From Natrinema thermotolerans DSM 11552 (GTDB lineage Archaea; Halobacteriota; Halobacteria; Halobacteriales; Natrialbaceae): 45,565 nt of DNA. Below, piece after piece: positions 1 through 45,565 of the stretch (positions within the stretch are counted from its first letter, which is position 1; each line of letters starts with the position of its first letter). The position numbers and the translations under genes are program-made. The stretch is from NCBI GenBank assembly GCA_000337115.1, contig AOIR01000058.1, positions 58,231-103,795 on the forward strand, read 5' to 3'. Under the pieces are notes generated by a model. That model saw only the letters and a list, made by a program, of their open reading frames with translations. It was not told where the DNA came from and made no database searches.

Positions 1-25
1 GCTCAGAGATGTGTATAAGAGACAG
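1..25 (+). other. Nextera/Tn5 mosaic-end adapter remnant
   Basis: Positions 7-25 read AGATGTGTATAAGAGACAG, the 19-base Tn5 mosaic end used in Nextera libraries. The six bases before it (gctcag) differ by one base from the end of the Nextera read-2 adapter (GCTCGG). On the minus strand this gives the peptide end VSYTHL, a familiar translated-adapter artefact. This is library sequence left at a contig end, not genome. Confidence 0.95.
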
Positions 26-406
26 CGATTGTTCGATTGGCTCGAGTGGGCCGGCGGCGAGAGCGGGCGGTGCTGATCCGCTGTGTAGTGGATAAATTAG
101 ATGTTGCTATACACAATTCGTGTGTCGGCTCGACGACCGACAACCCGCGACACGCCGAAGCGAGTACAGCAAGCGGCGAACGCAACCAGGACCCGGATCC
201 GTCACCGGTTGGGGCCGGACACGACTCCGACTCGGAGCGCCTATCGAGACGTCTAGCCGGTGGACAGACCTGACTCGAGACGATCCTCGCGTGTTGTCGA
301 CGATGTTTGGCCCGGGTTTCTCACTGCATCTCTCATGCAGTTCTAGATATAGCCGGCAGCCAAGCCTACCTGGGTAGTTGAGAACGCGGTTTCTATCCGA
401 CGCTCA
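26..406. other. Intergenic, no supported gene
   Basis: No convincing coding frame was found; the short open frames here have no recognisable motif. A small hairpin (ACTGCAT/ATGCAGT, 323-341) lies just past the stop codon of the minus-strand gene ending at 407 and could act as its terminator, but the stem is only 7 bp. Confidence 0.5.
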
Positions 407-1210
407 CTACATCCCGTTCGACGGCTCTCCGGCTCGGTACTCCGGTGGCGGGGTGATATTCCGTGTCAGTTCACGGAACAGAGAGAGATACAGCAGGTAT
501 ACTACCGTGAGGAGTGCTGGAAGCACTCCGCCCAGCCCGTAGATCGTACCGAGTCCGGCTGTTTTCAATGACAACACGAGGTATTTCGTCCGGCGCGGGC
601 CGAGAGTAGAGGCAACAGTCGCGCGGTTCACTTCGTCGTCTCCGGTGATATCGCTTACGTTCCGTGACTCGACACCTGCAAAAATAATGGCGAACCAGGC
701 CATGAACACCGCCACCGTTGGCATCGTAACACGCAGCGTCGTACTGAGAAATATCGGGAGGAAAATCAGCACTGCCCAGACCACTGCGACGTATGCAGAA
801 TCAATGAAGGGATAGCGCTTCGAGTCGTCGTACGTATAGATGAATACGAGCGGCAATTGTGCGATGAGTAGTGCGAGTCCCGTCCGTGACGTCGATGCGA
901 GGCCGATCGCAAAGAAGAGCGTGATGGCCTGATAGATGACGATACTGGCGAGGCTCGTATAGAGCAGTGGCGTATCGAAGCGTTCGACGAGCGCCGTCCT
1001 GTACGCGTTATTGATGCGGTCTTCCGGACTGATGTTGCGCCGGTCCTCGACGTAAATGACGTATACGCCCAGTGCAGGGAGGAGTATCCCAACACCGATT
1101 GCTGAAAGTGGGATATTGAGCGTGATTGCGGTTATGCATACCATAAGCACAGCGCCGATGCAAAGCCAGAGATTCAACAGGAAGGGGGTATGAACGGTCC
1201 GTGTATCCAC
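407..1210 (-). CDS. UbiA-like prenyltransferase-family membrane protein
   Basis: This is a hydrophobic protein of about 267 residues with roughly eight membrane segments. UbiA enzymes transfer prenyl groups to aromatic or isoprenoid acceptors in the membrane and carry two Asp-rich motifs. Here the first is degenerate (VEDRRNISPEDRIN) and the second is better kept (SDITGDDEVNRATVASTLG), so the fold is likely but activity is uncertain. I chose the GTG start at 1210 because a TTTTAA-type box lies about 33 bases upstream (around 1239-1247) and the protein then begins just before its first membrane helix. A GTG at 1306, directly abutting the stop of the histidine kinase gene, would add 32 residues and make a tight operon. 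Local composition is more AT-rich than most of the window. Confidence 0.6.
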   Translation of the reverse strand: MDTRTVHTPFLLNLWLCIGAVLMVCITAITLNIPLSAIGVGILLPALGVYVIYVEDRRNISPEDRINNAYRTALVERFDTPLLYTSLASIVIYQAITLFFAIGLASTSRTGLALLIAQLPLVFIYTYDDSKRYPFIDSAYVAVVWAVLIFLPIFLSTTLRVTMPTVAVFMAWFAIIFAGVESRNVSDITGDDEVNRATVASTLGPRRTKYLVLSLKTAGLGTIYGLGGVLPALLTVVYLLYLSLFRELTRNITPPPEYRAGEPSNGM

Positions 1211-1306
1211 AGTACTCGTACCGAGGCACCATGCTGAGTTAAAATTTCCTGAGGGAATGGAATCAAAACGCCGTCGAATGGCCCCGTTCGAAGAACATGT
1301 GAACAC

Positions 1307-3001
1307 TTACCTATCCGAAACGGTCCGGGCTGGCTCATCCTCGGACTCCGCAGGAACGGGAAGCGTAATACGGACCTGTGCACCGCCGCTGTGCTGATTT
1401 CTACACTCGAAGACACCGCCCGCCTTTTCGGTCAGATACTTCACGATCCAGAGTCCGATCCCGCTAAGATGACTCATTTGGGTCTCTCCTTCCTCTCTCA
1501 GTACCTCGAGTTCGGTTTCGGGGATACCCTGGCCGTCGTCTTCGACGAATAACGTTACAGCGTACTCCTCTATTTCGCTCCGAAGCACCACGGTAGCTTG
1601 ATCGGGCTGGCCACGGTGTTCGACCGCGTTCTCGATTAGTTCCTGAACGGCGAAAGCGAATTTCGAATGACACTGCACGTCGACATCGTGGATTGACACC
1701 TCGAGAACGGTATCCGAGGGAATTTCGGCCTTCGTTATACCGTCTTCGACCATTTCCGGGAGGCTAGCAACCACGTTCCGGTCCTCACCGATCACACTAT
1801 CGATAAGCCTAATTTTGTGGGCTTTGTTCACGATGTCTTCCGAGGTATCCACAATATCTGTCAAATTATCGTCGCCCCCATCGGGAAGGTCCTTTTGGAG
1901 ACTTTCCGATTGACCGAGAATAATCTGCATCGACGTACGGATATCGTGTCGAAAGAACCTGATTAGAACGTCTTTTATCCGCTCGAGTTCCTTCTCCCGC
2001 TGTTTGAGTTCCGTTATTTCTCCGACGACGATTAATTTCCCGGCCAACCCACGGCCGTACGCAAACGGTTGCGTCTGCGTTGTATAGTACTTGAGTTCGC
2101 CACGCTCCGTCCGAGAGAACGTCCCTTCGATTTCGCCTGTCGAAGAACGGGTCGGCAAGACGTCCTCGATACGTTCTCGGGAGTCCAAGTTCACATCGAA
2201 CGTTTCAGCAGCGGTACTGTTCCCGTCGATGATTTCGTCTTCGGCGTTAAGAATGAAGACCGCTTCGTTGATGGCATTGAACGCTTGGTTTCGAGCGACG
2301 GGTGAGAACTCCAGAAACCCATGCCGGTTCACGGAGTGAGCGAAGTAGATTCCCGCGAACCCGTACAGTAGCGCGGTTCCATCGTAGTATGGGGGAAGGT
2401 AATCGACGATCGTGAGTGTCGTGGCGACCAGTACGCCGATGAAGAATATCGCGAGTGTCACCGCTCGTCTGCGATGCTTTCCGTCCGAGTGGATGGCTTC
2501 TGCGAAGAAAAGCGCAGTACTGGCGATCGTCATCAGATAGCCGTATCCCTGAACGATACCAACGAACAAGATTCCTTGTGGAAATCCGACTTGAAGCACG
2601 CCGTCGGTCCCAACAGTGTACTCGGCAGTGTAGACGATATCACCCGGATTGATCCAACTAAGGGCGAAGAATACGATCGCAGGCAGAAAAAAGAGGACGG
2701 CAGCTCTGTTCGATAGCGGTTGTTTGTAGGCAAACTCATACGCGAACAGGAAGAACGCGCCACCTGTTGCAGTAACGACTGTCCAGAAGACGTTCGCGAT
2801 CGCATACGTAAGGCCAGCGGCTGGGACTAGATTCATCGTCGCGTAAAGAAATGCCCAGGCGGCCGCCAGAACCATGAAGAGAATAAACCATTGGATTGCC
2901 GGTTTCCGCCGCTTGTCGTACACCGTATAGGCGCTGTATAGTGCTGGGAGAGCGCTCATGTATAACAAAAATGTTATAGTTATATAATTTAGCATACTCA
3001 T
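1307..3001 (-). CDS. Sensor histidine kinase with 7TM N-terminus and PAS domain
   Basis: Membrane sensor kinase of 564 residues. Residues 1-225 form about seven membrane segments (histidine-kinase N-terminal 7TM type), 238-330 a PAS domain, and 340-400 the dimerisation region with the phospho-acceptor H352 in the H-box FFRHDIRTSMQ. The ATPase domain runs from about 440 to 550, with N-box N458 (ELIENAVEH), G1 box DDGQG (488-492) and G2 box GIGLW (514-518). It should autophosphorylate on H352 and pass phosphate to a response regulator, but none is encoded nearby, so the partner and signal are unknown. The ATG at 3001 follows an AT-rich region with a TTTTTTAATAG-like box near 3040. The UbiA-like gene follows immediately and may be co-transcribed. 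Confidence 0.93.
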   Translation of the reverse strand: MSMLNYITITFLLYMSALPALYSAYTVYDKRRKPAIQWFILFMVLAAAWAFLYATMNLVPAAGLTYAIANVFWTVVTATGGAFFLFAYEFAYKQPLSNRAAVLFFLPAIVFFALSWINPGDIVYTAEYTVGTDGVLQVGFPQGILFVGIVQGYGYLMTIASTALFFAEAIHSDGKHRRRAVTLAIFFIGVLVATTLTIVDYLPPYYDGTALLYGFAGIYFAHSVNRHGFLEFSPVARNQAFNAINEAVFILNAEDEIIDGNSTAAETFDVNLDSRERIEDVLPTRSSTGEIEGTFSRTERGELKYYTTQTQPFAYGRGLAGKLIVVGEITELKQREKELERIKDVLIRFFRHDIRTSMQIILGQSESLQKDLPDGGDDNLTDIVDTSEDIVNKAHKIRLIDSVIGEDRNVVASLPEMVEDGITKAEIPSDTVLEVSIHDVDVQCHSKFAFAVQELIENAVEHRGQPDQATVVLRSEIEEYAVTLFVEDDGQGIPETELEVLREEGETQMSHLSGIGLWIVKYLTEKAGGVFECRNQHSGGAQVRITLPVPAESEDEPARTVSDR

Positions 3002-3321
3002 TCTTCTATCTCAATAGAAGATACGGCTCCGATCTATTAAAAAATTCTATAGCTTGGAAAAATATTGGTGGCGATATAGAAAACGTCTGACATTCGTATC
3101 CTCTCATCGTCTCGTTGCTCAAAAACGAATCCACGATACCGTCCAGCGACGTCCGTGTGATGAGCCGGATGTCAGTTCCTTGAACGGGAACGCCGCATCG
3201 CTTATCAATGCTCATCACGCTATAGCCATGTTACTCACCCACGTTCCGTTCTCCGAACCCTATGTCGTCTCCACGGCGGGGTGTTTTCTCAGCCAGAAAA
3301 ACCGGACCGCTTTTGATAGCC
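3002..3321. promoter_or_regulatory. AT-rich divergent promoter region
   Basis: This 320-base gap separates the minus-strand kinase from the plus-strand regulator. It holds a minus-strand TATA-like run (3033-3048) for the kinase and, on the plus strand, an A-rich box near 3293-3300 about 26 bases before the ATG at 3322. A 70-codon open frame inside it (3006-3218, minus) has no recognisable feature and I do not call it. Confidence 0.45.
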
Positions 3322-3693
3322 ATGGCGGAAGGAACTGCCATACCAGTGAGTGAGGAAACCGACCTGTCGACCCTGCTTTCGGTTCTCGACGACGAGTACG
3401 CACGGGAAATCCTCACCCACACGAGCGTCGAACCCATGTCTGCTAGTACCCTGAGCGAACGGTGTGATGCCTCCCTCCCGACGATCTATCGACGACTCGA
3501 TCGCCTCGAGGAGTGTCGTCTCGTCACCGAGGAGACCGAACTCGCATCCGACGGCAACCACTACAGCGTCTATAGTGCGAACCTCGACCACCTCGAACTG
3601 TCCTTGGAGGAGGGATCGTTCGAACTCGAGTTGACGTATCGCGAGGAAGACGTCGCCGACAAGTTCACCCGGATGTGGGAGGGGATGCGATGA
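3322..3693 (+). CDS. Winged-helix (ArsR-like) transcriptional regulator
   Basis: Small DNA-binding protein of 123 residues. The segment from LSTLLSVLDDEYAREILTH through the Ser/Thr-rich turn to TIYRRLDRLEECRLV is the recognition-helix pattern of the haloarchaeal ArsR-like winged-helix family. A beta-wing (NHYSVYSANLDHLEL) follows, then a short acidic tail. The ATG at 3322 is preferred over the in-frame ATG at 3262 because the protein then begins as family members do and an A-rich box lies about 26 bases before it. Its stop overlaps the start of the next gene (ATGA), so the two are translationally coupled. The ligand is unknown; the membrane partner suggests regulation linked to an envelope signal. 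Confidence 0.85.
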   Translation: MAEGTAIPVSEETDLSTLLSVLDDEYAREILTHTSVEPMSASTLSERCDASLPTIYRRLDRLEECRLVTEETELASDGNHYSVYSANLDHLELSLEEGSFELELTYREEDVADKFTRMWEGMR

Positions 3694-4001
3694 GTCGGAA
3701 CGTCGTCCGGATCGACGAGGCGACGCTGTTCGAGCTACTGACCGTCGCGAGTCTCTTCCTCGTCGCGCTGTTTGGCGCGGTCATCGCGTATCAGGCCTAC
3801 CGTGGGTACCGGCGCAACGACGCACAGTCGATGCTCTATCTGTCCATCGGTCTCTCGCTGTTGACGGTGTTTCCCTTCCTGCTCAACGTCTTCGTGACGA
3901 CGCTGGTCGATCCCGATCAGGTCGTCATCGCACTGCTCGAAAACGTGAGTCGATTGCTCGGGCTAGTTGCGATCACGTACTCGCTGTACGGTCGGCATTG
4001 A
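3690..4001 (+). CDS. Small membrane protein, DUF7521-like
   Basis: A 103-residue protein with three predicted membrane helices (about 15-37, 47-68 and 75-100). The first helix is followed by AYRGYRRNDAQSM, the positively charged loop typical of the haloarchaeal family I know as DUF7521. Members commonly sit directly after an ArsR-like regulator, as here with a 4-base overlap. No enzymatic motif is visible. The pairing suggests that the membrane protein senses something and modulates the regulator, or is its target; this is inference. The family number is from memory. Confidence 0.7.
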   Translation: MSRNVVRIDEATLFELLTVASLFLVALFGAVIAYQAYRGYRRNDAQSMLYLSIGLSLLTVFPFLLNVFVTTLVDPDQVVIALLENVSRLLGLVAITYSLYGRH

Positions 4002-4057
4002 GTTGTCAGGCGGGCCGAAGCGGCAGGGACCACCGCTCAGGGGAACGGCCGACGCCG

Positions 4058-4093
4058 CACGTCCCCGCGCGAGGGGGGAATCGCGGGGACGTG
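4058..4093. terminator. 12-bp perfect inverted repeat, probable terminator hairpin
   Basis: CACGTCCCCGCG (4058-4069) and CGCGGGGACGTG (4082-4093) are exact inverted repeats around a 12-base loop, 57 bases after the stop of the membrane-protein gene. There is no T-run right after it, so it may be an RNA-stabilising or processing hairpin rather than a classical terminator. The rest of 4094-4309 shows nothing further except the promoter region of the next gene. Confidence 0.5.
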
Positions 4094-4309
4094 TGGGGCA
4101 GGCGTCGCGGCCGTGGGATGATCGGATGCGGGGAAGCGGGGGACCACGCAGGCGTGCGGGGATTGCCTATCACGTCCCCCGTTTCCCGCTACTGCCCCGT
4201 TCCTATTAGTGATCCGAGAGCGTTTTCCGAGTCGGAAAATCCGCCCGACCGACGCGTTCGCCGGCCCCGATCCCATAGGTTTGTGTCGACCCTAACCCTG
4301 CTAACGGCC

Positions 4310-4693
4310 ATGCAGTATCTCGTCGGAACCGACTCGGTCCATACCACCGCAGCGATCTGTGACTACCTCGAGGAACGGGCGAACGGCGACGACGCCGTCA
4401 CCGTGGTCGCCGTCGCGCCAGCCGACGACCCGACGGCGCGCCGGGACCGCGAGGAGGCGTTGAACGTCGCCCCCGTTCGGCTCGCGACGGTGGGCGAGGT
4501 CGAGACCGAGGTCCGTACCGGCTCCCCGGTCGCGGAACTCCGCGACGCGGCTACAGCCTCGGCGGCCGACGAACTCGTCGTCGGGGTTCACAGCGGCGAT
4601 CCCGATGCGACGCGCGACCTCGGCTCGACCACGCGGAGATTGCTTGCGGATGCGGACCGGCCGGTCGTCGTCGTGCCGATCCCGGACCTCTAG
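4310..4693 (+). CDS. Universal stress protein (UspA family)
   Basis: Cytoplasmic protein of 127 residues with the alternating beta/alpha Usp fold: strand MQYLVGTD, helix, strand VTVVAVAP, and a late segment GVHSGDPDATRDLGSTTRRLL followed by PVVVVPI. That segment resembles the Usp nucleotide-binding loop (G-x-x-G-x9-G-S/T), although the first glycine spacing is one residue longer. At 127 residues it is slightly short for the family (usually 140-150). The ATG at 4310 begins the first beta strand. Usp proteins respond to stress by ATP-linked mechanisms that are poorly defined. It stands alone with no operon partner. Confidence 0.85.
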   Translation: MQYLVGTDSVHTTAAICDYLEERANGDDAVTVVAVAPADDPTARRDREEALNVAPVRLATVGEVETEVRTGSPVAELRDAATASAADELVVGVHSGDPDATRDLGSTTRRLLADADRPVVVVPIPDL

Positions 4694-4768
4694 CGGTTGC
4701 CCTCGTCGCCGACGGCTCGAGACGGCCTCGTCGTCGCGCGAAAAGGGAAACAAATGGCGGCAGGCGGC

Positions 4769-5557
4769 TCAGAACGGGAACAGCGAGTCGGCCTCGAGAT
4801 CCCGCTCGATGAGTTCGATCTCGTGGCCGTCCTGGTCCGTGGTGAACGCGTACATGTCGTCGCAGCTCTCGGGATCGCGGTAGTCTTCGGCCTCCCGGGT
4901 CATGAGCTGCTCCCAGTCGTCGTGGAGGTCGTCGAGGCGGACACAGAGGTGGCCCCAGGCGTCGCCCAGATCGTAGCTGCGGCCGTCGTAGTTGTATGTG
5001 AGTTCGACGGACATCGCCTCGTCGGCGGCGTCCGCGGGTTCGACGAAGTAGTTCGCGAAGGTGTCAGCCTCCCAGCGGCCAACCTCGTCGTAGCCGAACT
5101 TCCGGGTCCAGAAGCCGAGCGCTTCGTCGGCGTCCTCGACGCGGATCATGGTGTGATCGAGCGACCACAGCGCGCCGGTCTCACGCTGGACGATCTCGAT
5201 CTCGTGACCGTCGGGGTCTTTCACGAACGCGTAGCGCCCGCCACAGGACTCGGGGTCCCGATAGTCCGCGACGCCCTCGTCCATGAGCTGCTGGTAGTAG
5301 TCCTCGAGTTCGCCCTCGGGAACGCGGACCGCAACGTGCCCCCAGGCGTCGCCCATGTCGGGCTCCTCGCCCTCGTTGTGGGTGATCTCGAGCATCGCGC
5401 CGTCCTCGTGCATGTCTTCGGGCCCGAGGTAGACGATGGTGAAGCCGTCGCCCTCGTAGCGGTCTTTCTCCTCATAGTCGAGGTGAGACTGGTACCAGTC
5501 GAGAGACGCCTCCAGATCGGCGACGCGAATCATCGTGTGATCGAGCGTTCCGTCCAT
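4769..5557 (-). CDS. Tandem VOC/glyoxalase-fold protein
   Basis: Protein of 262 residues made of two VOC domains, about 4-130 and 138-255. Each opens with LDHTMIRV and ends with a DGHEIE strand, which supply the His and Glu that usually bind metal in this superfamily. Glyoxalase I, extradiol dioxygenases and related enzymes share the fold. The closest overall look is a lactoylglutathione-lyase-like protein, but the thiol used in haloarchaea would not be glutathione. The two halves are clearly an internal duplication. Start at ATG 5557. It lies 48 bases downstream of nhaC on the same strand and is probably co-transcribed with it. Confidence 0.85.
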   Translation of the reverse strand: MDGTLDHTMIRVADLEASLDWYQSHLDYEEKDRYEGDGFTIVYLGPEDMHEDGAMLEITHNEGEEPDMGDAWGHVAVRVPEGELEDYYQQLMDEGVADYRDPESCGGRYAFVKDPDGHEIEIVQRETGALWSLDHTMIRVEDADEALGFWTRKFGYDEVGRWEADTFANYFVEPADAADEAMSVELTYNYDGRSYDLGDAWGHLCVRLDDLHDDWEQLMTREAEDYRDPESCDDMYAFTTDQDGHEIELIERDLEADSLFPF

Positions 5558-5605
5558 ACGCGAAGACAGGCCAGCAGACGGCAAAAACGTGGCGGAGGCG
5601 GCGGG

Positions 5606-7330
5606 CTACTCGTCTCCACCCGTCGAGTCCGCGTCGATTTCTCCCTCTGGCTCGGGCCCGGAGACGACCGGCTCCGTCGCGACCGGCTCGAGCCCCTTCC
5701 GGCCGGCGTCGAGTTCCGAGAGGCCGACGACGAGACCGACGAGGACGACGACGCCGAGCGGGAGGAAGACGATCGGCGGGACGCCGAGATAGCCGTTGAG
5801 CAGGTAGCAGCCGACGACCACGAGGAAGACGGTCAGGGCGTAGGGTAGTTGCGTGCGAACGTGATCGATCAGGTCCGCACCGCTGAACGTCGCCGAGAGG
5901 ACCGTGGTGTCGGAGATCGGCGAGGCGTGATCCCCGAAGATCGCACCGGAGAAGACGGCACCGACGGCGACCGGAACGAGTTCGAACCCGCTTCCGAACT
6001 CGTAGGCGACCCGGACCGCGATCGGGGTGACGAGTCCCATCGTCGCCCACGACGACCCCATGGTAAACGCGACGAACGCGGCGACGAAGAGGATGAGGAC
6101 GGGGAGCAACGCTTCCGAGAGGTACGGTTCGGCGACAGTCGCCACGTATTCGCCGGTGCCGAGCGTCTCCGCAACGCTGCTGATCGTCCACGCGAGGACG
6201 AGGATGGTCACCGCCGTCAGCATGATTCCGAACCCGTCGATGACGGTCTCGACGCCCTCGCCGATGTCGAACAGGCCGTAGGCGAGGCCGATCGCGATCG
6301 CGGTCACGACCATGGCGAAGGAACCCCATATCAGCGCCGTCGCGAAGCTGCCCGCCCCGACGACATCGATCAGTACCTGCGTGAATCCCGCGTCGTTGAC
6401 GGCTGCACCGAACGCAGTCGGCGCTCCCGCCTCGGCCTGACTCGACTGCCAGGACTGATATCCCGTCCAGAACGCGCCCGCGAGCGTGACCGCGACCAGG
6501 ACGACGACGGGCGCGAAGAAGGTCCGCAACATCGGCCGCTCGTCGATCGGCTTGCCGAGGTCTTCCTCGACCTTCTGGAGCGGCTGTGCCCCTTCGCGGT
6601 TGACCGCGCCCGTCGTTCGGGCGCGGTGTTCGGCGTCGAGCATTTCGCCGTAGTCCCGGCCGGTGTAGACGACGATCCCGACCATGACGATCGCCAACAG
6701 TGCGTAGGTGTTGTACGGAATCGAGCGCACGAAGGTCGCGAACGCCGTCGGGGCCTCACCCGCGACACCCATCTCCTCGTAGGCACTGCCGATCAGCGAC
6801 AGCTGGAACGCGACCCAACTCGAGATGCCAAGCGTCGCGACGGGCGCGGCCGTCGAGTCGACGATGTAGGCGAGCTTTTCGCGGGAGATCCGCAACTGAT
6901 CGGAGATTTCCCGCATGGTACTGCCGACGATGGCGGTGTTGGCGTAGTCGTCGAAGAACATGGCGATGCCAAGCCCCCACGTGGTCAGTCCGACGGTCTG
7001 TTGCGTCTCGAGGCGGTTTGTGGCCCAGTTTCGGACGGCGATCGCGCCGCCGAGTCGCCAGATGAGAGCGACACCGGAGCCCAGAAGCAGCGTGAAGACG
7101 AGGATCTGGACGTGGAAGCCGTCGTCGACGATGATCGCGGCCACGATCCAGTCGAAGGTCTGTGCGATGCCGTGGCCGCCGGTATGGATGACCGCACCCG
7201 ACCAGATGCCCAGAAACAACGCCAGCATCGGTCGGCGGGTCGCGATCGCAAGGGCGATCGCCAGTAGCGGCGGGACGAGCGAGAGTATCCCCGAACCGAT
7301 CAACTGTGAGAGCCACTCGATAGCAACCAT
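5606..7330 (-). CDS. NhaC-family Na+/H+ antiporter
   Basis: Integral membrane protein of 574 residues with about twelve helices. The motif FFDDYANTAIVGSTM (about 146-160) and the conserved ATLGISSWVAFQ stretch are typical of the NhaC/YuiF antiporter group. The C-terminal half repeats the pattern (FTMGSSWATMG, GDHASPISDTTVLS). It should exchange protons for sodium across the cytoplasmic membrane, an obvious need in a halophile that keeps Na+ out. The C-terminal tail is hydrophilic and acidic. The ATG at 7330 is preceded by an AT-rich box near 7360. A second, partial NhaC-type gene lies at the right edge of the window. Confidence 0.9.
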   Translation of the reverse strand: MVAIEWLSQLIGSGILSLVPPLLAIALAIATRRPMLALFLGIWSGAVIHTGGHGIAQTFDWIVAAIIVDDGFHVQILVFTLLLGSGVALIWRLGGAIAVRNWATNRLETQQTVGLTTWGLGIAMFFDDYANTAIVGSTMREISDQLRISREKLAYIVDSTAAPVATLGISSWVAFQLSLIGSAYEEMGVAGEAPTAFATFVRSIPYNTYALLAIVMVGIVVYTGRDYGEMLDAEHRARTTGAVNREGAQPLQKVEEDLGKPIDERPMLRTFFAPVVVLVAVTLAGAFWTGYQSWQSSQAEAGAPTAFGAAVNDAGFTQVLIDVVGAGSFATALIWGSFAMVVTAIAIGLAYGLFDIGEGVETVIDGFGIMLTAVTILVLAWTISSVAETLGTGEYVATVAEPYLSEALLPVLILFVAAFVAFTMGSSWATMGLVTPIAVRVAYEFGSGFELVPVAVGAVFSGAIFGDHASPISDTTVLSATFSGADLIDHVRTQLPYALTVFLVVVGCYLLNGYLGVPPIVFLPLGVVVLVGLVVGLSELDAGRKGLEPVATEPVVSGPEPEGEIDADSTGGDE

Positions 7331-7568
7331 ATCTACCTACTAGTGGGGCTGCCGGATATTTTTGAGCGTTCCGTTTCGAACCCGTTCAGGTCAGAAACCC
7401 GAGGCTATCAGAAACTCACTGAGGCGGGCTAGTAAACGGCAGTATAGCCGACGATAGTACGCACTGAAACGATTCACACACTAATCGAAACGGAGTCGTG
7501 CGAGTAGGAAGCGACGTGCTGATCGTACCCGGCAGGGTGTCGTCCGCTCGGCCGAACCCGTCGACGCG

Positions 7569-8681
7569 CTACCGTCGCAGAATCAGTTTCAGTACGTCCT
7601 CGTCCTCGAGGACGTGGTCCGTCCCGACCTGCTGTTGGTCGTGGGCCGCACTCGGGCCGGTCACTCGCGCAAAACGGAACCGCTCTTCCATTTCGCCGCC
7701 GAGTTTCGCGACGGCCTCGCCGACGGTCGCGCCTTCCTCGACGACCAGCGGCTCCTCCCAGTCGATCCCGCGGCCGGGTTTGTCCATGTAGACCCGAATG
7801 AGCCCGAGGTTCTCCCAGAGGCGATCCTTGAGCGCCTCGAGGCCCTTCTCCTCTTCGGCGCTGATGAAGGTTACTTCCTCGGGGTCGAGGCCGCGCTCGC
7901 GCAACTGCTCGTCGACGGTTTCCTTGTAGTCGGGGTCGATGAGGTCGACCTTGTTGACGCAAGTGATCGAGGGGATGTACTCGCGATTTTCCATCAGGCC
8001 GTCGACCAGCCGGTCGATGGTGACGTTCTCTTGCAGGTTGACGTCGGCGTTGACGTAGCCGTGTTCGCGGAGGACGTGCTTGATCGTCTCCTCGTCTAGG
8101 TCCTGGTCGGTACTCGAGGTGATCTTGATGCCGTCTTTGATCTTCGGACGGACCGTGACCCGCGGGGGCTGCTGGTCGACGCGGATGTTGATGTCGTGGA
8201 GTTCCTTCTGGAGACGGTCGTACTGTTCGATCTCGAACACCGAGAGCATGAAGACGATCAGGTCGGCGTTGCGCACGACCGCGAGTACCTGCTGGCCGTC
8301 GCCCTTGCCCGCGGCCGCGCCCTCGATCAGGCCGGGCACGTCCAACATCTGGATGTTCGCGCCGCGGTGGCTGAGCATCCCTGGGTTGACGTCCAGCGTC
8401 GTGAACTCGTAGGAGCCGGTCTCGCTCTCGGCGTTGGTCATCGAGTTCAACAGCGAGGACTTGCCGACGCTCGGGAAGCCGACCAGCGCGACGGTCGCGT
8501 CGCCGTGTTTCTCGACGGAGTAGCCGCCGCCACCGCCGCTGCCGGACTGCTGGTTCTCGAGTTTCTCCTTTTTCTCGGCGAGCTTGGACTTCAACCGGCC
8601 GATGTGGGCCTCCGTGGACTTGTTGTAGGGCGTGTTGGCGATTTCTTCTTCGATCTCCTCGATCTCGTCCTCGAGCCCCAT
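7569..8681 (-). CDS. DRG-family GTP-binding protein (OBG/DRG, TGS domain)
   Basis: GTPase of 370 residues. The first 45 residues are a charged helical segment (EDEIEEIEEEIANTPYNKST), as in eukaryotic and archaeal DRG proteins. G1 is GFPSVGKSS (68-76), the switch carries DVPGLIEGAAAGKGDG, and G4 is NKVD in CVNKVDLID. The last 80 residues form a TGS domain (IRVYMDKPG...). DRG proteins associate with ribosomes and probably act in translation. The minus-strand frame stays open far upstream through the neighbouring plus-strand gene; the true start is the ATG at 8681, where the conserved MGLEDEIEEIEEEI begins. Length is normal for archaeal DRG. Confidence 0.95.
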   Translation of the reverse strand: MGLEDEIEEIEEEIANTPYNKSTEAHIGRLKSKLAEKKEKLENQQSGSGGGGGYSVEKHGDATVALVGFPSVGKSSLLNSMTNAESETGSYEFTTLDVNPGMLSHRGANIQMLDVPGLIEGAAAGKGDGQQVLAVVRNADLIVFMLSVFEIEQYDRLQKELHDINIRVDQQPPRVTVRPKIKDGIKITSSTDQDLDEETIKHVLREHGYVNADVNLQENVTIDRLVDGLMENREYIPSITCVNKVDLIDPDYKETVDEQLRERGLDPEEVTFISAEEEKGLEALKDRLWENLGLIRVYMDKPGRGIDWEEPLVVEEGATVGEAVAKLGGEMEERFRFARVTGPSAAHDQQQVGTDHVLEDEDVLKLILRR

Positions 8682-8840
8682 TTGGTCGTACACAGCCGGT
8701 CGGGCCGAAAAACCCTTTCGAGACTCCGCGTTCGACTCCCGCCCGAAACGAGCCGGAAACCCGGATGTTCGTTTCCTCGCGCCGGTTCGTTCCCGAGAGC
8801 TTCGATTAGCTATACCGTTCCCCGAGCGGTATGTCAGCGT

Positions 8841-10466
8841 ATGCACAGGCGGGAGTACGTCACGGCGGTGGGAACCGTGGGAGCGCTCGCGACGCTCGGG
8901 ACCGGGCGGGCACAGCGGGCACTCGAGCGGGGGTGTCCAGTCGACGACGCAACGAGCGTCCGGCCCGGCGACGACGTCGTGTTCGAAGCGGCGGCAACGC
9001 CGGGCGTCGATCCGGCGACGGCCGAGTGGACGGTCGAGGGGCCGGGAGCGGCCGACCTCGCGGGAGCGGCCCCCTTCTGGAGTTACACGTATCGGACGGG
9101 GCATCCGGCGGCTCACGGCCGATTCGAGGAGCCCGGCGTCTACGAGGTGTCGGTGACCGTCGACGGGGCGAGCCTCGCGTGGCAGGTTACCGTCACCGAC
9201 GACGCACCGTCGGCACCGACCGTCGAACTGACCTGCGAACCGGGACCCGACACGACTATCACGCCGAACGAGTCGATCGAGGTCACCGCGACGGCCGCCG
9301 ACGACCACGGCGTTCTCCACTGGCTCGTCTGGCAGGAAGGGCGCAACGCAACCTACCTCGAGCGGGCCGATCTGTCGGGGTCGACGGCGACGGTCACCTA
9401 CGCTACGACCGGGGGCGATGCGATCTGGTTCATCGGCGGCTATCCGATGGCCGCGTGGGCCATCTGTCGCGACGGTCGGACGCGGGCAGCCCAGACCGAC
9501 GGCCCGTCTGTCGAGGCGCTGCGTGACGTCTCGATCACCGGGACGAACACGCCGGTTCACGCCGGCGAGGACCTCGTCGTCGACGCCGAGGTCGCGGTCG
9601 AGGGGCACTCGACCTATCACGGGTTCGTCGAGGCGACCGTCGATCTGATCGTCGGTCACGATCCGACCCACGTCGACAGCGAGACCGTCGAGGTGTTCGC
9701 GGGCGAGTCCGAGCCGGTGTCCCTCGAGTTCACCACTGCGACGGTCCGCAACACCCAGACGTTCCCCGCCCGCGTCGAGACGCGCCACGCCGCAGCCGAG
9801 ACCGACGTCACCGTCATCGGAACCGATGACGCGGCCGAACACGGCCATCTGTCGGTGACCGGCCTCGAGACGAACGCACCGGTCACGGGTGGCGAGTTCC
9901 TCGAGGTGACGGCCACGCTCGCGAACACGGGCGAGGGGCCGGCGAGTCGCGAGGTCGAACTCGTGGTGGGGCACGATCCGACGACCGTCGATAGCCGATC
10001 GGTCGCCGTCGGGGCTGGCGAGACGACGACGGTCACGATGGGCTATGACACCTATCCCGTCGCGAACGACGACGAGTTCCCCGTCCGCGTGCGGACGGGC
10101 GACGACAGTGCTTCGCAGTCGGTCCTCGTCTACGGGCGCGACGGGGGCAACGGCGGCGACGCGGCGCAGTTCGCCGTGTCGATCACCGGAACGAACGCGC
10201 CGGTGTCGGGCGGCGAATTCCTCGCGGTGACCGCGACCGTCGAAAACGTCGGCGGAGCCGCGGGGTCGGGCGACGTCGAACTCGTGGTCGGCCATTCGCC
10301 GGCAGTGGTCGATTCCAGAAGCGTCGGACTCACGCCCGGTGAGACGACGACGGTCCGACTTGGCTACGACACCTACCCCGTCGCGAACGACGATACGTTC
10401 CCGGTGTCGGTCCGATCGACCCACGCGAGCGACACGCGGACGGTAACGGTCTACGGGACTGACTGA
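8841..10466 (+). CDS. Tat-exported protein with three CARDB-like repeats
   Basis: Protein of 541 residues, apparently secreted. The N-terminus MHRREYVTAVGTVGALATLG has a twin-arginine pair and a short hydrophobic stretch. Residues 38-120 resemble a PKD/Ig-like domain (VRPGDDVVFEA...EPGVYEVSVTV) and about 127-215 a second Ig-like domain. Three CARDB-like modules follow at 229-327, 337-431 and 445-538, each opening with a variant of ITGTNAPVSGGEFLAVTATV and carrying VVGHDPTTVDSRSV. Modules 2 and 3 are most alike (both contain GYDTYPVANDD). CARDB modules are adhesion-type beta domains; no catalytic site is visible. The ATG at 8841 follows a TATA-like box near 8811. No glycosyl hydrolase or peptidase domain is attached, so the role is unknown. 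Confidence 0.75.
   Translation: MHRREYVTAVGTVGALATLGTGRAQRALERGCPVDDATSVRPGDDVVFEAAATPGVDPATAEWTVEGPGAADLAGAAPFWSYTYRTGHPAAHGRFEEPGVYEVSVTVDGASLAWQVTVTDDAPSAPTVELTCEPGPDTTITPNESIEVTATAADDHGVLHWLVWQEGRNATYLERADLSGSTATVTYATTGGDAIWFIGGYPMAAWAICRDGRTRAAQTDGPSVEALRDVSITGTNTPVHAGEDLVVDAEVAVEGHSTYHGFVEATVDLIVGHDPTHVDSETVEVFAGESEPVSLEFTTATVRNTQTFPARVETRHAAAETDVTVIGTDDAAEHGHLSVTGLETNAPVTGGEFLEVTATLANTGEGPASREVELVVGHDPTTVDSRSVAVGAGETTTVTMGYDTYPVANDDEFPVRVRTGDDSASQSVLVYGRDGGNGGDAAQFAVSITGTNAPVSGGEFLAVTATVENVGGAAGSGDVELVVGHSPAVVDSRSVGLTPGETTTVRLGYDTYPVANDDTFPVSVRSTHASDTRTVTVYGTD
9525..10454 (+). repeat. Three tandem in-gene CARDB-coding repeats
   Basis: Three direct repeats of about 285-300 bases (9525-9821, 9849-10133, 10173-10454) encode the CARDB modules. 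The last two are closest: both carry a segment encoding GYDTYPVANDD, and their nucleotide sequences are similar as well. This suggests a relatively late duplication. Confidence 0.7.
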
Positions 10467-10638
10467 TGCACGATCGAAACGGAGCGCGATCTCGCCGTCG
10501 CGGTAGCTGAGCGTCTCGAATCGCCGTCGCCGGCCGGGGTCCGCATCGGCCGATAATCCCCGCTACTACTACCCAGTATAATTACCATTCACAACGAAAT
10601 TCCGGTACACCTAAACGACCTGCGGGCGACCCTCGAGT

Positions 10639-10842
10639 ATGTCGAACGCGTCGCAGCTGCGTGACAGCACCCAGATCGTGCTTCCCGCGGAGACCCTCGA
10701 GTCCCTCGAGCCGCAGCTCGACGAGGCGTTCACCGTCACGATCGCGCCGGCCGGCGAAGAGCGCCGTCGGATCATCGGCAGTCCCGTCGAGATCCGAGAT
10801 GTCCACGAGTTTCTCACCCGCCGCGGCATCAGCGTCCGCTGA
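10639..10842 (+). CDS. Small conserved haloarchaeal protein (VNG_1110C-like)
   Basis: A 67-residue protein with the pattern DSTQIVLPAETLESL and RIIGSPVEIRDVHEFLTRRGI, which I recall from a small family widespread in Halobacteria (VNG_1110C-type); no function is known. It looks like a compact alpha/beta protein without membrane segments or cysteines. The ATG at 10639 has a CTAAAC-type box about 26 bases upstream (10611-10616), consistent with a leaderless transcript. It converges with tiaS, leaving only six bases between the stop codons. Confidence 0.65.
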   Translation: MSNASQLRDSTQIVLPAETLESLEPQLDEAFTVTIAPAGEERRRIIGSPVEIRDVHEFLTRRGISVR

Positions 10843-10848
10843 TTCCAC

Positions 10849-12141
10849 TTACCGCTCCGGGTGCGTCGGCGCGTCGAACCCGCCCCGAACCAGCGGTTTC
10901 GCGACGTGGCGACGCGCACACGGCGGCACCTCGTACCAGCCGCGCTCGAGGTCCCGCTCGAGGCGTCGAGTCGCCTTCTCGTCCCGGCTCGTCCCGCAGT
11001 CCCGGCAGCGGTACCCCTGATTCCGGCCGGCGCTTTTCATCCGCCGGTCGCAGTCGGGACAGGTCGGCGTCACCCGCTCGGTGCGGACGAGATCGCGGAC
11101 CGCCAGCTTCTCGAGTTTGAGCGTCCCGTCCGCCACTTCGCCACAGGCCGTGACGCGGTCGCCGACCCGGAGCGCCCGCACCCGATCGCGGAACCGTTTC
11201 GTCGGTTCGAAGGCGGCACAGGTCAGCCGCTCGGTCGCTGCGCTCTCGCCGACCTCGGGCGGCTCGAGGTCGACGAAGACGTGGCCGCCGCGTCGGGTCT
11301 CGGGTTCGCTGGCGACCCGGCCCGGGAGCCGGTAGGCCCGTCCGTCCCGCACTTCGGGGATCGAGCTGTCCCGGAGGTGGACGTCGGTCCCCTGATTGGT
11401 CACGAACAGTTGGCTCGAAGCGGCCGGTTCGGCCTCGATCCGCCGGGCGACCGTCCGGACCGCGTCCGGATCGTCCCCGCGGATCCCGTGCAGGATCGGG
11501 CCCGGCGTATGCGGGACGCAGACGGTCTCGTCCTCGCCGCGATCGACGGTGTCCCAGACAGCGGGATAGCCCCGGTCGGCCGCCGCGAAGACGCTGTCGT
11601 GATCGACGTCGCGGGGCGTTCCCCAGCGATCCGGCTCGCGGTAGGTGATGTACTCGTAGGTCCACTCCTCGAGCGCCGCCCACGCGCCGACGGCGGCCAG
11701 CGCGCCGATCCGGCCCCGGCCGTCCCCGGCATGCCACGACCGATAGCCACAGCCGTCGACGAGCGCTACGGCGTCGTCGATCGCGAGGTGATCGCGGATC
11801 GCAGCCCGCGAGAATCGGCTCACCGCGTCGGCCACGTCGCCAGGGTCGTGATCCGCGACGACCAGCCCGGGATTCGTGCGTTCGTCGGCGGTTTCGGAAA
11901 GCGCCTCGAGGCGGTCGCGGGCGACGGCGAACGCCGTGTCGGGATCGCAGTCGGTGTGGATCGCCAGTGCGGCGTTGCCCCGCGTCTTGTACTCGACGGC
12001 GGGGTTGAGCCGGACGAGGAGGATGCGGGAAAGCGCCGCTCCGTGGTCCCGTTGCAGTCGATCCGCGATCGTCGCGGCGAGGTAGGTCGTACACATCCCG
12101 CGCTCGCGCGAGTCGGTATCGTCGATCCCGACGACGGTCAT
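10849..12141 (-). CDS. tiaS: tRNA(Ile2) 2-agmatinylcytidine synthetase TiaS
   Basis: TiaS attaches agmatine to the wobble cytidine of the archaeal tRNA-Ile that reads AUA codons, using ATP; it is essential in archaea. The 430-residue protein begins with the family signature MTVVGIDDTDSRERGMCTTYL and has a central region with RNPxLV-like NPGLVVAD and NNQGTD-like motifs. An OB-fold part (about 290-350) and a C-terminal zinc ribbon follow, with C-x2-C pairs CPDC and CRDC at about 360-380. The ATG at 12141 starts exactly at the conserved motif. A weak GGTTAC box lies about 27 bases before it. Length is normal. Confidence 0.95.
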   Translation of the reverse strand: MTVVGIDDTDSRERGMCTTYLAATIADRLQRDHGAALSRILLVRLNPAVEYKTRGNAALAIHTDCDPDTAFAVARDRLEALSETADERTNPGLVVADHDPGDVADAVSRFSRAAIRDHLAIDDAVALVDGCGYRSWHAGDGRGRIGALAAVGAWAALEEWTYEYITYREPDRWGTPRDVDHDSVFAAADRGYPAVWDTVDRGEDETVCVPHTPGPILHGIRGDDPDAVRTVARRIEAEPAASSQLFVTNQGTDVHLRDSSIPEVRDGRAYRLPGRVASEPETRRGGHVFVDLEPPEVGESAATERLTCAAFEPTKRFRDRVRALRVGDRVTACGEVADGTLKLEKLAVRDLVRTERVTPTCPDCDRRMKSAGRNQGYRCRDCGTSRDEKATRRLERDLERGWYEVPPCARRHVAKPLVRGGFDAPTHPER

Positions 12142-12283
12142 CGGCGGTCCTTGGCCGGGCAGCGGGTAACCCCTTTCGGGACGGCGTTGTCGTCGGGGAT
12201 CGGCACCGGTCGCGGGTCGAACCAACTATATAAGCATATTCCCGGTACGGGTCCGAATCGCGACACGGCACACGGACATATCG

Positions 12284-12300
12284 GGGAAAACGTCTTATAG
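12284..12300 (+). promoter_or_regulatory. BRE/TATA promoter of the HTH regulator gene
   Basis: A purine-rich BRE-like element (GGGGAAAA, 12283-12290) is followed by CTTATAG (12294-12300), centred 26 bases before the ATG at 12323. This fits leaderless transcription. A further TATATAAG string at 12227-12234 lies between this promoter and the divergent tiaS gene. Confidence 0.6.
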
Positions 12301-12322
12301 GAGGAATCGCTTACAACCCCCT

Positions 12323-13288
12323 ATGTCCCGCTCCGCAATGGTCGGCAACGTGACCGCGATGTTAGAGGACGCGGGATTCGTGGTAAGCGACCGGTGTGCG
12401 ATCCGGCCGAAGAGCTTCGATATCGCCGCGCGCCGCGGCGAGGATCTGCTGTTGGTCAAGATCCTCGCGAACATCGACGCGTTCAACGAGGCGACCGGCC
12501 ACGAGATGCGGCGGCTGGGGACCTACCTCCGTGCGACGCCGCTGGTTATCGGCCTGCGGAGTCGCGACGAGGACCTGAAACCCGATGTCACCTACTTCCG
12601 ACACGGCGTCCCGGTCCTCAGCCCCGACACGGCGTATAACCTCTTTATCGAGGAAGTACCGCCGCTGATCTACGCCGCTCCGGGCGGCCTCTACGTCAAC
12701 ATCGACGGTGACCTGTTGGCCGACGAACGCGAGGACCGCGACTGGAGTCTGGGCCAACTCGCCAGCGAACTCGGCGTCTCCCGACGGACCGTCTCGAAGT
12801 ACGAGGACGGCATGAACGCCTCCGTCGAGGTCGCGCTGGAACTCCAGGACCTCTTCGACGCGCCGCTGACCAGCCCCGTCGACGTCCTCGAGGGGGCCGA
12901 CGACGTCCACGAGAGCGAGGCGACCCCGGACGACCCCGAGGCGGACCCGGACGACGAACGGGTCGTCGCCGTCTTCACCCGGGCCGGCTACAGCGTCCAT
13001 CCGACGGCCCGCTCGCCGTTTACCGCAGTCAGCGAGGACGAAGACGACAGCGACGTCGTGCTGACCGGCCACTCCGAGTTCACCAAGGCCGCGGAGAAAC
13101 GCGCTCGGATCATGAGTTCGATCGGTCGCGTGACCCGCACCCGCTCGGTCTACGTCGTCGACCGGGCGAAACAGGACAACGTCGACGGCACCGCCCTGGT
13201 CGAACGCGACGAACTCGACGACCTCCGGAACGCCGACGAACTCCGCGATGTCATCCGGGAACGTGCCGACTACGAGGAAGCGGCCTGA
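12323..13288 (+). CDS. Conserved archaeal HTH-type transcriptional regulator
   Basis: Protein of 321 residues in the archaeal family named 'putative HTH-type transcriptional regulatory protein'. The first about 125 residues form a conserved alpha/beta domain ([16 protein letters not shown]-like start, [27 protein letters not shown]). A Cro/C1-type helix-turn-helix follows at about 139-162 ([21 protein letters not shown]), and a C-terminal domain after an acidic linker (about 190-215). The family is near-universal in Halobacteria and methanogens; its regulon is not known to me. Start at ATG 12323, with a well-placed promoter. Confidence 0.88.
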
Positions 13289-13330
13289 TCGGCCGCCGTC
13301 TTGGAGCCACTTCCGAACGCGGACACCCTG

Positions 13331-13540
13331 ATGACACTCGATACTCACGTCGATCTCGTCAGTGAATACCGCGCCCTCTCCGTGGCGGTCCTCGCCGTCC
13401 TCGGACTCGTGTTCAACCTCGGCACGACCGTAACGACGGCTGGCGACGTGGTTGTGTTTCTCACAGTCTCTGCCGTCGTCGGCTACCCTCTGTTTACGGT
13501 ATTCAGTCTGCTCTCGAGTCGATTCTGGCAGGACGAATAA
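13331..13540 (+). CDS. Small two-helix membrane protein, unknown
   Basis: A 69-residue protein with two hydrophobic segments (about 18-37 and 42-60) and short charged ends (MTLDTHVDLVSEYR, SSRFWQDE). I do not recognise the family. The ATG at 13331 is taken rather than an upstream in-frame start because it begins a cleaner N-terminus, 42 bases after the preceding stop. It may be read through from the upstream regulator gene. It converges with the glutaredoxin gene. Confidence 0.55.
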   Translation: MTLDTHVDLVSEYRALSVAVLAVLGLVFNLGTTVTTAGDVVVFLTVSAVVGYPLFTVFSLLSSRFWQDE

Positions 13541-13608
13541 GCCGTGTAGCCGGCGGTAACACGACTGCTATGTGCTCGATCCCATGAGAACAGTTGCTCG
13601 AGTCGGGG

Positions 13609-13866
13609 TCAGGCCGCGCCGCTGCCGTAGGTCTCTTCGAGGTACTCGACGATGTCGTCGCTCTCCGACATCCCGTCGATCCCGTTGGCCTCATCAACGA
13701 TGACCGGCACGCCGGTCTGGCCGCTGACCTCCTGGACCTCCGTTCGATCGTCGTGGGAACGGGGCACTTCGATGGTGTCGTACTCGATCTCGAGTTCGTC
13801 GAGTTTCGAGCGGACCTTCGCGCAGTACGGACAGCCGGGGAGTTCGTACATCGTGATGTCTGCCAT
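13609..13866 (-). CDS. Glutaredoxin-like thiol oxidoreductase
   Basis: An 85-residue thioredoxin-fold protein with the active site C12-P-Y-C15 in the glutaredoxin context MYELPGCPYCAKVRSKLDEL, the cis-proline motif TGVPVIVDE, and a GMSESDDIVEYLEETYG end. It reduces disulfides or mixed disulfides. Haloarchaea lack glutathione, so the reductant is more likely gamma-glutamylcysteine or a thioredoxin-type system. Start at ATG 13866. Single gene, convergent with the small membrane protein. Confidence 0.9.
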   Translation of the reverse strand: MADITMYELPGCPYCAKVRSKLDELEIEYDTIEVPRSHDDRTEVQEVSGQTGVPVIVDEANGIDGMSESDDIVEYLEETYGSGAA

Positions 13867-13976
13867 GGTCGACTAGTGGCCCGGAGGCCGTATCAGCCCA
13901 CCGGTCGACCGAGCGGTTGCCGGAACCCGGACTGCATGGAACGACCGGTTGACGGGGCGAAAACGGACGGGGACGA

Positions 13977-15413
13977 TCAGAACGAGAGCATCTCGGCGTC
14001 GACGGCGAAGTAGACGGCGAAGTAGGCGACGAAGGCGATCGCGAGTACCCACTGCCCGGTCGAGACGTCGTCGGCCTCGCCCATCGCGCCTTTGACGAGC
14101 GGGTAGCTCATGATCCCGGCAGCGAGCCCGTTCGAGATCGACGCGGTCATGGGCATGACCGTGATCGTCAGTCCACCCGAGATCGCCCACGCGGGATGTT
14201 GCCAGTCGATGTCGGTGACGCCTTGCAGCATGATGATCCCGACGACGACCAGCGCCAGATAGGAGGCGTACTGTGGGATCGCGCTGATCAGCGGCACGAG
14301 CAGCAGCGACAGGAAAAACAGGGCCCCAACCACGAGCGCGGTGAAGCCGGTCCGGCCACCCTCCTCAACGCCGGTCGAGGACTCGATGTAGGTCGTCACC
14401 GTCGAGGTCCCGATCATCGCACCGACCGTGGTCCCGATCGCGTCGGCCATCAGCGGGCGCTCGATCTGGGGAAGGTCGCCGTTCTCGTCGAGGAAGCCGC
14501 CGATCTGGGAGACGCCGATGAGCGTCCCGGCCGTGTCGAAGAAGTCGACGAAGAAGAACGTAAACACGACGATCACGAAGACGAGCGGATCGTCGGAGAT
14601 CATGCCGAGGCCGTCGATGAAGCCGGCGACCAGCGGCGTGAAGTCGTACTGGACGTTCGCGATCAGGCTCACCAGCCCCTCGTTCGTCATTCGTTCGTAA
14701 CTCCCGGGCGGCGTCAGCGTCCCCGGCGAGACGACGTCGAGGGCCGTCAGTAGCCAGCCGGCGACGGCCGTGGCGATGATCCCGATGACGATCGACCCTC
14801 TGATACCGCGAGCGTGTAAGACGAGCATCAGCGCGAGCCCGGCGACCGACAGTGCCGCGACGGCGCTGGTTGCGACGTTCCCCAACGAAACGAGCGTGTC
14901 CGGGTTGTCGACGACGAGTTGCATCTCCTGCAGGCCGAGAAAGAGCAGGTAGACGCCGATCCCGGCCCCGACGGCGAACTTGACCGGTTCGGGGAACAGC
15001 TCGATGATATAGCGGCGCGCGCCGACCGCGGTCAGGAGGATGAAGACGATCCCCTCGACGAAGACGGCCGCGAGCGCGACCTGCCACGGGACGCCGAGCC
15101 CGAGGACGACCGTGTACGCGAAGAAGGCATTCAGTCCCATTCCGGGCGCGAGGCCGAACGGCCGGTTCGCCCAGAACGCCATCACTAGCATGGCGACCAC
15201 CGACGAAAGGATCGTCGCGACGGTGATCATCTGCGTGACTTCACCCGTATTGTAGCCCTCGAGCGAGATCGCCTCGCCGAGGATGACCGGGTTGACGACG
15301 ATGATGTACGACATCGCCAGGAACGTCGTCAGCCCCGCGATCGATTCCGTCTCGAGGTCGGTCTCGTGGTCGCCGAATCGGAAGTACGCTGCGAGCGAGT
15401 CGAGTGCCCCCAT
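13977..15413 (-). CDS. NCS2-family purine permease, AzgA type
   Basis: Membrane transporter of 478 residues with about 13 helices. It carries the AzgA/PbuG-type signatures AMSYIIVVNPVILGEA, GMGLNAFFAY and DFFDTAGTLIGVSQIGG, and the ESSTGVEEGGRTG loop. Relatives import adenine, guanine or hypoxanthine by proton symport. The ATG at 15413 starts MGALDSLAAYFRFGDH; the frame stays open further upstream but without conserved sequence. A TTAACTAA box (15442-15449) lies about 32 bases upstream. Length is normal for the family. Confidence 0.92.
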   Translation of the reverse strand: MGALDSLAAYFRFGDHETDLETESIAGLTTFLAMSYIIVVNPVILGEAISLEGYNTGEVTQMITVATILSSVVAMLVMAFWANRPFGLAPGMGLNAFFAYTVVLGLGVPWQVALAAVFVEGIVFILLTAVGARRYIIELFPEPVKFAVGAGIGVYLLFLGLQEMQLVVDNPDTLVSLGNVATSAVAALSVAGLALMLVLHARGIRGSIVIGIIATAVAGWLLTALDVVSPGTLTPPGSYERMTNEGLVSLIANVQYDFTPLVAGFIDGLGMISDDPLVFVIVVFTFFFVDFFDTAGTLIGVSQIGGFLDENGDLPQIERPLMADAIGTTVGAMIGTSTVTTYIESSTGVEEGGRTGFTALVVGALFFLSLLLVPLISAIPQYASYLALVVVGIIMLQGVTDIDWQHPAWAISGGLTITVMPMTASISNGLAAGIMSYPLVKGAMGEADDVSTGQWVLAIAFVAYFAVYFAVDAEMLSF

Positions 15414-15605
15414 ATTGGATGCTCGAGCATAACAACAGGGGTTAGTTAAGCGTTCTTGTCCGGATCGACGCGGAATGTGACCACGTTCGTGCATAGTCGC
15501 TCGAACCCGCCGGCCCACGGCCGCCGCGAGCGCCGCGGCACCGCACCGTCTTGGGCAGCGATGTCGGACGAACGTATTTCACCCCGGAGCGTGTATCCCG
15601 TTCAC

Positions 15606-16268
15606 ATGAGGTTTGTCATTGTGGGGTACGGCCGAGTCGGCTCCCGGACCGCGCGCATCCTCGCGGAGGAAGGCCACGACGTCGTCGTCGTCGACAACGA
15701 CATGGACCGGATCGAGCGCGCCAGCGACGACGGGCTCGAGACGGTCCACGGCGACGGTGCCGACGAGGACGTCCTCGTCGACGCCGATATCGGGACCGCC
15801 GACGCGATCGGTGCGTTCACGCCCGATCTCAACGCCAACTTCGCGGCCTGTATGGTCGGGACCCACCACGGCTGTCGGACAATCCTGCGGATCGACGAGG
15901 ACTACCGCGAGGACATCTACGAGAAGTACGCCGAGGAGGTCGACGAGATCATCTACCCCGAGCGGCTGGGTGCGGCGGGTGCGAAGACGGCGCTTTTGGG
16001 AGGCGACTTCAACGTCGTCGCCGACCTCGCGGCGAACCTCCAACTGACCGTTCTCGAGATCCGAGAGGGATCGCCCGCGGTCGGCAAGCGAATGAGCGAA
16101 CTCGATCTGCCCGAGTCCGCGCGGATCTACGCCCATGGGCGCGCCCGCGAATCGCTGACCATCCCGTTGCCCGGGACGGAACTCGCGGTCGGCGACGAGG
16201 TTGCGGTCATCACCGAGACCGACCACGCGGCCGACGTTCGGTCATCGCTGTTGCCAGCCGGTGCCTGA
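15606..16268 (+). CDS. trkA: TrkA-type RCK/NAD-binding K+ uptake regulator
   Basis: A 220-residue cytoplasmic protein with an N-terminal Rossmann domain (TrkA-N; G7-Y-G-R-V-G12, acidic residue VVDND after strand 2) and a C-terminal RCK domain (about 137-217, AVGKRMSELDLPESARIYAHGR). Such subunits gate Trk/Ktr potassium channels in response to nucleotides. It is a single-unit form, about half the size of bacterial TrkA. No TrkH channel gene is adjacent, so its partner lies elsewhere. The ATG at 15606 follows a CGTATTTC box about 29 bases upstream. Confidence 0.88.
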   Translation: MRFVIVGYGRVGSRTARILAEEGHDVVVVDNDMDRIERASDDGLETVHGDGADEDVLVDADIGTADAIGAFTPDLNANFAACMVGTHHGCRTILRIDEDYREDIYEKYAEEVDEIIYPERLGAAGAKTALLGGDFNVVADLAANLQLTVLEIREGSPAVGKRMSELDLPESARIYAHGRARESLTIPLPGTELAVGDEVAVITETDHAADVRSSLLPAGA

Positions 16269-16400
16269 ACCTCGCGGTAGCGATCGGATCGAAAGGGGGG
16301 AGAGGAACGGTAGCAGGCGCGCGGACGGACGGATGGGGGAGGGGTGGGGAGGCCGTCAGCGCGCCTGTTCGTTCCGACGGTTTCGAACCCAATAAAACTG

Positions 16401-16420
16401 CGTCAGACGATCGACTGACG
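16401..16420. terminator. Small hairpin between convergent genes
   Basis: CGTCAG (16401-16406) and CTGACG (16415-16420) form a 6-bp stem with an 8-base loop, four bases before the stop of the minus-strand methyltransferase and 130 bases after the plus-strand trkA. A second, wider inverted repeat (AGGCGCGC/GCGCGCCT) lies upstream around 16315-16365. A bidirectional terminator is possible but the stem is weak. Confidence 0.35.
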
Positions 16421-16424
16421 ACGG

Positions 16425-17516
16425 TCAGTTGGCGTCCGAATCGTCGGCGGGTCGGAAGACGAGGACGTTCTGGTGGACCATCGACGGGACGAACGAGAAC
16501 GGGTAGCCGTAGACGTGGAGGTCCTTCGTCGGATCGTACCAGATCAGGGTCGCCGCCAGCGTCAGCGGTGCGGCCGCTTCGATCGCCTGCGCGAGTTCGG
16601 CGGAGAGGAACTCGTAGGACTGGTCGCGGTACATGTCGCCGATGAAGACGACGACGTGGCCGTCCGGTGCGACCGCGTCAGTAAAGCGGTCGAACTTCGT
16701 GGCCATCTCGTCGAGCCAGTCGGCTTTCGTCTCCCACTCGCCGTCCGTCGACCCCTCTCGGCGGGACTGGGCGCCCGGCTCGTCGTCGCTCTCGTCGTCC
16801 ACACCGTCGGCGTCCCGACCGTCGAACGAACCCAGACTGCTCTCGCGGGTCCGGCGCTCGTTGCGCGTCTGCTCGAGTTCGTCCATGTGCCAGTAGGGGA
16901 CGTCGGTCAACAGGAGGTCGACCGAGTCGTCGGGGACCTCCTCGATCAGGTCCGCACAGTCGCCGTGGCGCATGTCCTGCTCGGCCAGCGGCGGGTCGCC
17001 GCGCTCGCGTCGCTCCTCGTTCTCCCGGACGAGGGCCGTCTCGTAGATTTCGACCCATCGGCGCGTGCGCTCGAAGCCGATGGCCTCCCGCAGGCCGGTC
17101 CCCTCGTGTTCGCAGACGCTTGCGCCCAATAAGGTGCCGCCGACGCCGGCGAAGGGATCGAGGACAGTGTCGCCGGCCTTGCTGAACCGGCCGATCAACT
17201 CCGCACAGAGCCGCGGGGGCTTCTGGCCGCCGTGTTCCCTCCGCAAGTCGTGCTGGAGGGCCGGCGGATAGCCCTCGGCGATCACCGACTTGGTGGCGTA
17301 CTTCCACTCTTTGCCGGTGAGGTCGTTGACCCGGTTGCGCTCGTCGTAGATCCCGCGGCCCTCGAGGTAGGTCTGGTGATCGGCCAACTCGTCGGTATCG
17401 ATCACCTCGCCGTCCTCGACGGGCAGTGACTCCTCGCGTGCGCGCTCGGCGTCGAACCCGCCGTCGTCGTCAGTGAACAGCCGGCTCTGGCGGTGCCGGC
17501 CCCCGTCGTCTGCCAT
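16425..17516 (-). CDS. Orphan DNA methyltransferase (N4/N6 amino-MTase)
   Basis: Protein of 363 residues with amino-methyltransferase motifs: motif I TVLDPFAGVGGTLL (117-130) and, after it, motif IV LLLTDVPYWH (201-210). The end carries HQNVLVFR, typical of N4-cytosine/N6-adenine DNA methylases. Motif I precedes motif IV, unlike the beta-class order. A very acidic insert (about 225-250, containing DADGVDDESDDEPG) follows motif IV. No restriction endonuclease gene is adjacent, so it is an orphan. A role in CTAG modification, as assigned to conserved orphan methylases in this lineage, is possible but unproven here. The ATG at 17516 is chosen over an alternative five codons upstream. Confidence 0.8.
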   Translation of the reverse strand: MADDGGRHRQSRLFTDDDGGFDAERAREESLPVEDGEVIDTDELADHQTYLEGRGIYDERNRVNDLTGKEWKYATKSVIAEGYPPALQHDLRREHGGQKPPRLCAELIGRFSKAGDTVLDPFAGVGGTLLGASVCEHEGTGLREAIGFERTRRWVEIYETALVRENEERRERGDPPLAEQDMRHGDCADLIEEVPDDSVDLLLTDVPYWHMDELEQTRNERRTRESSLGSFDGRDADGVDDESDDEPGAQSRREGSTDGEWETKADWLDEMATKFDRFTDAVAPDGHVVVFIGDMYRDQSYEFLSAELAQAIEAAAPLTLAATLIWYDPTKDLHVYGYPFSFVPSMVHQNVLVFRPADDSDAN

Positions 17517-17627
17517 ACCTCGAGTGGTCACGCGACCCGTTTAAATACTCCTTTCGCGATCCGCCCGCTCGAGCGTCCCGGTCGTCCCTGCCGTTTTTGC
17601 TTGCCCCCTCCAAAGGCGTCCGATACG

Positions 17628-18590
17628 ATGCTCCCCGTCGGAGACGTCGCTTCGCTGATAGTCGGCGTTCTCGCTCTCTGGATCGGCGCTCGCTTCCTCG
17701 TGACCGGTGCCTCGCGGCTCGCCGGCGCGGCCGGGATCCCGGCGCTCGTCGTCGGGCTCACGGTGGTCGCCTTCGGCACGTCCGCGCCGGAGATCGTCGT
17801 CTCGACGGGGGCCGCCCTCGAGGGCCGGGGCGACGTCGCGGTCGGCAACGTCGTCGGCTCGAACGTGTTCAATCTGGGCGTGATCCTCGGGCTCGTCGCC
17901 GTCATCGCACCGTTTCGCGTGTCCGAGCCGCTGCTTCGCCGGGACGTACTGGCGATGGCCGCCTCGACGGCCATCGCGGTCGCCGTCCTCGCGAACGGCC
18001 TCGTCTCGCGGCTCGAAGGGGCCGTCCTCCTCGCGCTGCTGGCGGGCTATCTGGCGGCGCTCGTGATCGCGGTCAAGAACGGCGACGAGGCGGCCGAACC
18101 GACGGGCGACTCGAGCGGGGCGACCGACGGCGCCGGGCGGGACGTCTGGCTCGGCCTCGAGGTCGGCCGCACCGTGGCGGGACTCGCGATCGTGATCGTC
18201 GGCGGGCGCGTCCTGGTCGACGCCGCGGTCGGGCTGGCTCTCTCGGTGGGGATCTCCGAGTGGGTCATCGGCGCGACGATCGTCGCGGCCGGTACGTCGC
18301 TGCCGGAGCTGGTGACGTCCGTCGTAGCCGCCCGCCAGGGTGATACCGGAATCGCCGCGGGCAATGTCGTCGGCTCGAGCGTCTTCAACGTCCTCGGCGT
18401 ACTGGGACTGGCCGCCGCGGCTCGCCCGCTGGCCGTCGACCCGGCGGTCGTTCTCGCGCTCGGATGGCTCGCCGCCGTGACCGCGTTCGCAACGGTCGTC
18501 CTCGCGACGGGGCGGCAGCTGACCCGCCTCGAGGGGGCCGCGCTCGTCGCGTTCGGAACGGCCTACTGGGTCGTTAGCGCCATTCTCTGA
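17628..18590 (+). CDS. CaCA-family Ca2+/Na+ antiporter (YrbG type)
   Basis: Membrane exchanger of 320 residues built from two inverted alpha-repeats. The first has VAFGTSAPEIVVS and GNVVGSNVFNLGVILGL, the second AAGTSLPELVTSVVAARQG and GNVVGSSVFNVLGVLGL; these hold the cation-binding acidic residues. About ten helices are predicted, with a short hydrophilic acidic loop in the middle (about 150-170). It should expel calcium in exchange for sodium. The ATG at 17628 has a GTTTTTGC box about 31 bases before it. Divergent from the methyltransferase gene. Confidence 0.93.
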   Translation: MLPVGDVASLIVGVLALWIGARFLVTGASRLAGAAGIPALVVGLTVVAFGTSAPEIVVSTGAALEGRGDVAVGNVVGSNVFNLGVILGLVAVIAPFRVSEPLLRRDVLAMAASTAIAVAVLANGLVSRLEGAVLLALLAGYLAALVIAVKNGDEAAEPTGDSSGATDGAGRDVWLGLEVGRTVAGLAIVIVGGRVLVDAAVGLALSVGISEWVIGATIVAAGTSLPELVTSVVAARQGDTGIAAGNVVGSSVFNVLGVLGLAAAARPLAVDPAVVLALGWLAAVTAFATVVLATGRQLTRLEGAALVAFGTAYWVVSAIL

Positions 18591-18645
18591 GGCCGCGGCG
18601 TCGCCGATCGCTGAGACCGGACCGGGTGACACGAGTGTTAGCGAG

Positions 18646-18652
18646 TATATAT
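18646..18652 (+). promoter_or_regulatory. TATA box fixing the start of the GS-HQR-like gene
   Basis: TATATAT at 18646-18652 is centred about 29 bases before the ATG at 18678. An in-frame ATG at 18651 overlaps this box and therefore cannot be the start of a transcript made from it, so 18678 is the likely leaderless start. Confidence 0.65.
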
Positions 18653-18677
18653 GTGGGACACAGCCCTGAACGTGTGT

Positions 18678-19688
18678 ATGAACATGCTCGTCGACGGCGA
18701 GTGGCGAACCGACGCGTACGAGTCGACTGACGACGACGGCTCGTTCGAGCGCCAGACGACGCCGTTCCGCGACGAAATCCGCGACGACCCCGACGCCCGA
18801 TTCCAGCCCGAATCGGGCCGCTATCACCTCTACGTCTCCGCCGCCTGCCCGTGGGCCCACCGGACGCTCGTGACGCGGGCGCTGAAGGGCCTCGAGGACG
18901 CGATCTCGGTATCGATCGTCGATCCCTATCGGGGCGAGGACGGCTGGCAGTTCACCCCCGAGAAGGAGGGGTGTACGCGCGATCACGTCCACGACGCCGA
19001 CTACCTGCGCGAGCTATACGTAAACGCGGATCCGGACGCGACCTGTCGCGTTACGGTGCCGGTCCTCTGGGACACCGAGGAGGGGACGATCGTCAACAAC
19101 GAGTCCGAAGAGATCATGCGGATGCTCGACACCGAGTTCGACGAGTACGCGACTCGAGACGTGGACCTCTACCCCGAAGGCTACCGCGACGAGGTCGACC
19201 GGATCATCGACGAGATCTACGAGCCGATCAACAACGGCGTCTACCGGGCCGGCTTCGCGACGAAGCAGGGGCCCTACGACGAGGCGGTCGACGACCTCTT
19301 CGCGGCGCTCGACCACTGGGACGAGGTGCTTGCCGACCAGCGCTACCTCGCCGGCGACCGGCTAACCGAAGCCGATGTCGCGATGTTCACGACGCTCGTC
19401 CGGTTCGACAACGTCTATCACACGCACTTCATGTGTAACGTCCAGTACATCCGCGAGTACGACAACCTCTGGCCGTATTTGCGGGACCTCTACCGAACGC
19501 CCGGCGTCGCCGAGACGGTGAACATGGACCACATCAAGGAACACTACTACACGACCCACCCGGACGTCAACCCCAACCGGATCGTCGCTCGAGGGCCGGA
19601 TCTCGACTTCGAAAAATCACACGACCGCGACGACCTCCCCGGCGGCCCGCCGTCGGATCTGGTCGCGGCCGCCAGCGCCGACGACTAG
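18678..19688 (+). CDS. S-glutathionyl-hydroquinone-reductase-like protein (Xi-class GST)
   Basis: Protein of 336 residues with the Xi-class signature AACPWAHRTL, where C57 is the catalytic cysteine, and the conserved VDPYRGEDGWQF and VPVLWDTEEGTIVNNES segments. The C-terminal GST helical domain includes FMCNVQYIREYDNLWPYLRDLY and the family tail around YYTTHPDVNPNRIV. In bacteria, plants and fungi such enzymes reduce glutathionyl-quinones. Haloarchaea are not known to make glutathione, so another low-molecular thiol, perhaps gamma-glutamylcysteine, is the likely substrate moiety. Promoter placement selects this start. Single gene. Confidence 0.9.
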   Translation: MNMLVDGEWRTDAYESTDDDGSFERQTTPFRDEIRDDPDARFQPESGRYHLYVSAACPWAHRTLVTRALKGLEDAISVSIVDPYRGEDGWQFTPEKEGCTRDHVHDADYLRELYVNADPDATCRVTVPVLWDTEEGTIVNNESEEIMRMLDTEFDEYATRDVDLYPEGYRDEVDRIIDEIYEPINNGVYRAGFATKQGPYDEAVDDLFAALDHWDEVLADQRYLAGDRLTEADVAMFTTLVRFDNVYHTHFMCNVQYIREYDNLWPYLRDLYRTPGVAETVNMDHIKEHYYTTHPDVNPNRIVARGPDLDFEKSHDRDDLPGGPPSDLVAAASADD

Positions 19689-19721
19689 GTCGTCCTCGAG
19701 CAGAAGAACGATCTCGCGGCG

Positions 19722-20045
19722 TCAGGACTCCGCAGTCGCCTGTTCGGTTTCGTCCTCGGATTCGGCATCGTCGGCCTCGGTGGCTTCCGTTTCGGCCGCC
19801 GCGAGTTCCGCGTCGGCGGCGGCCGCACGGTCATCGGGGGTACGGCCGGTGTCGCGCCGCCAGTCCTCGAAGCTGTGGCCGAACTCCTCCTCGGCGACGA
19901 ACACTTTCCAGAGGATCCAGACCGGGACCAGGACCGGGATCAGTGGAAGCAAGACGATCACGAGTACCGCGGCCATGATATAGCCGAACAGGGACATCTG
20001 GGTGTTGGGCCCGTATCCCGTCGACTCGGACACCTTGACTGACAT
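19722..20045 (-). CDS. Small membrane-anchored haloarchaeal protein (DUF7535-like)
   Basis: A 107-residue protein. A short N-terminal segment (SVKVSESTGYGPNTQMSLFG) precedes one long hydrophobic stretch (about 22-46) rich in Val, Leu and Pro. An amphipathic region (VFVAEEEFGHSFEDWRRDTGR) and a strongly acidic, Ala/Glu/Asp-rich tail (75-107) follow. The N-terminus and helix resemble a haloarchaeal family I recall as DUF7535; the number is uncertain and no function is known. Start at ATG 20045. Confidence 0.6.
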   Translation of the reverse strand: MSVKVSESTGYGPNTQMSLFGYIMAAVLVIVLLPLIPVLVPVWILWKVFVAEEEFGHSFEDWRRDTGRTPDDRAAAADAELAAAETEATEADDAESEDETEQATAES

Positions 20046-20110
20046 ATGGGTTCGTACGAACGTACCGGTGTTCGGTCTTTCGATTCGTCGGGTTCGTTGC
20101 CGTGGCTGTG

Positions 20111-20887
20111 CTAGTCGCCGGTCAGCACCACCTCGGCGTCGTCCTGCGGTCGATACGACAGCGCCTGCATGGTCTCGGACAGCGAGAGGAACCGCTCGGC
20201 GTTGTCGGAGATGCCGTGGGCGATCAGGGGAGCCCCCTCGAGCGTCGCCGTCGCGGCCGCGTTGAGCAGTCGCCGGCAGTCGCCGGGGCTGAGCCACATC
20301 GCGCGGGCGTAGCGCTCGCCGGCCCCGTCGCGGTCACGGCACTCCGCGCGGAGTTCGTCGCGGGTGAGCAGCCAGCCGATCCGGAGGTTCACTACGTCGA
20401 ACCCGTGGCGCTTCGCGTAGTAGGACCCCATCGACTCGCCGAAGACCTTCGTGACGCCGTAGTAGGTGTCGGGATCGGTCGGATCCGACGGCCGAACGAT
20501 CTCGGGGCTGCCGACCGTCGACTCCGGGCGGCTCTCCGAGACGGTGTTTTTCATGTTGACCGCGTGGTTCGAACTCGCAAAGACCACGCGCTCGAGGTCG
20601 TTCTCCGCCGCGGCCTCGAAAGCGTTGTAGACGCCGTCGACGTTCGGTTCGCGTACCTCGTCCCACTCGGCCCGCGGGGAGGGGTTAGCCGCGAGGTGAA
20701 TCAGGACGTCCTGACCCGCGAGCGCGTCGCTGAACGCGTCGTAATCGGCGATCTCGATCGGTTCGGACTCGAGGTCGTCGGTCTCGCTGTGGGTAAACAA
20801 CGCGAGGTCGTGATCGCCGTCGGAGAACGCGGCGATTGCCTCCCGGCCGACGTTGCCCGCCGCGCCGGTGATGGCGATGTTCGTCAT
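20111..20887 (-). CDS. NAD-dependent extended SDR, Azf/uronate-dehydrogenase-like
   Basis: A 258-residue Rossmann oxidoreductase. The NAD loop TGAAGNVG is at 7-14, the catalytic Ser in FASSNHAV (103-110), and Y143-x3-K147 in YYGVTKVFGES. FASSNHAV and the RIGWLL segment place it close to the group containing the haloarchaeal glucose-6-phosphate dehydrogenase Azf and bacterial uronate dehydrogenases rather than true UDP-sugar epimerases. The substrate is probably a sugar or sugar phosphate oxidised at C1; which one cannot be told from sequence. Start at ATG 20887. Single gene, same strand as its neighbours but with 65-176 base gaps. Confidence 0.8.
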   Translation of the reverse strand: MTNIAITGAAGNVGREAIAAFSDGDHDLALFTHSETDDLESEPIEIADYDAFSDALAGQDVLIHLAANPSPRAEWDEVREPNVDGVYNAFEAAAENDLERVVFASSNHAVNMKNTVSESRPESTVGSPEIVRPSDPTDPDTYYGVTKVFGESMGSYYAKRHGFDVVNLRIGWLLTRDELRAECRDRDGAGERYARAMWLSPGDCRRLLNAAATATLEGAPLIAHGISDNAERFLSLSETMQALSYRPQDDAEVVLTGD

Positions 20888-21005
20888 ACGGAAGCGACGG
20901 TGACCGGCGCAAAATAGGTCGGGCCGGCGTCTTCTTGCCTAGCCGTGTGCGCCATTGCGATAGGTAATCCGGACGCCGGAGACGCGGACACGACGACCTC
21001 GATTC

Positions 21006-21032
21006 CCGCCCGCCGGGGGATCGATCGGGCGG
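21006..21032. terminator. Hairpin downstream of the MDR dehydrogenase gene
   Basis: CCGCCCG (21006-21012) and CGGGCGG (21026-21032) pair around a 13-base loop, about 30 bases past the stop of the minus-strand dehydrogenase. It could be a terminator or 3'-end processing signal. Confidence 0.35.
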
Positions 21033-21063
21033 CAGGAACGCGTCGGCGGTCGGTACTGTGGTG

Positions 21064-22077
21064 TTACGGCTCGACGACGATCTTGCCGACGCTCTCCCGG
21101 TCTTGCATCGCCGCGAAGGCCGCGTCGGTGTCCGCGAGCGCGTACGTCTCGTCGATCTCGGGCTCGAGATCCCCGTCGGCGGTCAGCTCGACGAGCCGCC
21201 GGAGGTCGTCCTGGGTCCCCATCGTGGAGCCGACGATGCGTTTGTGACCCAGAAAGAGGCTCGCGATATCGATCGTCGACTCGCCGCCCGCCGTGCGACC
21301 GCAGATCGCCATCGTCCCGCCGCGTCGCATGACCGACTGGCCGAGCCGCGTGAACTCGCCGCCGAGGTGGTTGATCACCGCGTCCGGCTCGCCGATCCGC
21401 TCGACCGCCGTGCGGATCTCGTCGACGTCGGCCGATTCGACGCCGTGATCGAGGCCGAGTTCGCGCACTCGCTCGAGCTTCGACGCCGACGTCGACGTGC
21501 CGATGGTTTCGGCACCGAACACGGCCGACAGCTGAACCGCCGCGACGCCAACGCCGCCGGTCGCGCCGGGGACGAACACGAGGTCGCCGGGGCCGACCTC
21601 GGCCCGGCGGAGCATGTGGAAGGCGGTCATGTAGGCCGTCGGGATCGCGGCGGCGGTCGTCGCGTCGACGCCGTCGGGCAGCGGGATAAGCCGGTCGCCT
21701 TCGACGCACGCCGTCTCGGCCAGCCCGCCGTGATAGAGCGAGAACCGCTCGCAGGTGTTTTCCGGCCCCTCGCGGCAGAACCGACACTCGCCGCAGGTCT
21801 CGTTCGGACAGAGAACGACTCGGTCGCCGGGCTCGACGCCTCGAACGCCGTCACCGACCTCGCTGACGACGCCGGCCACGTCCAGCCCCGTGACGAACGG
21901 CAGATCGTCGGCGTCGACCATCGCCGAGTCCCCCTCGAGGATCCAGAGGTCGTGGCGGTTGATCGCGCAGGCCGCGACGTCGACGGTGGCTTCGCCCGGG
22001 CCGGGCTCGGGCTCGTCGCGCTCGATCGTCCTCACTCCCTCGGGTCCGCTCAGTTCGGTGAAGGCTGCGGCTCGCAT
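21064..22077 (-). CDS. Zinc-type MDR alcohol dehydrogenase-family protein
   Basis: A medium-chain dehydrogenase of 337 residues with a GroES-like N-terminal half and a Rossmann C-terminal half (VPGATGGVGVAAVQL, about 175-189). The structural zinc lobe is intact (C95, C98, C101, C109 in CGECRFC...TC). The catalytic-zinc cysteine is not present: the usual position reads INRHDLWILEG (39-49), and the GHE motif reads GLDVAG. Such proteins are often quinone or enoyl reductases rather than alcohol dehydrogenases. Start at ATG 22077, although the frame stays open upstream across the divergent ferredoxin gene. Confidence 0.85.
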   Translation of the reverse strand: MRAAAFTELSGPEGVRTIERDEPEPGPGEATVDVAACAINRHDLWILEGDSAMVDADDLPFVTGLDVAGVVSEVGDGVRGVEPGDRVVLCPNETCGECRFCREGPENTCERFSLYHGGLAETACVEGDRLIPLPDGVDATTAAAIPTAYMTAFHMLRRAEVGPGDLVFVPGATGGVGVAAVQLSAVFGAETIGTSTSASKLERVRELGLDHGVESADVDEIRTAVERIGEPDAVINHLGGEFTRLGQSVMRRGGTMAICGRTAGGESTIDIASLFLGHKRIVGSTMGTQDDLRRLVELTADGDLEPEIDETYALADTDAAFAAMQDRESVGKIVVEP

Positions 22078-22142
22078 CGAGTTTCGGATCGATCCCGAGG
22101 ACAAAGACCCTAGGGAAGGCGGAACCCCACGTCGAGCGCGGA

Positions 22143-22164
22143 TCGGCGGGCTTGGGACCGCCGA
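22143..22164. promoter_or_regulatory. Inverted repeat in a divergent promoter region
   Basis: TCGGCGG (22143-22149) and CCGCCGA (22158-22164) flank an 8-base loop between the divergent MDR dehydrogenase (start 22077) and ferredoxin (start 22201) genes. The position allows an operator role, but GC-rich repeats arise easily here. Confidence 0.3.
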
Positions 22165-22200
22165 CCCAGCCCTTTTTCGCTGCCGGCCGTAGGTGTACCC

Positions 22201-22575
22201 GTGACAGCGCCCACGACGTGGGAGGTTGAACTCCGCGTCCCCGACGACGCCGACCTCGAGGCAGCCGGCAAGTCCCGGACCATCGACGTCCGCGCGGACG
22301 AGGCGATCCTCGCGGCGGCCCGCCGGGCGGGGCTGTGGCTCTCCGCGGACTGCCAGCAGGGGTGGTGTATCACCTGCGGCGCGCGACTGCTCGAGGGTGA
22401 AGTCGACCACAGCGACGCGAAGCGGTACTACCCCGAAGACGAGGCCGAGAACTTCGTGTTGACCTGCGTGGCCCAGCCCCGCGCCGACTGCGTTATCCTG
22501 GTCGAACAGTACGACGAACTGCTTCGCCATCGGGCCGACCACGACAGGCCGCCGGGACGGTCGAAACTTGGCTAG
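22201..22575 (+). CDS. Plant-type 2Fe-2S ferredoxin
   Basis: A 124-residue electron carrier. The 2Fe-2S ligands are C51, C56 and C59 in DCQQGWCITC (C-x4-C-x2-C) and C89 in VLTCVAQP. The N-terminal beta-grasp (WEVELRVPDDADLEA, TIDVRADEAILAAARRAG) matches chloroplast-type ferredoxins, and the tail is basic and acidic without domains. It starts with GTG at 22201; no ATG precedes the fold. It lacks the acidic insertion seen in the main haloarchaeal ferredoxin, so it is probably a specialised copy serving a particular oxygenase or reductase. Confidence 0.9.
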   Translation: MTAPTTWEVELRVPDDADLEAAGKSRTIDVRADEAILAAARRAGLWLSADCQQGWCITCGARLLEGEVDHSDAKRYYPEDEAENFVLTCVAQPRADCVILVEQYDELLRHRADHDRPPGRSKLG

Positions 22576-22662
22576 CCGAGGGGCGACGGCGGTCCGTCCG
22601 GATCCGACCGACCCGGCGACTGCCCGCCGAACGTTTTCGGCCCCCGCGATTGACCGCCCGGT

Positions 22663-23097
22663 ATGACCGAGCCGCGGTTTACCGCCGTCCTGCTCTCCGA
22701 CGGCGACTGTCCGTTCTGTTCGGCCGCCTCGACCGCCGTCCGGCAGCTCGAGTCAGTCGGCGTCGTCTCGTGGTCGGAGCCGGCCGCACAGGCTTTTCTC
22801 GAGGCCCAGTTCGGCGAGACGCCGTTCGCGCTCTTTTTGGCGGATTGCGAGGCCGGGACGGTCTGGGCGGGTCGTGCGGCGGCGACCGAGCTGTGCGAGC
22901 GGGCGGGGATGCCGGTGCTGGTTCGGGACATCGTCGGCGAGAACTACGAGCGACTCGCGGACGCCGTGCAGGTCGTCTCGGGGACCGACCGCGAGATCGA
23001 ACCCTACCACGACGCGTATCCGATGGCCAGCGACGCCGCGGCGCTGTTCGACGAACTGGCGGCTAGCGCGGGCCGGACGCACGTGCCCGGAACCTGA
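22663..23097 (+). CDS. DCC-type (DUF393-like) CxxC protein
   Basis: A 144-residue thioredoxin-like protein. The motif LLSDGDCPFCSAAS (C16, C19) follows the D-x-D-C-x-x-C pattern of the DCC thiol-disulfide oxidoreductase family, and the second half has FALFLADCEAGTVWAGRAAATEL. The partner substrate is unknown. Start at ATG 22663, 87 bases after the ferredoxin, so the two could share a transcript. Confidence 0.7.
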   Translation: MTEPRFTAVLLSDGDCPFCSAASTAVRQLESVGVVSWSEPAAQAFLEAQFGETPFALFLADCEAGTVWAGRAAATELCERAGMPVLVRDIVGENYERLADAVQVVSGTDREIEPYHDAYPMASDAAALFDELAASAGRTHVPGT

Positions 23098-23157
23098 GCG
23101 CCCCTCGAGGCGAGCCGGCGGTTCGCCGACCGATGGGGCGCTCGAGCCCCGCAGGGA

Positions 23158-24549
23158 CTACACGTCGATCGTTCCCCGCATGGAGTTGGGGTGGACCTGA
23201 CAGTAGTACGCAGCCATCTCGGCGCTGGCGGTGAATGTAACCGACTGGGTCGCCCCTTCTTCCCCGAGCAGGTCCGTCTCGAGTACGTCCTCCCCCGACT
23301 CGTCTTCGATCGCGAAATTGTGCTGGAGACCGTCGCCGTTCTCCCAGACGAGGGTGTACTCGGTCCCCGCCTCGAGCGACAGGGTCGGGTTTTCGGTCCC
23401 CGCGATGGTATCGGGTGCGGCTCCCTGCCAGCCGGACGTCTCACCGACGAGGCGGATGTCGGCCTGTGTGTCGGTGCCGTCGTCCCCATCTGCCGGCGTC
23501 TCGCCGCCGTCGCCGGGGAACTCCCAGTCCGCGAACGGCCCCTCGACGATCTCGTCCTGTTCCCACATCGCGTGGATAAACGGTTGAGTCTCGCCGTTCG
23601 GGAGTTCGAACGCGGTCGGTACCGGATCGTAGACGGGCCCGTCGGGTGTCGGCCTGATCGGCAAGACGACGCCGTGGGTGTGGTGGATCTGTCCGGCGAT
23701 CGTCTCCGCGGGCGCGAGCGGCAGCTCCTCGTCGAGGACCATCCGATACCGTTCGTCACGCACCGTCGCAGTCGTCATGAAGTGGACGACGCGCATCCCC
23801 TCCTCGGTGGCCCGCTCGCCGTTGACCTCGAGGTGGCCGACGCCCCAGGACGCGCCGTAGGTGTAGACCTGCGGGAACAGCGGTGAGCCGGTCCCCGTGA
23901 TGCCGTGCAGCGAGCTGCCGGTCAACACGCCGCCGCCGGTCTCGTAGCCGGGGATCGGCGGCTGGATGACGTGATCGTGGTCGATCCTGTACTCGTTACC
24001 CGCCGGATCGGTGAACTGCGCCTCGAGGGCGACCGTATCGGTCGTCTCGCCCGGCGCGCCGGGGAGATCGTACGGCTGGTGATCTTCGTAGGTGATCTCG
24101 AACGAACCGCTGGTAACCTCGGCCTCGTCGCTGTACAGCGTCGGCTCGGTCAGTCGCTGCTGGGCGATCGAGTCGTCGTCCGCGATCGGTTCGCGGGCCT
24201 CGTCGGGTGCGGCGACGAGAAAGGGAAGGTCCGCGAGGAGTCCCGGCACTGACTCACCGAGCGGCGAGGGGAGCCCCCGGGCCTGTTCGATTCGTGCCTC
24301 GAGGAGGTCGGTCCCGCGTCGCGGGTTTTCCGCGGTTCCGAACACCGACGGACTCAGTCGCCGCTCGCCGGGCAACACCCAGTAGACGGCGTCGCCCGGC
24401 TCCTGTCTGGCGGTGACGGTCACTTCGGGGTCGTCGCCCTCGTCGCCTTCGCCGTCGGATTGGGTCGCGCCGACGCCGGACGCGCTCGCGAGTCCGCCGA
24501 TCGCTGCTATCGTCCCTAGTTCGAGGAATCGCCGTCGTGATGACGCCAT
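23158..24549 (-). CDS. Tat-exported protein: His-rich domain plus cupredoxin domain
   Basis: Protein of 463 residues. The Tat signal (SSRRRFLELGTIAAIGGL) precedes an acidic linker, a domain of about 300 residues that I do not recognise, and a plastocyanin/halocyanin-like domain (about 363-463). Type 1 copper ligands are visible as H410 (LQHNF), C450, H453 and M457 (YYCQVHPNSM). The middle domain is rich in histidines within recurring hydrophobic settings (DHDHVIQ, VVHFMTT, IHHTHGVVL, FIHAMW), suggesting a second metal site. It should act outside the membrane in electron or copper handling. The ATG at 24549 has a leaderless-type promoter. Confidence 0.8.
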   Translation of the reverse strand: MASSRRRFLELGTIAAIGGLASASGVGATQSDGEGDEGDDPEVTVTARQEPGDAVYWVLPGERRLSPSVFGTAENPRRGTDLLEARIEQARGLPSPLGESVPGLLADLPFLVAAPDEAREPIADDDSIAQQRLTEPTLYSDEAEVTSGSFEITYEDHQPYDLPGAPGETTDTVALEAQFTDPAGNEYRIDHDHVIQPPIPGYETGGGVLTGSSLHGITGTGSPLFPQVYTYGASWGVGHLEVNGERATEEGMRVVHFMTTATVRDERYRMVLDEELPLAPAETIAGQIHHTHGVVLPIRPTPDGPVYDPVPTAFELPNGETQPFIHAMWEQDEIVEGPFADWEFPGDGGETPADGDDGTDTQADIRLVGETSGWQGAAPDTIAGTENPTLSLEAGTEYTLVWENGDGLQHNFAIEDESGEDVLETDLLGEEGATQSVTFTASAEMAAYYCQVHPNSMRGTIDV

Positions 24550-24570
24550 AGCAATCGGACACCGAGGGTG

Positions 24571-24580
24571 TGGATAAAGC
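24571..24580 (-). promoter_or_regulatory. TATA box of the cupredoxin-fusion gene
   Basis: On the minus strand GCTTTATCC (24572-24580) is centred about 27 bases before the ATG at 24549, the spacing expected for a leaderless haloarchaeal transcript. Confidence 0.6.
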
Positions 24581-24697
24581 CCGACCCGGTGGTGTATCCC
24601 GGTCGAATAGCCATCGCTGCTGAAATCGAAGGGACGTGGACAATCACGGTGAGCGAGATAGCGGCGACCGTCCGCGGCTAGCCGCGTTCGCGGACGC

Positions 24698-25981
24698 TCA
24701 GTCGCGTCCGGGTGCGGGCTCGGGCAAGGCCCGCCGTTCTCGAGGCGGCACGAGGTAGTTCGCCCGGTTCGCGACGGTGATGTACTGGAGGATGCCGTTG
24801 TTCGTTCGCCGGCCGACCGAGCCGTCGGTGAGGTCGCCGCCGGTCATCGCCGTCCGGGTCGTCACGAAGTCGTCGATCGAGCGCTGCAGCGAGAGGAAGT
24901 GAAGGCCAGCCCGGTCGTCGTCGGTCGAGTCGAAGTCCCGTCGGAGGACGATCGGCTCTCCGTCTTCGCGGGCGCGAGCGGTCTTCTGTGCGTGGCCGAC
25001 GGTCCCCTTCCGCCGGGCAGCCTCGTCGGCCGCGTCGGCGACCTCGGTCACCCGACTCGAGTCACCGAGGTTGTGGCCGGCCCCTTCAACGAGCCCCTCC
25101 TCTGCGTGGGTCGGGGAGAACATCTTGGCGACGCGTTGCTCGCGGCTGTCCTGCTCGTACCACTGCTGGAGATGCAGGTTGAGCTTCGAAAGGTGGATCG
25201 TGGTCCCGCCGGCGAACGGCCCCTCGTCGATCGTTACGCGATCCTCGCTGGCCTGCGTGCGCCGGAAGCCGGACTTGAAGCCCATGAACATCGGCGCGTC
25301 CTCGGGGACCGGTTCGCCGTCGGGGATGCCGGCGACGCCCGACTGTTTCTCGGCCGGGAGCCCGCGGCCGATAAACCCCGTTCGGCGTTCGGCGATCTCG
25401 AATACCCCTTCGAGCGTACCCTCGACCGCGAGGCCGTTCAGGTCCGAGAGTTCGCCCTTCAGCGCCTCTTCGGCGCTCAAGGTGACGTGGCCGTAGTCGC
25501 TGGCCAGATGTACCAGCGCGTCGTACTCGTCGAGGGCGGGGTCTTCCAGCGCGGTCAGGGGCTCGGGATCGGGCAGTTCGACCCCCTCGAGGTCGCTCTC
25601 GAACCGGTCGAAGTACGCGGGGCCGTAGCCGACGGTAAAGGCGAGCCCCTCGTTGCCCCGTTTGTAGGCCCGCTCGAGCGTTTGGAACGCGGCCTCGAGC
25701 TGGTCGCGCTCCTCGGCGGCGTCGGCGGGGCCGTCGCCGACGTACTCGAGGGCCAGCAGGAGGTGGTGGCGGGGCGGTACGTCGTTGCCGTGGTCGTCCG
25801 TCGAGAGGAACTCGTTCCAGGCGTGCTGTCGGGTCGGGAGTTCGTCGGGCGTGAGGACGGCCTGTGGGACGTCCTCGCGCTCCTCGCGCTGGAGACACGC
25901 GGCAAGCCCAGCGGCACCGCCGACGGCGACGGCGCGTTTGACGAACTCGCGACGCGGGAGTCCGCGGTCCGACCTGTCCAT
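24698..25981 (-). CDS. Tat lipoprotein related to Dyp-type peroxidases
   Basis: Protein of 427 residues. The signal PRREFVKRAVAVGGAAGLAAC has twin arginines and a lipobox ending at C29, so it should be lipid-anchored outside the membrane. The body follows the Dyp-peroxidase plan. GFKSG (234-238) lies where Dyp enzymes have GxxDG, then AGGTTIHLSKLNLHLQQW, a GHAQKTAR segment with H330 where the heme-ligand His sits, and GLHFLSLQRSIDDFV (359-373). The catalytic Asp is thus replaced by Ser while the His is kept. I recall such haloarchaeal proteins as DUF7405. Start at ATG 25981. It is followed on the same strand by the cupredoxin protein, 148 bases away. Confidence 0.72.
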   Translation of the reverse strand: MDRSDRGLPRREFVKRAVAVGGAAGLAACLQREEREDVPQAVLTPDELPTRQHAWNEFLSTDDHGNDVPPRHHLLLALEYVGDGPADAAEERDQLEAAFQTLERAYKRGNEGLAFTVGYGPAYFDRFESDLEGVELPDPEPLTALEDPALDEYDALVHLASDYGHVTLSAEEALKGELSDLNGLAVEGTLEGVFEIAERRTGFIGRGLPAEKQSGVAGIPDGEPVPEDAPMFMGFKSGFRRTQASEDRVTIDEGPFAGGTTIHLSKLNLHLQQWYEQDSREQRVAKMFSPTHAEEGLVEGAGHNLGDSSRVTEVADAADEAARRKGTVGHAQKTARAREDGEPIVLRRDFDSTDDDRAGLHFLSLQRSIDDFVTTRTAMTGGDLTDGSVGRRTNNGILQYITVANRANYLVPPRERRALPEPAPGRD

Positions 25982-26112
25982 ACACGACTCTGGGGTGCTG
26001 ACGACTAAGGATATTGTGGTCTGACCGTTGAACCACCGAGGGAGCGACACCGACGGTTCTCGGCAATTGCAAGCAAAGCTTCATGCGCCGAGTTATGGGA
26101 GTGGACCGGTGG

Positions 26113-26772
26113 ATGTCGGACGAGAAACCACACGCGGCAGGCAACGTCGACGCAGGGGACACGAGCGAGCGCGTCGGGATGGCGGTGCTTCGCGAACGCG
26201 GGCTCGAGCCCGAGGAACTGCGCGAGAAACTGATCGATGCGATCGGTGCCGAGTTCACGACCTATTACTACTACACCAATCTGCGAATGCATCTCGCCGG
26301 TCACGAGGACTACAAGGAGATCACCGAGGACGCCCGCCTCGAGGACCGGGCCCACTTCGAACTGGTCGCGCCGCGGGTGTACGAACTCGGCGGCGCACTG
26401 CCGAACGACATTCGGGACTTCGCCGATCGAGCGTCCTGTCCCGACGCCGAGGTTCCGACGCCGATGGCTGGCGACGGGAGCTTCGACACCGAGTCACTCG
26501 ACGCCGAGAGCATCCTCGAGGTCCTGCTCGAGGCGGAACGCTGTGCGATCCGGACGTGGTCGGAGGTCTGTGACATGACCCACGGGAAAGATCCCCGGAC
26601 CTACGACATGGCCTCGCGCATCCTGCAAGAGGAGATCGAACACGAGGCCTGGTTCGTCGAACTCCTCTCGATGGAGCGGGACGGCGAGATCAATCCGGCG
26701 GGCCACTTCGTCCGGGGCGAACCCGGCGATGCACCGCTCTCGACGAACCGCCGGTTCAACGACAGCGCGTAG
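26113..26772 (+). CDS. Dps-like ferritin (DPSL/thioferritin type)
   Basis: A four-helix ferritin-fold protein of 219 residues. Iron-site residues appear as [37 protein letters not shown] and [13 protein letters not shown], matching Dps-like archaeal ferritins. [15 protein letters not shown] carries two cysteines where the Sulfolobus-type DPSL proteins have their disulfide pair near the ferroxidase site. It should store iron and remove peroxide. ATGs at 26083, 26095 and 26113 are in frame; I take 26113, where the typical N-terminus ([10 protein letters not shown]) starts and a GGAG lies 11 bases upstream. The tail is hydrophilic. Confidence 0.8.
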
Positions 26773-26911
26773 CCGGGACGCGCCGGCGACCACGGCGTCG
26801 ACCCCGAGTCCGACCTCGAGCGCTCGCGGGCCCCGGATCCCGGCCCACCCCCATCGCGGCGCGCCAGCGATGACCGGCAGTGCCATCCGTCTTCGAGTGG
26901 TATACGTTCCC

Positions 26912-27352
26912 ATGAATCAGATCGAGGCGTTCGTCGAGATCGACGCGCCACCCGATGTCGTCTGGGATGCGCTCATAGCGTTCGACACCTACCCGGAGTG
27001 GGACCCGCTCACGCGAACGATCGAGGGCGTCGCCGTCGACGCGACGGGTGGTTCCGAACGGAGCGACGCGTTCGCGTACCGCCCTCGGCCCATCGGGCCG
27101 ACGGTCGTCGCCGCCGAGCCGCCGCGACGGCTCGCCTGGCACGACCGGCTCGTCGTGCCGTTCGCGTTCGATCGCTACCACGAGTTCCACCTCGAGCCGA
27201 TCGGCGACGGACGCCGGACCCGACTGCTCCAGCGGGAGACGGTCCGCGGGGCACTCGCCGGTCTGGCGTTCGACGAGGCACGTCTCGAGCGGGCCTTCGT
27301 CGCGATGAACGAGGCGATCGCGACGCGGGCGGAGCGGCGGATCGCCGCCTAG
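26912..27352 (+). CDS. SRPBCC-fold (START/Bet v1-like) protein
   Basis: A 146-residue cytoplasmic protein. IEAFVEIDAPPDVVWDALIAFDTYPEWDPLT is the first strand, helix and loop of the SRPBCC lipid- or polyketide-binding fold; HEFHLEPIGDGRRTRLLQRE and the C-terminal helix complete it. These proteins bind hydrophobic ligands or act as cyclases or hydrolases; no ligand can be inferred. The ATG at 26912 is preferred to upstream in-frame starts because it begins the fold; a TATACG box is immediately upstream. Confidence 0.8.
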   Translation: MNQIEAFVEIDAPPDVVWDALIAFDTYPEWDPLTRTIEGVAVDATGGSERSDAFAYRPRPIGPTVVAAEPPRRLAWHDRLVVPFAFDRYHEFHLEPIGDGRRTRLLQRETVRGALAGLAFDEARLERAFVAMNEAIATRAERRIAA

Positions 27353-27617
27353 AACGCCGAGAGCGACGCGAGCGATCCGACCCCGTGTGTCGGCCCGACC
27401 GGCAGTTCGTCGTCGGTGCGGTGGTCCAGCCGGCGGAAGTCGGCGGTGACGCGCCGTGGCGAGGGGACGCCGGGACGAACAGCGTCTCCACGTGACTCGA
27501 GGGTGGCTCGGCGAGGGTTCAAGTACGGACAAGCGGCGAGGCTCGCCGTGACCCGCTCTACCCGACGTCGTACGAGCCGTGAGCGAACCGCCCCGAGTCC
27601 ACCAGCGAGGCACGCAC

Positions 27618-28301
27618 ATGGGACATAGAGCGCTGGTCGCCTACCGGCGGCCGGACCGGCTCTACGGACTGCGGTACAGCCACTGGGGCGGCGAGGACCT
27701 CGCCCTCGCCGAGGCGATCACCTCGCGGACGCCGCTTGCCGACGGCGCGATCGACGGTGCGTTGCTCGCGGATTCGATCAGCCGCGAGCGGATCCTGACC
27801 GATCACCTCGACCCCCGCGTCCACGAAGCACTGTATCTGGTCGCCCCTGACGCCGGCTATGCCGTCGATCCCTATCGGGTCTGCTGGCTCGAGTGGGGCG
27901 ACGGCCGCGACGGCGGCCGGGGCGCGATCGTCGCGACGGAGCCGGTCGACGACCGCGCGGTCAGGGTCTGGTTTCGCGCGACCAAGACCGCGCTGGCCGA
28001 CGTCATCGAGATGGGCGTCCTGTCCCGGCGGGCCGCACAGACCTACCTCGAGGCCCGTGTCCACGAGGAGTGGGACGGGCGGTGCTACACCTACGGCGAC
28101 GCGCCGGCCGACGAGCCGGCTGGCGGCTACGATCCGCCCCTCGACCGGTGGCTCGGCGGCGCGGACGGGCTCGAGGGGGATGGCGACGGGGAACGCGACA
28201 CTGACGGGGACGAAACCGGCGAGAACGAGCGTGACGAGGGGAACAGATGGGACGGTGAGGGGAACGGACGGGAGGACGAGGAGAGCGGAGACGGGGCCTG
28301 A
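27618..28301 (+). CDS. Haloarchaeal DUF6735-like protein with acidic tail
   Basis: Protein of 227 residues starting MGHRALVAYRRPDRLYGLRYSHWGG, the characteristic opening of a haloarchaeal family I recall as DUF6735; no function is known. Residues 1-165 are a folded alpha/beta region (YSHWGGEDLAL, WLEWGDGRDG, YLEARVHEEWDG). The last about 50 residues are low-complexity Gly/Asp/Glu (GDGDGERDTDGDETGENERD), encoded by a purine-rich strand. The ATG at 27618 is used; a frame start 13 codons upstream is not conserved in type. It converges with the MutS5 gene, ten bases away. The 265-base gap before it shows no gene. Confidence 0.75.
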   Translation: MGHRALVAYRRPDRLYGLRYSHWGGEDLALAEAITSRTPLADGAIDGALLADSISRERILTDHLDPRVHEALYLVAPDAGYAVDPYRVCWLEWGDGRDGGRGAIVATEPVDDRAVRVWFRATKTALADVIEMGVLSRRAAQTYLEARVHEEWDGRCYTYGDAPADEPAGGYDPPLDRWLGGADGLEGDGDGERDTDGDETGENERDEGNRWDGEGNGREDEESGDGA

Positions 28302-28311
28302 GATCGATCGA

Positions 28312-30087
28312 TCACTCGCCAGTCGTCCACCTGGCGTCCGCGAGCGTCCGCTGGACGATGTCGTTGCCGACCGCCTCCGCGAGCGTCTCGAAGCCGGCCC
28401 GCTCGCCGCGGTCGTCCGCGTTGGCGACTAACCGTGAGACGATGAACTCCGGCGTCGACCGGCCAACCGTGTCGAAGCGGGGCTGGTAGTCGACGAGCAA
28501 CTCGAGGTCGGGATTGAGTCCCTCCGCGAAGATGCCGTCGACGCGGGCCTCGGGTGGCAGCGGCTCTAAGTCGTCCGCGAGGTGGGTGACGAAGACGCCA
28601 AGCGCCTCGCGGTCGACCGAGAGCGTGACCAGGCCGTGTAGCAGGTCCGCCGCGCTGCCCGGTTCGGTGATCGCCTCGAACTCGTCGACTAGCATCAGCG
28701 TGCGCCCGCCCGTCGAGAGGGGCGGGACGATCGACTTGAGCGTGGACTCGAGGACGCCGGCATTGAAGCTCGCGTGCCGGCGGTGAAAGACCAGCGAGTC
28801 GACCGGCGTCACCTCGGCCCGATCCGCGGGGACCGGCAGGCCCATCGTCGCCAGCAGGACGATCTGACACAGCGTCTCGAGCAGGGTCGTCTTCCCGCCG
28901 CTGTTGGCCCCGGTGAGGACCGCGACCCGCTGCTGGCCGGGGACCGAACCGACGCCCTCGGGGACGCTCGCGACCCCGTGATCGCCGAGCCCGTAGGTCA
29001 CCGGCTGGACCGACTCGTCGTCGCGCGCGGCGAGCGTGAGGTTGCGGGCGTTGACGACCGAGACGGCGGCGTCGTCGCCCTCGACGAAGACGGGACGGGT
29101 ACAATCGTACTCGAGTGCGAAGCGGGCCAGCGACAGGTGCAAGGCGATGTCGTCGACGGCTTCGATGGCCTGATTAACTGCGTCGCGGGCATCGTCGAGG
29201 GTGTCCTCGAGGTCGCTCGCGACGGTGTCCTCGCGCTCGTCGACCGCTTCGGTCAGGTCGCTCCGGAGGGCCCGTAGCGTGGCGCCGACGAAGTCCGTCG
29301 CGTCGGTGGCGTCGGTCGCCATCGCGTCCCGAACCCGATCGATCGTCACGCCGGTCTCGGTCAGCAGGTGGTCCTCGAAGGACTGGCGAAAGCCCTCCAC
29401 GTCGCGAACCCCCTCCGCGCGCAGCTCCTCGATCAGCTCGAGGGCGTTCGCGTCCATATCCTCGATCGCCCCCAGCGTCTCCCGGAGCCGATCGAGTTCG
29501 TCGTCGGTCCCCTCGCGGACCCGATTCCCGTCCAGCGCCGCCAGCGCGTCGGCGGCGTCGGCCAGCCGGTCGCGCTCGAGGTCGGCGATCGCGGCGAAGG
29601 GACCCGAATCGACGCCGGCCTCGAGCAGCGCTATCGCGGCCTCGACCGCGACGTACTCGCTGCCCTCGCGCTCGTCGTAGCGCTCGTAGGCCGCCAGGAC
29701 CGCCTCACGCTCTTCCTCCTCGAGGGCGGCCCACGCGTCCCGCGCCGCGATCACGTCGTCGAGGCGAGAGTCCATCGCCTCGCGGGTGGCAAGCGGGGTC
29801 AGTACCCGGATTCGGTCCGCAGCCCGCTGCGTGACGGCGTGTTCGACCGCGAGATCCAGCAGTTCCTTGTAGGCCGACCGCGCGTCGCTGGTCGCCAAAA
29901 TGTCCATGCCAGCGCCGCCGGTCGCCCGCCGGAGGATCCGCGTCGCCCGACCGCGGGCGAGCCCGGCGTCGGCGAGCGCCCGGACGTCGCCGTTCTCGAT
30001 CGCCCGAACCGCCGCTTCCGTCCCCAGTTCGTCGACCAGCCGCTCGCGCGTCTTCGGGCCGACGCCCCAGTACTCCTCGAGTCGCAT
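28312..30087 (-). CDS. MutS5-type ATPase with N-terminal helix-hairpin-helix
   Basis: Protein of 591 residues. The N-terminus (1-55, EYWGVGPKTRERLVDELGTEAA, ADAGLARGRATRIL) is a helix-hairpin-helix-like DNA-binding region. The middle (about 60-330) is a long, acidic, mostly helical lever with coiled-coil character. The C-terminal MutS ATPase domain has Walker A GANSGGKTT (393-401) and Walker B LMLVDEFE (464-471). No mismatch-recognition domain or Smr nuclease domain is present, as in archaeal MutS5/MutS2-like proteins, whose exact role in repair or recombination is unsettled. Start at ATG 30087. Same strand as the upstream dehydrogenase, 105 bases away. Confidence 0.88.
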   Translation of the reverse strand: MRLEEYWGVGPKTRERLVDELGTEAAVRAIENGDVRALADAGLARGRATRILRRATGGAGMDILATSDARSAYKELLDLAVEHAVTQRAADRIRVLTPLATREAMDSRLDDVIAARDAWAALEEEEREAVLAAYERYDEREGSEYVAVEAAIALLEAGVDSGPFAAIADLERDRLADAADALAALDGNRVREGTDDELDRLRETLGAIEDMDANALELIEELRAEGVRDVEGFRQSFEDHLLTETGVTIDRVRDAMATDATDATDFVGATLRALRSDLTEAVDEREDTVASDLEDTLDDARDAVNQAIEAVDDIALHLSLARFALEYDCTRPVFVEGDDAAVSVVNARNLTLAARDDESVQPVTYGLGDHGVASVPEGVGSVPGQQRVAVLTGANSGGKTTLLETLCQIVLLATMGLPVPADRAEVTPVDSLVFHRRHASFNAGVLESTLKSIVPPLSTGGRTLMLVDEFEAITEPGSAADLLHGLVTLSVDREALGVFVTHLADDLEPLPPEARVDGIFAEGLNPDLELLVDYQPRFDTVGRSTPEFIVSRLVANADDRGERAGFETLAEAVGNDIVQRTLADARWTTGE

Positions 30088-30192
30088 ACGCTGTTGACTC
30101 GAGGCGACCGTCTTGAACACTGCGCCTCGTGGCCTCGAGTCCCGTCGCAGAACCGCGGTGAACGCGCTGATGGGGACAGCGCCGAGCCCGCG

Positions 30193-33100
30193 TTACCGGG
30201 ACGCGGCGTGTGCGAGCAGTTCGATCGGCGTCGGCGGCGACTCGCCGTCCAGCGAGCCGCCGGCGAGGGAGCTGTCGGCCGGGACCGGCTCGACCTCGCT
30301 GTCGCCGAGTTGGGTGCGACAGGAGGTGCCCGGCGCGGCCACGATGTCGGCACCGCTGTCCTCGATCTGGCCGACGAGGATGTCGCCGATCGACTGGCTC
30401 AGCGAGTAGTGTTCGGCCTCGTAGCCGAACGTCCCGGCCATGCCACAACAGCCCGAGTCGAGCGGGTCGACGGCGTAGCCGGCCCGCCGGAGGACCCCCA
30501 CCGCGTGGTGGTCTTTCTTCTCGGCCTTCTGATGACAGTGGCCGTGGTAGACGACCGACTCGTCGGGTGCCGCCCAGTCGACGTTCTCGTCGAGCCGGAA
30601 GGTGTCGAGGTACTCACAGAGGCCGTAAGAGTTGGCGGCGAACCGCTCGACGGCCGTGCCCGAGCGCAGGTCCAGGGCGTCTGACTGGAACATGACCGCG
30701 TCGGAGGGCTCCGCGACGACGACGTCCCAGCCCTCGCGGATCCGGGGCTCGAGTTCGGCCACGTTCTCCTCGATCGCATCGCGAGCGATATCGATAAAGC
30801 CCTTCGACAGCGCCGGTCGGCCGCTGTCGGTCCGGTCGGCGACGTCGACGTGGACGCCCGCGGCCTCGAGGACGCGGACCGCCGCCTTGCCGACCTCGGG
30901 ATGGCTGTAGTTCGTGTAGGTGTCCGCGAAGAGGACCGCCTTCCGTTCGGCCTCGGATTCGGCGACGCGCGAGCCGCCTCGCTTCTCGAACCAATCTTGC
31001 AACGTCTCGCGCTCGAACTCCGGCAGGGACCGCTCGCTCGCGATGCCGACCGTCTTCTCGGCGATCGTTCCCGAGCCGGGAAGCGACTGCACGAGGTTCG
31101 ACACCGGCGCGAGCGCGCTGCCGACGGCCGCGAGCGTGTCGAAGTTGGCGAACAGTTTATCGCGGAGGCTCGCGCCCTCCTCCTGGTGGCGCTCGTGCAT
31201 GACCTCCGTCTTGAGTTTGGCCATGTCGACGCCGCTCGGACAGTCGCGCTTGCAGCCCTTACAGCCGATACAGAGGTCCAGCACCTCCTCGGCGAACTCG
31301 TCGTCGGTCGGGTCGTCCGGCAGGTCGCCGCTCATCGCCTGCCGGAGGAGGTTCGCCCGGCCGCGGGTGGCCGTGATCTCCTCGTCGGCGGCCCGGTAGG
31401 TCGGACACATCACGCCGCCGGTCGTCTCCTGACTCCCGCGACAGCCGCCACAGCCGTGACAGAGTTCGACCATCCCCTGCATCCCGTTCTCGTTGTCCCA
31501 GCGCAGCGACGGCTCGAGCCCGGCGTCGTACTCGTAGTCGGCGTCGTACCGGAGATGCTCGGACATGTCGTGGTCGCCACAGACGTTGCCGGGGTTGAGC
31601 AGCCAGTCGGGGTCGAACGCGGTCTTCAGGTCGCGGAAGGCCTGCCAGAGGTCGTCGCCGTACAGCTTGTGGTTCCACTGGGTGCGTGCCCGGCCGTCCC
31701 CGTGTTCGCCGGAGACCGACCCGCCGAACTCGACGACCATGTCGGTGACCGCGTCGGCGATCGCGACCATCTCCTCGCGGTCACGGTCGGCCTTCGTGTC
31801 GACCAGCGGCCGGACGTGGAGGACGCCCGGGCCGGCGTGGGCGTAGAAGGCCGCATCGTTGTCCCTCCCTTTCTCAGTCAGCAGCGACTGGAACCGTTCG
31901 ACGAACTCGGGCAGGTGTTCCGGCGGAATCGCACAGTCCTCGATGAAGCTGATGTGCTTCTCGTCGGAAGTCCGCGAGAGCAGGATCGGGAGCCCGGCTT
32001 TTCGCAGCGTCCAGAAGGTCTCGCGCTCGCCCTCGTCGTGGGCCTCGAGGCCGTCGAACGCGATCGTCTCGTCGATCGACGGCCGCTCGGCGGGCGGGGC
32101 TGCCTCGGCGTCGGTCCCGGGCACTCTGTCGGCGAGCAGGCCGGCCGTCTGTGCCCGTCCGTGGTCGTCGTCATCGGCGTAGAACTCGACCAACAGCGCC
32201 GCGTCGGCCGCGTCGGGCACCAGCGACGCCGCTTCCTCGAACTCCGTCGTGTCGCGGGCCAACCCAAGCAACACGTCGTCGATGAGTTCGACCGCCGCCG
32301 GCTCGTGTTCGAGGACGTGCTGGACGTCGGTGACGGCCTCGAGGACGCTCTCGTAGAACAGCAGCGAGACGGCCTTGGTTTCGGGAACGGGCTCGAGCGC
32401 GACCTCGGCCTCGGTGACGACCGCCAGCGTCCCCTCGCTGCCGGCCAGCAGCCGCGCGAGGTTGACGGTCCCCGTCTCGGCCTCCTCGACGAGGACGTCG
32501 AGGTTGTAGCCGGAGACGTTGCGCTTCATGTCCGGGAACCGCTCTCGGACCGCCTCGCTCTCCTCGTCGATGATCCGGACGACTTCGGCGTGAATCCGCT
32601 CGAGTACGGAGCCGTCGGGATCGGCGGACTCGCGGAGATCATCGACGGCGACCTCGCCGAGCGTGGTGACCGTGCCGTCGGCAAGCACCGCCTCACATTC
32701 CTCGACGTAGGCGTCGGTCTTGCCGTAGACCAGCGAGTGTGCGCCCGTTGAGTTGTTGCCGATCGCGCCGCCGATCGCGCTGCGGTCGCCGGCCGCGGGG
32801 TCGGGTGCGAACTTCAGGCCGTGAGGGGCCAGTGTGTCGTTGAGTTCGCCTAGGACCGTCCCCGCTTCGACGCGGGCCCGGCGGTCCTCGGGATCGATCG
32901 AGACCACGCCGTCCATGTGGCGGGTGAAATCGAGGACGACGGCTTCGTTGACGGCCTGTCCCGCGAGGCTCGTCCCGCCGCCCCGTGGAAGGACGGGAAT
33001 CCCCCGGTCGGCGCAGTAGGCGACGGTCGCGGCGACGTCGTCGGTCGACTTCGGATAGACGACGCCGATCGGCGTCAGCTCGTACGCGCTCGCGTCGGTG

Positions 33101-33270
33101 GCGTACAGCTGCCGCGTGTAGGTGTCGAAGCGAACGTCCCCCGCGACGCGGTCGCGGATCTCGTCGACCAGCGCCGGTTGCGCGACGTCGTCGGAGACGA
33201 AATCGTACTCGGCCCGCCGGTCACCGGTTTCGGCCCCGCCGTCGAACGTCGTGTTAGAGCTTGCAGTCAT
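30193..33270 (-). CDS. FAD/Fe-S D-2-hydroxyacid dehydrogenase (YdiJ/Dld type)
   Basis: Large oxidoreductase of 1025 residues. The N-terminal half is a PCMH-type FAD domain (PVLPRGGGTSLAGQAV at about 90-105) and FAD-oxidase C domain. Two ferredoxin-like Cys clusters follow, CHGCGGC and CIGCKGCKRDCP (about 600-680). The C-terminal half has CCG-domain motifs GHCHQKAEK and SGCCGMAG (about 912-945). Length and order match E. coli YdiJ (D-2-hydroxyglutarate dehydrogenase, 1018 residues) and D-lactate dehydrogenases of this fused type. It should feed electrons from a D-2-hydroxyacid into the membrane quinone pool. Start at ATG 33270. Divergent from purF. Confidence 0.92.
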   Translation of the reverse strand: MTASSNTTFDGGAETGDRRAEYDFVSDDVAQPALVDEIRDRVAGDVRFDTYTRQLYATDASAYELTPIGVVYPKSTDDVAATVAYCADRGIPVLPRGGGTSLAGQAVNEAVVLDFTRHMDGVVSIDPEDRRARVEAGTVLGELNDTLAPHGLKFAPDPAAGDRSAIGGAIGNNSTGAHSLVYGKTDAYVEECEAVLADGTVTTLGEVAVDDLRESADPDGSVLERIHAEVVRIIDEESEAVRERFPDMKRNVSGYNLDVLVEEAETGTVNLARLLAGSEGTLAVVTEAEVALEPVPETKAVSLLFYESVLEAVTDVQHVLEHEPAAVELIDDVLLGLARDTTEFEEAASLVPDAADAALLVEFYADDDDHGRAQTAGLLADRVPGTDAEAAPPAERPSIDETIAFDGLEAHDEGERETFWTLRKAGLPILLSRTSDEKHISFIEDCAIPPEHLPEFVERFQSLLTEKGRDNDAAFYAHAGPGVLHVRPLVDTKADRDREEMVAIADAVTDMVVEFGGSVSGEHGDGRARTQWNHKLYGDDLWQAFRDLKTAFDPDWLLNPGNVCGDHDMSEHLRYDADYEYDAGLEPSLRWDNENGMQGMVELCHGCGGCRGSQETTGGVMCPTYRAADEEITATRGRANLLRQAMSGDLPDDPTDDEFAEEVLDLCIGCKGCKRDCPSGVDMAKLKTEVMHERHQEEGASLRDKLFANFDTLAAVGSALAPVSNLVQSLPGSGTIAEKTVGIASERSLPEFERETLQDWFEKRGGSRVAESEAERKAVLFADTYTNYSHPEVGKAAVRVLEAAGVHVDVADRTDSGRPALSKGFIDIARDAIEENVAELEPRIREGWDVVVAEPSDAVMFQSDALDLRSGTAVERFAANSYGLCEYLDTFRLDENVDWAAPDESVVYHGHCHQKAEKKDHHAVGVLRRAGYAVDPLDSGCCGMAGTFGYEAEHYSLSQSIGDILVGQIEDSGADIVAAPGTSCRTQLGDSEVEPVPADSSLAGGSLDGESPPTPIELLAHAASR

Positions 33271-33649
33271 CCTCAACTGAACACGTTGGTTGATCCGTCA
33301 CACGTTTCTCAACGATAAAGCGTTCGGACCACCGGCCGGTGCCGTCGGCGAACTGTTATGCGCCGGACACGACAGAGCCCCAACGGCCGGATCCGGGCGG
33401 CTCCGATACCGGGTACGCACGCACTTGGGGTTCGACGCGCCACCGAATCCTCCCGACCGGGCAGGCAATCCGGTACGTCATCACCGAGCGCGGGACCCGA
33501 GGTCAGTCGACCGTTCCCGCCGTGACGTGACAGGCCGTCACGCAGTCCCCGACGGGATATACACAAACGCGCATATAACTCTGGTCGATGGGGAGCTGAA
33601 GCACCACAAACACGGGGATTTTTATCGTCTCGGTGCCCTACGAACACCC
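33271..33649. promoter_or_regulatory. Divergent intergenic region before purF
   Basis: No gene is supported in these 379 bases. On the plus strand ATTTTTAT (33618-33625) is centred about 28 bases before the purF ATG at 33650, a leaderless-type promoter. Further upstream, TATACACA and CATATAAC (33560-33580) form an AT-rich patch. CGTGACG (33521-33527) and CGTCACG (33536-33542) make a 7-bp inverted repeat that could be an operator for purine control. Confidence 0.5.
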
Positions 33650-35161
33650 ATGACTGATGGGCGGGGCGAGACTCCCCGGCGAACAGGAATGACCGAAAAG
33701 TGCGGCGTCGTCGGCGTCTCACTCGACGGTCGGGACGCGGCACGACCGTTGTACTACGCGCTGTACGCGCTCCAGCACCGCGGTCAGGAGTCCGCCGGTA
33801 TCGTCACCCACGACGGGTTCCAGCAGCACAGCCACGTCGAAATGGGGCTCGTGGGTGACGCCTTCGGCGAGGGCGATCTCGACGAACTGACCGGCGCTGC
33901 GGGGATCGGCCACGTCCGGTATCCGACGGCCGGCTCGGTCGACTCCTCGTGTGCCCAACCGTTCTCCGTCTCGTTCAAGAGCGGCTCGCTCGGCCTCTCA
34001 CACAACGGCAACCTCGTCAACGCTGACGAGATCCGCGACGAACTCGCCGCTGCGGGCCACGCCTTCACCAGCGACGGTGACACCGAAGTCATCGCCCACG
34101 ACCTCGCGCGCAACCTCTTGGAGGAGGACCTCGTCCGCGCGGTCAAGCACACGATGGGCCGGATCCACGGCTCGTACTCGCTGACGATCACCCACGACGA
34201 TACCGTGCTGGGCGTGCGCGACCCACAGGGCAATCGCCCGCTCTGTATCGGGGAACTCGAGGACGGTTACATCCTCGCCTCGGAGTCGGCAGCGATCGAC
34301 ACGCTCGATGGAGAACTCGTCCGCGACGTGCGACCGGGCGAGCTGGTCGTCCTGCAGGAGGACGGACAGGGCTTTGACTCCTACCAGCTCGTCGAGAACG
34401 AGAACACCGCCCACTGCTTCTTCGAACACGTTTACTTCGCCCGTCCCGACAGCGTCATCGACGACACGCTGGTCTACGAGGCCCGCCGGAACCTCGGGCG
34501 CAAGCTCTGGGAGGAAAGCGGCGTCGAGACCGACGTCGTGATGCCGGTTCCCGACTCCGGACGCGCCTTCGCCTCGGGCTACGCGGACGCGGCAGGCGAG
34601 ACGACCGCCGACGGCGAGGCCCGCGACGCCGACGACGACGGCGTCGAGTTCGCCGAGGGCCTGATGAAGAACCGCTACGTCGGGCGTACGTTCATCATGC
34701 CGACCCAAGACGAGCGCGAGCGCGCGGTGCGGCTCAAGCTCAACCCGATCAAGTCGACGATCGAGGGCAAGACCGTCACGGTCATCGACGACTCGATCGT
34801 CCGCGGGACGACCTCGACCCAGCTCGTCCAACTCCTCAAGGACTGCGGGGCCGAGGCGGTCCACGTCCGGATCGGCGCGCCCGCGATCGTCGCCCCCTGT
34901 TACATGGGGATCGACATGGCCACCCGCGAGGAACTCATCGCCTCGGACAAGTCCGTCGGCGAGATCCGCGACGAGATCGCCGCCGACAGTCTCGCCTACC
35001 TCTCGACCGACGCCGTCGCCAACGTCCTCGGGAAAGAGCGCATCGACCTCTGTCTGGGTTGTGTGACCGGCGAGTACCCCTACGACATCGAGGGCGAGGA
35101 GACCGACCGCGACGTCAGCCGGCCCGACGTCGGCGGCCAGCAGCTGCCCGCGGACGACTAA
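33650..35161 (+). CDS. purF: Amidophosphoribosyltransferase PurF (Fe-S type)
   Basis: First enzyme of purine synthesis: it transfers ammonia from glutamine to PRPP. The 503-residue protein has a 17-residue propeptide before the nucleophile C18 (EKCGVVGV), the glutaminase domain (18 to about 255), and the phosphoribosyltransferase domain with PRPP loop VTVIDDSIVRGTTS (376-389). C256, C417, C468 and C471 sit at the four Fe-S ligand positions of Bacillus-type PurF (HCFFEHVYFARPDS, APCYMGID, CLGCVTG). An acidic insertion (about 314-335) splits the domain before KNRYVGRTFI. The promoter spacing favours ATG 33650; ATG 33689 would leave only a four-residue propeptide. Confidence 0.96.
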   Translation: MTDGRGETPRRTGMTEKCGVVGVSLDGRDAARPLYYALYALQHRGQESAGIVTHDGFQQHSHVEMGLVGDAFGEGDLDELTGAAGIGHVRYPTAGSVDSSCAQPFSVSFKSGSLGLSHNGNLVNADEIRDELAAAGHAFTSDGDTEVIAHDLARNLLEEDLVRAVKHTMGRIHGSYSLTITHDDTVLGVRDPQGNRPLCIGELEDGYILASESAAIDTLDGELVRDVRPGELVVLQEDGQGFDSYQLVENENTAHCFFEHVYFARPDSVIDDTLVYEARRNLGRKLWEESGVETDVVMPVPDSGRAFASGYADAAGETTADGEARDADDDGVEFAEGLMKNRYVGRTFIMPTQDERERAVRLKLNPIKSTIEGKTVTVIDDSIVRGTTSTQLVQLLKDCGAEAVHVRIGAPAIVAPCYMGIDMATREELIASDKSVGEIRDEIAADSLAYLSTDAVANVLGKERIDLCLGCVTGEYPYDIEGEETDRDVSRPDVGGQQLPADD

Positions 35162-35165
35162 CGAA

Positions 35166-35390
35166 ATTTTGCGCTGCGCTCTGAGCGGACGGTTGCGCCA
35201 TCAGCGCAACCGTCCGCTCGTCACTCGACAAAATCTTCAAAAGAGCGCTGTGCGCTCTTTTGGACAGCGAGGGACCTCCGGTCCCTCGAGCAGGCGGTGC
35301 GAAGCGCCGCCGACCTCGCGGGATCGAAGATCCCGCTCGGTTTCGATCAAAAGCACTCCTCCTTCCCCTCCGCTCGCTTCGCTCGCTCCG
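35166..35390. repeat. Chain of consecutive hairpins downstream of purF
   Basis: At least five inverted repeats follow one another with almost no spacer. They are 35183-35219 (16-bp perfect stem, loop CATCA, itself enclosed by ATTTTG/CAAAAT at 35166-35171 and 35229-35234); 35239-35261 (10 bp, loop TGT); 35268-35288 (9 bp, loop TCC); 35293-35311 (8 bp with one G-T, loop GAA); and 35318-35336 (8 bp, loop GAA). The direct repeat CGCTCGCTTCGCTCGCTC (35371-35388) follows. Four of the five loops are exactly three bases. It lies in a gap with no intact gene. It may be an RNA-level structure, a terminator array or a dispersed genomic repeat. Confidence 0.85.
35183..35219 (+). terminator. 16-bp perfect hairpin after purF
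   Basis: GAGCGGACGGTTGCGC and its exact complement GCGCAACCGTCCGCTC are separated by five bases, starting 22 bases after the purF stop codon. It is the longest perfect stem I saw in the window and the likeliest purF 3'-end structure. The next hairpin (35239-35261) ends in TTTT, which fits a haloarchaeal T-rich terminator. Confidence 0.6.
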
Positions 35391-35507
35391 GGTCAATCGT
35401 CGGCCCGCTCGTGCCGACGGCACTCGCGGTCGTAATCGGTGTCCTCCTGCTCCCTGTCCGTGGAATGCGTTCGGGCACTCCGTCGAGAGCGTTCCGATCT
35501 CGACAAC

Positions 35508-35600
35508 CTACGCGATCAAGAGCCAGTTCACCCCGAACGGCAGGATGACGCCCCACGGGATGTCGACGGTGTTCGGCCGCTGCCGGAACGCCCAAGCCGG
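35508..35600 (-). pseudogene. Short gene remnant encoding a membrane-protein C-terminus
   Basis: Reading the minus strand back from a TAG at 35508-35510, the frame is open for 30 codons and ends FRQRPNTVDIPWGVILPFGVNWLLIA. This looks like the last part of a small membrane protein (a polar stretch, then a Trp-anchored hydrophobic helix). A stop codon lies just upstream (35601-35603) and there is no ATG or GTG start. I take it as a possible remnant of a lost gene; chance cannot be excluded. Confidence 0.3.
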
Positions 35601-35619
35601 TCACCGGTCGACTCGAGGG

Positions 35620-35882
35620 ATGCCGCTATTGTGGTTCGAGACGACGCTGTCGCTGTCGGACGAGGAAACGACCGCTCTCGCCGATCGGGTGACGGAGCTG
35701 GACACCGACGGGATGGTGACGACGGCGGGTCACGTCGCGGTCTCGATCCGCGATCGCGGGCGGGCCGAGACCTCCACGACCTCCACCTCGAACGCGTCGT
35801 CGACGGCCCGCTGCTCTTTCTGAGGGCAGCGACTAACGGTCGTGAAAGGCGGCCGGCCGGGTACCGATTCGTCGGGGGCTGA
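35620..35882 (+). pseudogene. Truncated, frameshifted tautomerase-family (MIF/4-OT-like) gene
   Basis: The ATG at 35620 opens MPLLWFETTLSLSDEET, with the N-terminal Pro2 of the tautomerase superfamily, and continues to TAGHVAVSIRDRGRAE. The frame then runs into unrelated Ser/Thr-rich sequence and stops at 35821. A one-base shift around 35767-35770 restores LHLERVVDGPLLFLRA, the expected next strand. The shift point abuts a 9-base tandem repeat (GACCTCCAC twice, 35769-35786). After about 35840 the rest of the domain is missing. The gene is therefore broken twice, by frameshift and by truncation, just before the convergent Get3-like gene. Confidence 0.7.
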
Positions 35883-35885
35883 CGC

Positions 35886-37091
35886 CTACCGCAGACAGGC
35901 CGCGACGACCTCGAGCATGCCCTCGCCCCGGATCTCATCGGCGAACAGGGGGACCCGCCGAACGTCGGTGCCGCGGAACAGTTCCTGTGCCTCCGCGAGG
36001 GCGCTCTGCTGGACGTCCCAGCGGCGCTGACAAAATTCGCAGTCGTCCAGATTCGGCTGCAGGAACTCCCCGTGAACGTCGTCGGTGACGTTCGACAGGG
36101 GCTCCATCACGCGGTTGACGACGACGGTGCCGACCGGAATCCCGAACTCCTCGAGTTGGGCCCGCAGGCGCTTGGACTCGAAGACACTCATCTCCTCGGG
36201 GACCATGACGATCCGGAAGTCCGTCCGCGCGGGGTCGCGCAGGGCCGCCCGGAGGCGCTCGATGCGTTCGCGAAGCACCTCCAGGTCCTCGAGGTCGTCG
36301 CCGTCGTCGGGCGCGTCGCCGCCGAACATCCCCTTGACGCCCTCGAGCATCCCGCCGAGGCGCTGGCGGAGTTTCATGATGCGGCCCATCATCGTGTCCA
36401 TGATCTCGGGGAGTTGCAGGAGCCGGAGGGTGTGACCGGTCGGTGCCGTATCGACCACCACGCGCTCGAACCGCGGGTCGTCCATGTACTCGAGCAGGAG
36501 TTGCATGGCGGCGGCCTCGTCGGCACCGGGCATCGCGCCGCCGAACAGGGCATCCATCGGCGACTCGCCGCCGAGCATGTCGCCGAGGCCACCGAGCGGC
36601 CCGCCCGCGTCCCCCTCGCCGCCGGGGAAGGGCGAGCCGCCCGCCTCGCCGCCAGCGAAGGGGTCCGTCTCGTCCGCACCCTCGCCCGCGCTGAAGGGCG
36701 TCTCTCCCTCCTCGAGGGCGGTTTCGGGGTCGATCTCGGCCGCGTACAGCGGGATATCGTCCCGGATTCGGCCGGGCTCGGCCGGGATGTCGGTCTCGAA
36801 CGTGTCGGACAGCGAGTGTGCGGGGTCGGTCGAGACGACCAGCGTCGACGTGCCGCCGCGGGCGCTGTCCAGCGCCGTCGCGGCCGCCATGGTCGTCTTC
36901 CCGACGCCGCCTTTCCCGCCGTAGAGGACGTAGTCGGGGCCGTCGATCGGCTCGTCGGACGGCTCGACGTCGACGGTCTCGCGCTCCTCGTCGCCGACGG
37001 AGTCAGTCGGCGTTACCTCGATGGTGTGGTCGCCGTCGTCGCTTTTCCCCCGCTCCTCCTCGTCGACCGGTTCGACGTCGATGCCGCTCAT
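35886..37091 (-). CDS. Get3/ArsA-family ATPase (TRC40 type)
   Basis: ATPase of 401 residues. A 50-residue acidic N-terminal extension precedes the deviant P-loop GGKGGVGKTT (58-67); STDPAHSLSDTF is switch I and DTAPTGHTLRLLQLPE the A-loop region. A Gly-rich stretch (about 133-190, FPGGEGDAGGPLGGLGDMLGG) and a helical insert rich in Met, Leu and Arg (MMGRIMKLRQRLGGMLEGVKGM) resemble the client-binding insert of Get3/TRC40. CEFC near the C-terminus is the zinc-type CxxC pair. It may target tail-anchored membrane proteins; an arsenite pump role is less likely because no ArsB or arsenic gene is nearby. Start at ATG 37091. Confidence 0.88.
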   Translation of the reverse strand: MSGIDVEPVDEEERGKSDDGDHTIEVTPTDSVGDEERETVDVEPSDEPIDGPDYVLYGGKGGVGKTTMAAATALDSARGGTSTLVVSTDPAHSLSDTFETDIPAEPGRIRDDIPLYAAEIDPETALEEGETPFSAGEGADETDPFAGGEAGGSPFPGGEGDAGGPLGGLGDMLGGESPMDALFGGAMPGADEAAAMQLLLEYMDDPRFERVVVDTAPTGHTLRLLQLPEIMDTMMGRIMKLRQRLGGMLEGVKGMFGGDAPDDGDDLEDLEVLRERIERLRAALRDPARTDFRIVMVPEEMSVFESKRLRAQLEEFGIPVGTVVVNRVMEPLSNVTDDVHGEFLQPNLDDCEFCQRRWDVQQSALAEAQELFRGTDVRRVPLFADEIRGEGMLEVVAACLR

Positions 37092-37241
37092 ACGCCGCCG
37101 TTCCCGGTCCCGACAGGAGTATTCGTCGGTCTCCCGCGGACGATCGTGCCGCTCTCGAGTCGGACGGATTGCTGTCCCGATGTCCCGGCGAACCCGCGAT
37201 CCGGCGTCGGTTGTGCCGGCAATGACTGACAGGAAATCGTC

Positions 37242-38684
37242 TCAGTCCTTGGGCGTCACGTCGAACGTCGGGACGACGCCGCGGACGGCGTCGGCGAGCG
37301 CCAGACAGATCGGGACGGCCCACAGCGTCGCGTACAGCGCCTGCGTGATCGGGTTCGAGACCAGCGAGTACCGGACCTGTTCCCACCGGCTGTCGAAGGC
37401 GATCGCCTCCCAGGCCGCGCGGTAGGACCGCCAGCTGTAGTAGCACCAGACGACGCCGTTGAACGCGACGAGCGGGAGCAGCGACCCGGGAACGACGCCG
37501 GTCGAGCCGGTGAGGGTCAGCCACAGGACGGCGAGCCCGACCGGTAGCCCGAGGACGTTCGTCACCGCCAGCAGCTGGGTCAACACGGTACCCGCCCAGA
37601 ACCGGGCGCGCTCGAGCCCGGACCAGCCCGGCGTCAGCAGGTGCCGATACGGGCCGCGGACCCAGCGGCGTTTCTGCCGGACCCAGGCCTCGAGGTCGGC
37701 CGGACAGAGGTCCTGCACGTAGCGGTCGATGATCCCGAGCGTACAGCCCCGTTCGTGGGCCGCGACGCCAAGCGCCATGTCCTCGGTCACTGCATCCAGC
37801 TGCCACCGATCGAGGTCGTAGAGGACGCCGGCCGGCACGAAGTAGGCCTTCCCCAGCAGCTGGTAGGGGCCGTCCGTCGAGTTGGCGTAGATCAGGTCCG
37901 ACCACGCTGCGATCCCCATCGACTCGAGCAGCGGGAGGAGGCCGTCGTCGACGTTTCGCGCGGTCTGTTTCGCCTGCACGATATCGTACTCGGTGAGGCC
38001 GGCGGCGGCGAGTTCGAACGTGTCGAGGGGCACCTGCGTGTCCGAGTCGAAGACCGTTACGACGTCGTCGGCCGAAAACGACAGCGTCGTGAAGGCGTAG
38101 GTCAGGGCAGCGGCCTTCGTCCGTGGGACGCCCGTCCCGCTGAACGTCCAGTTGCCGGGCGCGCGGTCGGCCGCGAGCGCCGCCCGGTCGACGGCGACGA
38201 ACTCGACGGCGATGTCGTCCTCGCGGGCGGCGATGGACTCGCGGACCGCCGACACGGTCGGATCGTCGGGCTCGTGGATCACGTACACGGAGACGGCCGC
38301 GGTCGGATACCGCTGGGCGGCGATGTTGTCGAGCGTCTCCGCGAGGACGGCCGGCGACTCGCGGTAGATCGGGACGAGAACGCGGAGCTGACGGACCGCC
38401 GGCTGGGGGAGCCGACAGCCCGAACTGGCTGCGGTCGGTGGTCCGCTCGAGGGGCGCTCCTCGTCCGTCGACGGGGCGTCGACCCCCGCGTTCCGTCCGC
38501 CATCGGGCCGTGCCAGCGGCCGTTCACGGTCGCGTTCGGCCGCCTCGGCGACGACCCGCTCTACGGTGGCGTCGTCGATCAGGGCGTCGGAGCGGCGAAC
38601 GAGCAGCGTCACCAGCGCACAGTTGCCGACGAAGTAGGCCACCTGAGTCAGGACGAACACGGCGACGACGGCCTCGAGAAGCAT
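37242..38684 (-). CDS. Membrane GT2 glycosyltransferase (cellulose-synthase-like)
   Basis: Protein of 480 residues. One N-terminal membrane helix (1-20) precedes a variable acidic linker and a GT2 domain starting LRVLVPIYRE (about 100). Catalytic motifs are DSDTQ (213-217), TED (300-302) and Q-x2-R-W (337-341, QKRRW). Several membrane helices follow (about 362-480). This is the processive GT2 layout of cellulose- and hyaluronan-synthase-like enzymes, adding sugars from a nucleotide donor at the membrane. No polysaccharide cluster is nearby, so the product is unknown. Start at ATG 38684. Confidence 0.88.
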   Translation of the reverse strand: MLLEAVVAVFVLTQVAYFVGNCALVTLLVRRSDALIDDATVERVVAEAAERDRERPLARPDGGRNAGVDAPSTDEERPSSGPPTAASSGCRLPQPAVRQLRVLVPIYRESPAVLAETLDNIAAQRYPTAAVSVYVIHEPDDPTVSAVRESIAAREDDIAVEFVAVDRAALAADRAPGNWTFSGTGVPRTKAAALTYAFTTLSFSADDVVTVFDSDTQVPLDTFELAAAGLTEYDIVQAKQTARNVDDGLLPLLESMGIAAWSDLIYANSTDGPYQLLGKAYFVPAGVLYDLDRWQLDAVTEDMALGVAAHERGCTLGIIDRYVQDLCPADLEAWVRQKRRWVRGPYRHLLTPGWSGLERARFWAGTVLTQLLAVTNVLGLPVGLAVLWLTLTGSTGVVPGSLLPLVAFNGVVWCYYSWRSYRAAWEAIAFDSRWEQVRYSLVSNPITQALYATLWAVPICLALADAVRGVVPTFDVTPKD

Positions 38685-38757
38685 TACGTGGTCGGTTGGC
38701 TGCCCGACGTATTGGTATTTCGGCCGGACTATCGTCGCCGCCGAACGGTCGGCACGG

Positions 38758-39858
38758 TCAGTCGAAGTACGCTGCCAACCGCCGGGCCGCCTCCTCGACG
38801 CGCGGGGTCACGAGGGCAAAGCGCAGCCACTCGGATCGGGAGTCCCCGAACGCCTCGCCGGGCATCCCCGCGACGCCGGCCTCGTCGATCAGGCGCTCGA
38901 CGTTTGCGAGCGTCCCGGGGTAGCCGTCGAAGCGTGCCATCACGTAAAACGAGCCCTGTGGCGTCGTATACTCGGCACCGGCGGCCTCGAGCGCGTCGGT
39001 GAAGGTGTCGACGCGCTCGCGCAGCAGTTCGCGATTGCGCTCGTAGTAGTCGGGCCCCGTCTCGCGAAAGGCCTTCAGGGCCGCGTACTGGCCGGGGCGG
39101 GTCGTGGCGACGTTGACCAGCATGTGGCGGCTCTTGGCGTCCGCGACCAGTTCCGGCGGGAAGATCACGTAGCCGACCCGCAGACCGGTGACGGCCATCG
39201 ATTTCGAGACGGCGTTGGTGACGATCCGGTGAGTCGATTCCGTCTCGAGCGCGCTCGCGAACTGGCCGGAGAGGTCGTAGTGGTCGTAGACCTCGTCGCT
39301 GATGAGAACGGCGTCGTGGTCCTCGGCGACGGCGACGAGTTCCCGCATCGTCTCGGCGGGGTAGACCGCACCGGTGGGATTGTTCGGCGTGTTCACGACG
39401 ATCGCGGCCGTCTCGTCGCTCGCGGCCGCGCGGACTGCCGCGGGATCGAGTTGTCCCTCCGCGCCGGCCGCGACGTACCGCTGGGTGCCCCCGAGCATCG
39501 TCGTCTTGCCCGGATAGTAGGAGTAGACGGGATCGGTCAGCAGGATCTCGTCCCCGGCGTCGCGCTCGAGGGCCCGCGCCATCGCGAGGTAGTTGGCCTC
39601 GCCCGCGCCGTTCGTGACGACGATCTGGTCGGCGTCGACGCCGCGCCGGGCGGCGATCTCCGCACGCAGTTCGGGTAAGCCCTCGCTGGCCGGGTACTGG
39701 AACCGGTCGGGCTCGAAGTCGGCGTACTCTCGCAGGCCGTCCCGGAGCGCCTCGGGGGGCTCCCAGTCGGGGTTGCCGCTGACCATGTCGACCACGTCGC
39801 GGTCCGCCGCGTCCGCGTACTCCATCACGTGGAAGAAAAGCGGCGTTTCGTAGTCCAT
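38758..39858 (-). CDS. Class I/II PLP-dependent aminotransferase
   Basis: Protein of 366 residues with fold type I aminotransferase motifs: NTPNNPTG (156-163), the PLP-phenol Asp in SDEVYDHY (D188) and the Schiff-base lysine K219 in SKSMAVTGLRVGY. The C-terminal Arg that binds the substrate carboxylate is in WLRFAL. The amino acid specificity (aspartate-, histidinol-phosphate- or aromatic-type) cannot be read from the sequence. Start at ATG 39858; upstream in-frame codons are not part of the fold. It is divergent from the CinA-like gene, sharing a 109-base promoter region. Confidence 0.9.
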   Translation of the reverse strand: MDYETPLFFHVMEYADAADRDVVDMVSGNPDWEPPEALRDGLREYADFEPDRFQYPASEGLPELRAEIAARRGVDADQIVVTNGAGEANYLAMARALERDAGDEILLTDPVYSYYPGKTTMLGGTQRYVAAGAEGQLDPAAVRAAASDETAAIVVNTPNNPTGAVYPAETMRELVAVAEDHDAVLISDEVYDHYDLSGQFASALETESTHRIVTNAVSKSMAVTGLRVGYVIFPPELVADAKSRHMLVNVATTRPGQYAALKAFRETGPDYYERNRELLRERVDTFTDALEAAGAEYTTPQGSFYVMARFDGYPGTLANVERLIDEAGVAGMPGEAFGDSRSEWLRFALVTPRVEEAARRLAAYFD

Positions 39859-39967
39859 GCGGCCCACTGGGGCGACGGCCACCGTTTGTCTTTCCGTTTC
39901 CGGCGGTACTCGCGAGGTGACGACCCGGACCCTCGCTTTGACAACGACCGCGTCCGTCGACTCGCAC

Positions 39968-40480
39968 ATGAACGACGACATCGACCGCGAGCTGCCGATG
40001 GCCGTCGGCGACGAGCTTCGCGACCGCGAGGAGCTGCTCGCAGTCGCCGAGTCCTGTACCGGCGGGCTGATCGGTGCCGCGATCACGGCCGTGCCGGGCG
40101 CGAGCGACTACTTCGATTCGGGGTTGACGACCTACGCCTACGACGCCAAGCGCCGCCATCTCGGCGTCAGTCGCGAGTCGCTCGACGACCACGGCGCGGT
40201 CTCGGAACCCGTCGCCCGCGAGATGGCACAGGGGATCCGGGACGTGACCGACGTCACCTGGGGCGTCGCGACGACCGGCGTCGCCGGTCCCACCGGCGGG
40301 ACCGAGGCGAACCCGGTCGGCACCGTCTACATCGGCGTCGCCCACGCCGCCCCGTGGGACAGCGGTGACTCCTACACCACCGTCTCCCGGTACGTCTTCG
40401 ACGGCGACCGGGCCGACGTCCGTGCAAAGACCGTCGATCAAGCCCTCGAGGACCTGCTCGCCGAACTCGAGGCGCGTTGA
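39968..40480 (+). CDS. CinA-family nicotinamide-nucleotide amidase
   Basis: A 170-residue stand-alone CinA C-terminal domain. It has the signature ESCTGG (28-33) with the catalytic Ser, TYAYDAKRRHLGV (the S/T-Y-x-x-x-x-K region) and TTGVAGPTGGTEANPVGTVYIGV. The family hydrolyses NMN to nicotinic acid mononucleotide and is linked to pyridine nucleotide recycling. The N-terminal molybdopterin-binding domain of full CinA is absent, as in bacterial PncC proteins. Start at ATG 39968. Confidence 0.9.
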   Translation: MNDDIDRELPMAVGDELRDREELLAVAESCTGGLIGAAITAVPGASDYFDSGLTTYAYDAKRRHLGVSRESLDDHGAVSEPVAREMAQGIRDVTDVTWGVATTGVAGPTGGTEANPVGTVYIGVAHAAPWDSGDSYTTVSRYVFDGDRADVRAKTVDQALEDLLAELEAR

Positions 40481-40590
40481 TCGGCCCGCGAGTCGCCTCC
40501 GACGGCCCCGCGCCGACGCGGCGATCGGTTCGCAAACCTGACAGTCTCGAGAGAAAGCTATTCCCGAGTCGGCTCCCCAGAGTCGGGTGA

Positions 40591-41076
40591 ATGAACAAGA
40601 AGGGACACGTGTTGAACGCCGTGCTGTTGAGCATCGGGCTGGGGTATCTGCTCGAGCCGTCGGGGAGTCTGGAGACGTTCAGGACCATCGTGATGATCGG
40701 CGTGCCGGTGACGCTGGGGGCGCTCTTTCCGGACGTCGACACCGCCTTCGGCAAACACCGGAAGACGCTGCACAACCTGCCGATCCTGCTTGGCTTTCTG
40801 GCCTTTCCGTACGTCTTCGGGAACCTCGAGTACGTCTGGGTCGGCGTCCTGACCCATTACGTCCTCGACGTGGCGGGGAGCAAGCGCGGGATCGCACTGT
40901 TTTACCCGCTCTGGAAGAAGGAGTTCGGGCTGCCCATCGGGGTCGCAGTCAGCAGCAAGCGCGCCGACCTCATGATGGTGATCGTCACCGTCGCCGAACT
41001 CGCACTGGTCGCGCTGGTCGTCTTTCGGATTCCACAGTGGGGGTTCGAACTGGGTCGGCAGGGACTCGGGCTGTAA
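40591..41076 (+). CDS. DUF457/YdjM-type membrane-bound hydrolase-like protein
   Basis: A 161-residue membrane protein with about four helices. MNKKGHVLNAVLLSIGLG (His6) and the LGALFPDVDTAFGKHRKTLHNLPILLG segment match the His/Asp pattern of the YdjM/DUF457 'membrane-bound metal-dependent hydrolase' family, and THYVLD adds a later His and Asp. The biochemical function of the family is not established. Start at ATG 40591, about 30 bases after an AAAGCTATT box. Convergent with the SMR gene, 19 bases away. Confidence 0.78.
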   Translation: MNKKGHVLNAVLLSIGLGYLLEPSGSLETFRTIVMIGVPVTLGALFPDVDTAFGKHRKTLHNLPILLGFLAFPYVFGNLEYVWVGVLTHYVLDVAGSKRGIALFYPLWKKEFGLPIGVAVSSKRADLMMVIVTVAELALVALVVFRIPQWGFELGRQGLGL

Positions 41077-41095
41077 CGGTTTCTCTATCCCACCG

Positions 41096-41419
41096 TCACG
41101 GCCCGCCGCTGACGAGATGGAGCCCGACGATCCCGACGACGATCAGGCCGATGAAACCGATTCTGGCGAGCGTCGCCGACTCGTCGAAGAGGACGATTCC
41201 GAGTGATGCGGTCCCGACGGCCCCGATACCCGTCCAGACCGCATAGGCCGTCCCGACTGGAAGCTCTTCGACGGCCCGCGCGAGGAGGACGACGCTGACG
41301 AGCATCGCGACCCCGGTCACGAGCGTGGGCACGGGCCGCGAGAGGCCGTCGGAGTACGCGAGTCCGATCGCCCACGCGATTTCGAAACAACCGGCGACGA
41401 ACAGGAGGGGCCACGACAT
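41096..41419 (-). CDS. SMR-family exporter, SugE/Gdx-like
   Basis: A 107-residue protein with four membrane helices and the conserved E13 in [37 protein letters not shown] is the SMR signature, and the version with [14 protein letters not shown] is typical of the SugE/Gdx (guanidinium exporter) branch. It probably works as a dual-topology dimer exchanging the cation for protons; it might also carry quaternary ammonium compounds. Start at ATG 41419. No guanidine riboswitch was seen; instead a palindrome overlaps the start region. Confidence 0.88.
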
Positions 41420-41420
41420 G

Positions 41421-41437
41421 CCATCGATGGTATCGAT
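41421..41437 (-). promoter_or_regulatory. Palindromic operator candidate at the SMR exporter start
   Basis: CCATCGATGG (41421-41430) is a perfect 10-base palindrome one base before the ATG. ATCGAT occurs twice here (41423-41428 and 41432-41437) separated by three bases. A TATA-like box (GTATAGC, about 41447-41453) lies about 31 bases before the ATG, so a repressor bound here would cover the transcription start. Confidence 0.45.
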
Positions 41438-41485
41438 CCGCGGCGAGTATAGCTTCCGTTCTCGAGCGATGCGGCCGGGAGCGAG

Positions 41486-42454
41486 CTACCGGTTCGGCGT
41501 CCACTCCTCGCAGGCGTCCATGTCGTCCATGGCCGTCTCGTGGCGGGCACAGTAGGGGACCATTCCCTCCGAGGAGCGAACGTACTCGAAGTGTTCGCAG
41601 TTCCCGCAGTAGCGGTCCGTCGGCTCGGTCGGGCCCGTGGACTCGGATTCGACGATCTCGGCGTCGCCCCCCTCGAGCGGCGAGGAGATGTCCGAGGCCG
41701 CCGAGCCGCCGTCGCTGGTCGCAGCGCCGACGGTTCGCCCGGTACCGCCGGTCGATCGCGACGCGGTCGCCGATCGGGTCGTAGTCCGGCCGTCGGCCGG
41801 GGCCTCCTCGTAGGACAGCGACGTGCCGTCCGCGTCGGCGTCCGCGTTGGTCTGTGTCTCGACGTCACCGTCGGGGGTCCCACCGAGGAAGCCGATCCCG
41901 CCCAGGCCGCCGTCATCGTTGCTCTCCTCGACTTCGACGACGGTCCTGTTGTGGCGGGTGACGTTCATCTCGAGGTTCCCGCCGGGATCGTTGCGCCGTT
42001 TGAACGTAGCGACGGCGGCGAACAGACACCAGATCGCGGGGAGGAGTCCGAGCAGGTAGACCACCGAGACCTCGAAGGTCAGTTGCTGGCCGTAGTTCCG
42101 CCAGTGGTGGGGGTAGGCGTACCAGAAGAGCGCGACCCCGAGCAGGCAGAGGCTCACGCTGATCGCGGCTGCGGCCTGCACGCGACGGCTGGCCGGCAAG
42201 ACGATGAAGACGCCGACGAGGGCCGTCGGGACGGCGAGGCCGGCCAACACCCCCGCGGCGCGGACGGTCGCGTACTGGGCCGCCATCCCGCTCGAGAGAG
42301 CGGTTGCGTATCCGCCGACGAGGTCGGTCGTGGCCGCAAGGACGGCCACGACGGCCAGGATCGCACCGAGGATCACGAGCGTCGTGCCGGCGTACAGCCG
42401 GCGACTCGTCACCCCCGATGCGGTCCCGTCGTAGACCTCCGTCAGGCTAGTCAT
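41486..42454 (-). CDS. Haloarchaeal four-TM protein with C-terminal Cys cluster (DUF7139-like)
   Basis: Protein of 322 residues. The first 170 contain about four helices (LYAGTTLVILGAILAVVAVLA, then around 65-85, 93-113 and 130-152). A Thr/Ser/Asp-rich low-complexity cytoplasmic linker (about 190-275) follows, then a short Cys-rich end (CGNCEHF...YCARHETAMDDMDACEEW) that looks like a small zinc-binding module. I recall the family as DUF7139 in Halobacteria, of unknown function. Start at ATG 42454. Confidence 0.72.
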   Translation of the reverse strand: MTSLTEVYDGTASGVTSRRLYAGTTLVILGAILAVVAVLAATTDLVGGYATALSSGMAAQYATVRAAGVLAGLAVPTALVGVFIVLPASRRVQAAAAISVSLCLLGVALFWYAYPHHWRNYGQQLTFEVSVVYLLGLLPAIWCLFAAVATFKRRNDPGGNLEMNVTRHNRTVVEVEESNDDGGLGGIGFLGGTPDGDVETQTNADADADGTSLSYEEAPADGRTTTRSATASRSTGGTGRTVGAATSDGGSAASDISSPLEGGDAEIVESESTGPTEPTDRYCGNCEHFEYVRSSEGMVPYCARHETAMDDMDACEEWTPNR

Positions 42455-42690
42455 ACGAGCCCGTTCGATGTCCTACCACAAAACGATACGTCAGACACCT
42501 TTCGGATCATAGAGGGATCGAGGGTCGTCGACGGATCGGCGGGTATTGTACGGAGTGGGTATCCAGCCGGGTCGCCAGGTGGCCATCCCGATCGCACCGC
42601 GTTCTGTCGACCTCCCATTACGGCCGTGTACCCGCTCCCGTGACCCGTGGAAGCGAAAGCTTGAATCACTGCGCTCGCAAACGACTGGCC

Positions 42691-42978
42691 ATGAGCGACG
42701 ACGACGAGGACGCGGAGCCAGCCGTCGAACTCGGATCACACACGCCCGTCGAGGGCGCACCGCTTGCCCGCGTGAGTTCGCGGCTGACCTGGCCCAAGGA
42801 GAAAAGCGAGGTAGAGCGAATGGAGGGCGAGTCGGTCGTTCGGACGCCGGACGGCCCCCGCGAGCTATCGACGATCCTCGAGTCGGTCGACGAAACGTAC
42901 TTCCAGCGCAAACGGGAGTTCGAGGGCCACGTCCGGGACGTGATCGGGACCGGCCCGATTCCGACCGCCGACGAGTAA
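42691..42978 (+). CDS. Small acidic haloarchaeal protein (DUF5789-like)
   Basis: A 95-residue protein with the pattern VELGSHTPVEGAPLARVSSRLTWPKEKSEVER, TPDGPRELSTIL and VIGTGP, which I recall as the DUF5789 family, a small haloarchaeal group without known function. No membrane helices or cysteines. The ATG at 42691 follows an AAAGCTTGAA box about 29 bases upstream. The next gene starts four bases after its stop, so the two form an operon. Confidence 0.72.
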   Translation: MSDDDEDAEPAVELGSHTPVEGAPLARVSSRLTWPKEKSEVERMEGESVVRTPDGPRELSTILESVDETYFQRKREFEGHVRDVIGTGPIPTADE

Positions 42979-42982
42979 CACC

Positions 42983-43678
42983 GTGGGATCCGAGTCTGAT
43001 CGACGCGCTGTGCGCTGGCTTCGCCAGCGGTTGAGCCTCTCCTGGGTACAGAAGTCGTTACTGCTCGGGGCGCTCCTGACGGCCCTGTGGATGCGGTTCG
43101 TCCCCGACGGGTTGGACGATCGACTCCTCGTGGACGGCGTCCTCCTGATCGGTGGGCCGCTCGCACTGGGGCTGTCCCACGGACGACACGTCGGGTGGCG
43201 GGTCGACCGGACAGCGGTCAGGAACGCGGCCCTGCTCGGGCTGTTCGTGTTGCCGTTCTATCTCGTCGGCTCGACGTTGCCGACGATCCGCGCGTACTAC
43301 CCGATCTGGGAGACGTCGGCCGCGCCGGCCGCGTTCGTCCCCCACGCGATCAAGCTGTTCGTCCTCGCACTGGCCGCCGAGACCTACTATCGGGGGCTGT
43401 TGTGTGTCGGGGTCAGGGAACTGGGTTTCGGTGCGGTGTTCATCAGCCCCGTCGTCTACATGCTTCACCACACGTCGAAGCCGCCGATCGAGTTCCTGCT
43501 GTCGGGGCCGACCGACGTCCTGTTCGGTGCCGTCGACTACACCTCAGACTCGATTCTCCCCTCCGTGGTCGCCCACGGCGGCGGGCTCGTCTTACTGGAC
43601 TGGTTGGTGATTCACGAGCCGCTGTTCGATCCGGCCCCGGTCCTGAACGTCCTTGAGGCACTCCCGCTCCCGATCTAA
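42983..43678 (+). CDS. CPBP-family membrane protein with degenerate active site
   Basis: A 231-residue membrane protein with about six helices. The CPBP (Rce1-like) region shows AETYYRG at 132-138, where the family motif EExxxR would be: the first Glu is Ala, E133 and R137 remain. Motif 2 is VVYMLHH (H162/H163), and motif 3 has H198 in VVAHGGGLVLLD, but the Asn expected four residues later is Leu. The fold is likely but peptidase activity is doubtful. It starts with GTG at 42983, four bases after the DUF5789-like stop. Confidence 0.75.
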   Translation: MGSESDRRAVRWLRQRLSLSWVQKSLLLGALLTALWMRFVPDGLDDRLLVDGVLLIGGPLALGLSHGRHVGWRVDRTAVRNAALLGLFVLPFYLVGSTLPTIRAYYPIWETSAAPAAFVPHAIKLFVLALAAETYYRGLLCVGVRELGFGAVFISPVVYMLHHTSKPPIEFLLSGPTDVLFGAVDYTSDSILPSVVAHGGGLVLLDWLVIHEPLFDPAPVLNVLEALPLPI

Positions 43679-43716
43679 CGATCCTTTCGCCGCGGCTAAC
43701 AGTATAGAACACCAAC

Positions 43717-43724
43717 ACTTATGG
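43717..43724 (+). promoter_or_regulatory. TATA box of the AI-2E/PerM transporter gene
   Basis: ACTTATGG (43717-43724) is centred about 27 bases before the ATG at 43747, the spacing of a leaderless transcript. It supports 43747 over the in-frame TTG at 43741. Confidence 0.55.
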
Positions 43725-43746
43725 CCGCCAGCCGTGAGGATTGCGT

Positions 43747-44823
43747 ATGGACGCCCGGACGACGTTTTTCGCCCTCCTCGTCTCCATCCTCGCCGGCGTC
43801 GCCGCCCTGTTGGTCCGCCCGCTGCTCGAGTACGTCCTCGGTGCCTGCCTGCTCGCGGTCGTCCTCCGACCCGCGTACGAACGGCTGGCACCGCGGCTCG
43901 GCGAGCGTCTCGCCGCGCTCGCACTGACCGCCTTCGTGATCGTCGCCGGCCTCGTGCCGCTCGCGCTCGTCTCGCTCGTCGTCGTTCGAACGACTGCCTC
44001 GACGCTCGAGAACGTCTCGATCGAGGGGGTCACCGCGTACGGGAGCGAGATGGCACGTACCGAACTCGGTATCGAAGCGGAGTCGGTGGCAGTCGTCGAA
44101 TCGGCACTGCAGGCACGGGTTCAGGAGATGGTGTCCGACGTCGTAGACGTCACGCTCGAACAGTCGGTCTGGCTCCTCTCGACGGCCGTCGACGTCGCGA
44201 TCGGAACGGTCGCGTTCGTGTTTTTGCTGTACTATCTGCTCGTCGACGGGCCCGCATTGCTCGCCTGGCTGCGCCGGACGGTCCCGCTCGAGTCGGCCGT
44301 CCTCGACGAGTTGTTCGCTGAGGTCCACACGGTCACGTGGGCAGTGCTTCGCAGTCACGTTCTCGTGGCGGTGGTGCAGGGAACGCTCGGCGGGATCGGG
44401 CTGGCTCTGCTCGGCGTGCCCTCCGCTACCGTCTTGGCGGTGGTCCTGTTGTTCGCGTCGTTCCTGCCGACGGTCGGTGTCTGGCTCGTCTGGGGACCGG
44501 TGACGATCGCCCACGCGACCGCGGACGGGCCGGCAAGCGGGGCCGTCCTGCTCGGCTATGGGCTCGTCGTGCTGGCCGTCGCCGACTACTACCTCCGATC
44601 GATCCTCGTCGATCGCCGGTCCGGACTCCATCCGGCACTGGCCTTGCTCGGCGTCATCGGCGGGGTTTCGCTGTTTGGCATCGTCGGCCTGTTCGCCGGC
44701 CCGGTGATCCTTGGCGCGTTCGGTGCCGCATTGCGGGTCGCGAACCGCCGTCTCGAGCCGGTCTCGACCGAGTCCGGAACCGAGATCGAACGGGAGTCCC
44801 CGATCGTCGAGACGGAGCGATAA
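43747..44823 (+). CDS. AI-2E/PerM-family transporter
   Basis: Membrane protein of 358 residues with about eight helices in the layout of the AI-2E transporter (PerM/UPF0118) family: two N-terminal helices, a central soluble region (about 85-140), then VAFVFLLYYLLVDGPALLAWLRR and the conserved C-terminal helix set (LASFLPTVGVWLVWGP, VADYYLRSILVDRRSGLHPALALLGVIGGVSLFGIVGLFAGPVIL). Members export small molecules or ions; relatives include proton-linked Na+/Li+ exporters. Start at ATG 43747. Confidence 0.9.
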   Translation: MDARTTFFALLVSILAGVAALLVRPLLEYVLGACLLAVVLRPAYERLAPRLGERLAALALTAFVIVAGLVPLALVSLVVVRTTASTLENVSIEGVTAYGSEMARTELGIEAESVAVVESALQARVQEMVSDVVDVTLEQSVWLLSTAVDVAIGTVAFVFLLYYLLVDGPALLAWLRRTVPLESAVLDELFAEVHTVTWAVLRSHVLVAVVQGTLGGIGLALLGVPSATVLAVVLLFASFLPTVGVWLVWGPVTIAHATADGPASGAVLLGYGLVVLAVADYYLRSILVDRRSGLHPALALLGVIGGVSLFGIVGLFAGPVILGAFGAALRVANRRLEPVSTESGTEIERESPIVETER

Positions 44824-44829
44824 ACGCGC

Positions 44830-45565
44830 TCAGTCGGCGTAGTGGGGCTGCTCGCGCCGACTGGTCGTCGGCACGCCCAGACCGGAAAACGCCATCACGA
44901 ACAGCACGAGCGGCGACAACAGCCCGAACAGGTAAAACGGCGCGTACTCGAGGGTCGGGACGCCGGTCGCGGAGGCCATGAAGACGCCCCCGGCGTGCCA
45001 GGGGAGCAAGGCACCGGTCGGCGTCCCGGCGGCCTCGACGGCCCGCGAGAGTTCCTCGCTGTCGAGGTCGAACTCCTCGTAGAGGTTCCGTAGCGTCAGC
45101 CCCGGCAGGACGATGCTCATGTACTGTTGTGCGGTCAGAACGTTGACGAGGATCGCCGACGCGCCGGTGCCGGCGATCAGGCTTCCGGAGCTGCGGACGC
45201 CCTGCGAGAGGCGATGGGCCAACACCGCGAGAACGCCGGTCCGCTCGAGGAGGCCCCCGAGCGAGAGCGCGGCGACGACGACGGTGATCGTCCAGGCCGA
45301 GCCGGTGAGCCCGCCGGTCGCGAGGAGGTCGTTCACGAGATCGGTGCCGGTTTCGGGAGCGGTTCCGCTCATGAAGACTTCCCAGGCGGCGACGAAGCCG
45401 GTGCCCTGAACTGCGATCGAGGTGATGACGCCGGCGAAGACGCCGGCGACGAGCGTCGGGAGCGCGGGGAAGCCATAGAGCGCGAGCCCGAAGGTGACCA
45501 CGAGCGGCAGGAAGACGAGGACCGAGAGGGCGTACGCGCCCGCGATCGCGGTCTGGATCTCGACG
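44830..45565 (-). CDS. NhaC-family Na+/H+ antiporter (C-terminal part, runs off the end)
   Basis: The minus-strand frame is open to the window edge and encodes the last about 245 residues of an antiporter. NDLLATGGLTGSAWTITVVVAALSLGGLLERTG, TAQQYMSIVLPGLTLRNLYEEFDL and GALLPWHAGGVFMASATGVPTLEYAPFYLF are NhaC-type features. The N-terminal half lies beyond 45565. It is unlike the NhaC-type gene at 5606-7330 (that one is longer and has different loops), so the genome carries two distinct types. A GTG at 45501 is internal, not the real start. Confidence 0.88.
   Translation of the reverse strand, partial: VEIQTAIAGAYALSVLVFLPLVVTFGLALYGFPALPTLVAGVFAGVITSIAVQGTGFVAAWEVFMSGTAPETGTDLVNDLLATGGLTGSAWTITVVVAALSLGGLLERTGVLAVLAHRLSQGVRSSGSLIAGTGASAILVNVLTAQQYMSIVLPGLTLRNLYEEFDLDSEELSRAVEAAGTPTGALLPWHAGGVFMASATGVPTLEYAPFYLFGLLSPLVLFVMAFSGLGVPTTSRREQPHYAD

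Follow-up and report, generated by a model that had tools for sequence, protein, structure and literature searches.

A dispersed, base-paired hairpin element at gene ends of Halobacteriales and its possible role as a two-sided transcription end

The window, a 45,565-nt stretch of the 3.9 Mb genome of Natrinema thermotolerans DSM 11552 (G000; C58:58231-103795), carries a chain of hairpins directly after purF, raising the question of what such a structure is and what it does at the end of this gene. A sequence-only reading had described it as five stems of 16, 10, 9, 8 and 8 bp within 170 bases (interval 35166-35390), and had offered a mobile or dispersed palindromic element, a structured RNA or a terminator array as possible explanations.

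The hairpin chain and the element that contains it

Five consecutive hairpins are indeed present just past the purF stop codon, and direct reading also bore out that four loops have three bases, two of them GAA. The second stem has 11 bp instead of 10, and the chain covers about 155 bases (35183-35336). In a listing of the window's 25 longest inverted repeats, the longest perfect one is the 16-bp stem of the first hairpin, and RNA folding of the chain gives z = -6.7 on the + strand and -7.3 on the - strand, with 0 of 200 shuffles folding as well. A coding origin was rejected, in agreement with the first description, since the ORFs overlapping the element are mechanical and its stems covary between copies.

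The chain is the variable interior of a larger gene-end element, which at purF spans about 35162-35439. The interval first described starts 4 nt inside this element (35162) and ends too early, as the right arm of stem P2 and hairpin P3 reach ~35427-35439. The purF copy has P1, five hairpins, P2 and P3, while a further hairpin found in many other copies, P4, is missing. A four-hairpin module, starting with H2, sits within the right arm of P1 and splits it. The parts are as follows:

35159-35161, + strand: purF stop codon TAA; the purF ORF (33290-35161) comes from a mechanical listing, and the element starts at the next base
35162-35172, + strand: P1 left arm CGAAATTTTGC, with a T4 tract within about 10 nt of the stop codon; seen by covariation in 179 copies
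35183-35219, no strand assigned: H1, a 16-bp perfect hairpin with the 5-nt loop CATCA, from the sequence and the inverted-repeat listing
35227-35235, + strand: upper half of the P1 right arm, GACAAAATC, facing TTTTGC, recognised by comparison with one-hairpin copies
35238-35262, no strand assigned: H2, an 11-bp perfect hairpin with the loop TGT, first of the four-hairpin module
35268-35288, no strand assigned: H3, a 9-bp hairpin with the loop TCC
35293-35311, no strand assigned: H4, 8 pairs including one T/G wobble, with the loop GAA
35318-35336, no strand assigned: H5, an 8-bp hairpin with the loop GAA
35341-35348, + strand: lower half of the P1 right arm (TTTCG) and the ATC linker
35349-35366, - strand: conserved core AAAAGCACTCCTCCTTCC, read on the - strand as GGAAGGAGGAGUGC-UUUU, the 3' arm of P2 followed by U4
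35367-35391, - strand: P2 tip, GC-GA-GC-GAA-GC-GA-GC on the - strand
35393-35411, - strand: conserved anchor TCAATCGTCGGCCCGCTCG, containing the other P2 arm (about 35392-35404) and the start of P3
35407-35427, - strand: P3 hairpin, the element ending near 35439

Regarding the surroundings, the convergent gene beyond the element (35886-37091) encodes an ArsA-like ATPase, judging by its sequence, and the stretch between them (35441-35885) resembles what is left of a membrane-transporter gene, also convergent, the end of which can be recognised at the same place in relatives (L235, L237, L243). An internal loop between P1 and the first hairpin (35173-35182 with 35220-35226 in the window) is conserved and present in all copies. 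It reads KCTGC / TCG, or GCAG[A/C] / CGA on the - strand, and resembles part of a kink-turn; this reading was given up, the second G-A pair not being conserved.

Copies, range and base pairing of the family

Searching the own genome with the segment returned 49 pieces, 18 of them at E<1e-2, including two that are the window site itself, and a covariance model of 60 positions matches 21 sites there. The window copy has about 20 relatives in this genome. The purF copy, matched at C58:93579-93638 (E 6.7e-22), carries the core AAAAGCACTCCTCCYTCC and the anchor TCRGTCGTCGGCC with a paired P2 (35349-35411), and its P1 arms lie directly after the gene end. The tightest shared motif, AAAAGCACTCCTCCYTCC at 35349-35366, has this one site in the window with 0.00 expected; a slightly longer form of the core has 18 sites in the genome, compared to 1 for the reversed control, and is present in 33 of 61 relatives. 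Among relatives with names, those sharing the core are mostly Natrialbaceae such as Natrinema, Haloterrigena and Halovivax.

The set used for comparison comprises 209 non-redundant copies, all with P2 by construction, as they were collected via their core. An invariant AAAAGCACTCCTCC core comes after P1 and is followed by P2, P3 and often P4; the full order is the P1 left arm (e.g. CGAAATTTTGC), at least one variable hairpin, the P1 right arm, AT[CGT], the core, P2 and P3. Many copies continue with GCCTGCCCTYCCCCG, hairpin P4 and a closing CTCCCGGCC, the leading block of P4 being found in 116 of 195. Across the 209 copies, the AAAA of the core, which on the - strand is the UUUU following P2, hardly varies. 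In other families the core drifts (AAAAGCCTCC, AAAAGGATTCG), with AAAA and P1 with its T tract kept. Altogether, the covariance model matches 154 of 342 Halobacteriales genomes, in 44 of 89 genera and seven families, and all 19 positives in a phylum-wide sample of 247 genomes belong to this order, none lying outside it.

Several assignments were tried and set aside. No match of the window to Rfam reached a gathering threshold, only sub-threshold noise being found at E<=5 (at best SymR, with 22.9 bits against a threshold of 61), and membership in an Rfam family was rejected. A virus-borne repeat was likewise rejected, with 0 exact core matches in IMG/VR viral contigs; seven plasmid records carry partial matches. 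P4 is not an independent repeat, as its leading block occurs within element copies in the own genome, where two unrelated-looking matches with one mismatch were found outside them. Matches to the anchor alone at C50:31491, C5:156300 and C62 do not resemble elements, C59:293233 is a decayed copy at most, and C50:134074 and C33:101414 are true variants. Near the anchor match on the own-genome contig C62, GATGTGTATAAGAGACAG stands beside N (L339) and is a Nextera adapter left in the assembly. Two tandem cores about 90 nt apart, possibly a partial duplication, occur at G016:C28:210609/210699 and C50:9309/9402. Two elements also stand close together in opposite orientation in G035 (L211) and as pairs in G061, G115, G118 and G226; the two at L211 each stand behind a gene of their own, the arrangement expected if both convergent genes carry one.

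The base pairing of P1 and P2 is real. When the P1 left arms were located by context alone in 179 copies, pairing not being used, the second pair of this stem was GC in 117, AT in 30, TA in 15 and CG in 13 (98% Watson-Crick compared to 49% after shuffling), and the tenth was paired in 96% compared to 57%, with the arms up to more than 200 nt apart. In P2, the Y15-R2 pair is CG in 105 copies and TA in 92, with 12 exceptions, position 19 is GC in 105, CG in 85 and TA in 11, and position 20 is TA in 113 and CG in 81. These counts overstate the number of events, as related copies are not independent. For a gap-free alignment of 31 sequences, the named structure reaches a covariation score of 0.49 against 0.18, with 0 of 500 shuffles as high, and slid versions of it reach 0.17 at most. 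Therefore, own genome and relatives yield many copies with compensatory changes, ruling out a single copy devoid of covariation and bearing out the earlier idea of a structured element.

Gene ends and exchange of modules

The element is multicopy, tightly linked to gene ends and in most cases oriented the same way with respect to the upstream gene. P1 starts 0-5 nt past the stop codon in 93 of 128 copies, both being located automatically, and several of the remaining copies are wrong automatic gene choices. Upstream genes in the own genome, named from sequence, include EngB, two thermosome subunits, TbsP, the PolD large subunit, PurF, PAN and GyrB, to which C-termini add L10e, TFS and an Lrp-type regulator. 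The SRP RNA gene (L005, L067) also has the element directly behind it, as do tRNA-Ala, -Arg and -Met genes in other families; as there is no stop codon at these sites, the element marks gene ends and not stop codons as such. By rough gene calls, the upstream gene is sense-oriented in 65 of the 73 cases called. A convergent gene comes next in 57% of these, compared to a background of 42%, and same-direction gaps measure at least 130 nt, which places the element outside tight operons. One copy separates gyrB from a following gene of the same direction.

Some of the same genes carry the element in different families. An HD-domain protein, an alcohol dehydrogenase, the Lrp/TrkA locus, thermosome and PAN are followed by it in Natrialbaceae and other families, as are EngB and TFS, judging by C-termini. 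Six shared element-bearing genes were seen, compared to about one among 60 expected by chance, an estimate based on 51 Natrialbaceae gene families with the element and an assumed 3,500 genes per genome. A bias to strongly expressed genes could contribute to this excess.

Besides this stability of position, the interior of the element changes quickly. When G000 and two close relatives were compared over 25 orthologous pairs, the median identity was 96% for the gene before the element, 74% for the P1 block, 66% for P2 and 70% for P3, and the P1 block falls below 75% in 13 of the 23 pairs with a gene identity of at least 90%. For 8 of these 13 divergent blocks, reading the table by eye, a match of at least 90% to the block of the partner stands at a different gene; the automatic count of 10 includes two matches to the ortholog of a third genome. 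At purF, five hairpins in G000 are replaced by one short hairpin in G026 and by the H1 type alone in G014, while at the thermosome locus P1 is kept and P2 and P3 differ. Comparison of these sequences shows that hairpin modules are swapped between loci and that elements are internally reshuffled. The P1 interior of L249 (G002, purF) and L058 (G028) appears inverted, as if flipped between the arms, a pattern first thought to be frequent and reduced by a systematic count to 1 clear case in 179, a curiosity. In the own genome, after the SRP RNA (L004/L005), the multi-hairpin module of the window copy is found reversed within the P4 part of another copy.

Such modules common to different loci, together with the multicopy nature of the element and its patchy presence at a given gene, agree with a selfish palindromic element of the REP, MITE or SMR kind, inserting at gene 3' ends where it would be least harmful and spread by an enzyme. 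Several species have no element after purF, e.g. G012, G017, G022 and G023 (thus it is not essential there), and P1 is an inverted repeat internal to the unit. However, the orientation and the 0-5 nt spacing from the gene are fixed and occur without a common target sequence, the same genes are occupied in different families, and the core has no exact match in the IMG/VR viral contigs. An IS200/REP transposase was tried as a partner and showed no clear link, as the own genome has only 3 IS200-type (Y1_Tnp) genes, 126-133 aa in length; one is separated from a copy by the L10e gene, at a distance of about 0.75 kb. A selfish origin is accordingly considered improbable. As for the earlier proposal of a mobile or dispersed element, dispersal is confirmed and mobility is not shown, since copies stay at the same gene ends across genera, and some across families, and it is the internal module that changes.

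Strand of the fold and a possible two-sided transcription end

The most conserved part of the element has a preferred strand, which may act as RNA or as single-stranded DNA. On the + strand P2 contains TC/TC mismatches, which on the - strand become tandem G-A pairs within 5'-CGACGACYGAY.../...GGARGGAGGAGUGC-UUUU, and hairpins with 2x2 loops show TC/TC 260 times on the + strand compared to 15 GA/GA (i.e. 260 GA/GA on the - strand). P2 is more stable on the - strand in 207 of 209 copies (mean -18.9 compared to -12.3 kcal/mol), and unconstrained folding of the whole - strand of the window copy recovers the hand-drawn P2 helix. In this copy R2 is an A opposite T, and the next anchor letter is an A opposite C, giving G-U on the - strand. 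Two adjacent positions in the P2 tip carry TC/TC in 24 sequences and mostly paired letters in 20, as though GA/GA and Watson-Crick pairs were interchangeable there. The sense-strand alternative, a 3'-UTR element protecting or processing the 3' end of the mRNA, as exonuclease-blocking REP hairpins do, would explain a position directly after stop codons, and P1 and the hairpins would fold in a read-through mRNA; nevertheless, P2 and P3, the most conserved parts, fold well on the other strand, making this explanation quite improbable.

The variable hairpins behave differently from P2, as their loops have no clear strand preference (GAA 38 compared to TTC 33). The closing pair is C-G in 214 of 230, and different hairpins with perfect stems of at least 7 bp number 306 in total. 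A wobble test for the strand in the variable hairpins was not decisive, G.T and A.C mismatches being near-equal (28 and 39). The loops, closing pairs and mismatches are compatible with an element acting at the DNA level between transcription units, such as a cruciform, a topology site or a nucleoid protein site, but the GA motifs of P2 and P3 are strand-asymmetric and the orientation is tied to the gene, leaving little room for it.

We favour, with an even chance of being right, a bidirectional transcription-end module that is reshuffled by recombination. The features of two terminator types are present, one on each strand: on the - strand a stable P2 stem directly followed by UUUU, as in intrinsic-type terminators, and on the + strand the T tract of P1 near the gene, as in archaeal T-stretch termination, with four Ts in most copies. 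The proposal of two ends draws on these features, P1 T4 near the gene and P2 running into U4, together with in vivo termination data from Haloferax, where termination was 95% at a T stretch and 59% at a hairpin (PMC7237163). Sense transcripts leaving the gene would meet the P1 T4 within about 10 nt of the stop codon. Transcripts coming from the opposite side would fold P2/P3, a stable hairpin containing tandem G-A pairs, before reaching UUUU and a second U4 in P1, and would thus stop before turning antisense to the gene; such protection is the likely reason for the strongly conserved - strand fold. The variable hairpins would be tolerated provided they pair, and recombination or gene conversion between copies would keep replacing the P1, P2 and P3 modules. 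As a description of the chain, a terminator array is incomplete, since it is the strand antisense to the gene that forms the conserved P2/P3 fold, and the chain is the variable interior only.

Several points weigh against the transcription-end reading. The T tract of P1 has only four Ts, the copy after gyrB is followed by a gene of the same direction, and the element is missing after the purF of some species. Moreover, P1 covaries along its whole length, so that some molecule must span both of its arms, which is the main difficulty, as simple termination at the first T4 needs no such molecule. Covariation across the whole unit would suit a discrete noncoding RNA of about 280 nt transcribed from the - strand, with P1-P4 forming a single RNA with its own function, in trans or antisense, and a 3' end abutting the stop codon of the neighbour. 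The coherent - strand fold, in which tandem G-A pairs are numerous across P2 and P3, would fit it as well. Against this RNA, no conserved promoter-like block was seen beyond P4, P4 itself is absent in many copies, and one would have to assume some 20 genes for antisense RNAs in each genome, all of them at gene ends; we judge it unlikely.

How archaeal transcription ends and how convergent transcripts are kept apart is partly understood, T stretches and the nuclease aCPSF1 being among the known parts. To this the transcription-end module would add a recognisable folded unit that stands at core-gene ends throughout an archaeal order, is absent from Rfam and comes in hundreds of natural variants, with direct predictions of which strand stops and which pairs matter. 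The rapid exchange of cassettes at orthologous sites, with flanking genes about 96% identical, amounts to a natural experiment, and some of the intergenic hairpins of the CTCGCTTCGCTCG type in haloarchaea may be accounted for by the element. A wider proposal, which is possible and still rather doubtful, is that antisense helices with tandem G-A pairs ending in UUUU guard housekeeping, tRNA and SRP genes from antisense transcription throughout the order, while their cassettes are exchanged and their stems re-pair.

No description of the family was found in the searchable literature, which left out subscription journals and most preprints, and a prior description is possible for that reason; several known systems are related in part. 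Like the REP/BIMEs of enterobacteria, which are dispersed extragenic palindromes often placed just past genes and in arrays (RepRanger survey, PMC12306157), the gene-end element is an extragenic palindrome in many copies. Unlike them, it is larger (~280 nt), has a covarying outer stem and a fixed spacing and orientation to the gene end, also follows tRNA and SRP genes, and has no transposase partner that could be found. The copies listed also showed no noticeable shared GTAG-type tetranucleotide at the foot of a short palindrome, a feature of REP/BIMEs. The PATEs and SMRs of Haloquadratum (PMC3119063) are likewise short multicopy palindromic elements of haloarchaea without a transposase gene; PATEs have no terminal inverted repeats and resemble IS605 ends, and SMR-A (~110 bp) inserts into PATEs and IS605 elements. 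For neither of them is a lock to gene 3' ends or covariation described (PMC3119063). Similarly, the terminators of Haloferax volcanii have a T tract just past genes, and hairpins before some RNA 3' ends terminate there in vivo (PMC7237163), but these motifs are short, whereas the gene-end element has an order-wide covarying core and a conserved fold on the antisense strand. In bacterial terminators made of hairpin clusters, several hairpins stand side by side no more than 80 nt from the stop codon, a similar layout, yet no sequence conservation is reported near it (PMC8355165), in contrast to a core common across an archaeal order. Membership in the REP, PATE, SMR or MITE families is thus not established, and the element may well work most like a terminator built from a dispersed repeat.
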